A DNA stretch of 64,000 nucleotides, from positions 124,001-188,000 of the forward strand of contig NZ_JACBGH010000001.1 of NCBI RefSeq assembly GCF_013391695.1, given 5' to 3'. The translations under genes were made by a program, and so were the position numbers. The stretch comes from Thiomicrorhabdus cannonii. GTDB taxonomy: Bacteria > Pseudomonadota > Gammaproteobacteria > Thiomicrospirales > Thiomicrospiraceae. Each line of letters starts with the position of its first letter. The stretch's first letter is position 1. The notes under the pieces were generated by a model that worked only from the letters and a program-made list of their open reading frames with translations, was not told the origin of the DNA and did no database searches. Positions 1 through 64,000 of this stretch are shown here, piece after piece.

Positions 1-221
1 GGTTTATAAATTCTGCTTGATGACGTTTCATCGTCATCAGGAAGGCTGCAACCGCCATGCATCAGCGCCAAAGTGTTTAGATAGACGAAGGCATCTGGCG
101 AATCATCGGCAAGAGCGCGATTCTTAGCAGCTAAGAGAAATTGAGGGCACAACAGGAGGAAGGAGACTTTCAATAAGCCTGCAAGCGAACACGGGCAAAC
201 CCCGATAAATGGCTTGATCAT
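1..221 (-). CDS. Partial exported protein under a c-di-GMP riboswitch (3' end beyond window)
   Basis: An open frame of 73 codons starts at an ATG at 221-219 and runs off the left edge without a stop. The N-terminus begins MIKPFIGVCPC and carries a hydrophobic stretch (around residues 14-33, with LLKVSFLLLCPQFLLAA). A possible signal peptidase site follows at RALA-DD, so the product is probably exported. The start codon lies three bases after the 3' end of a predicted c-di-GMP-I aptamer, and there is no clear separate Shine-Dalgarno site. Translation may therefore be coupled to aptamer folding. A TTG codon further on (LKVSFLL) is an alternative start. I do not recognise the family. c-di-GMP-I riboswitches often precede surface or matrix proteins, but that is context only. 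Confidence 0.5.
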   Translation of the reverse strand, partial: MIKPFIGVCPCSLAGLLKVSFLLLCPQFLLAAKNRALADDSPDAFVYLNTLALMHGGCSLPDDDETSSSRIYK

Positions 222-302
222 CTGGCAACCGGCTGTCTTAAATGTTAATAAACAGTAAGACCCTTGGCTTTCCGTCCTTGCTTCACAACAAGTTTGGCAC
301 AA
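222..302 (-). promoter_or_regulatory. Cyclic-di-GMP-I (GEMM-I) riboswitch aptamer
   Basis: Read on the minus strand, the segment shows the GEMM-I layout. A CAAAC motif is followed by a six-pair hairpin CTTGTT/AGCAAG capped by a GNRA loop (GTGA). Next comes the conserved GGACGgAAAGCC core (consensus GGACGCAAAGCC), then a helix GGGTCTTA/TAAGAC leading into the conserved AGCCGGTTGCC 3' end. It lies directly between a strong promoter and the start codon of the partial exported-protein gene. The 5' strand of the closing helix is the weakest part of the match, and the G replacing C in the core is atypical. Established: this class binds c-di-GMP and often controls motility, matrix or surface genes. 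Whether it turns the gene on or off cannot be told here. Confidence 0.72.
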
Positions 303-316
303 CAAATTCGGTGGGA

Positions 317-345
317 AATATACAAAAACCTTATTGATAGGTCAA
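317..345 (-). promoter_or_regulatory. Sigma70 promoter of the riboswitch gene
   Basis: On the minus strand a -35 box TTGACC (345-340) and a -10 box TATATT (322-317) are separated by exactly 17 bases. The expected start of transcription is near 310, just upstream of the aptamer. Confidence 0.75.
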
Positions 346-369
346 GAATTTTTATTACGTTTTATTACA

Positions 370-386
370 AACCTCTTTTGGAGGTT
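370..386 (-). terminator. Short hairpin downstream of the BASS transporter gene
   Basis: A six-pair stem AACCTC/GAGGTT with a 5-base loop lies 57 bases past the transporter stop codon. The following minus-strand sequence is AT-rich but is not a clean T run, so it is at best a weak terminator. Confidence 0.35.
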
Positions 387-442
387 ACGATTTATTGCAA
401 TTAACCTTATTTAATCAAGTTGAATTCAAAAGCAGACCGCAT

Positions 443-1348
443 TCAGTCCTCTTTACGTCTGCTCCACAGACTTGCAAACAGTGCGCCCGACAGATTGTGC
501 CAAATGCTAAACAGCGCACCGGGCAAAGCACTCGCCGCGGTGTAATACTTAAGCGCCAGTGCAACACTTAACCCGGAGTTCTGCATTCCCACTTCAATTG
601 CCACGGTTCGTGCAATCACCGAGTCGTAGCCCAGTCTTCTGCTCAGCCAGTAACCACTTGCCATGCCGGTCAGATTGTGCAGAATCACCGCCAGCATCAC
701 CGTCAACGCCACACTCTGCAGATTGGCCTGATTCAACGCCACCACTATCGCAATAATAAACACAATCGCCCACACCGACACCCACGGAAACAGCCATTCA
801 ACGCTGGCTGCACGTGCACCCAAGAAGCGTCTGAGCAACATGCCGACCGTCACCGGCACCAAAATCAATTTGAGCAGACTCACCATCATGTCATGCGCCG
901 GCACCTCCACCCGCTGCCCCAGATATGCCCAAGTCAACAACGGCATGGCCAACACCGCCAGCAAGGTGGAAACCAGTGTCATACTCACCGACAAAGCCAA
1001 GTGCCCTTTGGCCAGATAAGTCATCACATTGGAAGCCGTGCCGCCCGCCGTCGCGCCTACCAGCATCATGCCGACGGTCAGTTCGCTCGACAATCCCAAA
1101 GCAATGGAGATCAGAAAAGCCGCCAACGGCATGACGCCAAATTGAATCAACACACCGAGCGCCACCACTTTTTTGAGGCGCAAGACCTCCTCAAAATCCT
1201 GCAGGCGCAAGCTGAAGCCCATGCCAAGCATCACCACCATCAACAGCGGCATAATCCAGCTTTGATAACCCGCAAACCCCTGCGGCCAGAAGAACGCCAA
1301 CAGCGCAAAACCCACTGCCAATAACGGAAACAGACGTGTCAACAACAC
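443..1348 (-). CDS. Bile acid:sodium symporter family (BASS) transporter
   Basis: This 301-residue protein is strongly hydrophobic, with roughly nine or ten membrane segments. It has the family's GATAGGTASNVMTYLAKG motif near residue 95 and the late conserved EVGMQNSGLSVALA segment, the paired signatures of BASS carriers. Members move organic anions with sodium, and the bacterial YocS/PanS-like forms may carry keto acids such as ketopantoate, so the substrate is not assignable. The frame stays open upstream to 1456, but that would overlap the DUF445 gene and its terminator. The GTG at 1348 follows a GGGAGAG ribosome-binding site and gives the usual family length. Confidence 0.85.
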   Translation of the reverse strand: MLLTRLFPLLAVGFALLAFFWPQGFAGYQSWIMPLLMVVMLGMGFSLRLQDFEEVLRLKKVVALGVLIQFGVMPLAAFLISIALGLSSELTVGMMLVGATAGGTASNVMTYLAKGHLALSVSMTLVSTLLAVLAMPLLTWAYLGQRVEVPAHDMMVSLLKLILVPVTVGMLLRRFLGARAASVEWLFPWVSVWAIVFIIAIVVALNQANLQSVALTVMLAVILHNLTGMASGYWLSRRLGYDSVIARTVAIEVGMQNSGLSVALALKYYTAASALPGALFSIWHNLSGALFASLWSRRKED

Positions 1349-1363
1349 CTTATCTCTCCCAAT

Positions 1364-1386
1364 AAAAAACCCGCATAACGCGGGTT
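1364..1386 (-). terminator. Rho-independent terminator after the DUF445 gene
   Basis: On the minus strand a seven-pair stem AACCCGC/GCGGGTT with a 5-base loop is followed by six T residues. It starts 4 bases after the DUF445 stop codon and ends just before the transporter's ribosome-binding site. Confidence 0.75.
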
Positions 1387-1389
1387 CAT

Positions 1390-2118
1390 TTAAACAACAT
1401 ACTGCGAAAGCAGCGCCGAAAGCAGGCCGATCAGGCCGCCGAAGACCCCGCCCCAAACCACCAGCCAGCCAAGATGTTCTTTGATCATCTGCTGAATCAG
1501 CTGTTTGACCAACTCCGGCGTCAACTCGGCCAGACGCGATTCGATAATCGATTCGATTTTATGCTGGATATCCGTCATCACATCCGGACGGTCAATCTCG
1601 TTTTGCAGCAACGCAATAAAGCCCTCCTGCTCGGTGATCTCAATCAGCGCACTTTGCAGATTGGTCACAAACGGCTCTTTGAGCGGTTTAAGCGCGTCGG
1701 CCCCGCCGAACATACTCAGCATGCCGCCAAACGACGAGTTCATAATGGTCTGCACCAGTTTGTCGTAAGCGGGCGTTAGGTCCACCTTTTCGATCACCGG
1801 CGCCAGTTTTAAATGCTGCGAAATGTCGCCCTGCCCGCTGACAAAACGGTCGATATTCGCCTGATTGAAAAACTGTTCCATCATCAAGGTGCGGATGGCG
1901 TTCTTGAAATCCTCGAAACGATTCGGGATAACGCCCGAACCATAAAGCCCCGGCACGCGTTCAAACAGCATATGAATCGCCAGGGCGTTGGTCAGCGCGC
2001 CCGACAAAGCGAACAGGCCGGTCCAGAACAGCAGATCATTCGCGAGCACCACACCTATAGTTAAAATCAAAGCGGCAAGCAGATTGGTCAACAGACTTTT
2101 GGAAATGGTGAGTGTCAT
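1390..2118 (-). CDS. DUF445 family membrane protein
   Basis: The 242-residue product starts with a hydrophobic segment (TNLLAALILTIGVVLANDLLF), followed by the DUF445 signature GALTNALAIHMLFERVPGLYGSG. A long, mostly helical middle part (residues 65-215) and a C-terminal membrane anchor (GGVFGGLIGLLSALLSQYVV) complete it. This matches the YheB/YjiN group of inner-membrane proteins of unknown function. It is the last gene of the minus-strand run lepA to acpS, separated from acpS by about 40 bases, and ends at a terminator. Confidence 0.8.
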   Translation of the reverse strand: MTLTISKSLLTNLLAALILTIGVVLANDLLFWTGLFALSGALTNALAIHMLFERVPGLYGSGVIPNRFEDFKNAIRTLMMEQFFNQANIDRFVSGQGDISQHLKLAPVIEKVDLTPAYDKLVQTIMNSSFGGMLSMFGGADALKPLKEPFVTNLQSALIEITEQEGFIALLQNEIDRPDVMTDIQHKIESIIESRLAELTPELVKQLIQQMIKEHLGWLVVWGGVFGGLIGLLSALLSQYVV

Positions 2119-2156
2119 TCAGTTCAGTTCCTCACTTAATTAAACACTAAAAACGC

Positions 2157-2534
2157 TTAACCTTCGGCAATCACAAACGCCACGGCGTGGGTTTTTTCAT
2201 CACTGACACTGATCTGCCAGCGTTGAATACCGAGCTGTTCGGCTTTGGATTGGGTCGTACCTGACAGCGCAAGATAAGGCTGACCGCTGTCATGATGGCG
2301 AATGCTCATATCGCGGAAACAGACCCCCTGGCTGATGCCGGTTCCCAATGCTTTGGAAACCGCTTCTTTGAGCGCCCAGCGTTTCGCCAGAAAGCGTTCC
2401 GGGAAACGCTGGTTGGCAAATTTGATTAGTTCCTCATCGGAGAGCAGACGCTGTGCAAAGGCCTCGCCCTGACGCGCATACACTTGCGCGATACGCGCCA
2501 CATCCACAATGTCAGTACCGATGCCGATAATCAT
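2157..2534 (-). CDS. acpS: Holo-[acyl-carrier-protein] synthase
   Basis: AcpS moves 4'-phosphopantetheine from CoA to the serine of apo-ACP, activating it for fatty acid synthesis in the cytoplasm. The 125-residue length is typical. Both magnesium-binding motifs are present: GIGTDIVDVARI with Asp8, and FLAKRWALKEAVSKALGTG with Glu57. The gene follows pdxJ at a 13-base gap, the pdxJ-acpS order conserved in many gammaproteobacteria downstream of era-recO. Confidence 0.95.
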   Translation of the reverse strand: MIIGIGTDIVDVARIAQVYARQGEAFAQRLLSDEELIKFANQRFPERFLAKRWALKEAVSKALGTGISQGVCFRDMSIRHHDSGQPYLALSGTTQSKAEQLGIQRWQISVSDEKTHAVAFVIAEG

Positions 2535-2547
2535 GGCGGAGCTGATT

Positions 2548-3297
2548 TCAGTCCTGCAAATAGGCTTGCTGGCGCGCTTCGACCATCAGGCGCTTCATCT
2601 CGCGCACTGCTTCCGGCAAGCCGGAAAACACCGCCTGCGCGACAATCGCATGACCGATATTCAGCTCTTCAATCACCTTGATGGCGGCGATGGCCTGCAC
2701 ATTGTGATAATGCAAACCGTGCCCGGCATTGACCACCAAGCCCAAACGGTGCGCATATTCCGCCGCATGACGGATGCGTTCCAGCTCCGCCGCCACTGCA
2801 GCAGGCTTTTCCAGTTCGGCATAAGTGCCGGTATGCAGTTCGATGACCGGCGCGCCGACTTCCTTGGCCGCTTCAATCTGAGTTTCATCCGGATCGATAA
2901 ACAGCGACACGCGGCAACCCGCTTCCGCCAGACGGGCGCAAGCTTCGGTTAACCACTCTTTCTGGCCGGCTACATCCAGACCGCCTTCGGTCGTCAACTC
3001 TTCGCGTTTTTCCGGCACCAGACAGATGTCTTCCGGCTGCAGCTGGCAGGCGATTTCGATCATCTCTTCGGTCGCCGCCATCTCCAGATTCACCTTAGTC
3101 TGGCGCATCGCGCAGATACGCGCCACATCTTCGTCCTGAATGTGACGTCGGTCTTCACGCAGATGCAAGGTGATGCTGTCGGCACCGGCCATTTCCGCAT
3201 CCAACGCCGCCTTGATCGGGTCGGGATAACGCGTGCCGCGCGCCTGTCTCAAAGTGGCTACATGATCAATATTCAATCCCAGATAAATCGGCGACAT
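2548..3297 (-). CDS. pdxJ: Pyridoxine 5'-phosphate synthase
   Basis: PdxJ condenses 1-deoxyxylulose 5-phosphate with 3-amino-2-oxopropyl phosphate to form pyridoxine 5'-phosphate, the last ring-forming step of DXP-dependent vitamin B6 synthesis. The protein is 249 residues, as usual. It opens with the family start [17 protein letters not shown] and carries the barrel motifs [32 protein letters not shown] and [11 protein letters not shown]. It is separated from recO by a hairpin made of two copies of the dispersed repeat. Confidence 0.97.
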
Positions 3298-3326
3298 GGT
3301 TTTCTCCCGAAAAGTGATTTTAGAAT

Positions 3327-3368
3327 CTCAACAGGCCGGGTAAGAAGACCCCTACCCGGCCTGTTGAG
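3327..3368. repeat. Inverted pair of the dispersed CAACAGGCCGGGT repeat
   Basis: A perfect 16-base inverted repeat (arms 3327-3342 and 3353-3368, loop of 10) is built from two head-to-head copies of the dispersed repeat. It lies between recO and pdxJ, which are both on the minus strand. The T-rich run follows on the plus strand, so the poly-T side faces away from the direction of gene transcription. It may still stall transcription as a hairpin. Confidence 0.9.
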
Positions 3369-3417
3369 TTTTTTTACCGTTGTTAAATCGTCATTTACTC
3401 GACTACTTAAAAGTAGC

Positions 3418-4137
3418 CTACTTAAATAGTTGTCTTGCCAGAATCGGCTTGTTTCCCAAATAAACGCTGAGAATCTGCCGCAACAACACTTTCCACTGCG
3501 GCAGACAGGCCTCGCAAAATCGGCGCTCGGCCAGCGCTTGCAAACACGCGCCGCTTATCAAGACTCCGCCCTGCTGCATACCTTCCTGATACGGATAGGC
3601 GCCCATTTCCGGATAATAGAGATAGTCCTGCGCGGCTTGCAGCGGCTGATGATGGGCGTCATCAACGCCGTTCAACTCCACCCCCAAGGCCTGCAGCAAC
3701 GCGCTCTCAAACTGGCGCAACACCCAGGCCTGTTCGCTGCGGTTGTGCGTTTTGAGGAGCGCAAACAGGGCCTGTTCGTAGTCGGCGAACAACTCCTCCA
3801 CCGCCGCACCGTGATACAGCAGGCGATAGAGCAGCTCGTTCATATAAAGCCCGCAGAAGCTGGCTTCGCCCTCCAGCGGAAAACGCAAAGGTTCCGGTTC
3901 AAACAGGCTGAGCGTCACCAGATCGGACGTAGTGTGCGCTTTTTCTTTCCACTGAATCTGCAATTTCTGAAAAGGCTGCAGCACCGCATTTTTTTGCAAG
4001 GCGCTGCGCGTTTTGCCTCTGACGCCGCGCACCACCGCATTGATTTTACCGTGCTCGGGTGTCAGCAGCGTCACCAGCAGACTGGTTTCGCGGTAGGCGC
4101 GACGGTGCAACACATAAGCAGGCTGGCGAATCTCCAC
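3418..4137 (-). CDS. recO: DNA repair protein RecO
   Basis: RecO anneals complementary strands and loads RecA onto SSB-coated DNA in the RecFOR pathway. The 239-residue protein starts with an OB fold containing the family motifs AYVLHRRAYRETSLLVTLLT and HGKINAVVRGVRGK. A helical domain follows. The zinc-type cysteine cluster seen in some RecO proteins is reduced here. The gene sits 12 bases after era in the rnc-era-recO-pdxJ order found across gammaproteobacteria. Confidence 0.92.
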   Translation of the reverse strand: MEIRQPAYVLHRRAYRETSLLVTLLTPEHGKINAVVRGVRGKTRSALQKNAVLQPFQKLQIQWKEKAHTTSDLVTLSLFEPEPLRFPLEGEASFCGLYMNELLYRLLYHGAAVEELFADYEQALFALLKTHNRSEQAWVLRQFESALLQALGVELNGVDDAHHQPLQAAQDYLYYPEMGAYPYQEGMQQGGVLISGACLQALAERRFCEACLPQWKVLLRQILSVYLGNKPILARQLFK

Positions 4138-4149
4138 GCCAAACTCCGC

Positions 4150-5076
4150 TTAGCTGCTGTAATTGTCGTTGTAGCCCAAGCTGGCCAGGGCGCGAATGTC
4201 GTCCGACCAGTTCTCTTTGATTTTGACCCACAGCTCCAGATGTACGCGCGCGCCCATCAAGGCCACCAGGTCTTTGCGCGCCTGGGTGCCCATTTTTTTG
4301 ATCATCTCGCCTTTGTTGCCGATGACGATTTTCTTCTGCCCGGCACGTTCCACCAGAATCAGCGCGTGTACAATCCAACGCCCTTCATCCTGATCCCATT
4401 TGAACTCTTCGATTTCCACCGTAGCGCCATAAGGCACCTCTTCACCCAGCGTACGCATGAGTTTTTCGCGAATGATCTCGGCGGCGAGAAAACGGGTGGA
4501 ACGGTCGGTGATTTCGTCTTCGGGGAAAATCGCCGCCTGTTTGGGAATGTACTTCAACACTTCCGCGACAATCAGATCCAGACCGTTTTTCTTGTAGGCC
4601 GATACCGGAATCAGCGTCGTCATCGCAACCTGCTCGCCAACCTGTTGCAGGAACGGCATCAACTCTTCTTTGTTTTTGAACTTGTCGATTTTGTTGACGA
4701 CCACGACCACCGGCACCTCCACGCCTTTCAGACGGTTGGCGACCGCCTGGTCCTCTTCCGTCCAGCGCCCCGCTTCGACCACAAACAGAATCACGTCCAC
4801 GTCCTCGAAGGCGCTGCGGGCGGTGCGGTTCATGTAGTCGTTGATGCTTTTCTGTCCGCCCAGATGCATACCCGGGGTATCGACATAGACAATCTGGTAA
4901 GACTCGGTGGTATGAATGCCGTGGATGCGGTGACGCGTGGTTTGCGGCTTGTGCGAAGTGATGCTCAACTTCTGCCCCAACAGCTCGTTCATAATGGTCG
5001 ACTTACCGACATTAGGACGGCCGATGACCGCGGCAAAACCGCATTGAAAATCATGTACTGTGGTGGCTTGATCCAT
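4150..5076 (-). CDS. era: GTPase Era
   Basis: Era is a ribosome-assembly GTPase that binds the 3' end of 16S rRNA. The 308-residue protein has G1 GRPNVGKST (residues 19-27), G3 DTPG, and G4 NKID, and a C-terminal KH domain with the GNKGEMIKKMGTQAR loop. It lies 48 bases after rnc, its partner in rRNA maturation, and just before recO. Confidence 0.96.
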   Translation of the reverse strand: MDQATTVHDFQCGFAAVIGRPNVGKSTIMNELLGQKLSITSHKPQTTRHRIHGIHTTESYQIVYVDTPGMHLGGQKSINDYMNRTARSAFEDVDVILFVVEAGRWTEEDQAVANRLKGVEVPVVVVVNKIDKFKNKEELMPFLQQVGEQVAMTTLIPVSAYKKNGLDLIVAEVLKYIPKQAAIFPEDEITDRSTRFLAAEIIREKLMRTLGEEVPYGATVEIEEFKWDQDEGRWIVHALILVERAGQKKIVIGNKGEMIKKMGTQARKDLVALMGARVHLELWVKIKENWSDDIRALASLGYNDNYSS

Positions 5077-5124
5077 CGTTTAGTTCCTTAATATGGTCGC
5101 AGCGGGTGCGGAGAGTATGACGGG

Positions 5125-5844
5125 TTACAACTCACCCAGGGCTTCGAGCGCGGTTTCCGCCGCTTTCTGCTCGGCCTTGCGCCGGCTCGAAGCGGTGGCC
5201 TCAAACTTGGTATTGAGGCGTTCAACATAACAACTCACGGTGAATTCCTGCGCATGAGCCGCGCCGTTGACACTGATAATGCTGTATTCGGGCAGAGGCT
5301 CCTGACGCGATTGCAGGTACTCCTGCAGGCGCGTTTTCGGGTCTTTGCCGATATTCTTGGGATCGAGTTCGGCCAACCGTTTGGCATAGAAACGCTCCAC
5401 CAATGCGCGGCAAGCTTCCAATCCGCCATCTTCGTAAACGGCGGCGATAATCGCCTCGACCGCATCGGCAATTATGGAGTTGCGGCGGAAACCGCCGCTT
5501 TTCAGTTCGCCCGGCCCCAATACCAGATAATCGCTTAAATCGTATTCCTTGCCGATCACCGCCAAGGTATCGCCCTTAACGAGATGCGCCCGCACCCGGC
5601 TCATGTCGCCTTCCGGCAGTTTGGTAAACTGGTGAAACAAAATATCCGCAATCATGAAGTTGACCAGGCTGTCGCCCAGAAACTCCAAGCGTTCATTGTT
5701 TTTAGCGCCGACACTGCGATGTGTCAGCGCGCGTTGCAAAAAGTCCAGATCGTTAAACTCGTAACCGATTTTGTTGGACAACTGCTGCAATTTAGCCTGT
5801 CGCTCTACACCCAAGGTTGCATTTGGAGATTTCATATCACTCAA
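5125..5844 (-). CDS. rnc: Ribonuclease III
   Basis: RNase III cuts double-stranded RNA, including pre-rRNA and structured mRNAs. The 239-residue protein has the catalytic signature NERLEFLGDSLVNF with the acidic metal ligands, and a C-terminal double-stranded RNA-binding domain (from about DPKTRLQEYLQ to the end, with the RRKAEQKAAE helix). Its start overlaps the last 8 bases of lepB, so translation is probably coupled. An in-frame ATG three codons later is a possible alternative start. Confidence 0.95.
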   Translation of the reverse strand: MSDMKSPNATLGVERQAKLQQLSNKIGYEFNDLDFLQRALTHRSVGAKNNERLEFLGDSLVNFMIADILFHQFTKLPEGDMSRVRAHLVKGDTLAVIGKEYDLSDYLVLGPGELKSGGFRRNSIIADAVEAIIAAVYEDGGLEACRALVERFYAKRLAELDPKNIGKDPKTRLQEYLQSRQEPLPEYSIISVNGAAHAQEFTVSCYVERLNTKFEATASSRRKAEQKAAETALEALGEL

Positions 5845-6607
5845 TTCCTTTACCGAGGCGATTCAAGTGAATACCGTTATCCCAGTTCATCCAGATACCA
5901 AAGGCCTTGCCTTTCAGATTCTTTTCCGGCACAAAGCCCCAGAAACGGCTGTCGTTACTGTGGTCGCGGTTATCACCCATCACAAAGTAATGGCCTGCCG
6001 GGACGGTAATTGGCCCCATATCATGGCTGGCTTTATCCAGATCCAATAAAATATCATGCGTTTTACCGCTGGCAAAGGTTTCCGCGACGACTTGCGCGCC
6101 GTTCATCACCGCACCGGAGTCATTGCCCAGATATTTGCCTTTCGGCAGCTGCGCAACGGCTTGGCCGTTAATGAACAAAACACGTCCCATATAGGCGATT
6201 TCATCACCCGGCAAACCAATAATACGTTTGATGTAATCCACGTCCGGATCGTTAGGATAGCTGAACACCACGACATCACCGCGTTCCGGTTCGCCGACCG
6301 GAATCAGTTTGGTCTGCGTGACCGGCAGTTTGATGCCGTAAGAGAATTTGCTCACCGCAATGAAGTCGCCGATCTCCAGCGTCGGATACATCGAACCTGA
6401 CGGAATGCGGAAAGGTTCAATCACAAAAGAGCGCAGAATCAGCACCACCAAAAAGATCGGAAACAGCGAGCGCGCATATTCGATAATAATCGGCTCGTTT
6501 TCAGTGGTAATGGCTTTTTGACGTTTCGGACGCCATACCACGCGATCGACATACGCGATTACGCCGGTAATGGCGGTGACAATCACCAGTATCAGTTCAA
6601 AGCTCAT
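5837..6607 (-). CDS. lepB: Signal peptidase I
   Basis: LepB removes signal peptides from exported proteins at the outer face of the inner membrane. The 256-residue protein has two N-terminal membrane segments (residues 3-20 and about 48-63). The catalytic Ser72 is in the PSGSMYPTL motif and the general-base Lys127 is in DYIKRIIGLPGD. The GDNRDHSNDSRFWGFV box is near residue 215. Its ATG overlaps the lepA stop by one base (TGATG), so the two genes are translationally coupled. Confidence 0.96.
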   Translation of the reverse strand: MSFELILVIVTAITGVIAYVDRVVWRPKRQKAITTENEPIIIEYARSLFPIFLVVLILRSFVIEPFRIPSGSMYPTLEIGDFIAVSKFSYGIKLPVTQTKLIPVGEPERGDVVVFSYPNDPDVDYIKRIIGLPGDEIAYMGRVLFINGQAVAQLPKGKYLGNDSGAVMNGAQVVAETFASGKTHDILLDLDKASHDMGPITVPAGHYFVMGDNRDHSNDSRFWGFVPEKNLKGKAFGIWMNWDNGIHLNRLGKGIE

Positions 6608-8415
6608 CAGCCCTCTCCTCCTGTGTCCAGAATCGCCAGGAACGCTTCTTGCGGCAATTCGACACTACCGATCGACTTCATGCGCTTCTTACCTTCTTTC
6701 TGTTTCTGCAATAGTTTCTTCTTACGCGACACGTCACCGCCGTAACACTTGGCCGTTACGTTTTTGCGCAGGGCCTTGACGTTGGTACGGCCGATGACCT
6801 TGGCACCGATGGCCGCCTGAATCGCCACATCAAACATCTGGCGCGGAATGACTTCGCGCAGTTTCTCGATAATAATTTTGCCGCGCTGTACCGCAAAGCT
6901 GCGGTGCACAATCACCGCCAAGGCATCCACCGGCTCGCTGTTGATCAGGAAGTCCATACGCACCAGATCATCCGCCTGGAAGCGTTTGAACTCGTAGTCC
7001 ATCGACGCATAACCGCGGCTGCAAGACTTCAAGCGGTCAAAGAAATCCAATACCACCTCGTTAAGCGGCAGTTCATAGTTGATGGAAACCTGTCCGCCTG
7101 AATATTGCATATCTTTCTGGATACCGCGTTTTTCGATACACAGTTTCATCACCGCGCCGACATGCTCCTGCGGCACCAGGATGTTCGCCTGAATAATCGG
7201 CTCGCGAATCTCGGCAATCGTGCTGGGATCAGGCAGCTCTGAAGGGTTGTCAATGCGGATCACATCGCCCTTTTTGGTCAATACTTCGTAAACAACCGTT
7301 GGCGCTGTGGTGATCAGATCGAGATCGTATTCACGTTCCAGACGCTCCTGGATAATCTCCATGTGCAACATGCCGAGGAAGCCGCAACGGAAACCGAAGC
7401 CGAGTGCTTCCGAGGTTTCCGGTTCAAAATGCAGCGCCGCATCGTTCAGGCGCAGTTTGCGCAAGGCTTCACGTAAATCCTCATAATCTTCGGAAGTGAC
7501 CGGGAACAGACCCGCAAAAACGCGCGGCTGAGCCGGTTTAAAGCCCGCCAACGGTTGAATGGCCGGTGCTGCGGCATCCGCCAGGGTATCCCCTACCGGC
7601 GCGCCGTCGATGTCTTTAATGCCGGCGACCACATAACCTACTTCACCGGCTGACAGGAATGACTTGGAGGTACGTTTGGGCGTGAAAATCCCCACATCGT
7701 CAACCAGATAGTCTTCCTTGGTCGACATCACGCGCATTTTGGTTTTTTTGCCGATTTTGCCGTCAATCACACGCACCAAGGAAACCACGCCCAGGTAGTT
7801 ATCAAACCAGGAGTCGATAATCAGGGCTTTCAATGGCGCATTCGGGTCACCTTGCGGCGGCGGAATCTTGGTGACGATATCTTCCAGCGTTTCTTCGATG
7901 CCGATGCCTGCCTTGGCACTGGCGCGAACCGCATTTTCGGCTTCAATGCCGATAATCTCTTCCACCTCTTCGATCACACGCTCCGGATCGGCCGCCGGCA
8001 GGTCGATCTTGTTGAGCACCACCAGCACTTCCAAACCTTGTTCAATGGCCGTATAACAGTTGGCTACGGTTTGTGCCTCAACCCCTTGCGAGGCATCCAC
8101 CACCAGCAAAGCGCCTTCACAGGCGGCCAACGAGCGCGACACTTCATAGGAGAAATCCACGTGGCCAGGCGTATCGATAAAGTTCAACTGATAGGTATTG
8201 CCGTCTTTGGCCTTGTAATGCAAGGTCACGCTTTGCGCTTTGATGGTGATACCGCGCTCACGTTCGATGTCCATGGAGTCCAACACCTGGGCTTCCATTT
8301 CGCGTTCGGTCAAGCCGCCGCAAAGCTGAATAAAGCGGTCAGCAATGGTTGATTTGCCGTGATCGATGTGGGCAATAATGGAAAAGTTTCGGATCAGTTT
8401 CAACGCGTCTGACAT
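6607..8415 (-). CDS. lepA: Elongation factor 4 (LepA)
   Basis: LepA/EF4 is a ribosomal GTPase thought to act on stalled elongation or on ribosome biogenesis. The 602-residue protein carries AHIDHGKST (G1), DTPGHVDF (G3) and [13 protein letters not shown] (G4). The EF4-specific C-terminal domain, ending in the [20 protein letters not shown] region, is present. It is the first gene of the lepA-lepB-rnc-era run and follows mucD after about 240 bases that contain two hairpins. Confidence 0.97.
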
Positions 8416-8435
8416 TTAGGCTCCAACAATAAGAT

Positions 8436-8453
8436 AGCGCCCGTACGGGCGCT
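8436..8453. terminator. 18-base GC-rich palindrome between mucD and lepA
   Basis: A perfect palindrome (AGCGCCCG and its complement around a TA centre) lies 21 bases upstream of lepA. On the plus strand it is followed by a loose T run a few bases later. It could be a weak hairpin or a protein-binding site. Confidence 0.4.
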
Positions 8454-8483
8454 CCCTGAGTCTTTTTTAATAAAAATCGCTAT

Positions 8484-8507
8484 AAAAAAAGGGGCTTACA
8501 GCCCCTT
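8484..8507 (-). terminator. Rho-independent terminator after mucD
   Basis: The stem AAGGGGCT/AGCCCCTT with a 3-base loop is followed on the minus strand by seven T residues. It separates mucD from lepA. The stretch 8508-8653 holds no convincing gene; only a 17-codon frame ending at 8592 was seen. Confidence 0.75.
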
Positions 8508-8653
8508 ATTCCCTCAGAGTAAACGCTCATAATAACGCTTCACCCCGAAGTTTCGGTTCAAAATCTAATAGTTGCGTATTTTACGACAATTTATTCGCCG
8601 ACGCAGCGATAAATCTCACCGTTTTGACGCAACCACGCCTCCGTTCAAACCGC

Positions 8654-10105
8654 TTATTTTTCCAACACCAACGGCAGGAACAGCGAACGTTTATTGCGTA
8701 CTACCCGCACCGGCAACGAACGCCCCGGCTGAGCCTCTTTAACAATCTGACGCAAGGCGTCCACACTCTTCACCGGCTGGAAGTCGATGGTGACAATCAC
8801 ATCGCCCGGACGAATACCGGCTGTTTTCGCCGCTCCGTCACGCACCGCCGTCACCTTGACGCCAAACGGCAAATTCAAAGCATCCAGTTCGTCTTTGGTC
8901 AGCGCCTCGACGCTCGCGCCCAAGCGGTCGTTTTTAACCTCGCCCATTTGAGCGGAAGCCAGTTGCTCGGCCTTATCCATCTCCGTCAGTTTCACCGTCA
9001 AATTCATGCGCTTGCCCTGACGCAGCAACACGACCTTGATCGGCTCATTGATTTTCGCCATACCGACCATTGGCGGCAAATCGGATGATTTCTCCACTTT
9101 CTGGCCGTTAAACTCCAGAATAATGTCCCCGGCGCGAATACCCGCGCGCTCCGCCGGCGTATCCGGATAGGTTTGTCCCACCAGCGCACCGGTTGGCGCC
9201 TCCAGACCGAATGACTTCGACAAATTGCTGGTCACTTCCTGCACCTGCACCCCCAGGAAACCGCGGGCAACCTTGCCGCTATCCATCAATTGGTTGGCGA
9301 CATTCATGGCAATATCGATCGGGATCGAGAACGACAAGCCCATCGAACCGCCGCTCTTGCTGTAAATCTGCGAGTTGATACCAACCACTTCACCGGCCAG
9401 GTTAAACAGCGGACCACCCGAGTTACCGGGGTTAATGGAAACATCCGTTTGAATAAACGGTACATAACTGTCATCCGGCAAGGCGCGCCCCAGGGCGCTG
9501 ACGATACCGTGGGTCACCGTATAATCCAATCCGAAAGGTTCGCCGATGGCCAACACCCACTGCCCCACCTTCAAGCCCTTGGAACTGCCTATCTTGGCCG
9601 ACTGCAAGCCTTTAGCGTCAATTTTAAGCAACGCCACATCGGTGCGCGGATCGGAACCGACCACCTGCGCTTTCCACTCTTTGCGGTCGCTCATGCGCAC
9701 CACGATATCGTCCGCGCCATCAATCACATGGTTGTTGGTCAGAATGTAACCGTCTTCACTGATAATAAAACCGGAACCCAGCGAATGGACTTCATCTTCC
9801 TGCGGCTGTTCCGGCATCGGCTTCATCCCCGGGATGCCGAAGAAATAGCGCAGCAGCTCATCCGGCATACCGGGAACGCCAGGATGACCGGAACGCTGAA
9901 TTTTCTTGGTGGTGCTGATGTTCACCACCACCGGGCTATTGTCCTCGGCCAATTGGCTGAAATCCGGCAACCCATAAAACTGAGGAGTGGCTGACGACGC
10001 GGCCGGAGAAGGGGGATTCACGACATTGTCGGACATGGCATAAGGCGCCTGTGTCATAAATAATGCACCGGTCATCGCCAAAGCAATCAACGAGACTTTT
10101 TTCAT
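8654..10105 (-). CDS. mucD: DegP/HtrA-family periplasmic serine protease (MucD-like)
   Basis: A 483-residue periplasmic protease/chaperone for damaged envelope proteins. It has a signal peptide (MKKVSLIALAMTGALFMTQAPYA). The trypsin-like triad is complete: His in TNNHVIDGADD, Asp in DPRTDVALLKID, and Ser in GNSGGPLFN. Two PDZ domains follow (one from about residue 265, one from about 385 to the end). The start is set at the ATG at 10105, 5 bases after GGGTGAG; a GTG three codons earlier is less likely. It lies 104 bases after rseC, as mucD does in many gammaproteobacterial sigma-E loci, but rpoE, rseA and rseB are absent here. Confidence 0.9.
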   Translation of the reverse strand: MKKVSLIALAMTGALFMTQAPYAMSDNVVNPPSPAASSATPQFYGLPDFSQLAEDNSPVVVNISTTKKIQRSGHPGVPGMPDELLRYFFGIPGMKPMPEQPQEDEVHSLGSGFIISEDGYILTNNHVIDGADDIVVRMSDRKEWKAQVVGSDPRTDVALLKIDAKGLQSAKIGSSKGLKVGQWVLAIGEPFGLDYTVTHGIVSALGRALPDDSYVPFIQTDVSINPGNSGGPLFNLAGEVVGINSQIYSKSGGSMGLSFSIPIDIAMNVANQLMDSGKVARGFLGVQVQEVTSNLSKSFGLEAPTGALVGQTYPDTPAERAGIRAGDIILEFNGQKVEKSSDLPPMVGMAKINEPIKVVLLRQGKRMNLTVKLTEMDKAEQLASAQMGEVKNDRLGASVEALTKDELDALNLPFGVKVTAVRDGAAKTAGIRPGDVIVTIDFQPVKSVDALRQIVKEAQPGRSLPVRVVRNKRSLFLPLVLEK

Positions 10106-10209
10106 ACAACTCACCCTGCGTTTAATATTCCTAATAAGAAAATGAACAACACCCTTATGCTAACCAAAGACCAACCAGTAAAGTCTTAAAAAATCCTTGA
10201 AAGCACGGA

Positions 10210-10665
10210 TTAGCCGACGACTTCGCTGATGTGCGGCAACAACGGGCGATAAAAACGGCGCGTGATCCACCAGCCCAGCAACAGCCCCGCTCCGCCGCCA
10301 AATACCGCCGCCCAGTCCAAAAGGGTTTCCGAACCTTCCAATATGGTCGATGCCAGGGCTTTTAAAGTAACTGCCCCAATAAAAAGGCCAATCAAGGGCA
10401 GTCCGTACGCCATAAAGGCGTGCCTGACCACAATCGATTCGTCCAGCGTCAAAACCACCTTATCCCCTACTTTGGCATTGAGCTGATTGATGACGGTCAG
10501 CGGCGCGTTCGATGTTGAAGAAAACAGTTTGGAAAGCGCACCGGTACCGCAACCTGATGCCGACTGACAGCCGCCACAGGCGCTTTGACGAGCATATTCC
10601 ACCCGCGCATAATCGCCTTCCACGGCAACCACCACGCCTTGCGTTCTCAAAAGATTTTGTTCCAT
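10210..10665 (-). CDS. rseC: SoxR-reducing system / RseC-family protein
   Basis: The 151-residue RseC/MucC family membrane protein has the N-terminal cysteine cluster (CGGCQSASGCG, near residues 31-41) that resembles an iron-sulfur or redox site. Two hydrophobic segments in the second half (FMAYGLPLIGLFIGAVTLKA and DWAAVFGGGAGLLLGWWI) anchor it. Family members modulate sigma-E signalling or help reduce SoxR. In E. coli rseC sits in rpoE-rseA-rseB-rseC, divergent from nadB. Here it is still divergent from nadB, but the first three genes are missing. Confidence 0.85.
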   Translation of the reverse strand: MEQNLLRTQGVVVAVEGDYARVEYARQSACGGCQSASGCGTGALSKLFSSTSNAPLTVINQLNAKVGDKVVLTLDESIVVRHAFMAYGLPLIGLFIGAVTLKALASTILEGSETLLDWAAVFGGGAGLLLGWWITRRFYRPLLPHISEVVG

Positions 10666-10701
10666 ATTCGCTTCAGCCCCTGCGCTAGTTCGTATAAAAA
10701 C

Positions 10702-10730
10702 TTCGTATCAATCGTGCGATTCTCTATAAT
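10702..10730 (+). promoter_or_regulatory. Probable nadB promoter
   Basis: A perfect TATAAT (10725-10730) is preceded at 17 bases by TTCGTA, a weak -35. It implies a leader of about 105 bases before nadB. The region is the divergent rseC/nadB spacer. Confidence 0.4.
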
Positions 10731-10841
10731 AAGCGCTAGTTTAATGCTTCCCGCCTGACTTGTCTGCCAAGAACATCCCCCGGTTCCGCAACAAGCGTTT
10801 GCTCAACACCGATTCAACCCCCAATATTCAAAGGAAACTGA

Positions 10842-12461
10842 GTGGTTAACTCGAAAAGTTTGAAAACAGAGATTTTGGTGATCGGCAGTGGTATTGCCGG
10901 GCTGTCCATCGCACTGAAACTGGCCGCCAAACACAAGGTGATTGTATTGGCCAAATCTTCCCTCTCAGAAGGCAGCACCAACTATGCGCAAGGCGGCATC
11001 GCCGCGGTACTCGACCCGTTCGACAGCATCGAATCACATATTGTGGATACCGAGGAAGCAGGCGCCGGGCTATGCGATCCTGCCGCGGTTGAGCTGGTGG
11101 CCAAACACGCCGCGCACTCCATCCGTGAACTGATTGAACTGGGTGTACCTTTCAGCCGGTGCGAAGGCAACGAATGCACCTACCCTTTTCATCTGACGCA
11201 GGAAGGCGGACACAGCCACCGCCGTGTCATCCATGCCGCCGACCACACCGGACACTCTGTCTTGGAAACCTTGATTCAGGCCGTGTACAGCCATCCGAAT
11301 ATCACCCTGCTGCCCGATCACATTTCCATTGACCTGATTCTCAACAAAGCACATAAGCGTTGCATTGGCGCCTATGTGCTGAATAAACGCGAAAATACCG
11401 TTTACGACATCTGGGCGGACTTCACGGTGCTGGCCACCGGCGGCGCCAGCAAAGCCTATCTGTACACCAGCAATCCGGACACTTCGACCGGTGACGGCAT
11501 TGCCATGGCGTGGCGCGCCGGCTGTTCGGTCGCCAATCTGGAGTTCAACCAGTTCCACCCGACCTGCCTTTATCATCCGCAGGACCGCTCGTTTTTGATC
11601 AGCGAAGCGGTGCGCGGCGAAGGCGGCATCTTGCGCCTGCCTGACGGCACCGCGTTTATGGAACAGTATGACAGCCGTAAAGACCTGGCGCCACGCGATA
11701 TCGTCGCACGCGCCATCGACCACGAAATGAAAAAGCATGGACTCGATTGCGTCTATCTGGATATTACCCACAAATCACGGGAGTTTATCCAAAACCACTT
11801 CCCCACCATTTTTGAACGTTGTTTAAACGACGGTATCGATATCAGTGAGGAACAGATTCCGGTGGTTCCGGCGGCACATTACACCTGCGGCGGCGTTGTC
11901 ACCAATCTGTCCGGTGAAACCGACCTGGCCGGACTCTATGCCATTGGTGAAACCGCCTACACCGGCCTGCATGGCGCCAACCGCCTGGCCAGCAATTCAT
12001 TGGTAGAAGGGCTGGTGTTTGCCGAAACCGCGCGCCAAAGCATCGAAAAGGCTTATGAACAGCCGCTAAATAACGACGAAGCCCCCCGCCCCTGGGACAG
12101 CAGCCTGGTGACCGATCCTGCAGAAAAGATTCTGGTTTCCCATGACTGGGACGAACTCAGACGCGTGATGTGGGACTATGTCGGTATCGTACGCACCAAC
12201 GACCGCCTGAAGCGTGCCAGACAGCGTATTCGCAATCTGCAAAAAGAGATTAATGAATACTACTGCGAACATACCGTGCACAGCGACTTTCTGGAACTGC
12301 GCAATCTGGCGCTGGTGGCGGAGCTGATGGTCAAAAGCGCGCAAACCCGCAAGGAAAGTCGCGGCCTGCACTACAATCTGGACTACCCCGGCCTGCGCAA
12401 AAAAGCCAAGCCGACCATCCTAAAACCCAAACCTGCTAAAAAAACCAAACATAAAAGCTGA
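10842..12461 (+). CDS. nadB: L-aspartate oxidase
   Basis: NadB oxidises L-aspartate to iminoaspartate, which NadA uses to make quinolinate in NAD synthesis. The 539-residue flavoprotein has the Rossmann motif VIGSGIAGLSIALKLA at its N-terminus, the capping-domain active-site region EFNQFHPTCLY and GEGGILR, and the flavin-binding GLYAIGETAYTGLHGANRLASNS segment. Start is a GTG at 10842 preceded by GGAAACTGA. A lysine-rich tail (KPKPAKKTKHK) is unremarkable. It ends just before a strong terminator. Confidence 0.96.
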   Translation: MVNSKSLKTEILVIGSGIAGLSIALKLAAKHKVIVLAKSSLSEGSTNYAQGGIAAVLDPFDSIESHIVDTEEAGAGLCDPAAVELVAKHAAHSIRELIELGVPFSRCEGNECTYPFHLTQEGGHSHRRVIHAADHTGHSVLETLIQAVYSHPNITLLPDHISIDLILNKAHKRCIGAYVLNKRENTVYDIWADFTVLATGGASKAYLYTSNPDTSTGDGIAMAWRAGCSVANLEFNQFHPTCLYHPQDRSFLISEAVRGEGGILRLPDGTAFMEQYDSRKDLAPRDIVARAIDHEMKKHGLDCVYLDITHKSREFIQNHFPTIFERCLNDGIDISEEQIPVVPAAHYTCGGVVTNLSGETDLAGLYAIGETAYTGLHGANRLASNSLVEGLVFAETARQSIEKAYEQPLNNDEAPRPWDSSLVTDPAEKILVSHDWDELRRVMWDYVGIVRTNDRLKRARQRIRNLQKEINEYYCEHTVHSDFLELRNLALVAELMVKSAQTRKESRGLHYNLDYPGLRKKAKPTILKPKPAKKTKHKS

Positions 12462-12485
12462 ATCCGGCAGCTAAATCCCGGGCAT

Positions 12486-12513
12486 AAAAAACGCACCGAA
12501 AGGTGCGTTTTTT
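12486..12513 (+). terminator. Rho-independent terminator after nadB
   Basis: A 12-pair stem (arms 12486-12497 and 12502-12513) with a GAAA loop has A-rich and T-rich ends, so it can stop transcription from both sides. It lies between nadB and the convergent CheW-like gene. Confidence 0.9.
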
Positions 12514-12518
12514 ATGGA

Positions 12519-12532
12519 TTCAACAGGCCAGG
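12519..12532 (+). repeat. Degenerate copy of the dispersed repeat
   Basis: TTCAACAGGCCAGG matches the core of the dispersed repeat with one substitution (A for G) and lacks the flanking AAACT. It lies 3 bases past the stop side of the CheW-like gene. It may be a decayed copy or a chance match. Confidence 0.45.
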
Positions 12533-12534
12533 TC

Positions 12535-13074
12535 TCAGCCGTTACCCACCGGCATATCTTGAGGCGTCGTCACCTGCTCGATCAACCCTTCCGAAGTCAG
12601 CTTATCGAGATCGATCAAAATCACCATCTTGCCTTTGGGCTTGCTGACTTCGGCGTTTGTTTGACTCGACTGCGTCTGAATGGGCGCCAGCGTCGTCAAT
12701 CCCAGAATAAACTGGTTATCGATCGTGGTACCCACATCCGGTGCAGGTTGCAGGCCATTCATATCAAACTGCTGCACATCTGAAACGGCATCCACAACCA
12801 GACCGACAACGCGTTCGCCCTGAGAGGTAAAAACATGCACCACAATCACCACCGTGGTCGCATCATAGCTCACGGCAAGCTTGAACTTCTCGCGCAGATC
12901 AAGAATCGGCACGACATTGCCGCGCAAATCCACCACCCCTTTTACAAATTTGGGTACATTCGGCAGCGGCGTAGGTTCTTCCCACCCTCTGATCTCCTGC
13001 ACTCGCCGAATTTCAACAGCAAACTCTTCCTTGCCCAAACGGAAGGTCAAAAAATCTTTTTTTAATTCAGACAC
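12535..13074 (-). CDS. CheW-like chemotaxis coupling protein
   Basis: The CheW domain (residues 8-155 of 179) shows the family motifs FLTFRLGKEEFAVEIRRVQEIRGW, TPLPNVPKFVKGVVDLRGNVVPILDLREKF and GLVVDAVSDV. CheW proteins link chemoreceptors to the kinase CheA at the membrane. No other che genes are nearby, so this could be an orphan adaptor for a receptor elsewhere or for pilus-based motility. The longest frame begins at 13137, but GTG at 13074, preceded by GGAGACAGG, gives the normal N-terminus (SELKKDFLTF). Confidence 0.85.
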   Translation of the reverse strand: MSELKKDFLTFRLGKEEFAVEIRRVQEIRGWEEPTPLPNVPKFVKGVVDLRGNVVPILDLREKFKLAVSYDATTVVIVVHVFTSQGERVVGLVVDAVSDVQQFDMNGLQPAPDVGTTIDNQFILGLTTLAPIQTQSSQTNAEVSKPKGKMVILIDLDKLTSEGLIEQVTTPQDMPVGNG

Positions 13075-13304
13075 ACCCTGTCTCCAATCTGTATGCGACG
13101 CAAAACGCTTTATTAATTTTTTCAATAATAACCGCAATAGTAATGGCTGGTTGGCTAAAATTCAAATCCAATTCCCCGCTGCGCACTTTGCACCAATAAA
13201 CTGGGCAGAAACGTGCTGCAAACAGCTCGCAAACACACAAGCCATTTTGCGATTTTGGCGGACACAGAGTATCATTTGAGCACATTTTGCAAAAAGGACT
13301 TTTT

Positions 13305-14393
13305 ATGAGTTTTGTGGAACACACCTCCAACCCTGCTTGGAAAGATTTTTTACTGCAATTGGGCGCACAATTTGATGCGGCAGGTAAAATTTCCACTTTC
13401 GGACAGCCGGAAATCGAACGTTTTCTGATCAAGCACGGCCCGGTCGTCACCAGCCTTTGCCATCAGGCGCTTCTCAAGGTTAGCGGCAACGATGCCTTTA
13501 CATTTCTGCAAGGCCAATTAAGCAACGATCTTGGCGACGTCACCGACAACCAAGCACAGTACAGCGCCTATTGCGATCCGCAAGGTCAGGTTCTGGCGAC
13601 TTTTCTGGTTTTCAAATTCCGTGGCGATTTCTACCTGAGCTTCGACGGCTCGCTTAAAGAAAGCATTCAAAAACGCCTGAAAATGTTTGTACTGCGTTCG
13701 GCGGTGCAAATCGAAGATGTCAGCCATGATTTCATTCATATCGGCTTTGCCGGCGAGTTTGCCGATTTGGACGTTCAACGCCGCCTAAGCACCAAAATCA
13801 AAGAGATTTACGCATGCGGACCGGCTCAAGCCGAAGAACTACAGGACAGTTTTATCGTCAAAGTCCCCGGCCCTTACCACCGTTATGAGATTTTCGGCCC
13901 CGCCGAACAGATGCAATATGCCTGGACGCGTCTGCGCGAAAACAGCGACTTGACCAACAGCTATGATTGGGACCTGCTCAACATTGCCGCCGGTATTGCC
14001 GAAATCGAGCACGCCACCAGCGGCAAAATCGTGGCGCAATTTTTGAACCTCGATAAAATCGGGGCGATTAACTTCAAAAAAGGCTGCTTCCCCGGGCAGG
14101 AAATCATTGCACGCATCCACTACCGCGGCAAAGTGACCAAACGCTTGCTGCGCCTGCATCTGGATAGTGTCGAAGCCTTAACCGCCGGCGACACCCTGAC
14201 GCTGGCGGATGACAGCGGCAAAAACCACAACCTCGACATCATCAAGGCGCGTCCGGACATTTTCAAGGGCACGCTTTGCCTAGCCGTAGGCACGTTAAAA
14301 TCGCTGGAAAACGCCGAAGGACAGCTAAAACTCGCCAACGGCGCTGCGGCCATCATTGAACCGCTGCCTTATTCGATTCTGGATGACGAATAA
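13305..14393 (+). CDS. ygfZ: YgfZ/GcvT-family folate-binding protein
   Basis: The 362-residue protein belongs to the folate-binding YgfZ family, which supports iron-sulfur enzyme function and tRNA modification. The diagnostic motif KGCFPGQEIIAR is present near residue 258 and includes the conserved cysteine. The N-terminal GcvT-like fold has VSGNDAFTFLQGQLSNDL. The start at 13305 is preceded by AAAAGGACT; the longer frame from 13287 has no such site. The stop codon overlaps the beginning of a dispersed-repeat copy. Confidence 0.93.
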   Translation: MSFVEHTSNPAWKDFLLQLGAQFDAAGKISTFGQPEIERFLIKHGPVVTSLCHQALLKVSGNDAFTFLQGQLSNDLGDVTDNQAQYSAYCDPQGQVLATFLVFKFRGDFYLSFDGSLKESIQKRLKMFVLRSAVQIEDVSHDFIHIGFAGEFADLDVQRRLSTKIKEIYACGPAQAEELQDSFIVKVPGPYHRYEIFGPAEQMQYAWTRLRENSDLTNSYDWDLLNIAAGIAEIEHATSGKIVAQFLNLDKIGAINFKKGCFPGQEIIARIHYRGKVTKRLLRLHLDSVEALTAGDTLTLADDSGKNHNLDIIKARPDIFKGTLCLAVGTLKSLENAEGQLKLANGAAAIIEPLPYSILDDE

Positions 14394-14413
14394 CCCGGCC
14401 TGTTGAGTTTTTT
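14393..14413 (-). repeat. Dispersed repeat copy after ygfZ
   Basis: A full-length single copy, with consensus orientation on the minus strand, starts on the last base of the ygfZ stop codon. A second small hairpin (CGGCGA/TCGCCG) follows directly at 14414-14431. Confidence 0.85.
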
Positions 14414-14465
14414 CGGCGACTGCTTCGCCGAAATTCTCGGCCTCAATTCGTCAAGCACAGATAGC

Positions 14466-14491
14466 AAAAAGCCCCGAATTCGGGGCTTTTT
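14466..14491. terminator. Bidirectional terminator between ygfZ and lysS
   Basis: An 11-pair stem AAAAAGCCCCG/CGGGGCTTTTT with an AATT loop lies between two convergent genes. Confidence 0.9.
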
Positions 14492-14514
14492 GTTTATTTG
14501 GCATTAACGTCGAA

Positions 14515-16029
14515 TCAGGTCGCCGGACGCATATGCGGGAACAAAAGAACATCGCGGATAGACGCCGAATCGGTGAACAGCATCACCAGACGGTCGATAC
14601 CGATACCTTCGCCCGCTGTCGGCGGCATACCATGTTCCAACGCGGTGATGTAATCTTCGTCGTAATGCATCGCCTCATCGTCACCGGCCTCTTTGGCGGC
14701 AACCTGCGCACGGAAACGCTCGGCCTGATCTTCGGCGTCGTTCAACTCGTTAAAACCGTTGGCCAACTCGCGCCCGCCGATAAACAGCTCGAAACGGTCG
14801 GTGATAAACGGATCCTGATCGTTACGGCGTGCCAATGGCGACACTTCGGCCGGATATTCGATAATGAAAGTCGGATCCATCAGGCGGTGTTCAACGGTTT
14901 CTTCAAAGATTTCCGTCAACACTTTGCCCAAACCGCTCGCCTCATCCACCTTGATGTGCAGCTTGCGCGCCACGTCACGCGCCGACTGCAAATCTTCGAG
15001 CTGTTCGCGCGTAATATCCGCATTGTATTGCAGAATCGCATCCTTCATGCTCAAGCGCGCAAACGGTTTGCCGAAATCGAACGTCTGTCCCTGATAAGGC
15101 ACCTGGGTTGAGCCGACGGTCATCATCGCCAGTTCTTTCAGCAACTCTTCGGTGTAATCCATCAACTCATGATAGTCGGTGTAGGCCGCATAGAATTCCA
15201 CCATGGTGAATTCAGGGTTGTGGCGGGTTGAAAGCCCTTCGTTACGGAACGAACGGTTGATTTCAAACACGCGTTCAAAACCGCCCACCACCAAGCGCTT
15301 CAGATAAAGCTCCGGCGCAATACGCAAGAACAACGGCATATCCAGCGCGTTGTGGTGCGTCGAGAATGGCTTGGCCGAGGCGCCGCCCGGGATGACGTGC
15401 ATCATTGGCGTTTCCACTTCCATAAAGCCTTTGTGGCTGAGGAAATTGCGCACGTGCTGCACAATCTTGGAACGCAACAGAAAGGTCTTGCGGCTCTCTT
15501 CGTTGACGATCAGGTCGATGTAACGCTGACGGTACTTGACCTCCTGATCCTGCAAACCGTGGAACTTGTCCGGCAGAGGACGGATCGACTTGGTAATCAA
15601 CTCGATATGTTCAACATGGACCGACAACTCACCGGTATTGGTTTTGAACAACCAGCCCTCGGCGCCGACGATATCGCCCAAATCCCACTTCTTGAACTGC
15701 TCGTTGTAGAAACCTTCCGGCAACTCGTCACGTGTCACATACACCTGAATGCGGCCTTCATGGTCCTGCAGCGTGGCAAAACTGGCTTTACCCATAATGC
15801 GACGCAACATCATACGGCCGGCCACCTTGACGCGCACCGGTTCCATGTTCTCCATCTCTTCCTTGCTCAACTCGTTATAGCTGGCATGCAGCGCGGCCGA
15901 GCTGTCGGTGCGGCGGAACGTATTCGGGTAAGAATGCCCTATCTCGCGCAATGCCGTCAATTTGGCGCGGCGTTCGGCGATGATTTTGTTCTCATCCACT
16001 TCAGGTTGGGTATTTTGAGTTTCTGACAT
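14515..16029 (-). CDS. lysS: Lysyl-tRNA synthetase (class II)
   Basis: LysS charges tRNA-Lys with lysine. The 504-residue class II enzyme has the N-terminal OB-fold anticodon-binding domain (about residues 55-180), motif 2 ([14 protein letters not shown]) and motif 3 ([13 protein letters not shown]). The start is set at the ATG at 16029 (MSETQNTQ), preceded by GAAGAGAG; the longer frame from 16077 lacks support and is not family-like. The prfB-lysS pair is a conserved gammaproteobacterial neighbourhood. Confidence 0.96.
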
Positions 16030-16066
16030 TCGATCACTCTCTTCGCATTGGTTTAACCGGGCACTT

Positions 16067-16089
16067 AAAAAACTCAACAGGCCGGGTTA
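16067..16089 (+). repeat. Dispersed repeat copy between prfB and lysS
   Basis: A full-length copy with the A-rich side at its left lies in the 88-base gap between prfB and lysS. It runs against the direction of both genes. Confidence 0.9.
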
Positions 16090-16117
16090 AGGATTCAAAA
16101 CTAAAAATAAATAATGG

Positions 16118-17213
16118 TTACAGCCCGGATTTCAAACTGGCGACAATAAACTGATCCAGTTCGCCGTCCAATACCGCACCGGTATTGCCGGTTTCAACCC
16201 CGGTACGCAAATCTTTGATGCGCCCCGAATCGAGCACGTAGGAACGGATCTGGCTTCCCCAGCCGATATCCGATTTGGAGTCCTCCAGCGCCTGTTTCTC
16301 GGCATTGCGGCTCATCATCTCCAGCTCATACAGCTTGGCACGCAGCTGCTTCATCGCTTCGGCCTTGTTCTGATGCTGGGAGCGTCCGTTCTGACACTGC
16401 ACCACGGTATTGGTGGGCAGATGGGTAATACGCACCGCCGATTCGGTACGGTTAACGTGCTGACCGCCCGCACCGCTGGCGCGGTACACATCGATACGCA
16501 AATCCGCCGGATTGATATCGATTTCAAAGCTGTCGTCAATTTCCGGAGAGATAAACACCGACGAAAACGAGGTATGACGGCGGTTGCCCGAATCAAACGG
16601 CGACTTGCGCACCAGACGGTGCACGCCGGTTTCGGTGCGCAACCAGCCGAAGGCGTGATCGCCCTTGACGTGAATGGTGGCGCTCTTAATCCCGGCGACA
16701 TCGCCGTCCGTCACTTCCATCAGTTCGGCATCAAAACCGTGCGCATCCGCCCAGCGCAGATACATGCGCAGCAGCATACTCGCCCAATCCTGCGCTTCGG
16801 TGCCGCCGGAACCCGACTGGATTTCCACATAACAGTTATTGGCGTCCATCTCGCCCGAGAACATGCGCTGGAACTCGAGTTTTTCAAGCTTTTCGCCCAA
16901 ACCGTCGAGTTCGCCTTTGATTTCCTCGACCAACTCGGCGTCGTTTTCCATCTCCGCCAATTCGACCAACTCGTTGCAGGAACTCAAGCCCTCTTCCAAC
17001 TCGTCAATCGTCGCCACAATGTTCTCAAGCGCCACTTTCTCTTTGCCGAGCGCCTGCGCATTTTCGGGATTATTCCAAATCCCCGGATCTTCCAACTCGC
17101 GCAAAACCTCGACTAATCTTTCCGACTTGGTCTCATAGTCAAAGATACCCCCTAAGCGACGTGGTGCGCTCTTGGTAGTCCTGCATACGACTGTAAATCG
17201 GGTTTAATTCCAT
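16118..17213 (-). CDS. prfB: Peptide chain release factor 2 with programmed +1 frameshift
   Basis: RF2 ends translation at UAA and UGA. The first 24 codons (from ATG at 17213, [10 protein letters not shown]) end at an in-frame TGA. The rest of the protein continues in the +1 frame ([13 protein letters not shown]), giving about 364 residues. The SPF stop-codon recognition tripeptide (RKSPFDSG) and the peptidyl-hydrolysis motif [15 protein letters not shown] are intact. An annotation starting at 17104 would miss the N-terminal 36 residues. The gene precedes lysS, as in E. coli. Confidence 0.95.
17138..17153 (-). promoter_or_regulatory. prfB programmed +1 frameshift site
   Basis: On the minus strand an internal Shine-Dalgarno-like AGGGGGT is followed by TAT CTT TGA C. 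This is the classical RF2 autoregulatory slip site: when RF2 is scarce, the ribosome shifts +1 at CTT and bypasses the TGA at codon 25. Confidence 0.95.
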
Positions 17214-17529
17214 CTACTTAGCCCTTCTTTTACACGGGTAAAAAATAAACGGGAATAATAACAGGATTTGCAATTTTTTGCTGACGATTGTATTGACGAA
17301 ATGCACGCTTTTACTCAAGCATTCCAACAATCGGTCGATACCTTACACATACTAAGGGAAACTGCAGGACAAAACGGCGTTGGGCACGGACCATCCGTCT
17401 TTAAAAAAACCATACTTTCAGCGCTTGTCCTCACCATCATCATTAATTATTTACGCCATATAGCAATAAGGCGTAAGATGATGAAAAAGAACATAAATCT
17501 CTCTACCGATTTAAAAAGAGGACAACTCC
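17214..17529. other. Intergenic region between prfB and the DUF5610 gene
   Basis: The 316-base spacer holds promoters for the two divergent genes. A candidate plus-strand promoter (TTGTCC, 17 bases, TATTTA, ending near 17452) is weak. A hairpin TTACGCC/GGCGTAA at about 17451-17475 would lie in the leader of the downstream gene. The frame from 17268, with a short hydrophobic stretch, overlaps the real gene and is not convincing. Confidence 0.4.
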
Positions 17530-18249
17530 ATGGCTATCGAGTCCATTCAAAATACAGCGATCAACGCCTACCGCAAAGAACGCGGCCTGGCGCCGGAGCA
17601 CGCCAATCCGGAAAACAGCGGCAAACGCGTGCATGGTCAGCCTGATCTACCCGAACAGGCCAGCGAAAAAGCCCATACTGTTCACGAAGCACGCACCACG
17701 TTGCGCCAGGAGCAACAGGCCAATCTCGTGCAACACCTTTTCGGCAACCCCGAAACAGCAAGCAGCAACGCCCTGAAAATCACCTTTCAAGAGGCGATTG
17801 ACAAATTAAACGAGATCCTCAGCGCGGAACTCGGAAAAAGCGACATGCCGCCGATCAGCGAGGAAGCCCTGCAAGCACAGGGCGGCATGGATTTCTGGTC
17901 TCCGGAAAACACCGCAAAACGCATTGTTGACGGCAGCACCGCGATGCTGGCCGCCTTCCAGAAAGCCAACCCCAATCTGCAAGGTGAAGCATTGATCACC
18001 CGCTTTCTGGATGTCATCGGCAACGGGATTTCGCAAGGTTTCGACTCCGCCAAGGGCATTCTGGACGACATGAAAGTACTGGAAGGCGACATCGCCACCA
18101 ATATCGATAAAACCTACGAACTGGTTCAAAAAGGATTAGAGGAATTCAAAGCCAACTTCCTGGGTACAGCGACGACTGAAGAAGTGGCCAAGCTAACAAC
18201 CGACAACCTTGTCGAAGCCGCCACCAATACTACTGAAAAACCGGTTTAA
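17530..18249 (+). CDS. DUF5610-like hypothetical protein
   Basis: The 239-residue protein begins MAIESIQNTAINAYRKERG and has no signal peptide. Residues about 85-210 resemble the DUF5610 domain, including GFDSAKGILDDMKVLEG and an IDKTYELVQKGLEEFKANF helix. The N-terminal 60 residues look disordered and are rich in E, Q, H and A. A ribosome-binding AAAGAGGA lies 8 bases before the start. Function is unknown. It is transcribed alone and is convergent with the two-component pair downstream. Confidence 0.65.
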   Translation: MAIESIQNTAINAYRKERGLAPEHANPENSGKRVHGQPDLPEQASEKAHTVHEARTTLRQEQQANLVQHLFGNPETASSNALKITFQEAIDKLNEILSAELGKSDMPPISEEALQAQGGMDFWSPENTAKRIVDGSTAMLAAFQKANPNLQGEALITRFLDVIGNGISQGFDSAKGILDDMKVLEGDIATNIDKTYELVQKGLEEFKANFLGTATTEEVAKLTTDNLVEAATNTTEKPV

Positions 18250-18266
18250 AGAACCTGCACCGGCCA

Positions 18267-18297
18267 TAAAAAAAGGGGCTATCAAAGCCCCTTATTT
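18267..18297. terminator. Bidirectional terminator
   Basis: The eight-pair stem AAGGGGCT/AGCCCCTT has an A-rich left flank and T-rich right flank. It lies between the convergent DUF5610 gene and the response-regulator gene. Confidence 0.85.
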
Positions 18298-18317
18298 ATA
18301 CCAACCTGAAAATTGAG

Positions 18318-18971
18318 TTATTCAATCTCTTCCAGACGCACTTTGGTCAAGCCAGACTCATTCGCATAGTTGGTGATTTCTGCAGTAGACGTCACACCCA
18401 TCTTGGTCATCAGGTTTTCGCGGTGCTTGGAAACCGTGCGGTCACTGATATCCAGAATCTCCGCGATCTCTTTGGTTTTGTAACCTTCCGCCACCAGTTT
18501 AACCACCTGCTTCTCACGCACCGACAATTTTTTGTTGGCCGTCATCTTGTCGGTTTCCGCATCCAGAATCGGCTGGATTTCGGAGTGAATAAAGGTTTCC
18601 CCCTCTACCACCTTGCGCACGCCGGCAATCAACTCTTTCTGCGATACCGACTTCATGGCAATACCATTGACTCCCAACTCCAACACTTCCATCCACACGC
18701 TGGGGGTTTCCGCCGCAGTCAGCACGATAATCTTAGTATCGGCATAACGCTTCTTGATATGCGAAATCGCGTTCAAACCGCTCAACTTCGGCATAGACAG
18801 GTCCAACAGCACCACCATCGGCGTTTTGGTACGCACCAGCTCCAAACACTCCAACCCGTCTTCGGCTTCGCCAACGACAGCGAAGTCTTCTTCAGATTGC
18901 AGAATGGATTTGAATCCGGCTCTTACCAAGCTATGGTCTTCGGCCAATAAAATCGTAATCTTCTTAGTCAT
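18318..18971 (-). CDS. NarL/FixJ-family response regulator
   Basis: The 217-residue regulator has a receiver domain (residues 4-120) with the acidic pair E11-D12, phosphoacceptor Asp57 (VVLLDLSMPKLSG) and the conserved Thr/Lys positions (VLTAAE; MKSVSQKE). The C-terminal LuxR-type helix-turn-helix is LSVREKQVVKLVAEGYKTKEIAEILDISDRTVSKH. It begins 53 bases after the hybrid kinase gene on the same strand, so the two are probably partners in one operon. Target genes are unknown. Confidence 0.92.
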   Translation of the reverse strand: MTKKITILLAEDHSLVRAGFKSILQSEEDFAVVGEAEDGLECLELVRTKTPMVVLLDLSMPKLSGLNAISHIKKRYADTKIIVLTAAETPSVWMEVLELGVNGIAMKSVSQKELIAGVRKVVEGETFIHSEIQPILDAETDKMTANKKLSVREKQVVKLVAEGYKTKEIAEILDISDRTVSKHRENLMTKMGVTSTAEITNYANESGLTKVRLEEIE

Positions 18972-19024
18972 GAAATCCTAACCTCTTGAAATAGAAAGAC
19001 TTCCTGTCATTCATATTGTAAATT

Positions 19025-21055
19025 TCAATTATCTTTTGCGCTATTATGACTAAAAACCTGATGATTCTCAAGGTGTTTAACCGCAGATTGCAATGCATCC
19101 ACATGCGCTTGAATACCCGCCTCTCGCACCTGCTCATCCGGCTCGCCTTGGGTTATTTGCTCGACCTCCCGCAACAGCGCGACCCAGACCTGCAACTGAA
19201 ACACCATGCAATTGCCTTTCATATAGTGCGCCAGGGCCTTGATCTCATGCCATTGCTGCGCTTTCAGCGCCTGTTCCAACTGCACCAGATTCTGTTTAAA
19301 CTCCTCTACAAAAGGCGAAAACAGATTCTGAAAATGCGCCGGAATATGCTGCAAATCTTCCACCAGCCTCCCGGCCTGTTCAGTTTTTTGGTCGGCATCG
19401 TCCTGCTCATCGACGAGCAAAGGCAAAACAACCTCATCCTGATTATCTGCCTTATCCTGCACGGCAACGGCACAACCTTGGGCAGAATCCAACAACTCCA
19501 ACACCTGCTCCTTGCTGATGGGCTTGACCAGCCAGCGCGAAAACCCGAGTGATGCCAATGTCTTGCCTTGGGGAATTAACTCTTCGCCGCCGCCGGCGGT
19601 CACGGCAAAAACCGCTTTCAGCTGCGCCGCCGCTCCGTGGTGATCAAGCGTCTGAATCAACTCCATCACCTTGAAACCGTCCATAATGGGCATCTGAATA
19701 TCCAGAAATACATATTCAAACTGATGCTGTTGAAACATATTCCAGGCCTCTTGTCCGTCATGCGCCTCATGCACGTCACACCCCAGCTCCCTCAAATAAC
19801 CGCTCAATACCATCCGGTTGATTTTGGAGTCATCCACCACTAAAACCTTGGCATGCCGATAGTGCAATGTGTCGGTTTCAACGGCATGTGTCGTAACCGA
19901 TTCGATCTTGCCGTGACCATTTTCTTCCGCCGCCGGCAACCGCAGCGAGAAACTGAACGTCGTCCCCACCCCAACCGTTGAGGTCACGGCGATCTCCCCG
20001 CCCATCAGATCGATAAGATGCTTGACCACCGACAACCCCAGCCCGGAGCCCATGGTGCGGGTAGCCCCTTCGGTTTTAAACTGCGTAAACGGATCAAATA
20101 TCTGCTTCAGCTTATCCTCTTCGATCCCTTCGCCCGAGTCGGTCACCACAAAAGAGAAGTTGTCCTGTTCCAGCTGACGCACCTCTACCGACACGCCTCC
20201 CATCGGCGTGAACTTAATGCCGTTGACAATCAAGTTAATCAATATCTGCGAGAGCCTGACGCTGTCGCCAAACACCCAATCCTGCTCACCGCGATAGACC
20301 AATGAAACAAACACCCCCTTGTCGGTGGCAATCGATTTGGTCAGCTGTTTGACATAGTCAAATGTCTGCTTGAGCGAGAAGCGCCGTGGGTGCAGGGTGA
20401 CGGATTCATATTCGGTTTGCGAATAGGTCAAAATATCGTTCACCAAAAAAATCATCTGCTCGGCGGTCAGATTAATGACCTTTAAGCGTTCCAGCAAATA
20501 GACGTCGTTAGCGTACAGGCTTTTCAACTGCCCGACCATGCTGTTAATCCCCAATAGCGGCGAACGCAGCTCATGACTCAACAACGCCAAAAAGCGGGAC
20601 TGCTTGCAGTACGACTCCTGAATGATGCGGTTCTGCTCCTCCAGCAGTGCCTGCCGCTCATACAACTGGGTCAATGACAAGCGTCCTTGCGCATCGACAA
20701 TCTCTCTTTCCAACTGCACCATCTCGGTGACATCGACACATTCCGCAAACACCACGCCCTGACCGTCCTGCTCAAAGAACTTCAACCGATGCTGAAAGGA
20801 GAGTTTTCCCTGATTCGTATCATAGGCGCAGACAAAACGTATATCCTTCAACGGATTTTCAATGATCTCCCGTACCTTCAAATGCAACAACGGGGTTTCC
20901 CCATTGCCGGTCAAATCGCCCAGACGGCTTAACGCCCGGTCGAAAAGCGACTGCAGCGCCGCTGAAGACTGCAAAATCATCTCAGGCTTTTCAGATGCGC
21001 AGCTCCACCAAAGCGTTTCAGCCATGACCCATTGTTCAAAAACTTGTTTTTCCAT
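19025..21055 (-). CDS. Hybrid sensor histidine kinase with receiver and Hpt domains
   Basis: About 676 residues, with no membrane segment. The order is: an N-terminal PAS-like sensor part (to about residue 130), a coiled linker, HisKA (ALLSHELRSPLLGINS), the HATPase domain (NLIVNGIKFTP, DSGEGIEEDKLKQIFDPF, GSGLGLSVVKHL), a receiver (LVVDDSKINRMVL, FLDIQMPIMDG) and a C-terminal Hpt with its His in ALAHYMKGNC. This is a full phosphorelay in one protein, likely feeding the response regulator downstream. The linker between receiver and Hpt carries a copy of the dispersed repeat (KTEQAG). The start is uncertain: ATG at 21055 is preferred, but the frame is open to a TTG at 21109. Confidence 0.88.
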   Translation of the reverse strand: MEKQVFEQWVMAETLWWSCASEKPEMILQSSAALQSLFDRALSRLGDLTGNGETPLLHLKVREIIENPLKDIRFVCAYDTNQGKLSFQHRLKFFEQDGQGVVFAECVDVTEMVQLEREIVDAQGRLSLTQLYERQALLEEQNRIIQESYCKQSRFLALLSHELRSPLLGINSMVGQLKSLYANDVYLLERLKVINLTAEQMIFLVNDILTYSQTEYESVTLHPRRFSLKQTFDYVKQLTKSIATDKGVFVSLVYRGEQDWVFGDSVRLSQILINLIVNGIKFTPMGGVSVEVRQLEQDNFSFVVTDSGEGIEEDKLKQIFDPFTQFKTEGATRTMGSGLGLSVVKHLIDLMGGEIAVTSTVGVGTTFSFSLRLPAAEENGHGKIESVTTHAVETDTLHYRHAKVLVVDDSKINRMVLSGYLRELGCDVHEAHDGQEAWNMFQQHQFEYVFLDIQMPIMDGFKVMELIQTLDHHGAAAQLKAVFAVTAGGGEELIPQGKTLASLGFSRWLVKPISKEQVLELLDSAQGCAVAVQDKADNQDEVVLPLLVDEQDDADQKTEQAGRLVEDLQHIPAHFQNLFSPFVEEFKQNLVQLEQALKAQQWHEIKALAHYMKGNCMVFQLQVWVALLREVEQITQGEPDEQVREAGIQAHVDALQSAVKHLENHQVFSHNSAKDN
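19371..19391 (-). repeat. Dispersed repeat copy inside the hybrid kinase gene
   Basis: On the coding strand it reads AAAAAACTGAACAGGCCGGG and encodes KTEQAG in the linker between the receiver and Hpt domains. It matches the consensus over about 18 bases. Confidence 0.85.
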
Positions 21056-21255
21056 TACACCAATCCGGCCTTGAAACATTCCAATCGTTTTGTTCACATC
21101 ATAGCGCAAACCACTTCAACAAAAGATGCTTATACATCCAAAACGAACGGTTTAACCCCATAAACGGCATTTTTGCGATTAAGTCGCCACAATGGCACCA
21201 CAATCGACTAAAATGACTGTTTTTAAAGCCAACCCTTTACAAAACCATTGTCATC

Positions 21256-22647
21256 ATGTCAGACGTCCAATACCGAATCGAAAAAGACAGCATGGGAACG
21301 CTGCAAGTTCCTAAAGACGCACTCTACGGCGCCCAAACCCAAAGAGCGATCAACAACTTTCCTATCAGCGGCACCCCCATGCCGAGCAACTTCATCAAGG
21401 CGCTGTGCTACGTGAAGTTCGCCTGCTCGGACAGCAACCGTGAACTGGGATTGATGAGCGAAGAAAAAGCCCACGCCATCCAAACCGCGGCCGATGTCAT
21501 TATCAAAGGCCAGTATCTGGATCAATTCCCGATCGATGTCTTCCAGACCGGCTCCGGCACCAGCACCAATATGAATGCCAATGAAGTCATTGCAACCCTC
21601 GCCAAAAACCTGACCGGCGTCGAGGTTCACCCTAACGATGACGTCAATATGAGCCAAAGCTCCAATGACGTAATTCCGACCGCGATTCACGTGGCGGCGG
21701 CCATTGCATTGGAAGAGGAGCTGTTGCCGGCCTTGCGTCATCTGGCAGAAACCATCGAAGACAAAGAAAAGGAAGTGGCCGACGTCGTTAAAACCGGACG
21801 CACCCACCTGATGGATGCCACACCGGTCAAGATGAGTCAGGAATTATCAGGCTGGCGCGCGCAAATCACCGACAATATCGCCCGTCTGCAAGACACGCAA
21901 AAGCGTTTGCACAAAATCCCGCAAGGCGGCACCGCTGTGGGTACGGGCATTAACGCCGAACCCGAATTCGGGCGTTTGGTGGCCGCCAACCTGTCGACCA
22001 TCACCGCCATTCCGTTTGAGCAGATGGAAAACCTCTATGTCGGCCTGAGCAGCCAGGACACCGCGGTGGAGCTGAGCGGTCAGTTGAATGTTTTGGCGAC
22101 CAGCCTGATGAAAATCGCCAACGACCTGCGCTGGATGAACTCCGGCCCATTGGCGGGTCTCGGCGAGATCCAACTGCCCGCCCTGCAACCCGGCAGCTCG
22201 ATTATGCCCGGCAAAGTCAACCCGGTCATTCCCGAGGCTGTGTGCATGGTCGCCGCGCAGATCATGGGCAATCACACCGCCATTACGGTTGGCGGGCAGT
22301 CCGGCAACTTCCAGTTGAACGTGGCCTTGCCGATGATTGTCTTCAACCTGTTGCAGAGCATCCATATCGCCGCCACGGCGGTCACGCAACTGGCCGACAT
22401 GGCCATTAAAGGCTTTACGGTCAATACCGCCAACCTGCAAAAAGCGCTGGACGTCAACCCGATTCTGGTGACCGCACTGAACACGGTGGTGGGTTATGAA
22501 AAAGGCGCGGCTATCGCCAAGGAAGCCTACCGTAGCGGACGCCCGGTGCTGGAAGTGGCTCTGGAAATGACCGAGCTGGATGAAGCCACCCTGAAAAAAT
22601 ATCTGAACCCAGCGTTGTTAACCCAGGGCGGCAACCCTACCGTTTAA
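21256..22647 (+). CDS. fumC: Fumarate hydratase class II
   Basis: FumC interconverts fumarate and malate in the TCA cycle without an iron-sulfur cluster. The 463-residue protein has GSGTSTNMNANEV, the SSNDVIPTAIHVA motif, GRTHLMDATPV, and the superfamily signature GSSIMPGKVNP. It is divergent from the hybrid kinase and lies 41 bases before the thioredoxin gene in the same direction. Confidence 0.97.
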   Translation: MSDVQYRIEKDSMGTLQVPKDALYGAQTQRAINNFPISGTPMPSNFIKALCYVKFACSDSNRELGLMSEEKAHAIQTAADVIIKGQYLDQFPIDVFQTGSGTSTNMNANEVIATLAKNLTGVEVHPNDDVNMSQSSNDVIPTAIHVAAAIALEEELLPALRHLAETIEDKEKEVADVVKTGRTHLMDATPVKMSQELSGWRAQITDNIARLQDTQKRLHKIPQGGTAVGTGINAEPEFGRLVAANLSTITAIPFEQMENLYVGLSSQDTAVELSGQLNVLATSLMKIANDLRWMNSGPLAGLGEIQLPALQPGSSIMPGKVNPVIPEAVCMVAAQIMGNHTAITVGGQSGNFQLNVALPMIVFNLLQSIHIAATAVTQLADMAIKGFTVNTANLQKALDVNPILVTALNTVVGYEKGAAIAKEAYRSGRPVLEVALEMTELDEATLKKYLNPALLTQGGNPTV

Positions 22648-22688
22648 CGATTTTTGACTATTTTTACACGCAAAAGAAGGAGCCTGAC

Positions 22689-23054
22689 ATGGCAGTAATC
22701 AACTTAACGGCGGCAGAATTTGAAAAAACCATCACCGATAATGAAATCGTCATTTTCGACTTCTGGGCGGAATGGTGCGGACCTTGCAAACAATTCGGTC
22801 CGGTTTTCGAAGCCGTTTCCGACAAATACCCTGAAATCGTCTTCGCCAAGGTCAATGTCGAAGAAGAGCAGGAGTTAGCTGGCATGTTCCAGGTGCGTTC
22901 GATTCCTACCCTGGTGTTTATGCGTGAAAAAATCGTGGTATTCTCCAACCCGGGTGCGATTCCAGGCAATGCGCTGGAAGAAGGCATCAAACAATTGCTG
23001 GCGCTGGATATGGAAAAAGTCCATCAGGATCTGGCAGAAGCACAGCAGCAATAA
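22689..23054 (+). CDS. Thioredoxin
   Basis: A 121-residue cytoplasmic thioredoxin with the active site WCGPCK (Cys30 and Cys33) and the cis-proline loop RSIPTLVF. A C-terminal tail of about 15 residues (DMEKVHQDLAEAQQQ) is an extra helix compared with classical TrxA. A strong ribosome-binding site (AAGAAGGAG) precedes it. It follows fumC and ends at an inverted pair of the dispersed repeat. Confidence 0.92.
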   Translation: MAVINLTAAEFEKTITDNEIVIFDFWAEWCGPCKQFGPVFEAVSDKYPEIVFAKVNVEEEQELAGMFQVRSIPTLVFMREKIVVFSNPGAIPGNALEEGIKQLLALDMEKVHQDLAEAQQQ

Positions 23055-23079
23055 ACACGCGGTTTTTTGCTTTTTAAAC

Positions 23080-23119
23080 CTCAACAGGCCGGGTAGGTTC
23101 GCTTACCCGGCCTGTTGAG
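23080..23119. repeat. Inverted pair of the dispersed repeat between trx and the CBS gene
   Basis: A perfect 16-base inverted repeat (arms 23080-23095 and 23104-23119, loop of 8) is followed by a T run on the plus strand. It stands between convergent genes and most likely also acts as a terminator. Confidence 0.92.
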
Positions 23120-23159
23120 TTTTTGAATTCAGGTTTTCGCACAGTTTGCGCGATAACCG

Positions 23160-23792
23160 CTATACATACAGTTCGATCGGCGGCTCCTGCGACAGGCGCC
23201 TCACCAAATCCGCCAAGGTCACAATCCCCACCAACTGCTCCTGCTGATCCATAATCGGCAAAGCGCCGATATGGTACTCCGTCAGCGCCATCGCGATCTG
23301 GCGGATTTCGGTATCCAGCGTCGCCGTCACCACCTGCGACTGCATAATCTCCGCCACCCGCAGATTCTCGGCAATTTCGGCCACGCCACCGGATTGCACA
23401 ATAATCTTTTTGAGCACATCCGACTTGGAGCAAATTCCCAGCAAACGTCCTTCCACCACCACTGGAAGATAGTGCACCTGATGTTTCTGCAGCGTCGCCC
23501 ACGCCTCGTCCAACAGCGCATCCGGCTCGACGGTATGCACAGGTGACGACATGATTTCCGCCACTTTGACTGCGACATGGCGCTCCCGCTGCCCCTTCTG
23601 GGTTTGGCGGTAATGCTTTAATGCCTGGCCGGCCTGAAAACGCGGATTGGAATGATCGGGTTCCATGTTCATGTCTTCCAATCCGCTTTTAGGCGTTTCC
23701 TGCACGCGGGTAGCCGGGTCCACCTTCAAAACCGGCAGATTATGCGCAGCACCAATAAAACTCTGCCCTTCCGGGCTATAGACCACAAACAT
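23160..23792 (-). CDS. CBS-domain protein
   Basis: A 210-residue cytoplasmic protein. Two CBS motifs occupy the C-terminal two-thirds (IMSSPVHTVEPDALLDEAWATLQKH with VEGRLLGICSKSDVLKKI; then IMQSQVVTATLDTEIRQIAMALTEYHIGALPIMD with LVGIVTLADLVRRL). The first 75 residues are poorly conserved, with hydrophilic and charged sequence. CBS pairs bind adenine nucleotides and sense energy state. No enzymatic domain is attached and the partner is unknown. Confidence 0.88.
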   Translation of the reverse strand: MFVVYSPEGQSFIGAAHNLPVLKVDPATRVQETPKSGLEDMNMEPDHSNPRFQAGQALKHYRQTQKGQRERHVAVKVAEIMSSPVHTVEPDALLDEAWATLQKHQVHYLPVVVEGRLLGICSKSDVLKKIIVQSGGVAEIAENLRVAEIMQSQVVTATLDTEIRQIAMALTEYHIGALPIMDQQEQLVGIVTLADLVRRLSQEPPIELYV

Positions 23793-24031
23793 AACACGCC
23801 CTCCTTTCTTGGTTTATCGACCAAAGAACGGAAAAAATAAGTCATCCCATCCATCTTGCCGGCCGTGGATTTTCGCTAACGCCCTTATCCGTTCAGCCCC
23901 ACACACCCAATACAATAAAAGATAATACCCCCGACGGCGGCAACAAACTGTATTTATTCATTTCCTCTGGTTAAAATAAGCGCCTGCCGTTAAGGGACAA
24001 CGGCCACTAGCCATGCTGAATGGGAGTCACC

Positions 24032-24913
24032 TTGCAAGATCAACTCAAACGCTTTCAACAGCGCGTACACAATCAACTGGCCGCATTGTTAACCTTCGAA
24101 AACCACCCTCACGTGCCGCAACGACTCATCGATGCGATGCGCTACGCCACCCTCAACAGCGGCAAGCGTTTGCGCCCGGCGTTGATTTACGCCGTAGCCG
24201 AAGCGCTGAATATTCCGTTAACCCAAGTAGATAAAGCCGCCTGCGCGATTGAGTTGATTCACAGTTATTCTTTGGTGCATGACGACCTGCCGGCCATGGA
24301 CGATGACGATTTGCGCCGCGGCCAGCCAACTTGCCACATCCAGTACGACGAGGCGACTGCCATTCTGGTGGGCGACGCCCAACAGACACTGGCTTTCTCG
24401 ATTTTAAGTGAAGACGCTGCGCTGTCTGCCGACGTCCGACTGGAAATGATTCGTATCCTGAGCCGCACGGCAGGCATCAACGGCATGATTGGCGGGCAGA
24501 TGCTCGACATCGCCTCTGAAGGCCAAAACATCGAACTGGCCCTGCTCGAACAGCTACACAATATGAAAACCGGCGCCTTGATTCAGGCCGCATTGCTCAT
24601 GGGCGCCGCCGCCAGTCCGCTCTATGCCGAAATCAAAGCGCCGCTCGCCGAACTGGGTAAAACCATCGGTCTAGCCTTTCAAGTACAGGACGACATTCTC
24701 GACATTGAAGGCGATACAGACACCCTCGGCAAACCGCAAGGCAGCGATCTGGCAGCCGACAAATCGACCTATCCTAAACTGCTCGGTCTGGATGGCGCCA
24801 AACGCTACCGCAACGAGCTGATCGAACAGGCGCAACAGCAATATCGGCAACTGCCTTTTGCCAGTCCGTTTCTGGCGCAACTGATCGATTACATCGGACA
24901 GCGCAACCATTAA
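24032..24913 (+). CDS. ispA: Farnesyl diphosphate synthase
   Basis: IspA condenses isopentenyl diphosphate with allylic diphosphates to make farnesyl diphosphate for quinones and undecaprenyl carriers. The first aspartate-rich motif is [17 protein letters not shown] and the second is [21 protein letters not shown] binds the diphosphate. The preferred start is TTG at 24032, placed 5 bases after GGGAG. ATG at 24020 is an alternative that lacks such a site. The usual neighbours xseB and dxs are not adjacent. Confidence 0.94.
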
Positions 24914-25041
24914 ACCTTAGGCGTCGCTTAAGAAGCCAAAAATAGTTGGCTTTCAAAAGGTTGGCCGCGGGTTATGCTTTTCATGCGGGCGGCTTTTCGC
25001 TATAATTCTGCTTCTTTTCCCTTTTGTGTAGTTTTTAGGTT

Positions 25042-25422
25042 ATGGCACAGACATTTGTTTTAAAAACGCTTTTAGATTTCGCTTCCGCACATAGCTTGCG
25101 CAGCTATCCGGGTGATTGTGCCAAACTCCACGGCCACAACTGGAAAATCGAGGTGCAGGTCATGGGCACGCAACTCAACGAAATCGGCATGGTCATCGAT
25201 TTCAAAGAGATTAAACGCCATGCCAAAGAGGTGGTTAAAGAGCTGGATCACACCTTCCTGAACGACCACCCCTACTTCCACGAAACCAACCCGACAGCGG
25301 AAAACATCGCGGTATACCTCTACCGTGCGATTGCAGCACGCATCACCTCGCCCGAGGTCAAAATGCACAGCATCACCGTCTGGGAAAACGACCGCAACTG
25401 CGTGACTTATTCGGAAAACTGA
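25042..25422 (+). CDS. queD: 6-carboxytetrahydropterin synthase
   Basis: QueD converts dihydroneopterin triphosphate to 6-carboxy-tetrahydropterin, an early step of queuosine synthesis. The 126-residue protein has zinc-binding histidines (FASAHSLR and KLHGHNW), the catalytic cysteine in GDCAKLHGHNW, and the DHTFLN and ENIAVYLY motifs. A perfect TATAAT lies at 25001-25006, so a promoter is likely just upstream. The pathway's epoxyqueuosine reductase (queG) is also in this window. Confidence 0.93.
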   Translation: MAQTFVLKTLLDFASAHSLRSYPGDCAKLHGHNWKIEVQVMGTQLNEIGMVIDFKEIKRHAKEVVKELDHTFLNDHPYFHETNPTAENIAVYLYRAIAARITSPEVKMHSITVWENDRNCVTYSEN

Positions 25423-25518
25423 TCCCCGCGATCGCCCAGGCGCCAGACATTACCGACCAGACATTACCGATTTATGGCGCCTTAAAAAACTTTAAGCCAC
25501 AAAGCCCTGCCGTTTGCC

Positions 25519-25534
25519 ACCCGGCCTGTTAAAA
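25519..25534 (-). repeat. Partial dispersed repeat copy upstream of pilD
   Basis: ACCCGGCCTGTT followed by AAAA keeps the 12-base core but not the GAG part of the flank. It lies about 40 bases before the prepilin peptidase gene. Confidence 0.65.
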
Positions 25535-25572
25535 TCGCCTGCAACCTTTTCTATCCTATCAGCAGGTGATTC

Positions 25573-26358
25573 ATGGAAGCCATCAGTCAAAGCCAACTTA
25601 TCCTCTTCAGCGCCCTGATCGGTTTGATCGTCGGCAGCTTCATCTCCATGTTGAGCTGGCGCTTGCCGCGCATTATGCTGTTGGATGAAACGGAACAGTT
25701 CAAAAGCATCAGCCTGGGCGGTTCCAAATGCCCCAACTGCGACGCCCGCCTGCCGTGGTATCGCCTGATTCCATTGTTCAGCTGGCTGTGGAGCAAGGGG
25801 CGTTGCCATCACTGCCACACCCCGATTTCGGCGCGTTACCCGCTGATTGAACTGTCCACCGCCCTCGGCACGGTCGCGTGCATGTGGCTGTATGGCGCCA
25901 CACCGCTCGGCTTTGCTGCGCTGCTGTTTACCTGGATACTCATCACCATCTGCGTCATCGACATCGAACACCAGCTGATACTCGACAACCTCAGCCTGCC
26001 ATTGATGTGGCTGGGGCTGCTCTTCAACACCCAACACCTCTTCACCACGCCGGTGGACGCCATTTGGGGCGCCGCTATCGGTTATATGCTGCTATGGATT
26101 CTATTCCATTCTTTTAAATGGCTTACCGGCAAGGAAGGCATGGGCTATGGCGATTTCAAGCTGCTGGCGGCACTCGGCGCCTGGTTTGGGGTCATGGCGA
26201 TTCCGCAGATTATCCTGATCGCCTCTGTGGCAAGCCTGGTGATCGGCCTGGGCGGCGTGGCACTCAAATTGCGCAGCTACCATTCGCCACTCGCCTTCGG
26301 CCCTTTTCTCGCCATTGGCGGCTGGGTCACGCTGATTGCCGGCACCGGATGGCTGTAA
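25573..26358 (+). CDS. pilD: Prepilin leader peptidase / N-methyltransferase
   Basis: PilD cleaves and methylates type IV prepilins and type II secretion pseudopilins in the inner membrane. The 261-residue protein has multiple membrane spans, the four-cysteine zinc motif (CPNCDARL ... CHHC) near residues 54-82, and the two catalytic aspartates of the A24 family (VIDIEHQLILD and GMGYGDFKLLAALGAW). Type IV pili are needed for natural transformation in many species. No pilB or pilC lies nearby. Confidence 0.93.
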   Translation: MEAISQSQLILFSALIGLIVGSFISMLSWRLPRIMLLDETEQFKSISLGGSKCPNCDARLPWYRLIPLFSWLWSKGRCHHCHTPISARYPLIELSTALGTVACMWLYGATPLGFAALLFTWILITICVIDIEHQLILDNLSLPLMWLGLLFNTQHLFTTPVDAIWGAAIGYMLLWILFHSFKWLTGKEGMGYGDFKLLAALGAWFGVMAIPQIILIASVASLVIGLGGVALKLRSYHSPLAFGPFLAIGGWVTLIAGTGWL

Positions 26359-26379
26359 ACGGCAAACTCCGAAAATAAA

Positions 26380-26410
26380 AAAGCCGCTGGTCGGTTAAAC
26401 AAGCGGCTTT
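26380..26410. terminator. Bidirectional terminator after pilD
   Basis: The nine-pair stem AAAGCCGCT/AGCGGCTTT, flanked by A-rich and T-rich ends, lies between convergent pilD and the DUF3579 gene. Confidence 0.85.
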
Positions 26411-26444
26411 CTCAAAAGCATTACAAATAGACTGATTGACCCGA

Positions 26445-26738
26445 TTACGATCCCAGTTTCGCCTCGGTCTCTTCGCAGACCTGCACCATTTTCAAATGGT
26501 TGGACTTGGCAAAATTCAATACATACTGAAACATAATCGGGTTTTTCACTTCCAGCTCAGTATCGATAATCAGACACTTCTCACCTTCATACAGCTCAGG
26601 ATGCAGCAAATCGGAGAACACCAAACGGTGCGAATCGCCGTAACTCGCGCCCATAGAAGCGATACGATCAATCCAATCACTGGGTCTGAACTTGCGGCCG
26701 TCCTCGGTATAGCCTTGAATGATATATTTGCACTGCAC
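26445..26738 (-). CDS. DUF3579 family protein
   Basis: A small cytoplasmic protein of about 97 residues with the DUF3579 pattern YIIQGYTEDGRKFRPSDWIDRIASM and a C-terminal LNFAKSNHLKMVQVCEE. This family is restricted to beta- and gammaproteobacteria and has no known function. The start is set at GTG 26738 because the longest frame (to 26813) extends far past the family's N-terminus; the ribosome-binding site is weak. Confidence 0.75.
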   Translation of the reverse strand: MQCKYIIQGYTEDGRKFRPSDWIDRIASMGASYGDSHRLVFSDLLHPELYEGEKCLIIDTELEVKNPIMFQYVLNFAKSNHLKMVQVCEETEAKLGS

Positions 26739-27109
26739 GTTATTTTGCCTGAATCTTGTGTTGAATCTATTTATATAAGCGACTGTTAAATTCTTGGGCA
26801 CTAAGTTTAGCACAAAAAAAAACTATCGCCATCCTTATCCATGCCCTATACACGGCTTTTTGAGTGATTTTTATTAAACGATTCGATAGCTTTTTTCTAA
26901 TCCCCGCAAAACTCAACAGGCCGGGTCTGCCCGATTCCACTTCAAGGCTTTTAAAAAACCTAAAATCCTAAAGCAATTCAAGCGATAACATGGCATAATA
27001 CCGCGTTCTTATAAGCTTGAAGCGCTATGACTGCTTTGAGCAAAATCACTTTTTTATGGCCCGCGACCGTCGCGCCGTTTTAACACGAAACTGTATTTTA
27101 GGGTTGAGT
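26739..27109. other. Intergenic region with a dispersed repeat copy
   Basis: A 371-base divergent spacer between the DUF3579 and aroG genes. It is AT-rich and contains one dispersed repeat (26908-26926). An extended -10-like TGGCATAAT (26991-26999) is a candidate aroG promoter element with no good -35. I saw no further gene or leader peptide. Confidence 0.5.
26908..26926 (+). repeat. Dispersed repeat copy upstream of aroG
   Basis: AAAACTCAACAGGCCGGGT is a full-length single copy in the divergent spacer before aroG. It is not part of a hairpin. Confidence 0.92.
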
Positions 27110-28180
27110 ATGACGCAGTATCAAACCGATGACCTACGTATCAAAAACATTACCGAAGTGCGCCCGCCATGCGAACTGCATGACCAATTTCCGATTACGG
27201 AAACCGCTGCCAAAACGGTTTATGATACGCGTCAGCAAATTCACAACATTCTGTCAGGCCGCGACGACCGCCTGCTGGTGATTATCGGCCCCTGCTCCAT
27301 CCACGACCCGCAAGCAGCGCGTGAATACGCCCAGAAACTCAAAGAGCAAATTGCCAAGCATCAGGACGACCTGTTGATCGTCATGCGCGTTTACTTTGAA
27401 AAACCGCGCACCACGGTCGGCTGGAAAGGCCTGATCAACGATCCGGGACTGGATGAATCCTTCCAGATCAACCGCGGTTTGGAATTGGCGCGCTCTTTGT
27501 TGCTGGACATCAACGACATGGCCGTGCCGGCCGCCACCGAGTTTTTGGATTTGATTTCACCACAATACATCGCCGATCTGATCGCATGGGGCGCTATCGG
27601 CGCACGTACCACCGAAAGCCAGGGGCACCGCGAACTGGCTTCCGGCCTGTCCTGTCCGGTGGGGTTCAAAAACAGCACCGACGGCAGCTTCCAGATTGCC
27701 GTGGACGCGATCCGTGCCGCCAACAATCCGCACATCTTCATGTCGCTGACCAAAGCCGGTCACTCGGCCATTTTTGAAACCAACGGTAATCCGGACTGCC
27801 ACGTGATTCTGCGCGGCGGCAACAAAGGCCCCAATTACGACGAAGAACACGTCAAAGAAGCGGTTTCGCTACTGCAGCAAGCCGGCGTTCAGGACAAGCT
27901 GATGGTCGACTGCAGCCATGCCAACAGCCAAAAACAGCATGAGCGCCAGCTGGTGGTCGCCGAATCCATCGCCGAACAGCTTTCCAAAGGCTCCTATCAC
28001 TTGATGGGCGCGATGATTGAAAGCCATATCCTCGGCGGCCGCCAGGATGTCAAACCAGGTCAGTCACTCACCTACGGTCAGAGCATCACCGATGCGTGTA
28101 TCGGCTGGGAAGACAGCGAAAAGATTCTGGATATTCTGGCGCAAGGCGTGCAAAACCGTCGCCAGGCCACGGCAAAATAA
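27110..28180 (+). CDS. aroG: 3-deoxy-7-phosphoheptulonate synthase (DAHP synthase, class I)
   Basis: This enzyme joins phosphoenolpyruvate and erythrose 4-phosphate in the first step of aromatic amino acid synthesis. The 356-residue length fits the AroG/AroF/AroH type. Conserved features are VIIGPCSIHDP, MRVYFEKPRTTVGWKGLINDP, GARTTESQGHRELASGLSCPVGFKN and the metal-binding DCSHANS. Isozyme identity (which amino acid inhibits it) is not assigned. The ATG at 27110 follows AGGGTTGAG; a longer frame from 27017 is not family-like. Confidence 0.94.
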   Translation: MTQYQTDDLRIKNITEVRPPCELHDQFPITETAAKTVYDTRQQIHNILSGRDDRLLVIIGPCSIHDPQAAREYAQKLKEQIAKHQDDLLIVMRVYFEKPRTTVGWKGLINDPGLDESFQINRGLELARSLLLDINDMAVPAATEFLDLISPQYIADLIAWGAIGARTTESQGHRELASGLSCPVGFKNSTDGSFQIAVDAIRAANNPHIFMSLTKAGHSAIFETNGNPDCHVILRGGNKGPNYDEEHVKEAVSLLQQAGVQDKLMVDCSHANSQKQHERQLVVAESIAEQLSKGSYHLMGAMIESHILGGRQDVKPGQSLTYGQSITDACIGWEDSEKILDILAQGVQNRRQATAK

Positions 28181-28202
28181 GCCGGTTAACAAAAACCTAA
28201 TG

Positions 28203-28226
28203 AAAAGCCCCGAGTTCGGGGCTTTT
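28203..28226. terminator. Bidirectional terminator after aroG
   Basis: A ten-pair stem AAAAGCCCCG/CGGGGCTTTT with an AGTT loop lies between convergent aroG and thiL. Confidence 0.9.
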
Positions 28227-28252
28227 TTGTCACTGCACAAGACCGGCTGATT

Positions 28253-29296
28253 TCAAAAATGCTGGTAACCGTTGGCCTGGCAATACTGCTCGCCCAGCAC
28301 CTCAAGATGACTCATCTGTTTGCCACCCTGCTCTTGCGGCTGATCCCAAAAAGCGATGCCCGCTGACGCAGTGATTCTGCCGATACGATACAGCTTATCC
28401 GGAAACTGCATTTTCAATTCGGCGTAGGCCGCCTCGCTCATGGTCAAACAGAGCTGGTAATCGTCGCCCGCAGCCAACGGCAAATGCCAGCTGGTCTGCT
28501 GCGCAAACCACGCCTGCATCGCCGCCGACAACGGCAGTTCCGACAGATACAGTTCCACCCCTAAAATATCCTGCGAGCCCGCCGCCTGCAAACGCGCCTG
28601 CGAACACTCCACAATATGGCCGAGGTCGGCCAGCAGGCCGTCGGAAATATCAATACCGGCATGCGCCTTGCCGCACAAGGCTCTCCCCAAAGCAAGCTGC
28701 GGCACGGGACGATGCAAAGCCTGCAAAGCCGACTGCCACTGACCGGGCGTCAACCCGGTCTGTTCAGTTTCGTTGAGCTGATGCAGCGCGTGTTTCAACC
28801 CCAGACCTGCATCTCCCAGACAACCGGAAACGCAGATCACATCGCCCGGCTTCGCACCGCTGCGCAGCAACGCCTTGCCCTGTTCAACCCAGCCATGCGC
28901 TGTCACGGTAATCGTCAAAGGCCCTTTGGTGGTGTCGCCGCCAATCAACGGAATCGCGTATTCGCGACTGATTGCCTGCAAGCCCTGCGCAAAGGCTTCA
29001 AGCCAGGCGGCATCATTGTGCGGCAGCGTCAGTGCCAACGAAAAAAATCCGGGTTTGGCGGCCATGGCCGCCAAATCACTCAAGTTCACCGCGAGCGCTT
29101 TCCAGGCGATATCATAGGGTTTGGCATCCACCGGAAAATGCACGCCGCTAACCAAGGTATCGGTGACCACCACCAACTGATGCCCGGCCGGAACAGACAA
29201 AACCGCACCATCGTCACCGATGCCGATATCACCCGACTGCACACCGGCACTCAACGGCTTGAAATACCGGTCAATTAATCTGAACTCTTCCGCCAT
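28253..29296 (-). CDS. thiL: Thiamine-monophosphate kinase
   Basis: ThiL phosphorylates thiamine monophosphate to the active diphosphate. The 347-residue protein has the N-terminal GIGDDGAVL, DTLVSGVHFP, AVNLSDLAAMAA, GGDTTKGPLTITVTA and GIDISDGLLADLGH motifs of the PurM-like fold. It follows nusB with a terminator between, the nusB-thiL order typical of gammaproteobacteria. A copy of the dispersed repeat encodes ETEQTGL in the middle of the gene. Confidence 0.94.
   Translation of the reverse strand: MAEEFRLIDRYFKPLSAGVQSGDIGIGDDGAVLSVPAGHQLVVVTDTLVSGVHFPVDAKPYDIAWKALAVNLSDLAAMAAKPGFFSLALTLPHNDAAWLEAFAQGLQAISREYAIPLIGGDTTKGPLTITVTAHGWVEQGKALLRSGAKPGDVICVSGCLGDAGLGLKHALHQLNETEQTGLTPGQWQSALQALHRPVPQLALGRALCGKAHAGIDISDGLLADLGHIVECSQARLQAAGSQDILGVELYLSELPLSAAMQAWFAQQTSWHLPLAAGDDYQLCLTMSEAAYAELKMQFPDKLYRIGRITASAGIAFWDQPQEQGGKQMSHLEVLGEQYCQANGYQHF
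28752..28771 (-). repeat. Dispersed repeat copy inside thiL
   Basis: On the coding strand it reads GAAACTGAACAGACCGGGTT, one mismatch (A for G) from the core, encoding ETEQTGL. It lies between two conserved regions of ThiL. Confidence 0.7.
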
Positions 29297-29318
29297 CCTT
29301 GCTTCCCTTAAAAACCAA

Positions 29319-29350
29319 AAAAGCCTCGCAAGTCACCCTGCGGGGCTTTT
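29319..29350 (-). terminator. Terminator between nusB and thiL
   Basis: A 12-pair stem with one G-U pair (arms 29319-29330 and 29339-29350, 8-base loop) is followed on the minus strand by a T run. It could attenuate read-through from the rib-nusB operon into thiL. Confidence 0.8.
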
Positions 29351-29376
29351 TATGAATGCTCGACACACCTTGAAAA

Positions 29377-29865
29377 TTAAGACGGCGCGCCGACTTCCAA
29401 TGAACGAATTTTCTGCGCCACCTTATCCAGAATGCCGTTGATGTATTTATGGCTGTCTTCGGCACCGAAACGTTTCGCCAGCTCAACGCACTCGTTGATA
29501 ATAACTTTATACGGAATCTCCGGTTTGGCCTGCAACTCGTACACGCCCATGCGCATAATCGCTTTTTCCACCGGGTCGATCATCGCCACCGAACGGTCCA
29601 GCATGGCGCCGTAGATTTCATCCAACGCGACCGCCTGTTGCGCCACCTGTGTCAACAACTCGTTAAACAGCGGCACATCCGCATCAATCAAAAAACCGTC
29701 CTGACTGAACTGGCGGCTGATGATCATCGGCTCATCGGCATTCAGCTGCCACTGGTACAGTGCCTGCAATGCCGCACGACGCGCCATGGTGCGCGATGAG
29801 ACTTTTTTTTCAGTTTCCGGAATCTCTTCGCCCTGACCCGGATGAATGTTATCACTTGGTTTCAT
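29377..29865 (-). CDS. nusB: Transcription antitermination factor NusB
   Basis: NusB, with NusE (S10), binds boxA RNA and supports antitermination of rRNA operons. The 162-residue protein has the all-helical NusB fold with RRAALQALYQWQ near the N-terminus and IPYKVIINECVELAKRFGAEDSHKYINGILDKVA at the C-terminus. A 25-residue polar extension precedes the domain. The start at 29865 follows AAGAAG and lies 10 bases after ribH; the longer frame would overlap ribH. Confidence 0.93.
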   Translation of the reverse strand: MKPSDNIHPGQGEEIPETEKKVSSRTMARRAALQALYQWQLNADEPMIISRQFSQDGFLIDADVPLFNELLTQVAQQAVALDEIYGAMLDRSVAMIDPVEKAIMRMGVYELQAKPEIPYKVIINECVELAKRFGAEDSHKYINGILDKVAQKIRSLEVGAPS

Positions 29866-29875
29866 GCGCGACTTC

Positions 29876-30337
29876 TTAAATTTGCTTGAGAACGTTAACC
29901 ATCTCGATGGCTGCCAGAGTGCATTCCACTCCTTTGTTGCCCGCCTTGGTACCGGCACGCTCAATCGCCTGTTCGATGCTATCGACCGTCAACACACCGA
30001 ATGAGACCGGAATACCGCTGTTCAACTGCACTTGACCCAAACCTTTGACACATTCGCCGGCTACGTAATCGAAATGCGGCGTGCCGCCGCGGATGACCGC
30101 ACCCAACGCCACAATCGCATCATACTTGCCGGATTGCGCCATTTTTTGCACCGCCAACGGAATCTCAAACGCACCTGGAACCAAAACCTGATCGATATTG
30201 GCCGCATCGCCACCGTGACGCACGATCGTATCGACCGCACCTTCCACCAAATGATCGACGATAAAGCTGTTAAAACGCCCCACTACCAAGCCGATTTTCA
30301 TATCTGCGGCGGTCAAGTTTCCAACGATTGTGTTCAT
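29876..30337 (-). CDS. ribH: 6,7-dimethyl-8-ribityllumazine synthase
   Basis: RibH makes lumazine, the penultimate step of riboflavin synthesis. The 153-residue protein shows [50 protein letters not shown] and [20 protein letters not shown], the family's active-site signatures. It lies between ribB(X) and nusB. A single dispersed repeat sits upstream of it. Confidence 0.96.
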
Positions 30338-30369
30338 ATTGCTAGTCTCATCTGTGAGGCCGAAGACTG

Positions 30370-30387
30370 ACCCGGCCTGTTCAAAAT
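30370..30387 (-). repeat. Dispersed repeat copy between ribB(X) and ribH
   Basis: ACCCGGCCTGTTCAAAAT keeps the 12-base core and C of the flank. On the minus strand it reads in the consensus direction, in line with the rib genes. Confidence 0.8.
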
Positions 30388-30479
30388 AGGTTTAAAAAAG
30401 TAATCCGCGTATTTTGCCATAAAACCCCTCTACACGGGATACTTTTATGGCCTTTGCAGACCATGCTCAGTGCGGCGGA

Positions 30480-31595
30480 TCACTCTTTTTTCGGCAGGAA
30501 CTCGCTGATTTCCAGGCCGAATCCGCTCAACGCGTTCATACGCCACGGCGAACCGATGACCTTGATCTTCTTGATCTGCAAATCGGCGATGATCTGCGCG
30601 CCCAAACCGTAGGTTTTAGGGTCATCTTCCACCAGACGTTCGGGCGACTTGATGCCCATATCCTTCATCTGGAACTGCTGAATCTTATCCAGCAACTCGG
30701 CGGCATCCTCATGCTTGCGCAACACCACAATCGCACCGCTGCCTTCTTCCGCCACCTGCTGCATCGCTTTTTGCAACGACCAGCCGCACTCGCTGCGCTT
30801 GGAGCCGAAGGCGTCACACAGGGTATCGAGCATATGCACACGCACCGCGGTCGGCTCTTCAGGATCGATCTTGCCGTATACCAAGGCAAAGTGCGCTTTG
30901 TGCTCGACAATGTCCTGATAACCGATCAGGCGGAAATCGCCGTACTCGGTCGGCAGTTTGCATTCGGAAACACGTTCAATGGTCTGCTCGTGTTTCAGGC
31001 GGTATTGAATCAGGTCGGCAATCGTACCGATTTTAAGATTATGCTCTTTGGCATAGGCTTCCAGGTCGTCGCGGCGCGCCATGGAACCGTCTTCGTTCAT
31101 GATTTCAACAATCACCGAGGCCGGTTCAAAGCCTGCCAAACGCGCCAGATCACAGCCCGCTTCGGTGTGACCGGCACGCGTCAGCACGCCGCCCGGTTGC
31201 GCCATCAACGGGAAGATATGCCCGGGTGTCACAATATCCTGCGGACCGGCCCCTTCAGCCACGGCGGTGCGCACGGTCACGGCGCGGTCGGCGGCGGAAA
31301 TGCCGGTGGTGACGCCTTTGGCGGCTTCAATCGATACGGTGAAGTTGGTGCCGTGCGGATCGGTGTTGTCGCGCACCATCAACGGCAAATGCAACTGATT
31401 GCAACGTTCGCGCGTCATCGTCAAGCAGATCAAGCCGCGGCCGTAACGCGCCATAAAATTGATGTCCTGCGGCGTGACGGTTTGTGCCGGCACCAACAGG
31501 TCGCCTTCGTTCTCGCGGTCCTCGTCGTCCATGAGGATGACCATTTTGCCCAGCTTGTAATCTTCAATCAGCTCTTCGATGGTGTTTAGTTGCAT
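30480..31595 (-). CDS. ribB: 3,4-dihydroxy-2-butanone 4-phosphate synthase with degenerate GTP cyclohydrolase II-like domain
   Basis: Residues 1-205 are an intact RibB domain (DEDRENEGDLLVPAQ, TPGHIFPLMAQPGGVLTRAGHTEAGCDLARLAG), which makes the four-carbon precursor of riboflavin. The C-terminal part is RibA-like in length and pattern but has lost the zinc site. Where RibA has a SEC triplet and an RCDCG motif, this protein has MLD and RSECG (about residues 250-270). The QEGRNIGL motif is also missing. It is therefore most like the RibBX type, in which the C-terminal domain no longer acts on GTP, and a separate ribA would be needed elsewhere. It is located in the rib-nusB operon. Confidence 0.9.
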   Translation of the reverse strand: MQLNTIEELIEDYKLGKMVILMDDEDRENEGDLLVPAQTVTPQDINFMARYGRGLICLTMTRERCNQLHLPLMVRDNTDPHGTNFTVSIEAAKGVTTGISAADRAVTVRTAVAEGAGPQDIVTPGHIFPLMAQPGGVLTRAGHTEAGCDLARLAGFEPASVIVEIMNEDGSMARRDDLEAYAKEHNLKIGTIADLIQYRLKHEQTIERVSECKLPTEYGDFRLIGYQDIVEHKAHFALVYGKIDPEEPTAVRVHMLDTLCDAFGSKRSECGWSLQKAMQQVAEEGSGAIVVLRKHEDAAELLDKIQQFQMKDMGIKSPERLVEDDPKTYGLGAQIIADLQIKKIKVIGSPWRMNALSGFGLEISEFLPKKE

Positions 31596-31656
31596 GCTGT
31601 ATTTATCCGTTTCCGTTGCTTAGTTCTGCTATTTAAAAACTATGATTTAAAAACTG

Positions 31657-32307
31657 TTATTTAAAACCATGTTCGGCCAAAAACTCCGGCGTGATTTTGG
31701 AAGTCTGTTCCGCCTGCGGCGCCGACAGCATACGTTCCAGGTAACGTGCCAGCAAGTCCACTTCCAGATTGAGCTTGCTGCCTTCCTTGAAATGCTTGAT
31801 GGTCGTTTCCTGCAAGGTATGCGGCACGATGTTCACGCCGAACACGCAGCCGTTGACCTCGTTCACCGTCAGACTCACGCCGTTAATGCAAATAGAGCCT
31901 TTGGCGGCAATGTATTTGCACAGGCCGATGGGCGCTTCGATTTCGTAACGCCAGGAACGCGCATCCTGACGAATGCTTTTAACCGTGCCCACGCCGTCCA
32001 CATGACCGCTGACCAGATGCCCGCCGAGACGATCCTGCAAACGCAGCGCCTTTTCCAGATTCAGCGGCGTACCCACCTGCCAGTCGCCGGCCGTGGTGAC
32101 ACTCAAGGTTTCGCCGGACACATCCGCCACATAAAAATCGCTACCGAACTCAATCGCCGTTAAACAGATACCGTTGGCGGCGATACTGTCGCCGATGGCC
32201 ACATCCGTCATATCGAGCTTACCGGTATGAATCGTGACGCGCCAGTCACCCTGACGCGGTTCGATCTTCTGCACAGCGCCTTCGGCCTGAATAATTCCTG
32301 TAAACAT
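31657..32307 (-). CDS. ribE: Riboflavin synthase
   Basis: RibE (RibC in some species) dismutates two lumazines to riboflavin. The 216-residue protein is a tandem repeat of two barrels: MFTGIIQAEGAV at the start, NGICLTAIEF in the first and NGVSLTVNEV in the second, with HLVSGHVDGVG between. No FMN riboswitch was recognised upstream of any rib gene in this window. Confidence 0.95.
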   Translation of the reverse strand: MFTGIIQAEGAVQKIEPRQGDWRVTIHTGKLDMTDVAIGDSIAANGICLTAIEFGSDFYVADVSGETLSVTTAGDWQVGTPLNLEKALRLQDRLGGHLVSGHVDGVGTVKSIRQDARSWRYEIEAPIGLCKYIAAKGSICINGVSLTVNEVNGCVFGVNIVPHTLQETTIKHFKEGSKLNLEVDLLARYLERMLSAPQAEQTSKITPEFLAEHGFK

Positions 32308-32346
32308 GGCTTCCCTTTTAAATCGGTTAAATATCGCTGCTCCACT

Positions 32347-32368
32347 ACCCGGCCTGTTGAGTTTTTTC
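32347..32368 (-). repeat. Dispersed repeat copy between ribD and ribE
   Basis: A full-length single copy of the dispersed repeat. It reads in the consensus direction on the minus strand, as the rib genes do. Confidence 0.9.
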
Positions 32369-32401
32369 GGCCGTATTTTGCAGCTTTCTACTGAAGGTTT
32401 C

Positions 32402-33553
32402 TTAAGCCTTTTTAGGCTTTAAAATCAGGCGAACATCTTCGCCAAACGGCGTCACCGACTCAATCTGCAGCTGAATTTTGTCGTTCATGCTGTCCACACC
32501 CGGCAACACAAACATCGGTTTGGCCATGTTGCCCATCAGCACCGGCGCGATAAAACAGTGCAACTCATCCACAAAGCCCGACTGCATAAACGCGCCGGCA
32601 ACAATCGCGCCGGACTCCACCAAGACTTCGCGTACCTGCTCTTCCTGCCCCAGATAATGCAGCACCGCTTCGATATCCAAACGGTCTTCATCCGCCGCCA
32701 CCGCCACCAGCTCGATGCCCTGCGCCATCATGGTCTCAGCCAAGGCCGCATTGCGCTCCACGGTTTCCTTGGAGGTCATCACAATCGTTCTGCCCGGCAA
32801 GCCGAGCATCTTGGCATCCAAAGGCAGACTCAAATGCGGATCCAGCACCACGCGAATCGGTTGTGCCGACACTTCGTCCAGCTGCAGCTCCGCCAGCACG
32901 TCGGCCGGCAGACGGACATTCAACCCCGGGTTATCCGCCAGCACCGTGCCGATACCGGTAACAATCGCGCCGCTCATGGCACGCATCCGGTGAACCTCCA
33001 AACGCGCCGCTTCACCGGTAATCCACTGGCTTTCACCATTGGCCATGGCGGTACGTCCGTCCAGACTGCTGGCCATTTTCACTCTGACGTAAGGTCGCTT
33101 CTGTTCCATCATCTTAATAAATCCCGGGTTCAAGGCTCGCGCCTCATTTTCAAACAGCCCGACCGCCACGTCAATGCCGGCTTGCTGCAATCGTTCAATT
33201 CCCTGGCCGGCCACCAGCGGATTGGGGTCCTCCATGGCCACCACCACACGCGTTACCTGCGCTTCAACCAGGCCGTCCGCACACGGCGGCGTGCGGCCGT
33301 GATGCGAACAGGGTTCCAAGGTCACATAGGCCGTCGCGCCCTGTGCCTGGCTGCCGGCTTCCGCCAGCGCCACGCGCTCGGCATGCGGCATGCCCGCCTT
33401 GTGATGCCAACCCTGGCCAACGATCTGGCCGTCTTTGACCAGCACGCACCCCACCGCCGGATTGGGTTTGGTGGAATAGCGCCCGTTTTGCGCGAGCTGC
33501 AGCGCCAGCTGCATATAGTGCTCGTCTGCGGCAGAAAAATGACCTATTTGCAT
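32402..33553 (-). CDS. ribD: Bifunctional diaminohydroxyphosphoribosylaminopyrimidine deaminase / reductase
   Basis: RibD carries out two steps of riboflavin synthesis. The 383-residue protein has an N-terminal deaminase (zinc ligands in HAERVALAEAG and EPCSHHGRTPPC, after NPAVGCVLVKDG) and a C-terminal reductase (from about residue 155: YVRVKMASSLDGRTA, WITGEAARLEVHRMRA). It starts 24 bases after nrdR, the conserved nrdR-ribD-ribE order. Confidence 0.96.
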   Translation of the reverse strand: MQIGHFSAADEHYMQLALQLAQNGRYSTKPNPAVGCVLVKDGQIVGQGWHHKAGMPHAERVALAEAGSQAQGATAYVTLEPCSHHGRTPPCADGLVEAQVTRVVVAMEDPNPLVAGQGIERLQQAGIDVAVGLFENEARALNPGFIKMMEQKRPYVRVKMASSLDGRTAMANGESQWITGEAARLEVHRMRAMSGAIVTGIGTVLADNPGLNVRLPADVLAELQLDEVSAQPIRVVLDPHLSLPLDAKMLGLPGRTIVMTSKETVERNAALAETMMAQGIELVAVAADEDRLDIEAVLHYLGQEEQVREVLVESGAIVAGAFMQSGFVDELHCFIAPVLMGNMAKPMFVLPGVDSMNDKIQLQIESVTPFGEDVRLILKPKKA

Positions 33554-33577
33554 CGCAACTCCCTGCTGACAAGCGGC

Positions 33578-34096
33578 TCAATGCTCTGATTCAAGCGCTC
33601 TCGATTCATTCTTGGCTTCGCCCTTACTATCGGTTTTGGCGGTCGTCGCCTGCACCAGTTTCTCGACCTCCTCGCGGAACGCGTTAACGTCCTGGAACGA
33701 ACGATAAACCGACGCAAAACGCACATAGGCCACCTGATCCAGTTCGCGCAAGGCATCCATCAGCCATTCGCCCAGTTGCGACGACGGAATTTCACGCACC
33801 CCTTCGGACATCAGGCGTTTGATGATCTGCGTAATGACCTGCTCAATCGCCTCGCTCTTGACCGGGCGCTTTTCCAGCGCCTTGATCAAACCGCGGCGAA
33901 TTTTGTCTTCGTCAAAGCGCTCGCGATTGCCGTCGCTTTTGACGACGCGCGGTAGCGACAGCTCGGCCGTTTCATAGGTGGTAAAACGTTCGCCGCATTG
34001 CAGGCATTCACGGCGGCGACGCACCTGCGCGCCTTCATTGGCCAGACGGGAATCGACGACTTTTGTTTCGGGTGCATTACAAAACGGACAATGCAT
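33578..34096 (-). CDS. nrdR: Transcriptional repressor NrdR
   Basis: NrdR represses ribonucleotide reductase genes in response to (d)ATP. The 172-residue protein has the zinc ribbon ([15 protein letters not shown] ... [13 protein letters not shown], residues 3-40) and an ATP-cone domain ([20 protein letters not shown]). A 20-residue polar tail ([15 protein letters not shown]) extends the usual C-terminus. It lies between glyA and ribD on the same strand, a common order. Confidence 0.95.
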
Positions 34097-34190
34097 AAAC
34101 CTTGCACTCCAATATTAACGGCATTCAACACGTGTTATCTTAAGGGATAAACGGACGGATAAAAACAGAAAAGACCAAACCGTAAATACT

Positions 34191-34216
34191 AAAAAACCAC
34201 CGCCTGGTGGTTTTTT
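34191..34216 (-). terminator. Terminator after glyA
   Basis: An 11-pair stem AAAAAACCACC/GGTGGTTTTTT with a 4-base loop separates glyA from nrdR and is symmetric enough to act in both directions. Confidence 0.88.
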
Positions 34217-34267
34217 AGCCGTGGCGTTAACGCCCCAATACGCGCTTTGCAAACGCGCTTGCAAAAC

Positions 34268-35539
34268 TTATTTGTAAACCGGCTTGGCCGCACACAGCGC
34301 AGAAACCTTCTCGCGCACTTGCGCAATTACCGCTTCATCCCAGCTTTCGTTAGCCTGGTCGCACGCGTCAATGACGTCACACATCCAGCTCGCCAGGTTG
34401 ATACAGTCTTCCTCGTTAAAACCGCGGGTTGTCGCGGCAGGCGTACCGACACGGATACCGGACGTGACGAATGGCGACATCGGATCGTTCGGTACCGAGT
34501 TTTTGTTGATGGTGATGTGCGCGGCATCCAATGCGGCGTCGACCAACTTACCGGTTAGACCTTTTTTGATCAGGCTCACCAGGAACAGGTGGTTTTCAGT
34601 ACCGCCGGAAACCACGTCACAGCCGCGTTCCATAAACACCTTGGCCATCGCCTTGGCGTTCTTGACAACGTTTTCGCAGTAAGTTTTCCACTCTGGCTCC
34701 AAACACTCTTTGAACGCCACCGCTTTTGCCGCCATGACGTGAACCAAAGGACCACCCTGACCGCCCGGGAAGATTGCCGAGTTCAATTTCTTTTCCAAAT
34801 CCGGATTAGACTTGGCCAAAATCAGACCACCGCGAGGACCACGCAATGTCTTGTGCGTTGTAGTGGTCACAACATGCGCGTGCGGAACCGGGTTAGGATA
34901 CAAACCACCCGCCACCAGACCGGCTACGTGCGCCATATCCACAAACAGGTAAGCGCCAACAGAGTCGGCGATTTCGCGGAATTTAGCCCAGTCGATCACC
35001 TGAGAATAAGCAGAGAAACCGGCGATGATCATCTTTGGCTTGTGCTCGTTGGCCAATGCCTGCACTTCGTCGTAGTTGATTTTGCCCGTCACCGGATCAA
35101 TACCGTACTGCACCGCATGGTAGATTTTACCTGAGAAGCTCACTGAAGAACCGTGCGTCAAGTGACCGCCGTGCGCCAGACTCATCCCCAAAACGGTATC
35201 GCCCGGTTGCAACAGCGCCATATAGACCGCCGCGTTAGCCTGAGAACCAGAGTGCGGCTGAACGTTAGCGTAATCGGCACCAAACAACTCTTTGGCGCGG
35301 TCAATTGCAGCCTGTTCAACGATGTCCGCAAATTCACAACCACCGTAATAACGCTTGCCTGGATAGCCTTCCGCATATTTGTTGGTGAAGCATGAACCTT
35401 GTGCTTCCATTACGCGAGGGCTAGTGTAGTTTTCTGAAGCGATCAACTCGATATGCGACTCCTGGCGCTTCTCTTCGTTTTTAATCGCATTGGCAATCAG
35501 ATCATCATAACCGGCAATAGTCATAGATTTTGTGAACAT
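34268..35539 (-). CDS. glyA: Serine hydroxymethyltransferase
   Basis: GlyA converts serine and tetrahydrofolate to glycine and methylene-tetrahydrofolate using PLP. The 423-residue protein has the PLP lysine in [15 protein letters not shown], plus [15 protein letters not shown] and [15 protein letters not shown]. The start is set at the ATG at 35539, preceded by GGAGAATCC; an upstream frame to 35560 is not family-like. The codon use is high-expression style. Confidence 0.96.
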
Positions 35540-35782
35540 GACAAGGATTCTCCGTCTCAAGTTTTAAGATTTTCAAAGTATGGGATTTTACAGTTTTTCA
35601 AAACAAATAACCACGATAATGAGGATATTTGCAATTCTTGTTTGCGAATTGGGTCGTTCCACTTTATAAACGCGCGTTTTTTCGGTAAAGTTGCTTAACT
35701 TTTTATTAACGTTTTTATTCACGTTTAATTGCGCTGAAATCAAGCGGTTTTAGCCCGTTCACAACAGGAAATACAAGTCACT

Positions 35783-37453
35783 ATGGCACAATTTGTCTAT
35801 ACCATGAACCGCGTCGGTAAAGTGGTTCCGCCTAACCGTCACATTCTTAAAGACATCTCCCTCTCTTTCTTCCCGGGCGCCAAAATCGGCGTATTAGGTC
35901 TTAACGGCTCAGGTAAATCCACCCTGTTGAAAATCATGGCCGGCATCGACACCGATATCATCGGTGAAGCGCGTCCACAACCGGGCATTAAAATCGGTTA
36001 CCTACCGCAAGAGCCGCAACTGGATGAAACCAAAGATGTACGCGGCAATATCGAAGAAGCCGTGGCCGACGTCAAACAAGCTTTGGCGGATTTGGATGCC
36101 GTGTATGCCGCCTATGCCGAACCCGACGCCGACTTTGACGCGCTGGCGAAAAAACAGGGCGAAATCGAAGATTTGATTCAGGCCAAAGACGGCCACAATC
36201 TCGACCGCAATCTGGACATCGCCGCCGACGCTCTTCGCCTGCCGCCTTGGGATGCCGACGTCTCCAAACTGTCGGGCGGTGAACGCCGCCGTGTCGCTTT
36301 GTGTAAACTGTTGCTGGAAAAACCGGACATGCTGCTGCTGGACGAACCGACCAACCACTTGGACGCCGAATCGATCGCCTGGCTGGAACGTTTCCTGTGC
36401 GACTTCCCGGGTACCGTTGTGGCGATCACCCACGACCGTTACTTCCTCGACAACGCCGCCGAATGGATTCTGGAGCTGGACCGTGGCGAAGGCATCCCTT
36501 ACCAGGGCAACTACTCTTCTTGGCTGGAACAGAAAGAGAAGCGTCTGGAACAGGAAGCCAAAACCGAAGCCGCCCGCATCAAGACCATGAAGAGCGAGTT
36601 GGAATGGGTACGCGCCAATCCGAAAGGCCGTCACGCCAAATCCAAAGCCCGCTTGGCCCGTTTTGACGAGTTGAGCAGCGTGGAGCACCAGAAGCGTAAC
36701 GAAACCAACGAAATCTACATTCCGGTCGCGGAACGTCTGGGTGAGAAAGTCATCGAAGTCAACCACATCACCAAAGGTTTCGGCGACCGCCTGTTGATCG
36801 ACGACTTGAATTTCCGCCTGCCGCAAGGTGGCATTGTCGGGATTATCGGTGCCAACGGCGCCGGTAAATCGACCCTGTTCCGCATGCTGACCGGCCAGGA
36901 AAAACCCGACACCGGCTCTATCGAATTCGGTGAAACAGTGCAACTTTCCTACGTGGATCAGAGCCGTGATGCATTGAATGACAACAATACCGTCTGGCAG
37001 GAAATTTCCGGCGGCGACGATATCTTTATGGTCGGCAATATGGAGTTCAACTCCCGCGCCTACTGCAGCCGCTTCAATTTCCGCGGCGGCGATCAGCAGA
37101 AGAAAATCGGCCAGCTTTCGGGCGGCGAGCGCAACCGCGTCCACCTAGCCAAAACCCTGCGCAGCGGCGGCAACGTATTGCTGCTCGACGAACCGACCAA
37201 CGACTTGGACGTGGAAACCCTGCGTGCTTTGGAAGAGGCGCTGCTGGAATTTGCCGGCTGTGCCGTGGTCATCTCGCACGACCGCTGGTTCCTGGACCGT
37301 ATCGCCACACACATCCTGGCGTTTGAAGGCGATTCGCACGTGGAATGGTTTGAGGGTAACTTCTCCGACTACGAGGCCGACCTGAAACGCCGTAAAGGCG
37401 CCGATGCCGCGCAACCGCACCGCATCAAGTACAAGCCGATCAGTAAAAACTAA
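35783..37453 (+). CDS. ettA: Energy-dependent translational throttle protein EttA (ABC-F)
   Basis: EttA binds the ribosomal E site and gates the first steps of elongation by energy state. The 556-residue ABC-F protein has no membrane domain and two ATPase domains: Walker A GLNGSGKST and signature LSGGERRRVALCKLL, then Walker A GANGAGKST and signature LSGGERNRVHLAKTL. A P-site tRNA interaction linker is present between the halves, with the EttA-type arm insertion in the first. AGGAAA precedes the start. Confidence 0.95.
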   Translation: MAQFVYTMNRVGKVVPPNRHILKDISLSFFPGAKIGVLGLNGSGKSTLLKIMAGIDTDIIGEARPQPGIKIGYLPQEPQLDETKDVRGNIEEAVADVKQALADLDAVYAAYAEPDADFDALAKKQGEIEDLIQAKDGHNLDRNLDIAADALRLPPWDADVSKLSGGERRRVALCKLLLEKPDMLLLDEPTNHLDAESIAWLERFLCDFPGTVVAITHDRYFLDNAAEWILELDRGEGIPYQGNYSSWLEQKEKRLEQEAKTEAARIKTMKSELEWVRANPKGRHAKSKARLARFDELSSVEHQKRNETNEIYIPVAERLGEKVIEVNHITKGFGDRLLIDDLNFRLPQGGIVGIIGANGAGKSTLFRMLTGQEKPDTGSIEFGETVQLSYVDQSRDALNDNNTVWQEISGGDDIFMVGNMEFNSRAYCSRFNFRGGDQQKKIGQLSGGERNRVHLAKTLRSGGNVLLLDEPTNDLDVETLRALEEALLEFAGCAVVISHDRWFLDRIATHILAFEGDSHVEWFEGNFSDYEADLKRRKGADAAQPHRIKYKPISKN

Positions 37454-37474
37454 TCTCAACGAAAGGACGCCGGC

Positions 37475-38383
37475 ATGAATCAAGAAAACCTCAACTCGCA
37501 TCTGATTGCCATTGCCAACGCCATGCCCGACCCGATTTTTATTATGGGTCAGGATGGCACTTATCTGGATATTGTCGGCGGCCAGGAGCGCACGCTCTAT
37601 GCCGACGGCAGCAGCCTGATCGGCAAGACCTACCGCGACGTTCTGCCTGAAAAGATGGCCGAACGCTTCCTCAAGGTCGTGCAAAAAGCCATCCAAACCG
37701 GGCATTTGCAGGAGATCGAGTACCAGCTGGCCAACAGCGACGTCAACGGCGTGTCCGAAGGCCCGCAGGGCGGCCAGTGGTATGAGGCGCGGGTTTATCC
37801 GATTGATTCCGATGCCTACGGCCAGCCGGCGGTCATCTGGCTGGCGATCAATATCACCAGCCGCAAACACATGGAAGAACAGATCGAACACCTCTCTTCC
37901 ACCGACCCGCTGACCAATCTCTACAACCGCGATTTCTTCCTCGGCATTGTCGATGAAGAGCTCAATAAAGCCAAACTCAACAAACAGGCGTTGTCGATGA
38001 TCAAGATCGATCTGGACTGCTTTAAGCGCATTACCGACGGCTACGGCCACGAGATGGGCGACAAGGCGATTCTGACGGCGGCTCATGCCATTAAGAACGT
38101 GGTCAAGGAGCTAGGTTATGTGGGACGTTTAAGTTGCGACCAGTTTATGGTGGTGCTACCGCAAGTTAAAGCCGTGGATGCCTTCCGTATCGCAAAACTG
38201 GCGCAGGAAACCATCTCTTCGCAGAACATCAAACTCGAAGAAGGCGTGGTGACCTGCCTGACGAGTAAAGCGGGCGTGACCGAACTGCGTCAGCCGGATG
38301 AAGACAGTCAGGTGCTTTTCAAACGCGTCAATGAGGCGATTCAATCGCTGACCAAGTCGCGTGAAATCACCAAAATTCAATAA
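37475..38383 (+). CDS. PAS plus degenerate GGDEF-domain protein
   Basis: A 302-residue soluble protein. Residues about 8-130 are PAS-like (MPDPIFIMGQDGTYLDIVGG, then a PAC-like segment). Residues 137-295 are a GGDEF fold (STDPLTNLYNRDFF, MIKIDLDCFKRITDGYGHEMGD). The active-site signature is SCDQF (residues 220-224) where GGDEF or GGEEF is required for c-di-GMP synthesis. It is therefore probably not an active cyclase; it may bind GTP or act as a receptor. It lies 22 bases after ettA and 37 bases before a DsrE-like gene, possibly one operon. Confidence 0.88.
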   Translation: MNQENLNSHLIAIANAMPDPIFIMGQDGTYLDIVGGQERTLYADGSSLIGKTYRDVLPEKMAERFLKVVQKAIQTGHLQEIEYQLANSDVNGVSEGPQGGQWYEARVYPIDSDAYGQPAVIWLAINITSRKHMEEQIEHLSSTDPLTNLYNRDFFLGIVDEELNKAKLNKQALSMIKIDLDCFKRITDGYGHEMGDKAILTAAHAIKNVVKELGYVGRLSCDQFMVVLPQVKAVDAFRIAKLAQETISSQNIKLEEGVVTCLTSKAGVTELRQPDEDSQVLFKRVNEAIQSLTKSREITKIQ

Positions 38384-38420
38384 ACGCAAACAACCAACCG
38401 CACACAACCAAGGAGTGGTT

Positions 38421-38909
38421 ATGAAAAACTTGTTTAAACGTTTTACCCAGGGTTTGGTATTGGCCGTCGCTTTTTTAGGTTTAAATACCCAAGCTGCCGA
38501 TGACGGTGCCAAGGTGGTTTACCACGTGGATTTTCAAGACACCACACGTTACTCCGCCACTCTGACCTCCATCAACAACATTCTTAACTTCTATGAAACG
38601 GAATTGATGGAACCGGAGGTGCATCTGGTGTTTGTAGGTTACGGCTTGCGCTTTACTACCGACGACAATCTGGACAACACCCCTTACAAAGCGGATGAAG
38701 AGCTGCTGAAGCGTCGTGAAGAACTCAAAGGCCGCCTGAATGCGCTGATGACGGTACGCGGTGTGAAAGTGCATCTGTGCGACAAGACGCGTGACGAAGT
38801 CGGTCTGCCACGTGACAAGGTCTACAAAGGGATCGATTTTGCTCCCTCCGGCGTTGCCAAGATCGCCATGCTGCAAAGCCAGGGCTATGCTTACCTGAAA
38901 ATCCAATAA
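38421..38909 (+). CDS. Exported DsrE-like protein
   Basis: A 162-residue protein with a signal peptide (MKNLFKRFTQGLVLAVAFLGLNTQAAD). The mature part has the DsrE/F-like core: KVVYHVDFQDTTRY, LVFVGYGLRF and a conserved cysteine in VKVHLCDKTRDEVG. Soluble DsrE proteins carry sulfur during oxidation, and this exported type is widespread in sulfur oxidisers but without a defined role. AAGGAGTGGTT precedes the ATG; the ORF is open upstream to 38361, overlapping the GGDEF gene. An inverted repeat pair follows. Confidence 0.8.
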   Translation: MKNLFKRFTQGLVLAVAFLGLNTQAADDGAKVVYHVDFQDTTRYSATLTSINNILNFYETELMEPEVHLVFVGYGLRFTTDDNLDNTPYKADEELLKRREELKGRLNALMTVRGVKVHLCDKTRDEVGLPRDKVYKGIDFAPSGVAKIAMLQSQGYAYLKIQ

Positions 38910-38935
38910 TAAGACTTCCCAAAAATTCGTCCAAC

Positions 38936-38986
38936 AAAACTGAACAGGCCGGGTAGAAATCTCTTCTACCCGGCCTGTTCAGTTTT
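38936..38986. repeat. Inverted pair of the dispersed repeat (23-bp stem)
   Basis: The most complete element in the window, with a perfect 23-pair stem (arms 38936-38958 and 38964-38986, 5-base loop). The arms contain the CTGAAC variant of the repeat. A T run follows on the plus strand, so it likely ends the DsrE-like transcript. Confidence 0.95.
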
Positions 38987-39050
38987 TACATTCCAATTTA
39001 TTTCGATTAGAGTAAATACACTTCGTATATTTTTAAATAACGGTTAAAAA

Positions 39051-39503
39051 ATGCTCGTACATATCGAAAAAGCGATTATTTCCGACATTCCATCTCTTAC
39101 ATCGCTACTCTTTCAACTATTCTCAAAAGAAGCAGAGTTCACGCCTGATATAACAGCACAGGAACAAAGTCTCCGCATGATCATCAACAACCCTCAATCC
39201 GGGGTAATCCTGACTGCGAAGCACAACGGTCAAACGATTGGAATGGTCAACTTACTCTTCACGGTTTCTACCGCTTTGGGCGGGAAGGTGATTTTGCTTG
39301 AGGATATGATTATTTCAGAGCAATACCGGTCTCAAGGCATTGGGTCGAAACTATTGGCTGAAGCCATTGCATTCGCAAATAGGGAAGGATTTAAAAGAAT
39401 AACACTGTTAACGGACTTAACCAATGAAATTGGACAGCAGTTCTATAGCTCGCATGGATTTACCAAATCAACAATGGTTCCCATGCGCTTATTATTAGGG
39501 TAA
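39051..39503 (+). CDS. GNAT-family N-acetyltransferase
   Basis: A 150-residue GNAT protein with the acetyl-CoA-binding segment EDMIISEQYRSQGIGSKLL (Q/R-x-x-G-x-G/A near residues 92-97) and the later FYSSHGF. The substrate is unknown. The gene is more AT-rich and uses A/T-ending codons more than its neighbours, with a weak ribosome-binding site. It may be a recent acquisition. It is bracketed by the 23-bp repeat hairpin on one side and the soxB terminator on the other. Confidence 0.85.
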   Translation: MLVHIEKAIISDIPSLTSLLFQLFSKEAEFTPDITAQEQSLRMIINNPQSGVILTAKHNGQTIGMVNLLFTVSTALGGKVILLEDMIISEQYRSQGIGSKLLAEAIAFANREGFKRITLLTDLTNEIGQQFYSSHGFTKSTMVPMRLLLG

Positions 39504-39539
39504 TTCCGACAACATTATTCATCCCCCAATAAACAAAAA

Positions 39540-39569
39540 AACCCGGCGCAGATAAATCTGGGCCGGGTT
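39540..39569 (-). terminator. Terminator after soxB
   Basis: A two-part stem (AACCCGGC/GCCGGGTT outside, CAGAT/ATCTG inside) is followed on the minus strand by seven or more T residues. It lies between convergent soxB and the GNAT gene. Confidence 0.88.
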
Positions 39570-39594
39570 CTTTGTATCAAGCTTAGCTAGAAAA

Positions 39595-41508
39595 TTAAGC
39601 CAATTTACCTGGGTAGTTTTCGATACCTGGGTTGTCCTTAACACCTTTAAGAACTGGGTGGTTAACTTTCTTCAGCTTCATGTCACCTTTGTGACGACGT
39701 AGGTAGTCAGCAGCAACGTCCCACATCAAGCGGCCAGAACCCACTGACTCAACCTGCGCCCAACCGGCAACAGTGTAAGTTTTGTTAGCTTCAAGCGGAG
39801 TGCCGTCGTCCAAACGCATGTCAGTAATACGCTTACCGAATTCTGCATTTGGCTCACAAGTGTAGTCCATACCACCTAGACGCACCATGTCACCACCTGA
39901 TTGCAGGTATGGGTCTTTTTGGAACAGGTTCTCACAGATACCTTCCAGGATATCTTTCATCTGCGCACCGGTCACAGTTGACTTGTAAGTCTCACCGTAA
40001 GTCATAGACGTTTCGTCCATGACGCGTTCCATCGTGATGGTTTCGCCTGCCAATACAGACGTACCCCAACGCACACCTGCAGACATTGCGATTTGCGCAT
40101 CGTGCTCTTCACGCAGCGAGTTTACGATAATCTGGTCCCATGTACCCATGAAGTTACCGCGACGATACAGCGTATCTTCAGCAACTGCCAACTCTTCGCT
40201 CAGGATTTCGCCGTAAGTTTTGCCTAGGCGCTCTTTGCTGTGGTAGTAGTCTGGGTTACGTGATTCGATGATGTCGGTGTCATACTTCTTCGCCCACAGG
40301 TGGTCGATGAAAGTAGTCACTTCTTTGTCTGCATCCAGAATGTTAGAGAATACAGGCAACAGTTTGTAGTCAACGCCTTTCAACTTACCGTTAACGATGT
40401 CCAGGTCCATACAGCCCACGAACTTACCGTTAGAACCGGCGTTGGTTACGTGACATACACCGCCTTCTGGTGTCTTAACTGGGATAGTCTTAGGAATACC
40501 GTCGTGCGTGTGACCGCCGAAGATCGCATCGATACCAGAAACGCGAGAAGCCATCTTGATATCTACGTCCATACCGTTGTGAGAGATCATCACGATGGCC
40601 GCTGGTTTTTCTTTTTCGCGGATCGCTTCAACCAACTCTTGCAATGCGTCTTCACGCAGACCGAATGACCAGTCTGGGAAGTTTGATTGTGGGTTAGCGT
40701 TAGCTGTACGTGGGAACGCCTGACCAACCACAGCGATACGCTCGCCGTTTACGATTTTGATGGTGTAAGGTTTGAATGCACGCGCTTCGTCTTCGCTGTA
40801 CAAACCAGTACCGTTGTGACGTTCTACCATTTCACGGTATGCGTCGCCGAACAAAGAGTCTTCTTTGATACGGATGTTTTGAGCCAGGAATTCACCCTTG
40901 AAGTTGTTCAGGTTACGCAACACTTCTTCTTCAGTGTAGGTAAATTCCCAGTGACCGGTCATGATGTCTACGCCCAACAGGTTAGACGCTTCAACCATGT
41001 CACCACCGCGTGTCCACAACGCAGTACCTGAACCGTGCCACAAGTCACCACCGTCCATAGTCAAGGTGTTTTCACGGCCGCCCGCTTGTTCACGCAGCTT
41101 GTCCAGCAACGTTTTAACGTGCGCGAAACCACCTACTTTACCGTAAGTTTCAGAAGCTTCCTGGAAGTTGATGTAAGTGAAAGCGTGCGCCAGAGGCGTA
41201 CCTTCTTGAACACCGATCTCTTTCAACAGTTTTGTCCCTACAACGTGTGGCAGCTTGCCGAAAGCAGGACCAGTGCCCAAGTTTACGTTTGGTTCACGGA
41301 AATAGATCGGCTTTAATTGCGCGTGTGTATCTGTAATGTGCAGAAGACGAACCTTGCCTTTCATTGGCTGGTTGTAGATTTCTGCAGATGCTTTAGCAGC
41401 CGCTGCCTTGTCTGCACCACCTGACATGGCGCTCGCTGTACCTGGTAACATCCCTGCGGCCGCAGCCATAGACATTACGTGTAAAAATTCACGACGATTT
41501 AAAGACAT
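39595..41508 (-). CDS. soxB: Thiosulfohydrolase SoxB
   Basis: SoxB hydrolyses the terminal sulfonate from SoxYZ-bound thiosulfate to release sulfate in the periplasm, using two manganese ions. The 637-residue protein begins with a Tat signal (NRREFLHVMSMAAAAGMLP). Calcineurin-type metal motifs are HITDTHAQLKP, MDGGDLWHGSGTALWTRGGDMV, SHNGMDVD and GGHTHDGIPK, and the C-terminal 5'-nucleotidase domain follows. Codon use leans to GGT, CGT, GTT and AAC, as in very highly expressed genes, unlike its neighbours. No soxXYZA is adjacent, as in the Thiomicrospira group, where sox genes are scattered. Confidence 0.97.
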   Translation of the reverse strand: MSLNRREFLHVMSMAAAAGMLPGTASAMSGGADKAAAAKASAEIYNQPMKGKVRLLHITDTHAQLKPIYFREPNVNLGTGPAFGKLPHVVGTKLLKEIGVQEGTPLAHAFTYINFQEASETYGKVGGFAHVKTLLDKLREQAGGRENTLTMDGGDLWHGSGTALWTRGGDMVEASNLLGVDIMTGHWEFTYTEEEVLRNLNNFKGEFLAQNIRIKEDSLFGDAYREMVERHNGTGLYSEDEARAFKPYTIKIVNGERIAVVGQAFPRTANANPQSNFPDWSFGLREDALQELVEAIREKEKPAAIVMISHNGMDVDIKMASRVSGIDAIFGGHTHDGIPKTIPVKTPEGGVCHVTNAGSNGKFVGCMDLDIVNGKLKGVDYKLLPVFSNILDADKEVTTFIDHLWAKKYDTDIIESRNPDYYHSKERLGKTYGEILSEELAVAEDTLYRRGNFMGTWDQIIVNSLREEHDAQIAMSAGVRWGTSVLAGETITMERVMDETSMTYGETYKSTVTGAQMKDILEGICENLFQKDPYLQSGGDMVRLGGMDYTCEPNAEFGKRITDMRLDDGTPLEANKTYTVAGWAQVESVGSGRLMWDVAADYLRRHKGDMKLKKVNHPVLKGVKDNPGIENYPGKLA

Positions 41509-41549
41509 TCGGTCTCTCTCCGTTTTAGTTTTAAGATGCGTAGCCCGCC

Positions 41550-41563
41550 AAACTCAACAGGCC
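41550..41563 (+). repeat. Truncated dispersed repeat in the soxB leader
   Basis: AAACTCAACAGGCC matches the left 14 bases of the repeat exactly, then diverges (ACC instead of GGG). It lies in the untranslated leader of soxB, about 40 bases upstream of the start codon. Confidence 0.7.
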
Positions 41564-41583
41564 ACCTTTAAAAAAGTCCAACA

Positions 41584-41612
41584 AATTTACTGGCCCGGGT
41601 GAGCAAAGTCAA
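41584..41612 (-). promoter_or_regulatory. soxB: Predicted soxB promoter
   Basis: On the minus strand TTGACT (41612-41607) and TAAATT (41589-41584) are 17 bases apart. The predicted transcription start is near 41577, giving a leader of about 70 bases. The -35 box coincides with one half of a perfect palindrome. Confidence 0.65.
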
Positions 41613-41633
41613 ATAAACGAAAGTTATTTGACT
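41607..41633. promoter_or_regulatory. Palindromic operator-like site overlapping the soxB -35 box
   Basis: AGTCAAATAA, 7 bases, TTATTTGACT: both 10-base half-sites are perfect. The centre is near 41620, about -43 from the predicted start, the classical position for an activator that contacts RNA polymerase. It is AT-rich and lacks a GC stem and T run, so it is unlikely to be a purL terminator. Confidence 0.65.
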
Positions 41634-41681
41634 ATAAGGTTTCTGGTATAAGAACTTTTGCTAACCCTATTAATTTAGCGC

Positions 41682-44600
41682 TTAGCCTACCCACTTACGC
41701 GCGTTGCGGAACAGACGCATCCAAGGCGCATCCTCCATCCAGTCATCTGGATGCCATGAGTTCTGCACGGTACGGAAAACACGCTCCGGGTGCGGCATCA
41801 TAATGGTGACGCGACCGTCCGGCGTGGTCAGTCCGGTCATGCCGTTGGCCGTGCCGTTCGGGTTGAACGGATAGGTTTCAGTCGGATTACCCTGGGCATC
41901 GACATAACGCACGCCAACCAATCCGTCCACTTGCGCGGCGTTACCGGCACCGAAATCCATGCGCCCTTCACCGTGCGCCACCGCCACCGGAATACGCGAA
42001 CCTTCCATGCCTTTCAGCAAAATAGAAGGCGATTCTTGAATTTCGACCAAAGAGAAGCGTGCTTCAAATTGCTCTGAGGTGTTGCGCACAAACGCCGGCC
42101 AGTTTTCCGCACCCGGAATAATCTCTTTGAGGTTGGAAAGCATCTGGCAGCCGTTACACACACCCAACGTAAAGGTGTCTTCACGCTTAAAGAAACCTTC
42201 AAACGTGGAACGCGCCGTTTCATTAAACAGAATCGAGTTCGCCCAACCGCGACCTGCGCCCAGCACGTCACCGTAAGAGAAGCCGCCGCAAGCGACCAGA
42301 CCGCGGAAGTCGTCAAACTTGACTGCACCGGACAGCACATCCGACATATGCACGTCAATCGCGTCAAACCCGGCTTTAGTGAAGGCCGCCGCCATTTCCT
42401 GCTGGCCGTTTACGCCTTGCTCACGCAAAATCGCCACCTTGGGACGCGACTTGCCGGCAAACTCGGCGGTGATGTCCTCATTAATATCAAAGGTCAATTT
42501 CACTGACAATTCGGTATTGGCATCATTGTCGATCGCATCGAACGCCTGCTTGGCGCAATCGGCATTGTCACGCAGCGCTTGCATACGGTAAGAGGTTTCT
42601 GACCACCACTTCTGCAACGTTTTACGCGGTTTGCTCAGTACCGCCTTACCATGTGCATTGATAACAATCTGATCATCCTGCACAGGCGAACCGATCCAGT
42701 GCGTCATTGCACCCAAACCGTGGGCGGCAAGAATATCGGCAACACGTGCCTTATCAGCAGACTTAACCTGCACAACCACACCCAACTCTTCGGCACACAA
42801 CGCCGCAACCGGCTCATTACCCAATGCAGACACATCCACATTCAAACCGCAGTGGCCGGCAAAGGCCATCTCTGCCAGCGTCACCAGCAAACCGCCGTCG
42901 GCGCGGTCGTGATATGCCACCATCAAGTCTTCGGCCAACATGGCTTGCGTGGCGTTGAACAGATTAATCAGGTCATCCGCTGAATCCAGATCGGCAGCAA
43001 TGTCGCCAATTTGGTTATAAACCTGTGCCAAACAACTCGCACCGATGCGGTTTTGGCCGCGACCCAAATCAATCACCAATAATTCCGTGTCACCCAGATC
43101 GGTACGCAACTGCGGTGTGACGGTTTTGCGCACATCTTCAACCGGCGCAAAGGCGGTGATGTTCAACGAAACCGGTGAAATCACCGCTTTGTCCTGATCG
43201 CCGTCTTTCCAGACGGTTTTCATCGACATGGAGTCTTTACCAACCGGCACGGCGATACCCAATGCAGGACACAATTCCAACCCGACGGTTTCAACGGCGT
43301 CATACAAAGCGGAATCCTCGCCCGGATGCCCGGCCGCGGCCATCCAGTTGGCGGACAATTTAATGTCGCTCATTTTGGCGATTTTAGTACAGGCGATATT
43401 GGTAATCGCTTCGGCAATCGCCAAACGCGCCGAAGCCTTCGGGTTAATCAGCGCGACTGGTGGGCGCTCGCCCGAGGCCATCGCTTCACCCGTATAAACA
43501 GTGTAATCAGAACAGGTAATACCCGCGTTGGCCACCGGCACCTGCCAAGGTCCGACCATTTGGTCACGCGTCACCATACCGGTGATGGTACGGTCACCGA
43601 TAGTAATCAAGAAAGACTTGTCGGCGATCGTCGGCAACTTCAACAGACGCTCAGTCGCCTCTTCCAAGTCAATCACCGCCGTTTCAAAACCGGGCTGAGG
43701 AATCAGGCGCGATTCGACCTTGCGATGCATCTTAGGCGGCTTGCCCAACAAGACATTCAACGGCATATCCACCGGATTGTTGTCAAACACCGTATCGTTC
43801 ACGACCAATTGCTGTTCGGCTGTCGCCTCACCCACCACCGCGTAAATGCAGCGTTCACGTTTACAGATTTCGATAAACTGATCGATCTTGTCCGGATAGA
43901 CCGCGATAACATAGCGTTCTTGCGATTCATTACTCCAGATTTCCATCGGCGACATGCCCGGTTCGTCATTCGGCACTTTGCGCAAATCGATACGCCCGCC
44001 TTTACCGGCATCGTTTACCAACTCAGGGAAGGCGTTGGAAATACCGCCTGCGCCCACGTCATGAATCGACGCGATTGGCGTGTCTTTTCCTAAATAAGTA
44101 CAACGGTCAATTACCTCTTGTGCACGACGCTCCATCTCCGGGTTTTCACGCTGCACTGATGCAAAATCCAATGCCTCGGAACCGGAACCGCTATCCACCG
44201 AAGACGCCGCACCGCCACCCAGGCCGATCAACATCGCCGGGCCACCCAGAATAACCAGCTTGGCACCGACCGGAATATCGCCTTTTTTGATATGCATATC
44301 ACGGATATTACCCAAACCGCCGGCCAACATAATCGGCTTGTGATAACCGCGCATCTCTTCACCGTTGTGCGTCATCAGCGGATTTTCATAGGTACGGAAA
44401 TAGCCGTTAATGGCCGGACGCCCGAACTCGTTGTTGAAGCCGGCCGCACCCAGCGGCCCTTCGATCATAATCTCAAAAGGCGTGACAATACGCCCGGGCT
44501 TGCCGTATTCACGCTCCCAAGGCTGTTTGAAACCCGGAATATTCAGGTTAGATACCGTAAAACCAGTCAGGCCGGCTTTAGGCTTGGAACCACGGCCGGT

Positions 44601-45551
44601 CGCGCCTTCGTCACGGATTTCACCGCCTGAACCGGTTGCCGCACCCGGCCAAGGAGAGATGGCCGTCGGGTGGTTATGGGTTTCCACCTTGATTTGGAAA
44701 TGCACCGGCTCTTCCGAAAACTCGTATTTACGTGTTTCCGGATTCGGGAAGAAGCGCGTCGCTTGTGGCCCTTCCAATACCGCCGCGTTATCACTGTAAG
44801 CGGACAGTACGCCAGCCGGACTCTTTTGATAGGTATTACGGATCATACCAAACAATGAATTTGGCTTGTCTTGACCGTCGATAGTCCAATCAGCATTAAA
44901 GATTTTATGACGGCAGTGCTCGGAGTTGGCCTGCGCAAACATCATCAGCTCAGCGTCTACCGGGTTACGCTGCAAACCGTTAAAGGCATCCACCAGATAA
45001 TCGATTTCATCCTCGCTCAACGCCAATCCCATTTGACGGTTGGCTTGAACCAAGGCTTCACGACCGCCGCTCAATACATCCACCGTCGTCATCGGCTTCG
45101 GCGTTTGATGCGAGAACAGGTTTTCCAGACCGGCAAAAGAGGTGTGTACCTGCTCCATCATACGGTCATGCAACGCCGCTTGCATTACCTGCATATCGGC
45201 TGCTGCAACACCTTTCATAAAGTAAACGATACCGCGCTCAATGCGTTTAACCGCATCAATACCGCAGGTGTGGGTAATATCCGTTGCCTTCGAAGACCAT
45301 GGAGAAATGGTACCCAAACGCGGCGTGACCACGCAGCTTTGCGCATCCAAGGTCGCATCCAGGTTATCTTGCGTATTGTTCAACAAGGTTTTTAAATGGG
45401 CGATATCATTCGCGCTTAACTCACCATTCAATTCGACAAAATAGACATATTGCGAACGAATCGCTTCGATTGACCCCAACGCCTTAAGCTTAGTCAACAA
45501 CTGATTTAAGCGATAGTGCGAATGCGCCGGTTTACCCCAAATAATCTGCAT
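41682..45551 (-). CDS. purL: Phosphoribosylformylglycinamidine synthase (large, fused form)
   Basis: PurL catalyses the fourth step of purine synthesis. The 1289-residue protein has the gammaproteobacterial single-chain layout: N-terminal PurS-like and linker regions, two PurM-like FGAM synthase halves ([33 protein letters not shown] near residue 295), and a C-terminal glutaminase with nucleophile Cys ([11 protein letters not shown]) and the HGEGR His. The start is the ATG at 45551, preceded by AAGGACAG; the longer frame lacks family support. Confidence 0.96.
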
Positions 45552-45576
45552 AGAACTGTCCTTCAAAAAACAAAAA

Positions 45577-45593
45577 CCCCCGAATCTCGAGGG
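45577..45593 (-). terminator. Terminator after bamC
   Basis: On the minus strand CCCTCG/CGGGGG (one G-U pair, 5-base loop) is followed by TTTTTG and a further T run. It separates bamC from purL. Confidence 0.75.
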
Positions 45594-45610
45594 CAAAAAA
45601 CTAAAATCGG

Positions 45611-46741
45611 TTACTGACCCAATAAACCTAAACGCTTGAACAAGTATTTGCGTTTCTCTTCATTAAGCGGCACATCGTCTTCCAGCGCCTTGGCCGTCAA
45701 ATAGGTTTTGGCTGCATCTTTCTCATCCGCTTCCAGCTGCAATACCACCACTTTCGGCAACTGCACCTTGTCGGCATCATCTTTCCAGAAGGCCAGCTTG
45801 CCCAAGAACGAATCGTCTTTGCGCGCTTCGTCCGGCACTTTCACCATTAACTGACGCTTGACCTTGTCTGACTCATCCACCTGCCAATCGGCACGATAGA
45901 TCATGGCTTGCAAATAACTCCAGCTCTGGTCCATATTGGCGTGCAATACCAGCCCGGCCAACTCCTGCTGTCCGTTGAACTCCTCGGTCATCTTGCCGGT
46001 CACTTTCAACTGCGCCAACGCCACATCCGACGTGGAGCCGAAGAAAATCATCGCCTGGTACAGGGCTTCGGCTTCAAACAGAGGGTTATATGGCTTGATA
46101 CGCCACTGTTCTTCTCCTCCGACACCAAGATTGCTATCCGGTGAGAACAGCATATGGTGATGGAAATAGACGCGCGTTTTATGGCTATTCATGTCGGTTT
46201 CAATGCGTGCCACCAAACGGTCATAAACACCGTCGGCGATTTCAGGACGCCAGCTATTGAGCAGCTTGGTCAGGAAGCCGACATCATCCAGCGGCACCAA
46301 TGTCGTACGTTTGGTGAACTTGGATTTGATAATACCGATATCCTTGCGCTCTTCCTCCACTTCCATTCCCAGCGTATTCAGGAAGCGCTTGATGCTCTGC
46401 CACACATGCTCGCTATTAACCGTATCCACTTCCAGCCAACGCTCGGACAGATTGGACTGGATAGCCACACCATCCGCTTTATAGGTAGGAATGTAATCGT
46501 TCTGCTTAACCTGAGCTTGCGACTGCTGGAACACAATCTCCATCTGCTCCTGTTTTTTGGAAGGATGGAACAGGTTAGGCGGCATTTCGAGGTTACGCGC
46601 CAACTCTTTGTTGTTTTCGCGATAATTCGGCTCATCCGAACCTAACAGATTGGAAACGGTAGAACAACCGCTTAAGCCCGTCATAGAACCGGCCAGTGAA
46701 ACAGTCAGAACGATTGGTAGCAACTTTGTGGTTGATTTCAT
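45611..46741 (-). CDS. bamC: Outer membrane assembly lipoprotein BamC
   Basis: BamC (NlpB) is a lipoprotein of the BAM complex that inserts beta-barrel proteins. The 376-residue protein has a lipobox LSGC with the lipidated Cys26, then the unstructured BamC N-terminal region ([22 protein letters not shown]) known to bind BamD. Two helix-grip domains follow (about residues 100-220 and 255-370). It lies 30 bases after dapA, the conserved dapA-bamC pair. Confidence 0.88.
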
Positions 46742-46771
46742 GCGTGCGGTATGTCTCTTGATTTGACGAAA

Positions 46772-47647
46772 TTAAAGAATGCCGGCTTGCTGCATCGCAG
46801 CACGGACAACCGGTTGGGCGTTTGCAGACAGCGGCGTGAGCGGCAGGCGAATGGCGTGACCGATCAACCCCATTTCCGCCAGGGCCCATTTGACCGGAAT
46901 CGGATTGGATTCAACAAACAGATCGCGATGCAGCGCCGCCAAAGGGGCATCCAGGCGGCGTGCGGTTTCCGCATCACCGGCCAAGGCAGCTTTATAAATT
47001 TCATGACACGCCTTAGGCGCCACATTGGCGGTGACCGAAATGCCGCCGTGTCCGCCGGCCAGAATGAAATCGACCGCAGAGGCATCATCGCCGGTATACA
47101 GATCAAAATCCTCGCTGACACCGGCCTTGATTTTGGCGATGCGAGAAATATCCCCGGTCGCTTCCTTGATGCCGACAATGTTCTTGATTTTGGAAAGACG
47201 GATGACCGTTTCGGGCAACATGTCGCAGGCGGTGCGACCGGGAACATTGTAGAGAATCTGAGGGATATCGACCGCTTCAGCCACCTTTTTGTGATGGAGA
47301 TAGAGACCTTCCTGAGTCGGCTTATTGTAGTAAGGCGTGACCAGCAAGCAGGCATCTGCACCGGCATCCTTGGCGCACTGCGTCAACTGAATGGCTTCGC
47401 TGGTTGAGTTAGCGCCCGTACCGGCAATCACCGGAATACGCTTATTGACCTTGTCGACAACGAACTTGACCACCGCGCAGTGTTCTTCCATATCCAGCGT
47501 CGCAGATTCGCCTGTTGTACCTACCGCAACAATGGCATCCGTACCCGCTTCAATATGAAATTCCACCAATTTTTCTAGCGATGCAAAATCAACCGATTCA
47601 TCATCTAACATAGGTGTGACCAAAGCCACCATACTGCCTCTAAACAC
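46772..47647 (-). CDS. dapA: 4-hydroxy-tetrahydrodipicolinate synthase
   Basis: DapA condenses pyruvate with aspartate semialdehyde at the first committed step of lysine and diaminopimelate synthesis. The 291-residue protein has the Schiff-base lysine in VGIKEATGD, the catalytic tyrosine in ILYNVPGRTA, and GTTGESATL. The start is set at GTG 47647 (MFRGSMVALVTPM), preceded by GGAG and matching the family's N-terminus; the frame is open to 47662. Confidence 0.95.
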   Translation of the reverse strand: MFRGSMVALVTPMLDDESVDFASLEKLVEFHIEAGTDAIVAVGTTGESATLDMEEHCAVVKFVVDKVNKRIPVIAGTGANSTSEAIQLTQCAKDAGADACLLVTPYYNKPTQEGLYLHHKKVAEAVDIPQILYNVPGRTACDMLPETVIRLSKIKNIVGIKEATGDISRIAKIKAGVSEDFDLYTGDDASAVDFILAGGHGGISVTANVAPKACHEIYKAALAGDAETARRLDAPLAALHRDLFVESNPIPVKWALAEMGLIGHAIRLPLTPLSANAQPVVRAAMQQAGIL

Positions 47648-47850
47648 GGCGAAATACTCCAATAGATTAGCGCTAACTCAAAAAAGAGTAATCTTACCCT
47701 TTCCCCCTCAACTCTTCAACTTAAATTAACCCCCGGATTCAGGCGCCCCAAGGCAATTTTTAGGCACTGAAATAATTCGCTTTTTTAAAGGTTGAATCAC
47801 TCTTTAAAACTCGGCATACTGGACTCAAATCAACGTTAAAGGAAAAGCTT

Positions 47851-48321
47851 ATGAGCCTTGCCATAGGTGAAAAAATCCCCGATTTCTCGCTTCCCGCCAC
47901 CTCCAATCGCACCATCAGCCAAGCCGATTTTCGCAATCGCTACACGGTTCTGTATTTCTACCCCAAAGACAGCACCCCGGGATGTACGTCAGAAGGCCTC
48001 GACTTTACCGCGCTGCACAATGCATTTGCACAACTAAATTGTCAGATATTCGGTGTCTCTCTGGATTCGATGCAACGCCACGAAAACTTCAAAAGCAAAC
48101 AGGCGTTTGCATTTGACCTGATTTCCGACACCGATGCCGTGCTGTGCAAACTGTTCGGCACATACCAGCTCAAGAAAAACTTCGGCAAAGAGTACATGGG
48201 CATCGTGCGCAGCACCTTTTTAATCAATCCGCAAGGCGAACTGGCCGCGCAATGGCGCCAGGTCAAAGTCAAAGGGCATGCGCAGGAGGTACTGGAGAAA
48301 CTTAAAACACTTTCCCGCTAG
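47851..48321 (+). CDS. bcp: Peroxiredoxin, BCP/PrxQ family
   Basis: A 156-residue thiol peroxidase that reduces hydroperoxides. The peroxidatic Cys45 is in DSTPGCTSEG. The second cysteine five residues on, found in E. coli Bcp, is absent (Leu at that position), so this is probably a one-cysteine type; another cysteine (Cys65) lies in QLNCQIFGV. AAAGGA precedes the start. The gene is divergent from dapA. Confidence 0.92.
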   Translation: MSLAIGEKIPDFSLPATSNRTISQADFRNRYTVLYFYPKDSTPGCTSEGLDFTALHNAFAQLNCQIFGVSLDSMQRHENFKSKQAFAFDLISDTDAVLCKLFGTYQLKKNFGKEYMGIVRSTFLINPQGELAAQWRQVKVKGHAQEVLEKLKTLSR

Positions 48322-48336
48322 TCCGCACACCCGCTA

Positions 48337-48358
48337 ACCCGGCCTGTTGAGAATTTTT
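48337..48358 (-). repeat. Dispersed repeat copy between bcp and phoH
   Basis: ACCCGGCCTGTTGAGAATTTTT is a single copy with a small change (AA in the T-rich flank). It lies 15 bases after bcp. Confidence 0.85.
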
Positions 48359-48415
48359 AGCGTCAGAATTCACGCAAAACCTAACGATGCTCTTACGATT
48401 ACAAGGAAGCCTTCC

Positions 48416-49825
48416 ATGACAAACGAAAGCCGTAAATTGTTCATCCTCGACACCAACGTACTCATGCATGACCCCATGGCGCTGTTCAATTTTGAAGAGC
48501 ACGACATCTTCATCTCCATGACCGTATTGGAAGAGCTGGACACCGCCAAGAAAGGGATTTCCGAGGTTTCCCGCAACGTGCGCGAAACCAACCGTTTGAT
48601 CGACCAGATTATCAGCGACGCCTCTTTCGAAGAGATCAAACAGGGCCTGCCGCTAGAGCGCATTCATCCGGGCAACGGCAAGGAACGTTTGCATCTTGGC
48701 AAACTGTTTTTTGAAACCGAGCCGCTACTGGCCAAGCTCCCCATCTCCCTGCCAAGCCATAAAGCCGACAACCACATCCTGCAGACCGGCCTGGCTCTGA
48801 AGGAACGCTTTCCGAAGCGCAACGTGACGTTGGTCACCAAAGACATCAATATGCGCATCAAATCCTCGGCCGTAGGCCTGCATTCCGAGGATTACTTCAA
48901 CGACCGCGTGCTTGAAGATGTCGACCTGCTTTATACCGGCTGGGAAAAACTGCCCGAACACTTCTTCGAAGAACACGGCAAGGAGATGAAATCATGGCAG
49001 GACGGCAGCCGCACCTTCTATGAACTGAACGTTGGCAAGGACTGCACCTGGCACGCCAATCAATGCCTGGTCAGCGAAAACGAGGCCGGTTTCAACGCGA
49101 TTGTGCGCTCCGTTGCCAACGGCAAAGCCACGCTCGAATACATGCAGGATTATGGCCGCGGCTCCCACGGCGTCTGGGGCATCCAGGCGCGCAACCCCGA
49201 ACAGAACATGGCGCTCAATTTCCTGATGGATCCGGAGATCGACTTCGTTTCACTGCTCGGGATTGCCGGTACCGGTAAAACCCTGCTGGCACTGGCTGCG
49301 GCGCTGGAACAGACGTTGGACATGAACATCTACAACGAGATCATTATGACCCGCGCCACCATCCCGATCGGCGAGGACATCGGCTTCCTGCCCGGTACCG
49401 AGGAAGAGAAAATGACCCCCTGGATGGGCGCCTTGATGGACAACCTTGAAGTGCTCACCTCTGCCGAAGGCAGCGCCACCAACTGGGAGAAGGAAAGCAC
49501 GCAACAGCTGATCAGCAAACGCATCAAGATTAAATCGATGAACTTTATGCGCGGTCGCACCTTTCAGAATAAATTCATTATCCTCGACGAGGCGCAGAAC
49601 CTGACCTCCAAACAGATGAAGACCCTGATTACCCGTGCGGGCAACGGCACCAAAATCGTCTGTATCGGCAATATCGGGCAGATCGACTCCCCCTATCTTT
49701 CGGAAACCACCAGCGGTTTGACCTATGTGGTCGACCGTTTCAAAAACTGGCCGCATAGCGCGCACATTACCCTGCAACAAGGCGAACGTTCGCGACTCGC
49801 CCTGTACGCCTCTGACAACCTGTAA
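48416..49825 (+). CDS. PhoH-family ATPase with N-terminal PIN domain
   Basis: A 469-residue fusion. The first 140 residues are a PIN domain (LFILDTNVLMHDPMALF, with acidic residues of a nuclease site). The rest is a PhoH-type ATPase: Walker A GIAGTGKTLLALA, Walker B FIILDEAQN, and the conserved GNIGQIDSPYL. Related PIN-PhoH proteins are RNA helicase/nucleases. The start at 48416 follows AAGGAAG; a longer frame from 48347 lacks support. Confidence 0.9.
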   Translation: MTNESRKLFILDTNVLMHDPMALFNFEEHDIFISMTVLEELDTAKKGISEVSRNVRETNRLIDQIISDASFEEIKQGLPLERIHPGNGKERLHLGKLFFETEPLLAKLPISLPSHKADNHILQTGLALKERFPKRNVTLVTKDINMRIKSSAVGLHSEDYFNDRVLEDVDLLYTGWEKLPEHFFEEHGKEMKSWQDGSRTFYELNVGKDCTWHANQCLVSENEAGFNAIVRSVANGKATLEYMQDYGRGSHGVWGIQARNPEQNMALNFLMDPEIDFVSLLGIAGTGKTLLALAAALEQTLDMNIYNEIIMTRATIPIGEDIGFLPGTEEEKMTPWMGALMDNLEVLTSAEGSATNWEKESTQQLISKRIKIKSMNFMRGRTFQNKFIILDEAQNLTSKQMKTLITRAGNGTKIVCIGNIGQIDSPYLSETTSGLTYVVDRFKNWPHSAHITLQQGERSRLALYASDNL

Positions 49826-49844
49826 CAGCGCATCGCCAAAAAGC

Positions 49845-49869
49845 AAAAAGGCCGCAATGCGGCCTTTTT
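49845..49869. terminator. Bidirectional terminator after the phoH gene
   Basis: An 11-pair stem AAAAAGGCCGC/GCGGCCTTTTT with a 3-base loop lies between convergent genes. Confidence 0.9.
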
Positions 49870-49916
49870 CTATAGCTATTTAAGTATCAGCTTGAGCCTT
49901 GTGGCCTCAACCGCTA

Positions 49917-50867
49917 TTACTTAACACGATCCTTCATCACTTCTGCCGGCAGGGTAAAGCCCTGCTCCAACGCCTTGTCACGGCAGTAGTTGATCGCGAA
50001 ATCCAACAACTCACCCACTGCACGATGGCGGAACTTATGCTTCTGACGTACATGCGAGAACGGACGTACAATCGGCGGATCCAACGGGATCGCTTTCAAG
50101 GTATTCAAACGCAGCTCTTTTGACAGCGTGGTGCGCGACACAATCGCCAGACCCACACCCGACTCCACCGCCATTTTGATAGCCTCAGGGCTGCCCAGCT
50201 CCATCACCACATTCAGGTCGCTGTAGCTCAACCCTTGCTCGCGGATGTAGTTGTCGATAACCGAACGCGAACCGGAGCCCTCTTCACGCGAAATGTAAGG
50301 GTACTTGCGAATCTCTTCAATAGAAACCCGGTCGCGTTTGGCCAGAGGATGATCCAACGGGCAAATCAACTGCATCTCATCCAGACGGCAGACGTCGACT
50401 TCCAGGTTTTTATTGTGAACCGGCGCTTCCACCAGGCCCAAATCGATCATATTGTTCTCGACCATCGAAACAATCGCATCGGTATTGCCGACCTGCAGGC
50501 GGATATTCACATCCTCAAACTGCTTTTTGAATGCGCCCAGCAGGCTCGGCAGCATATATTCGGCAATCGTGGTACTCGCACCGATCACCAAACTGCCGGT
50601 CACCTCACCGGTCAACTCGCGCACTTCACTGTTCATCTTCTCGTAATGCTCGAGAATCTGGTCGGCATAGTCATAAACCACTTTACCGGCCTCGGTCAGC
50701 GTGATCTTGTTGTGGGTACGATCAAACAGACGCGTATTGAAAAAATCTTCCAGCTGCTTTACCTGAAACGTCACGGCCGGCTGCGTCATATGCAGTGTTT
50801 CAGCCGCTTTGGTAAAACTCATGACTTTGGCAACGGTATGGAATACCTGAAGACGTCTATCTGCCAT
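49917..50867 (-). CDS. LysR-family transcriptional regulator
   Basis: The 316-residue LysR protein has an N-terminal winged helix (FHTVAKVMSFTKAAETLHMTQPAVTFQVKQLEDFF) and a periplasmic-binding-like effector domain (about residues 90-300). It resembles the CbbR/YeiE/CysL side of the family, members of which control carbon fixation or sulfur metabolism. No cbb or cys genes are adjacent, so its target is not inferable here. It is transcribed alone. Confidence 0.85.
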   Translation of the reverse strand: MADRRLQVFHTVAKVMSFTKAAETLHMTQPAVTFQVKQLEDFFNTRLFDRTHNKITLTEAGKVVYDYADQILEHYEKMNSEVRELTGEVTGSLVIGASTTIAEYMLPSLLGAFKKQFEDVNIRLQVGNTDAIVSMVENNMIDLGLVEAPVHNKNLEVDVCRLDEMQLICPLDHPLAKRDRVSIEEIRKYPYISREEGSGSRSVIDNYIREQGLSYSDLNVVMELGSPEAIKMAVESGVGLAIVSRTTLSKELRLNTLKAIPLDPPIVRPFSHVRQKHKFRHRAVGELLDFAINYCRDKALEQGFTLPAEVMKDRVK

Positions 50868-51031
50868 CCGAAATTTCCTTTATGGTCGATAAAATATTTT
50901 AAAGCTTTCAGAATATAGGCCTTTTATAGGCCAATGTCAAACATATTAATGGCCGCATAAAGCGGCCGCCAACCGGCTTTCAAGGCGACTGCATCCATCC
51001 CAGTTCAGCCAACCTGAAATAACCACTTGTT

Positions 51032-51853
51032 TTAATTGGTTTTGGTCTTTTCCAACTGGTTTTTCAGTTCGCGGATTTCGCTGGTCATATGTTTAACGAT
51101 CTTCTCAACATGCTCTTGATTTTCAAGCGTTTGCTTTTCCAAACGCTCCTCCATCAAACGCACATAATTCAAAATCTCGCGCTCCTGCTGGCGCTGGCCG
51201 CTGCCAATCAAAAACGCGGCGATATTCGCGGTCACCAACGAAAACAGCACAACCCCGAACAAAATCAGAAATGCGCCAAACAGACGGCCGTTTTCGGTGG
51301 CCGGCACCACATCGCCGTATCCCACCGTCGTCACCGTCACAATCGCATACCAGATACCATCCGAAAAGGTGCGGTCTTCCAGATAGGCAAAGGCACCGCC
51401 GGCCCCCACTATCAGAAAGGCGGCGCCGACCAGTATCTGCCCGAAACGGTGCCGTTTAAGAACTGCTTCGGCATCGCGATAAAAGTGCGCAAAGAAACGC
51501 AAAAACATCAACAGTCTGAGCGAACGGACAATCGCGATCCACTCGCTGCTCCACTCGATCACCGGGCAGGCAAACAGCACAATCAACACATTCAGCCAGT
51601 TTTCGAGCAGATAACGCTTGCGGTCGCTCACGTTATAGAGATTGACCCCCAACTCGGCTGCAAAAACCACCCAGACGACAACCGACACCCAATAGGTATC
51701 GAGTGAAGAACCGGAGTAAAACAGCAACAGCTGCACAAAAACCGCAAAAACCGCCAGCAGTACCAACACTTCAAGCTGCGCGCCGATGCGCTTGGCTTTG
51801 GCATTCTCACGATAACTGACGCCGCTGATGCCGAGTAAAACCTTATAATCCAT
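51032..51853 (-). CDS. Voltage-gated-type potassium channel
   Basis: A 273-residue ion channel with six membrane segments. The S4-like helix IAIVRSLRLLMFLRFF carries spaced arginines, and the selectivity filter TVTTVGYGDVVPAT is of potassium type. A C-terminal coiled coil (EERLEKQTLENQEHVEKI) follows the last segment. It resembles small bacterial Kv channels. Its role is unclear; it is 33 bases downstream of the ubiI-like gene, so it may be co-transcribed. Confidence 0.9.
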   Translation of the reverse strand: MDYKVLLGISGVSYRENAKAKRIGAQLEVLVLLAVFAVFVQLLLFYSGSSLDTYWVSVVVWVVFAAELGVNLYNVSDRKRYLLENWLNVLIVLFACPVIEWSSEWIAIVRSLRLLMFLRFFAHFYRDAEAVLKRHRFGQILVGAAFLIVGAGGAFAYLEDRTFSDGIWYAIVTVTTVGYGDVVPATENGRLFGAFLILFGVVLFSLVTANIAAFLIGSGQRQQEREILNYVRLMEERLEKQTLENQEHVEKIVKHMTSEIRELKNQLEKTKTN

Positions 51854-51886
51854 AATCTCTCACCACCGTTTGAAACTATAAACCGC

Positions 51887-53149
51887 CTAGTCTTCCACTG
51901 ACCGTTTAGCCAAGAGCGGCAAAGCGTCACGCCCGTTCAAGGCCTGCGACATCAACCAGTTTTTGATGGGGGCAAGGCGATTGGCCAACGGCAGGAATCC
52001 GCGTCTAAAGACGGTTTTCAGCGACGCATCCTGTTTGAACAACCAGTCAAAACCTTCCATTGAACGCTGCACAACCGCATTGTCGCCACGCCGCCATCTC
52101 TCGTAGCGGCGCAATACCGAAAGCCGGCCGATCGGCTTGCCTTGCTGCCGCGCATCAACCAGCACATCAATCAAGGCAGCCACATCCAGCAACCCCAGAT
52201 TCACCCCTTGTCCGGCCTGCGGATGAATGGTATGCGCGGCATCGCCGACCAATGCCAAACCAGACTTGACGTAATGCTCGGCATGGCGTCTCACCAACGG
52301 GAATGCGGCACGCTCGGCCACCTCAATCACGCGTCCCAGCTTCCAATCCGACGCCTCACCCAGCTCGCGGGCAAAGGCTTCGTCCGATAGCGACAGCGCC
52401 CACTGCATCTTCTCCAACGGCAAATACCAGGCAATGGAGCTGATATTGTCATTCATCGCCAGATAGGCAAAAGGCCCCTCCTTGCGATAACGCTGCCAAC
52501 AGGTATCTTGGTGCGGCAGTTCGGTCTTGACGCAGCCCACCACCGCACACTGCTCATAATCGTGCGTGTCCAGGCCGATCGACGCCAATTGTCTGACCTG
52601 CGAATGGGCTCCGTCAGCGCCGACAATGAGACGCGCTTGAATCGTTCCAATATCTTCCAGCACCAACCCGGCCTGTTCAGTTTCCAAAGCCAAATTTTTA
52701 AGCTTGGCGCCGAACAACACCCTGACCTTGGAACAGGTTGCCAGCTGCTCCCACAAAGCCGCCTGAATAATTTCGTTTTCTACCGTGTAGCCTAAATTAG
52801 GTTCGTCCATCTCTTGCGCCGAAAAATGGACTTCGCCGGCCGTGACTTCATCCCAGACGTGCATGGCAACAAATGGATGGTAACGTCTTGCGGTGATGCC
52901 TTGCCACGCCCCCAGATTGCGCAAAATATTTTCCGAAGCACGCGTCAGCGCGCTGACGCGGGTTTGATAGGGCGAATCGGGCCGCCACTCCACTTGCGGC
53001 GCCTGCTGCTCCAGCAACAGCACCTCAAAACCTTGCTTGCCGAGACCCAAAGCCAGGGCCGCACCAACCATGCCGCCACCGACCACGACCACATCCCAAA
53101 GTGTATCCTGCGGATTTTGTACCGTGCGAAAAGCTGTTTGTAGTGTCAT
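51887..53149 (-). CDS. ubiI: FAD-dependent ubiquinone-synthesis hydroxylase, UbiI/VisC-like
   Basis: A 420-residue flavin monooxygenase of ubiquinone synthesis. It has the FAD-binding GGGMVGAALALGLGKQG, the DG motif (LIVGADGAHSQVR), and the second FAD motif GDAAHTIHPQAGQGVNLGLLD. It overlaps ubiH by four bases. In E. coli ubiI (visC) follows ubiH in the same place, so by position this is the C5-hydroxylase. A dispersed repeat copy encodes ETEQAGL in the protein. Confidence 0.85.
   Translation of the reverse strand: MTLQTAFRTVQNPQDTLWDVVVVGGGMVGAALALGLGKQGFEVLLLEQQAPQVEWRPDSPYQTRVSALTRASENILRNLGAWQGITARRYHPFVAMHVWDEVTAGEVHFSAQEMDEPNLGYTVENEIIQAALWEQLATCSKVRVLFGAKLKNLALETEQAGLVLEDIGTIQARLIVGADGAHSQVRQLASIGLDTHDYEQCAVVGCVKTELPHQDTCWQRYRKEGPFAYLAMNDNISSIAWYLPLEKMQWALSLSDEAFARELGEASDWKLGRVIEVAERAAFPLVRRHAEHYVKSGLALVGDAAHTIHPQAGQGVNLGLLDVAALIDVLVDARQQGKPIGRLSVLRRYERWRRGDNAVVQRSMEGFDWLFKQDASLKTVFRRGFLPLANRLAPIKNWLMSQALNGRDALPLLAKRSVED
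52666..52685 (-). repeat. Dispersed repeat copy inside the ubiI-like gene
   Basis: On the coding strand GGAAACTGAACAGGCCGGGT encodes ETEQAG in a region before the LIVGADG motif. It matches the consensus over 17 bases. Confidence 0.85.
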
Positions 53150-54366
53150 CGCGGCACTCCTCTCGACGCTCCGCCCTCCGATCCGCCCATCGCAAATCGG
53201 GCAAAACGTTTTTTGAGACCCGGCATCGCCTGCAAGGCCATGAGCCCGATTCCACGCAAATGCCCAACTAGCGGCGAATGATGCTGAAACACCTGAATCA
53301 AACTGTCTGTCAATCCCATCACTTTCTCATGATCTTCGGCACGCGCGCTGGCGTAAGTTTGCAAATAATTGATCTCACCCGGATCCTGACCGGCATTCAA
53401 GCCTTGCAAAAACTCGCCAATATCGCGAATCCCCAGATTCAAGCCCTGCGCCGCCACCGGATGCTGGGTGTGCGAGGCGTTCCCCATCAACAGCGCGCGC
53501 GCCTGCGTCATCTGCGGCACATAGGTCTCTTTAAGCGGATAGGCCACGCGCGGGCTCACCTCGCAAAAACCGCCGAGACGCTCCCCCATTTTGGAGGCAA
53601 ACAAAGCCATAAAGGCGGCATCATCCAGCGCCATCACGCTATCCAACTGTTCTTCAGGACAGACCAGCACCGCTTTGTGGGCGTGACCCTGCATCGGCAA
53701 CAGCGCCACCGGACCTTCCCCGGTAAAACGTTCAAACGACCAGCCTTGCGGGTGTTCGCGCGTGGTAATCTGCGCAATCACACCGTAAGCGTGATAGGAC
53801 TTCTGCTGTATCTCCAGCCCCAACACTTTTCTGACCAGCGATTCGGTGCCATCGGCGCCGACAATCAATTTGCTCAGCACCGTCAGCTCATGCTCGGCTG
53901 CTTGCAGCTTGGCAACCACCTGCCGGTCGTCCTGTGAAAAGTCCACCAAACGCGCCGGACATAGCAGTTTGATCTTGTCCAATCCCTGCACCGCCTGCCA
54001 CAGCACCTTGCCGAGGTCGCTCGACTGCACACTGTAACCCAACGCCGGCACCCCGACCTCGTCGGCATGCAACAAGGTGATCCCCAAATAACCTTTTTGC
54101 GACACATGCACATGCTCAATCGGCGTTACAAAAGCACGCAAGGCCTCCCAGACACCCAGGCTTTCCAATATCTTTCGGGAGCCATAGGAAAGTGCCAACA
54201 CCCGTCCGTCGAAGGAGTTCCGGGCCTGCTCCGGAGCGTCTGCCAAGGGCACTGGCTCGGCCATGACGACCTCAAAGCCTTTTTGCGCCAACCCCAGTGC
54301 CAGCATCAAGCCAACCGGACCGCCGCCGGCAATAAATACGTCTGTTTGCAAGGCGTCGTTTTGCAT
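53146..54366 (-). CDS. ubiH: FAD-dependent 2-octaprenyl-6-methoxyphenol hydroxylase, UbiH-like
   Basis: A 406-residue flavin hydroxylase homologous to the gene downstream. FAD-binding GGGPVGLMLALGLAQKG, LIVGADGTESLVRK and GNASHTQHPVAAQGLNLGIRD are present. Position (pepP-ubiH-ubiI, as in E. coli) supports UbiH, which hydroxylates C6 of the ubiquinone ring. Which of the two genes does which step cannot be proved from sequence. Its stop overlaps the next start by four bases. Confidence 0.86.
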   Translation of the reverse strand: MQNDALQTDVFIAGGGPVGLMLALGLAQKGFEVVMAEPVPLADAPEQARNSFDGRVLALSYGSRKILESLGVWEALRAFVTPIEHVHVSQKGYLGITLLHADEVGVPALGYSVQSSDLGKVLWQAVQGLDKIKLLCPARLVDFSQDDRQVVAKLQAAEHELTVLSKLIVGADGTESLVRKVLGLEIQQKSYHAYGVIAQITTREHPQGWSFERFTGEGPVALLPMQGHAHKAVLVCPEEQLDSVMALDDAAFMALFASKMGERLGGFCEVSPRVAYPLKETYVPQMTQARALLMGNASHTQHPVAAQGLNLGIRDIGEFLQGLNAGQDPGEINYLQTYASARAEDHEKVMGLTDSLIQVFQHHSPLVGHLRGIGLMALQAMPGLKKRFARFAMGGSEGGASRGVPR

Positions 54367-54382
54367 GCTTCACCACTCTGAA

Positions 54383-55774
54383 TTAACTGTCGGTTTTTTG
54401 GAGATAAACATTATTTTCCTGCATCCAGGTTTCGATCTCTTTGACGCTGCGCGGCAAGCCCTGCGTCAGCACTTCATGCCCGCTTTGCGTCACCAGGACA
54501 TCGTCTTCAATACGGATGCCGATGCCCCACCACTGCGGATCGACATCTTCGGCTTCGGCCGGAATGTACAGTCCGGGTTCAATCGTCACCACCATGCCTG
54601 GCTGCAACTCTCGCCATTCACCCTTGATTTTATACTGACCGACATCATGCACATCCATACCGAGCCAGTGGCCGGTGCCGTGCATAAAAAAGCGTTTGTA
54701 GGCTTGCGACTTGATGAGCTGCGCCGGCTTGCCCTGCAAAATGCCGAGTTTGATCAAGCCGCGCGTCAGAATATCCGCCACCTTTTCATGCAGCCGATCG
54801 TAAGGCACGCCGGGCGCGACCATCGCCACCGCCGCCTGCTGTGCTTTCAATACCAGGGTATAAAGCTGCAGCTGCGCCTCGCTGAAACGCCCGCCCACAG
54901 GAAAGGTATTGGTAATATCCCCGGCATAACCTCTGAACTCGGCGCCGGCATCCACCAACAGCAACTGATGCTGCCCCATCAAGTCGCTGTTTTCGGTATA
55001 GTGCAAAATGCAGGCGTTATCGCCGCTGGCAACAATCGAATTAAACGCCACCTTCTGCGCTCCGTGGCGCATGAATTCGGCTTCCAACTCCGCCTGCACC
55101 TGATACTCGTAACGCCCGTCAGCCGCATGCCGCATCGCCGCCAGATGCCCCTGCACGGAAATTCGCGCCGCCTCACGCATCAATGCAATCTCTCGGGGCG
55201 ACTTGAACAGACGCATTTCATGGATGACCTCATCCAGATCACACAACTTGGTAGGCGCAGCCACGCCTTTTCTCACCTGCGCCTTGAGGTTGGTTAACCA
55301 TTCGGCCACCGGCTCCATCCAGGTTTGCATCTGCGCGAAACTGAAATAGAGGCTATCGATATTCTGCAGGTACTCGCCGACCGCTTCCTGCATCTCGTCA
55401 ATCGCATAGGCCGCATCCACCTTCAAAATAGGCGATGCCATCTCCACCCCCAAACGGCGCCCTTGCCAGGTTTCCTGCTCGGCATCACGCGGCCGCAAAA
55501 ACAGCACGCTTTCCGCCGTCTCTTTTTTAACCAAAAGCAACACACAGTCGGGTTCGCCGAAACCGGTCAGGTATTGAAAATCGCTGTCGGCCCGGAACGG
55601 GAACTCGACATCGCGATTGCGAATCTGTTCATGGCCGGAAGCCACCAAAACGGCACTGTTTTGCGGCAACTGCTCAAACAACCGCTTGCGGTGCTCGAGC
55701 GCCATCTCAATCAGGTAATCGGCTTTGTGGATTTCATGAGGTGTGTCATAAACAAGCGGGGTATTTGCAGGCAT
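54383..55774 (-). CDS. pepP: Xaa-Pro aminopeptidase
   Basis: PepP removes the N-terminal residue from peptides with proline at position two. The 463-residue protein has the pita-bread metal site: two aspartates in VDAGAEFRGYAGDITNTFPV, His in FMHGTGHWLGMDVHDVG, Glu in TIEPGLYIP and RIEDDVLVT. The start is set at the ATG at 55774; a TTG four codons earlier has a stronger ribosome-binding site. It lies in the conserved ygfB-pepP-ubiH-ubiI run. Confidence 0.94.
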   Translation of the reverse strand: MPANTPLVYDTPHEIHKADYLIEMALEHRKRLFEQLPQNSAVLVASGHEQIRNRDVEFPFRADSDFQYLTGFGEPDCVLLLVKKETAESVLFLRPRDAEQETWQGRRLGVEMASPILKVDAAYAIDEMQEAVGEYLQNIDSLYFSFAQMQTWMEPVAEWLTNLKAQVRKGVAAPTKLCDLDEVIHEMRLFKSPREIALMREAARISVQGHLAAMRHAADGRYEYQVQAELEAEFMRHGAQKVAFNSIVASGDNACILHYTENSDLMGQHQLLLVDAGAEFRGYAGDITNTFPVGGRFSEAQLQLYTLVLKAQQAAVAMVAPGVPYDRLHEKVADILTRGLIKLGILQGKPAQLIKSQAYKRFFMHGTGHWLGMDVHDVGQYKIKGEWRELQPGMVVTIEPGLYIPAEAEDVDPQWWGIGIRIEDDVLVTQSGHEVLTQGLPRSVKEIETWMQENNVYLQKTDS

Positions 55775-55815
55775 GGTAAGGCTCAAATCAATCTCGTCCA
55801 GGAAGGATTTCAGTA

Positions 55816-56406
55816 TTAATGAATGGTGTCAGAAAACTCGTTGTCATCCGCCATAATCGGTGCCGACTGTGTCGGATTCAACTCTTCGTTGAGTGTCAAG
55901 ATACCAATGCGCACGAATTCGATCAATTGCATCAGATCATCCTCGTCGGCATCGCCCAGCTCTTTGGCTTCGGCCAGACCGTCAATATCAATGCGCGCAA
56001 TATCGCCGAAATCGGCCAGCAATTCGCGCACATCGGCCGGAATCTGTTGCTCCGCTTCCTGCAGACGGCCAATCAACCCCAAACCGTACAACACGCCTTC
56101 ACATAACTGACCGAGCATCATCGCACGTTCCACCAGGTCGGACTCGTCATCCGGCAAACACAGCTCCAACTCAAAACCGGAACCGTTCAAGCCCTTGTCG
56201 GTGGTCAGATAAAGCTCGTGCAACGCCACCAAAAACGACTCTTTGACCGACTTCACCTGCGCCTCTTCCAACAGCTTGCGAATCCATACGCTCTCCTCGA
56301 TGTCGTTGTCACCGCAAATCAAGCCGATCAGCATCCCCTGAATAAACGCCGGCGACTCCAACTCCGGGTAAGGTTTGAGTGCCGTCTGTAACTGTTCAAA
56401 ATCCAT
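55816..56406 (-). CDS. ygfB: YgfB/YecA-family (UPF0149) protein
   Basis: The 196-residue protein belongs to UPF0149: helical, acidic, with FIQGMLIGLICGDNDIE near the start and LCEGVLYGLGL later. Its biochemical role is not established; in Pseudomonas YgfB modulates expression of a cell-wall amidase and thus beta-lactam resistance. It is the first gene of the ygfB-pepP-ubiH-ubiI cluster and is divergent from zapA. Confidence 0.9.
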   Translation of the reverse strand: MDFEQLQTALKPYPELESPAFIQGMLIGLICGDNDIEESVWIRKLLEEAQVKSVKESFLVALHELYLTTDKGLNGSGFELELCLPDDESDLVERAMMLGQLCEGVLYGLGLIGRLQEAEQQIPADVRELLADFGDIARIDIDGLAEAKELGDADEDDLMQLIEFVRIGILTLNEELNPTQSAPIMADDNEFSDTIH

Positions 56407-56570
56407 CTTCGATATTCTCTTGTTAATCCGAAACGATTGATGAATAATACCATACTTACAGGTGCAAATACCCAGCGCATCATCGCAAAAGCGTCACTCG
56501 CGACACTTTGCCGGATGCACTGCCGGACTTCACTGCACCCGTTCTTTCTCAGCCGACCAGGAGTTTTACA

Positions 56571-56840
56571 GTGTTGACCCTCACCCTGATGAACCATACC
56601 TTTGAAATTCCATGCGACCCGCATGAGAAAGACCGTCTGATCGAAGCCGCCACCCTCATTGAAGACCGTTTGGAACAGGTACCGACACTCAAGGGCGAAA
56701 GCAAAGTGCTGATGGTTGCCCTGAACCTGGCCTACGAATACCTGCTGATGAAAGACGAAACCGTACAGTACACCCTGCAGCTTGAAGAACAGATCGACGA
56801 GACGATCGCACAGCTGGCCGGGGAAAAACAGGTCTCTTGA
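56571..56840 (+). CDS. zapA: Cell division protein ZapA
   Basis: ZapA stabilises FtsZ filaments at the division ring. The 89-residue protein has the ZapA N-terminal beta element (NHTFEIPCDPHEKDRLIEAATLI) and a C-terminal coiled coil (LQLEEQIDETIAQLAGE). The GTG start at 56571 is preceded by AGGAG; a longer frame begins at 56508. The zapA-6S RNA-fau order is conserved in gammaproteobacteria. Confidence 0.9.
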   Translation: MLTLTLMNHTFEIPCDPHEKDRLIEAATLIEDRLEQVPTLKGESKVLMVALNLAYEYLLMKDETVQYTLQLEEQIDETIAQLAGEKQVS

Positions 56841-56998
56841 CGCTCTCTCTTGACCCACTCTCTTGAGTGCTTCTGACCTCGCAAGCCAAGCACTTGCCGG
56901 GCATCAATCCGACTGATTGACAACCATTAAAATAAATCATCAATTAAGCATTAATTCCCCTTCTGGCGGGCTTGGGCTGAGTGCTATAATACGCTCAC

Positions 56999-57168
56999 GG
57001 CACGAAGTTGCTGGGCTTAAACCCCGTTCCGATAATTACAACCTTGGGGCCAGAAACTTAGCGTGGTGAGCATCTCGTTAGCTTTGCTAACCCGAGAAGC
57101 CTAAACGCTTTGCGGAGGCTGCCACCTGAACCTTACGGTTCAGGGATTTTAGCCTGGTGATTTCGTGT
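56999..57168 (+). ncRNA. ssrS: 6S RNA
   Basis: 6S RNA mimics an open promoter and sequesters sigma70 RNA polymerase in stationary phase. Conserved elements seen are the GGTGAGCAT ... CCGAGAAGCCT region, CACCTGAACC ... GGTTCAGGGATTTTAGCC, and a closing stem between CACGAA (57001-57006) and TTCGTG (57162-57167). An extended -10 (TGCTATAAT, 56982-56990) lies just upstream. It lies between zapA and fau. Exact ends are estimates from the closing stem. Confidence 0.92.
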
Positions 57169-57186
57169 CCACCCAATTACCCTCCT

Positions 57187-57840
57187 ATGCTTATGACTGA
57201 TTTTCAATCCAGCGGCGATCTACGTAAACAGCTCCGCCAAGCCCGAAAAGCGCTCACTGCGCAACAACAGACCCAGCACGCCGCCCAGGCCTGCCAACAT
57301 CTGCTGGCCGAACTGCCGCAACTGCTACCCAGCACCCCCACCGCATCCAGCCCTCCCATTAAAGTTTCTGTTTTTCTCAGTCAGGATGGCGAACTCGGCA
57401 CCGAACCGCTCATTAAAGCCTTATGGCAACAGCCGCAACTGGAGCTCTATCTGCCCGCATTGGAAACCCTGCCCGACTGGCACATGGGATTTTCCCGTTA
57501 CACACCCGCTACGCCGATGAAGCGTAATCCATTGGCGTTCAACATTCCCGAGCCGGATTGTGCGCTTCAAGAACATCTTAGCGGTGAACAGATGGATATT
57601 GTAATTATGCCGCTGGTGGGATTCGACAAACAGGGCAATCGCATGGGCATGGGCGGCGGTTATTACGACCGCACCTTTGCGTTCAAACTCAAGCACCCCG
57701 ATGCACGTCCGCTGCTGATCGGCTGGGCACACAGCTGCCAGCAAGTCGAGCAGCTCGAAAACCAGCCGTGGGACGTGCCTTTGGATGCGATTGTCAGCGA
57801 AAAAGGCCTGCTAAACTTCCGCCAAGCGCCAAGCGCCTGA
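57187..57840 (+). CDS. fau: 5-formyltetrahydrofolate cyclo-ligase
   Basis: This enzyme (YgfA) converts 5-formyl-THF to methenyl-THF with ATP. The 217-residue protein has LRKQLRQARKAL, the ATP-binding VIMPLVGFDKQGNRMGMGGGYYDR and the C-terminal GWAHSCQQVEQLENQPWDVPLDAIVSE. The start is set at 57187 because the longer frame (57157) begins inside the 6S RNA. No clear ribosome-binding site is seen; translation may depend on read-through from the 6S transcript. Confidence 0.93.
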   Translation: MLMTDFQSSGDLRKQLRQARKALTAQQQTQHAAQACQHLLAELPQLLPSTPTASSPPIKVSVFLSQDGELGTEPLIKALWQQPQLELYLPALETLPDWHMGFSRYTPATPMKRNPLAFNIPEPDCALQEHLSGEQMDIVIMPLVGFDKQGNRMGMGGGYYDRTFAFKLKHPDARPLLIGWAHSCQQVEQLENQPWDVPLDAIVSEKGLLNFRQAPSA

Positions 57841-57877
57841 TTCTCAAATTTCCCCAAAAACGCGATCCAAAAAAACA

Positions 57878-57911
57878 AACAGGCCGGGTAGAGTGCTCTA
57901 CCCGGCCTGTT
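57878..57911. repeat. Inverted pair of the dispersed repeat between fau and amiC
   Basis: Arms 57878-57892 and 57897-57911 pair around a 4-base loop. The left arm's flank is AAAC rather than CTCA. It lies between convergent genes and probably acts as a terminator too. Confidence 0.9.
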
Positions 57912-57934
57912 GAGATTTCTGAAAGCGTGATTTT

Positions 57935-59443
57935 CTACAATCCCGCAACGACCTGCTCGGATAATGGAATGCGCAATTTGCGGCCCACATAGAGCTGGTT
58001 GGCATTTTGGATACGGTTGAGTTTTTTCAACGTCTGTGTCGAGATATTGTAGTTGCTGGCGATCTCCGACAGCGTATCTCCCGGCTGCACCTTATACTGC
58101 ACAAAAAGGGTTTCGCCCCAACGCGGTTTCTGGCCGTTGGCCTCAACAAACTGGCGCAAACCGCGCGCGATCGAACCGGCCATTTTGGTCTGGAAAGCGC
58201 TGTCCACCAATTTACGGGCTTCATGCGGGTTGGAGATAAACGCGGTTTCGATCAGCAACGACGGCATATCGATCGACTTCAACACCGCAAACTCCGCCGC
58301 CTGCACTTCATGCTTGTGCATTTTCACCGATTTGGACATCTCTTTAATGACATCGGCCGCCAGTTTGCGACTCGCGCGGATATTGGCCTCGCGCGACAGA
58401 TCGCTCAAGGCAAACGCCACATCGTTATCGCGGCCCTGCAGGGAGATATCCTGCAAAGAGGCGTTCTCGCTTTTTGCCAACAGGCGCGCCATGACACTAC
58501 TCGCGCCGCCTTTCGACAGAACATACACCGAACCGCCGCGCGCCGATTTATCATGGAACGAATCCGCATGGATCGAGATAAAAATATCGGCATTGTTCTG
58601 TTTGGCGATTTTGACGCGCTCATGCAACGGAATAAACACATCACGGTCGCGCGTCAGCACCGCGCGCATGCCGGGCTGCTGGTCGATCAAACGTTTCAGC
58701 TCACGCGCCATCTGCAGAGTCACGTTTTTTTCATAGACACGATGCGCGCCGACGGCACCGACATCCTTGCCGCCATGTCCGGCATCAATCGCCACCACGA
58801 CCTGATGGTCATCCACCAGCACCGCGCTGTCCTGATCCAACAGCGACTGGGTTGCCAGATTCTGCTTGATCTCATCGGCAATCGTCGAAGAGGCCGGTTT
58901 TTTAGCGTCTGCCAGGTCAACCAGCGGCGTAGTTTTGGAAGTTGCCGCCACTAAAGTCGCCTGCGGATGGCGAACCTTTTCCGTTCTCGGCGCTTTGTTC
59001 GGCGTTTTGTTGGTGCTGGCCTGCTCAACCCCTTGCAGCTGCGTCAAATCGACCACCAAACGTTCCGCACCTTTGCTGTTTTTTCCTAGCGTGAAGAAGT
59101 TGTAGTCGTAATTTTTATGCAGATCGAGCACCACCGACAGTTTTTCGGCGGTTTCGCTGACGCGCAGACGATACAGGCGCGAGTCCTTGAAATACTGGTT
59201 TTTGAAATTCAGGCCGTTATCGGTTTTATAGAAATCCACCACCACGCGCGACGGGTTATTGAGTTTGTAGACTTTGAAGTCGTGATTCTGCTTGATGTCA
59301 AACACCACGCGGGTTTTATCGGTTTTCTGGCCTACGCGAATGTCCGCGAGCTGCGCGCCGGCATAAACCATAGACGCATAGGATAACAACAGTGCTGCCA
59401 ATACAGAGGCCCAGATTTTTTTGGTAAAACTGAGTGATTTCAT
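57935..59443 (-). CDS. amiC: N-acetylmuramoyl-L-alanine amidase AmiC-like (AMIN + amidase_3 + LysM)
   Basis: Periplasmic amidase that splits the septal peptidoglycan. The 502-residue protein has a signal peptide (MKSLSFTKKIWASVLAALLLSYASMVYA) and an AMIN domain (about residues 30-145). The amidase_3 catalytic domain has VAIDAGHGGKDVGAVG, SIHADSFHD and the LIETAFISNPHE zinc/Glu motif. A C-terminal LysM (VQPGDTLSEIASNYNIS) binds peptidoglycan. The start is ATG at 59443 after AGGACG; the longer frame lacks support. Confidence 0.94.
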   Translation of the reverse strand: MKSLSFTKKIWASVLAALLLSYASMVYAGAQLADIRVGQKTDKTRVVFDIKQNHDFKVYKLNNPSRVVVDFYKTDNGLNFKNQYFKDSRLYRLRVSETAEKLSVVLDLHKNYDYNFFTLGKNSKGAERLVVDLTQLQGVEQASTNKTPNKAPRTEKVRHPQATLVAATSKTTPLVDLADAKKPASSTIADEIKQNLATQSLLDQDSAVLVDDHQVVVAIDAGHGGKDVGAVGAHRVYEKNVTLQMARELKRLIDQQPGMRAVLTRDRDVFIPLHERVKIAKQNNADIFISIHADSFHDKSARGGSVYVLSKGGASSVMARLLAKSENASLQDISLQGRDNDVAFALSDLSREANIRASRKLAADVIKEMSKSVKMHKHEVQAAEFAVLKSIDMPSLLIETAFISNPHEARKLVDSAFQTKMAGSIARGLRQFVEANGQKPRWGETLFVQYKVQPGDTLSEIASNYNISTQTLKKLNRIQNANQLYVGRKLRIPLSEQVVAGL

Positions 59444-59519
59444 CGTCCTATCTCTCAAGCTGATTTCTATTACCAAACCCTATAACAAACAGCGTGCCAA
59501 CTTGATCGTCAGAAAACCG

Positions 59520-60023
59520 TCACTCCCCTGCAAACGCCGCCAAAACGCGGTTTCCGAGCGGACTGAAGGCCTCGACTTCTGCTTGCCGACCACTGTTGAG
59601 ATGGCTTAAACGAACCTCTATGTCCGCTGCGGGTAACACCCCCTGCGCCTTCTGCGGCCACTCCACCAGCGCCACATACGCATTAGACAGCACATCCCTT
59701 ATGGCTAGATACTCTAACTCCTCAGGATCGCAAAGTCTATACAAATCAAGATGATGTATCGCAAATTTATAAAAATTATAGGTTTCCATCAGCGTATAGG
59801 TGGGGCTTTTGACTTTTTCGCCGGGCAAAAAGTGCTGGATAAAGGCGCGCGAGAAGAACGATTTTCCGGCCCCCAGATCGCCTTTGAGATAGAGCATCAG
59901 GCCGGTTTCATAGGCTTGGCTGGCGTTACAGGCGTCTGCCAGACGCTCCGCAAACGCCCGGCTCGCGGCTTCGTCCGCCAAAAAAAGTATCTGTTTGTCG
60001 GTTTTTCTCTTAGAATCTGTCAT
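59520..60023 (-). CDS. tsaE: tRNA threonylcarbamoyladenosine synthesis ATPase TsaE
   Basis: TsaE is the ATPase partner of TsaB-TsaD in the t6A modification of tRNA. The 167-residue protein has Walker A GDLGAGKSFFSRAF and conserved KSPTYTLMETY and FAIHHLDLYRL with the family's catalytic acidic residues. It lies 76 bases upstream of amiC, as in E. coli (tsaE-amiB). The ATG at 60023 is used; a TTG four codons earlier is possible. Confidence 0.92.
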   Translation of the reverse strand: MTDSKRKTDKQILFLADEAASRAFAERLADACNASQAYETGLMLYLKGDLGAGKSFFSRAFIQHFLPGEKVKSPTYTLMETYNFYKFAIHHLDLYRLCDPEELEYLAIRDVLSNAYVALVEWPQKAQGVLPAADIEVRLSHLNSGRQAEVEAFSPLGNRVLAAFAGE

Positions 60024-60073
60024 CGTATTATCCAACGCTTTTTAGCGCTCCAAACGCCAAACCAAAATACACC

Positions 60074-61267
60074 ATGTCACCAGCCGATCACCAGCAACTT
60101 GCACAGCACATCAAACAATGGGGAAAAGCACTCGGCTTTGCCGACGTGGGCATTACCCATGCCGATCTGTCGGCCTTCGAGGCCGGTTATTTTAACTGGC
60201 TGGGAGAGAACTTTCACGGCGAAATGGCCTATATGGCGGCCCACGGCACCAAGCGCACCCGGCCTGCCGAGTTGGTGCCCGGCACCGTGAGCCTGATCAG
60301 CGTGCGCCTGAATTACCTCGACCTTGACGCCGCCAATCCGCTGACACAGCTGCACCAGGCGGATAAAGCCTACATCTCGCGCTACGCGCTGGGCAAGGAC
60401 TATCACAAACTGATGCGCAAACGCCTGCAAGCGCTCGCCGAAAAAATTCAAACGCTTGTTCCCGATTTCAGCTACCGCGCCTTTTGCGACAGCGCGCCGG
60501 TATTGGAACGCCCGATTGCCCAACAGGCCGGTTTGGGCTTTACCGGCAAAAACAGTTTGATTATCCATCCCCGCGCCGGCTCGTGGTTTTTTCTGGGCGA
60601 ACTCTACACCAACCTCGCGCTGCCGGCCGACGCGCCGTTTGAAAAACAGGGTTGCGGCCCTTGCCGGGCATGCATTGTAGAGTGCCCGACCGGCGCGATT
60701 GTCGGCAATGGCGTGGTCGATGCGCGTAAATGCATCTCTTATCTGACCATCGAATACAAAGGCGCCATTCCGCCTGAACTGCGCCCTCAAATGGGCAACC
60801 GCATCTACGGCTGCGACGACTGCCAGTTGGTCTGCCCGTGGAATAAATTCACGCATGCCACCCAAGAAAACGCCTTCACGCCGAAGCACGATCTGGATCG
60901 GGCTGATCTGCTGACTCTCTGGCAATGGAATGAAACCGATTTTATGAAGCGCCTGGAAGGCTCGCCGATCCGGCGCATCGGTTTTGCCCAGTGGAAACGC
61001 AACCTGGCCGTGGCGTTGGGCAATATGCGTGGCGACAACGCCAAATTGCAAGCCGCCATCGAGGCATTAGAAAAAGAAACGGGGCAGATTTCACCCCTCG
61101 TCGATGAACATATCGACTGGGCTATTTCTCAACTTAGGGAACGCCTAAAGACGGACGCGTTGCAAACGCCTGAAAACCCGCTCGAAAAACTCAACAGGCC
61201 GGGTATGAGCGACACAAAACCGTTTTACGCCAAGCGCTACTATCTGCCCAAACCATCCGATGCTTAG
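60074..61267 (+). CDS. queG: Epoxyqueuosine reductase
   Basis: QueG reduces epoxyqueuosine to queuosine in tRNA, using cobalamin and two 4Fe-4S clusters. The 397-residue protein has the cluster motifs CGPCRACIVECPTGAI and CDDCQLVCPWN. It is somewhat longer than usual, and its C-terminal extension (about residues 370-397) contains a dispersed repeat that encodes KLNRPG. It is divergent from tsaE, as in E. coli. Its stop overlaps the convergent dgt stop by four bases. Confidence 0.94.
   Translation: MSPADHQQLAQHIKQWGKALGFADVGITHADLSAFEAGYFNWLGENFHGEMAYMAAHGTKRTRPAELVPGTVSLISVRLNYLDLDAANPLTQLHQADKAYISRYALGKDYHKLMRKRLQALAEKIQTLVPDFSYRAFCDSAPVLERPIAQQAGLGFTGKNSLIIHPRAGSWFFLGELYTNLALPADAPFEKQGCGPCRACIVECPTGAIVGNGVVDARKCISYLTIEYKGAIPPELRPQMGNRIYGCDDCQLVCPWNKFTHATQENAFTPKHDLDRADLLTLWQWNETDFMKRLEGSPIRRIGFAQWKRNLAVALGNMRGDNAKLQAAIEALEKETGQISPLVDEHIDWAISQLRERLKTDALQTPENPLEKLNRPGMSDTKPFYAKRYYLPKPSDA
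61185..61205 (+). repeat. Dispersed repeat copy inside queG
   Basis: AAAAACTCAACAGGCCGGGTA, a full consensus match, is translated as KLNRPG near the C-terminus of QueG. It is used in a different reading frame from the other coding copies. Confidence 0.92.
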
Positions 61268-62628
61268 AGCACATCAAACACCGAGCCCTGCGTCGGCGTA
61301 AACAGCTTGGCATACAGGCGCGAAGCGTAGGTATTGGTCATACCGGCGATATAGTCGCAAATCACCCGCTGCTGTGCCTGCTCGCTTTCCGCCTGCGCAT
61401 ATTTGGCGTAGGTGCTGCGCGGCAGCAAGGTGGTGGGGTTGGCGCGCAGCGACTTGAACAGGTCGAGCACAATCAACTGGCCTTTGTATTCCATCTGCTT
61501 GACTTCGGGAATGGTGATGACGTTCTTGAACACGAAGCGCTTCAATAATTCGAGCACGGCGCTCTCGCCTTCGGCCAGTTTGGCCTGATAGCGCAACAGC
61601 GGATGTTCAAACAGCGGGTTCTGATCGATATAGATGCTCTCCACCATCAGGCCGACCATCTTGCTGATGGCGTGTTTGCGGGCGCGTGACGACGGACTGA
61701 AAAGGCGCGCCGTCATCTCCTCCCCCCACAAGTGATATTGTTTGAAAACCGGGTCTTCCATGACTTCGGCCTGCCACAGATCGCGCGACACCATTTTCAT
61801 CGCGACCGCGTCCTCCAAATCGTGAATACCGTAGGCGATGTCGTCGGCCAGTTCCATAATGGTGGTATCCAGCGCCTTGTAGCGCGTACGGTTATGGCAG
61901 GCGCCCTCGCACATCGTCAGCTCGGTGAAATGGTTGCGATCCGACTCGCAGAACGGACTCAGCACCCAGTCGAATATCGCCTTCTCTTCGCTGTAGAGAC
62001 TTTTCGGCGGATTCCAGCGGTGCATCTGCAAGGTTCTGAAATCGGTGACTTCCGGCTCCAACAATTGCGATTGATAGTCGGCATTATGGGCGATCACCTC
62101 ATTGTAAAGCGCCGGATATTTCATGACCCCCAAGGTGGTGCGGCACGACAGATCCAAACCGTTTTCCGGCGTGTATTCGCCCAATCTGGCCAGAATGCGC
62201 AATGTCTGGGCATTGCCTTCAAAACCGCCGAAGTGGCGCATCATATAGTTCAGCGCCACTTCACCGCCATGCCCGTAGGGCGGATGCCCCAAATCGTGTG
62301 CCAGACAGATCGCCTCAATCAGATACATCGACGGCAGCCACGGCAGATAATCGGCCTCCTTACCCCCTTCGGTGCCCACCGTAATGAGTTGCTCAACCAG
62401 ACCGGAACCGATCTGCGCCACTTCCATCGAGTGCGTCAAACGGGTGCGGTAGAAGTCCGATTCGCTCAGACCGAAAATCTGGGTTTTCGCCTGCAGGCGT
62501 CTAAAAGAGGCGGAATGGATGACCCGCGCCCGGTCGCGCTGATAAACAATGCGCGCCTGGCGCGATTCCTGCCCCTGCAAAAACTCACTGTAACGCTGTG
62601 TCCACGATTGTTCCGGGCTCGACACCAT
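61264..62628 (-). CDS. dgt: Deoxyguanosinetriphosphate triphosphohydrolase-like protein
   Basis: HD-domain dNTPase that hydrolyses dGTP to deoxyguanosine and triphosphate. The 454-residue protein has RLTHSMEVAQIG, AHDLGHPPYGHGGE (HD motif) and the ELADDIAYGIHDLEDAV metal site. The start is set at the ATG at 62628 after GGAGAG; longer frames exist to 62694. It overlaps queG by four bases at the 3' end. Confidence 0.9.
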   Translation of the reverse strand: MVSSPEQSWTQRYSEFLQGQESRQARIVYQRDRARVIHSASFRRLQAKTQIFGLSESDFYRTRLTHSMEVAQIGSGLVEQLITVGTEGGKEADYLPWLPSMYLIEAICLAHDLGHPPYGHGGEVALNYMMRHFGGFEGNAQTLRILARLGEYTPENGLDLSCRTTLGVMKYPALYNEVIAHNADYQSQLLEPEVTDFRTLQMHRWNPPKSLYSEEKAIFDWVLSPFCESDRNHFTELTMCEGACHNRTRYKALDTTIMELADDIAYGIHDLEDAVAMKMVSRDLWQAEVMEDPVFKQYHLWGEEMTARLFSPSSRARKHAISKMVGLMVESIYIDQNPLFEHPLLRYQAKLAEGESAVLELLKRFVFKNVITIPEVKQMEYKGQLIVLDLFKSLRANPTTLLPRSTYAKYAQAESEQAQQRVICDYIAGMTNTYASRLYAKLFTPTQGSVFDVL

Positions 62629-62814
62629 GATCTCTCCATCCATGCGGTTTTGTTGGCTACCATCATACGCAAAGCGCCGGTTGATGCAAGCCAAGGCAGC
62701 AAAAGCCCGCGATTATGGCCTGCACCAACAATTAAAATTTGCGCTTTATGGGGTGAGTTTGTATAAATGACCTAAAACGATACAAAAAGTATTGTCATTA
62801 CGGAGGTGATACCC

Positions 62815-63000
62815 ATGAAATTGTCCTATGCGTTGTTAACGTTTATTGCATCATCCATCTTGCTATCCGGTTGTGAAAACCAAGAGCTGAAAAAGTGCAT
62901 CGACCAACAAAGTTACCTGTGGAACAGCAGTTCCAAAGACCCTAATGCCAATAAAGCCTATTGGGCTGCCGTAGAGCGTTGTAAAGCAAAATACGACTGA
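62815..63000 (+). CDS. Small lipoprotein of unknown function
   Basis: A 61-residue protein. It has a lipoprotein signal (MKLSYALLTFIASSILLSGC, lipobox LLSGC, lipidated Cys20) and a mature part of about 41 residues with two further cysteines (KKCIDQQ and VERCKAKYD) that could form a disulfide. The ribosome-binding site GGAGGTG is strong. I do not recognise the family. It is alone, between dgt (divergent) and an APC permease. Confidence 0.75.
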   Translation: MKLSYALLTFIASSILLSGCENQELKKCIDQQSYLWNSSSKDPNANKAYWAAVERCKAKYD

Positions 63001-63033
63001 TTCCCCCAAGTCTGGTTGAAAACACTGTTTAAA

Positions 63034-63049
63034 ATCTCAACAGGCCGGT
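63034..63049 (+). repeat. Dispersed repeat copy upstream of the APC permease
   Basis: ATCTCAACAGGCCGGT matches the core with one base lost from the GGG run. It lies 29 bases before the permease start. Confidence 0.75.
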
Positions 63050-63077
63050 TCCCTAAAGCCCAAAGATTCCGCATACC

Positions 63078-64000
63078 GTGATTAAACTCAAACGCACCAT
63101 CTCCCTCCCGCAAATGGTCTTATACGGCCTGGGCACCACCATCGGCGCCGGCATTTATGCGCTGGTGGGCGAAGTCGCCGCCCGTTCCGGCTATATGGCT
63201 CCTTTGGCCTTTTTTGCTGCGGCACTCTTGGCCGCCACCACGGCGCTTTCGTTTGCCGAACTCTGCGGGCGCTTTCCCAAAGCGGCCGGCGCGGCACTCT
63301 ATGTCAAACAGGGTTTCAATTCCGACCAACTCTCGCGCCTGATTGGCCTGCTCGTGGCTCTGGCCGGACTGGTTTCCGCCTCGGCGCTGATCAACGCCTT
63401 TTCGGGCTATCTTGCGCAACTGGTTCATCTGCCCGGCAATTTCACGCTGATCGCTGTTGTATTGGTCATTATCACGATCGCCATCTGGGGCATTGCCGAA
63501 TCGGTTTACATAGCCGGCCTGTTCACTTTGATCGAGGTCGGCGGACTGGTGTGGATAGTTCTCGTCGCTTCGCCCAATCTGGCGCACCTGCCGGAAATGG
63601 CGCCGTTGTTTATCCCCGATTTTTCGCTGCATAGCGCTTTTTTAATCTACAGCGGTGTGCTGCTGGCCTTCTTTGCATTTATCGGTTTTGAAGACATGGT
63701 GGATGTGGCCGAAGAGGTCAAACACGTGCGCCGCACTTTGCCCTTGGCGATTATTCTGACGTTGCTGATTACCGCCGCGCTCTACTTCAGCATTATGCTC
63801 CTGGCGCTGCTGACCGTTCCGCTTAGTGAACTGGCCGCCAGCAGCGCCCCGCTGGCCTTAATCTATGAAAAACAGACCGGCCAGCCGGCCACCGCCATCA
63901 GCATTATCGGTATGCTCGCCATCATTAACGGCGCCCTTATCCAGGTGATTATGGGGTCACGCGTGCTTTACGGACTCAGCAGCCGCAGCCTGCTACCGCT
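63078..64000 (+). CDS. Partial APC-family amino acid permease (3' end beyond window)
   Basis: About 307 codons up to the right edge, without a stop. It begins with a GTG (VIKLKRTISLPQMV) and has the APC signature MVLYGLGTTIGAGIYALVGEVAARSG, followed by at least seven hydrophobic segments and the conserved FAFIGFEDMVDVAEEVKHVRRTLP. APC carriers move amino acids, usually with a proton or sodium; the substrate is not assignable. The ribosome-binding site before the GTG is weak. Confidence 0.82.
   Translation, partial: MIKLKRTISLPQMVLYGLGTTIGAGIYALVGEVAARSGYMAPLAFFAAALLAATTALSFAELCGRFPKAAGAALYVKQGFNSDQLSRLIGLLVALAGLVSASALINAFSGYLAQLVHLPGNFTLIAVVLVIITIAIWGIAESVYIAGLFTLIEVGGLVWIVLVASPNLAHLPEMAPLFIPDFSLHSAFLIYSGVLLAFFAFIGFEDMVDVAEEVKHVRRTLPLAIILTLLITAALYFSIMLLALLTVPLSELAASSAPLALIYEKQTGQPATAISIIGMLAIINGALIQVIMGSRVLYGLSSRSLLP

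Follow-up and report, generated by a model that had tools for sequence, protein, structure and literature searches.

Among described systems, the operators closest to those considered here are the CbbR operators of cbb promoters, at which a LysR-family protein uses TNA-N7/8-TNA or T-N11-A dyads arranged as recognition and activation regions (PMC2942843), the arrangement that we propose for the locus described below. Two other LysR-type proteins, the sulfite-binding YeiE and NdhR/CcmR, are the best solved-structure relatives, by sequence, of the candidate regulator that we propose. The sulfur-oxidation regulators that we found in the literature are ArsR repressors in Hyphomicrobium, and sox genes and their functional relatives are under the control of repressors of this type (SoxR, sHdrR and SqrR; PMC10451225, PMC12423496). 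Thiosulfate also strongly induces a Hyphomicrobium LysR gene accompanied by one for a sulfite exporter, an effect independent of SoxR and sHdrR (PMC12423496). In Hydrogenovibrio strain 104, which is without soxB, soxZ, soxC, soxY and soxX are up and soxA is slightly down on thiosulfate compared to hydrogen (PMC11439405). The titles and abstract openings that we found, with subscription literature outside their scope, describe no LysR regulator of sox genes in the Thiomicrospira group, and we take this absence as weak evidence of novelty. A two-component system in Acidithiobacillus and a CsoR protein in Thermus are also said, in part of the literature, to regulate sulfur oxidation. Little is known about how energy genes are switched in the obligate sulfur-oxidising autotrophs of the Thiomicrospira group.

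We analysed a window of 64,000 nt of Thiomicrorhabdus cannonii, whose own genome is denoted G000. The window contains a soxB gene for thiosulfohydrolase (39595–41508, minus strand, ATG at 41508), identified by its match to TIGR04486 (732 bits, cut-off 550). A sequence-only reading had reported a perfect palindrome with 10-base arms upstream of this gene, and such a palindrome is found directly in the window sequence, AGTCAAATAA-ACGAAAG-TTATTTGACT at 41607–41633. It sits between the soxB ATG and the end, at 41682, of an upstream ORF on the minus strand (41682–45596), which we take to be purL and whose listed TTG start is possibly too early. The palindrome is its own sole match within the window even at 3 mismatches, and none of 100 shuffles has one. 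A perfect repeat alone is not rare in the window, since there are six perfect inverted repeats (arms of at least 10, loop 3–10; 0 or 1 in each of eight Markov simulations), of which the five others resemble terminators or dispersed hairpins. The palindrome is also no evident terminator for the upstream gene, a reading that we rejected because a search of 41500–41750 found no terminator-like site. Judged by consensus only, no FNR/CRP-type site was seen at the palindrome.

The right arm of the palindrome contains the –35 box TTGACT (41607–41612, minus strand), followed after 17 bases by the –10 box TAAATT (41584–41589, minus strand). These boxes, which the same reading had pointed out, are the sole promoter-like match on the minus strand of 41500–41750, where shuffles give 0.2, and both are conserved in register across the genus. 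Its placement of the palindrome centre about 43 bases before the predicted start is likewise borne out, and the conserved element described below overlaps the soxB promoter at this activator-type position; all dyad positions given here rest on a predicted start assumed to lie about 7 bases after the –10. Separately, the window holds 19 copies of CTCAACAGGCC at no more than 1 mismatch (13 exact; 1.2 expected), mostly intergenic and including 3327, 3358, 23080, 23109, 41553 and 63036, with one copy in the soxB leader. These copies are often followed by GGGT and sometimes occur as inverted pairs, and may be a dispersed repeat or a DNA-uptake-like signal.

To compare soxB promoters we kept the best 80 of 549 soxB loci, among which the Thiomicrorhabdus loci are nearest, viewed the upstream DNA of 37 of those 80, and aligned 16 promoters including that of the window; we left out L019, which is truncated, L033, which is almost identical to the window, and more distant loci. 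The perfect palindrome is not conserved: it occurs exactly in 2 of 58 genomes, G000 and G004 (the L033 and G004 loci are probably the same record), and the outer left arm AGTCAA shows no conservation among the 16 aligned promoters. With up to 3 mismatches, some match is found in 12 of the 58 genomes, and in five (G000, G004, G011, G023 and G025) it coincides with the soxB element. The refuting condition set by the sequence-only reading, absence of the palindrome from the soxB promoters of close relatives, thus applies to the outer arms, whereas the inner part, ATAA-N7-TWAT, is retained there. This inner part belongs to a composite element in fixed register with the promoter, namely ATAAG-N6-CTAAT, 5–6 bases, ATAA-N7-TWAT, TTGACT, 17 bases and TAMATT. 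Among the aligned promoters, TTxATTTGACxTT is invariant at the letters given, the –10 is TAMATT in all 16, and the ATAA, beginning 15 bases before the –35, is conserved in 16, 15, 16 and 16 promoters at its four letters, while the second half of this dyad is TTAT in 10, TAAT in 5 and TGAT in 1.

A model built from the sequences of the 16 promoters was run on the genus genomes and gave matches at E ≤ 1 in all 32, with loci given for the best match of 30. In 28 of these 30 loci the composite element precedes soxB in the same layout; the G006 match, 49 bases from a contig end, is among the two outside this count. G003 has a match with an E-value of 0.001, outside the fetched loci, and G002 a weak match (E 0.42). 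In G007 (L140, ∼1501–1560), the matched soxB-type element ends inside the proximal dyad and is followed by sequence reading like a transposase gene, the result of an insertion or an assembly join. Several Hydrogenovibrio and Thiomicrospira rows retain TTTATTTGACTTT or parts of the dyads, two others (L041 and L043) have no sensible match to the element, and the second soxB copies and Sulfurivirga rows are without the conserved block as such.

The sequence-only reading had held that the site does not look like a LysR site, a judgement that the conserved core does not support. This core (ATAA-N7-TTAT in the window, 41613–41627, minus strand), a putative activation site centred near –43, holds the T-N11-A of LysR-type dyads in 15 of the 16 promoters, the window included. 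The upstream dyad, a putative recognition site near –64, fits TNA-N8-TNA in 12 of the 15 relatives, and departs from it in the window and in L013, L014 and L017, three of the nearer relatives. It starts 36 or 37 bases before the –35, and the start-to-start distance between the two dyads, taken by alignment column, is 21 (11 promoters) or 22 (5 promoters) in all 16, some upstream dyads being degenerate. Positions near –65 and near –35/–43 are the usual recognition and activation positions of LysR regulators, and soxB has the spacing of about two helical turns, relative to predicted starts, that characterizes a two-dyad LysR-type operator. In the window species the upstream dyad, ATACCAGAAACCTTAT (41634–41649, minus strand, placed by register with relatives, most of which have ATAAG-N6-CTAAT there), is decayed, scoring 2.2 bits in the minus orientation with a matrix that includes the G000 sites of two genes. 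We can only guess that this decay is linked to the perfect proximal palindrome in the same species.

Sites related to the soxB element were found before other genes, for most of which the labels come from reading ORFs, with family models run on selected proteins only. Names were confirmed for SoxC (603 bits, cut-off 420), SoxY (173, cut-off 125), a second SoxB (736, cut-off 550) and RuBisCO (813, cut-off 489), and the FCSD, Sulf_transp and DUF2202 Pfam domains are above cut-off. The SQR-like, persulfide-dioxygenase-like and TolC-like proteins are below the NCBIfam cut-offs, and for the cydA-like and SLAC1-like proteins, each compared with one library, no family reached the chosen thresholds. 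In G000, the 16-promoter model scores 36.9 bits at soxB, which is in the training set, and its next ten matches (8.5–14.3 bits, E 0.1–8) fall at seven places. Four of these precede sulfur-oxidation genes (persulfide-dioxygenase-like, soxC, fcc and SQR-like), and the others precede cydA-like, cbbM and tolC-like genes. The pattern ATWAG-N6-CTWAT has 16 sites in this genome compared to 7 for the reversed control pattern, including sites at soxC, soxYZ, fcc and the persulfide-dioxygenase-like gene; in G025, G005 and G018 there are 16, 12 and 21 sites compared to 8, 8 and 16. We viewed all 49 sites of the latter three genomes. All four genomes have matches at soxC, at the persulfide-dioxygenase-like gene and at the tolC-like operon, the exact pattern occurs before soxB in two and before soxY in two, and dyads precede a csrA-like gene (L167, L163 and L190) and a DUF2202 gene (L161, L160 and L192) in the three genomes other than G000. 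The remaining sites look like chance occurrences, in line with the controls; among the G000 sites, C2:88107 and C9:40414 recur in other genomes, while C3:126157, C6:55601 and C13:19781, the last two inside ORFs, were set aside as likely chance.

The layout of these sites resembles that at soxB to different degrees. The persulfide-dioxygenase-like promoter carries ATTAG-N6-CTTAT, 6 bases and ATAA-N7-TTAT in all four genomes, the soxB layout with a start-to-start distance of 22. At soxC the upstream dyad starts 33–34 bases before TTGAAG-17-TATCAT in all four, 3 bases nearer the –35 than at soxB, and we found no clear proximal dyad in this promoter. The tolC-like operon promoter (L106, L186, L202 and L209) has two dyads 35 bases apart in three genomes and one by the exact pattern in the fourth; these dyads surround a –10, an arrangement that suggests repression. 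The two-dyad spacing of a LysR-type operator is absent at the soxC and tolC-like promoters, and sites of the form ATAAG-N6-CTTAT lack T-N11-A. We also noted ATTAG-N6-CTAAT upstream of mraZ-like genes (L153, L185 and L194) in three of the four genomes. Between convergent slt-like and cysS-like genes (G000:C2 near 88,107; L145, L162, L183 and L205, ∼1501) lies a candidate small RNA: in all four genomes, a TTGAC-type –35 and a TATAAT-like –10 are separated by 17 bases, with ATTAG-N6-CTAAT within the spacer, and are followed by ∼50 nearly invariant bases with TCCTCCTC and then a terminator hairpin. The fold z-score of this candidate is –5.7, and a comparison of these loci with Rfam gave no matches.

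We scored upstream regions with a matrix trained on the upstream dyad in soxB promoters of other species (15 promoters, none from G000). The highest sulfur-gene scores, for fccA (24.1), the persulfide-dioxygenase-like gene (22.0) and soxC (19.8), are above those of all 97 control upstream regions (maximum 13.7), and that of soxY (13.8) is marginal to this maximum. The SQR-like gene (11.3) and a second full-length soxB of the same genome (11.2; L246:6384–8288, G000:C4) are within the control range and have no strong site. Non-sulfur genes score as high as sulfur genes (tolC-like 20.1, cydA-like 18.1 and SLAC1-like 18.0). The site of a yeeE-like gene (16.6) was set aside because it coincides in part with the probable ribosome-binding site and with the start codon, even though this gene is preceded by ATAA-N7-TTAT. 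The controls came from the window and 14 loci, with shared regions of divergent genes counted twice and soxB's own region included, and the comparison is biased because all promoters tested except that of the second soxB had been found via motif matches. Among the genes that the sequence-only reading had named for a scan, soxC, fcc and, marginally, soxY have related sites, and the SQR-like gene has no strong one (soxXA was not located). Related dyads are present before soxC, fcc and the persulfide-dioxygenase-like gene, and the set looks like a sulfur-oxidation regulon that also takes in non-sulfur genes.

The best candidate for the regulator is, in our judgement at slightly worse than even chances, a LysR-type protein encoded in the window at 49917–50867 (minus strand), one of ten HTH_1 matches in the genome, chosen from family models, structure–sequence relatives and co-occurrence. 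Its best NCBIfam match is the selenium-associated LysR family (243.1 bits, cut-off 250), and it is below the cut-offs of the CbbR equivalog TransRegCbbRRhodb (172.9 bits, cut-off 450) and the YeiE equivalog (199.5 bits, cut-off 480). The nearest solved structures by sequence are 5y2v (E 1.4e-38; named NdhR in PMC12423496), 7erp (E 1.1e-27) and 8sbh (YeiE, E 1.3e-26), and STTI, LVEAP and EGSGSR of the effector domain align with SSTI, LIEGP and KGSGTR of 7erp. We describe it as a YeiE/NdhR/CbbR-like protein. An orthologue is present in 31 of 32 genus genomes (absent from G006, which is 82% complete) and in all five genomes searched from other genera of the family. At E ≤ 1e-60 it occurs in 61 of 143 genomes of the class Gammaproteobacteria. 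SoxB is above cut-off in 60 of these 143 genomes; 50 have both proteins, 11 only the LysR, 10 only SoxB and 72 neither (Fisher P 1e-17, uncorrected for descent). In one Hydrogenovibrio the LysR gene adjoins soxB convergently, the sole LysR that a profile search found in the flanks of the best 80 of 549 soxB loci, and in G088 rhodanese-like and persulfide-dioxygenase-like genes precede it on its own strand. These neighbourhood hints amount to two cases only, because many of the other orthologues viewed adjoin phoH-like or permease-like genes. The promoter region of the LysR gene has a site scoring at least 14 in 3 of 27 loci, and in G000 it has none (7.4). A different YeiE-like LysR gene, beside a YeiH-like gene (L100), was rejected: it is unlikely to encode a general regulator because it is found (E ≤ 1e-45) in only 2 of the 143 genomes, and not in G035 of the same family.

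We can only infer the regulator, because an ArsR protein co-occurs equally well with SoxB, and boxes of this kind also serve CbbR paralogues. If the dyads were operators of a persulfide-sensing ArsR repressor of the SqrR/BigR/HlyU type (G000:C4:27187–27507), persulfide would release the repressor and derepress the genes. This protein has cysteines 38, 85 and 104, of which 38 and 104 are spaced as in SqrR. Its homologues, counted at E ≤ 1e-20, occur in 71 of the 143 genomes (54 with SoxB, 17 without, 6 with SoxB only and 66 with neither; P 2e-17, the genomes being related by descent) and share 58 genomes with the LysR, so that co-occurrence, equal for both, failed as a means of choosing between them. 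The –10 between the tolC-like dyads also fits a repressor, and SoxR and sHdrR, which are known to repress sox genes, belong to the ArsR family (PMC10451225, PMC12423496). Against this, the one HlyU operator compared by eye in PMC10509353 is without ATWAG-N6-CTWAT. The 11 ArsR homologue loci viewed show no recognisable sox, sqr or fcc gene; by ORF reading, the genes around them resemble ctpA, gpmI, grx or secB, and several of the loci include a rhodanese-like gene. Two dyads 21–22 bases apart upstream of a –35 are, moreover, unusual for a repressor, and on balance we consider ArsR control of these sites improbable.

Just as improbable, in our estimate, is binding by a CbbR paralogue (encoded beside cbbM, beside cbbL or at the orphan C1:552890), which would couple CO2 fixation to sulfur oxidation. 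The genome has three CbbR-like genes (the CbbR and form II labels are by ORF reading), CbbR boxes are TNA-N7/8-TNA (PMC2942843), and the cbbM promoter beside a cbbR-like gene has a weak model match (14.0 bits) at which ATCAAATAA-N7-TTATTGATTT resembles the soxB palindrome. With an upstream-dyad matrix that includes the G000 sites of two genes, the cbbM region nevertheless scores only 5.0, and no ATWAG-N6-CTWAT site was found in the 3-kb locus of any of the three CbbR-like genes. The least probable of the readings dispenses with a specific regulator: the conserved stretch would be only an extended core promoter, with an AT-rich upstream element, –35 and –10, and the palindrome would be due to chance. 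The AT-rich block beside TTGACTTT and the unconserved outer arms agree with this; however, a matrix of the upstream dyad alone, built on other species, ranks fcc, soxC and the persulfide-dioxygenase-like gene above 97 control regions, and in a related Hydrogenovibrio the expression of sox genes changes with the electron donor (PMC11439405).

We return to a LysR-type operator. It is likely that a regulon with such an operator exists. Somewhat less likely, though still favoured on the sequence comparisons, is the fuller reading, in which the soxB palindrome forms the half nearest the promoter of a two-part LysR-type operator that controls soxB and, through sites like it, a sulfur-oxidation regulon. 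What we infer is that a LysR protein binds there, that it activates and does not repress, and which signal it reads. Both dyads would be occupied by a LysR tetramer, perhaps of the protein encoded at 49917–50867: the upstream one near –64 and the ATAA-N7-TWAT dyad near –43, where it abuts the –35 box. A sulfur-oxidation intermediate, once bound, would move the tetramer into a contact that activates RNA polymerase. The signal might be sulfite or a related oxyanion, because the effector domain of the candidate resembles that of the sulfite-binding YeiE. More speculatively, and with the chances rather against it, sulfur lithotrophy in Thiomicrorhabdus and its relatives could have as its master activator one LysR protein of the YeiE/NdhR branch, sensing an intermediate such as sulfite, with orthologues acting similarly in SoxB-bearing Gammaproteobacteria at large. 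Its regulon would then extend past enzyme genes to csrA and an efflux operon, and maybe to a small RNA. A shared operator and a named, conserved candidate protein make the question of regulation testable, and sulfur genes of uncultured relatives might be predicted with the aid of the operator.

Compared to the SoxR, sHdrR and SqrR repressors, the candidate comes from another protein family, with the comparison of operators limited to one. Compared to the CbbR operators, the sites described here lie before sulfur-oxidation genes and have a consensus of ATWAG-N6-CTWAT with ATAA-N7-TWAT, for a regulator that is a candidate. Finally, in contrast to YeiE and NdhR, the candidate would control energy metabolism and not the export or assimilation of sulfite.
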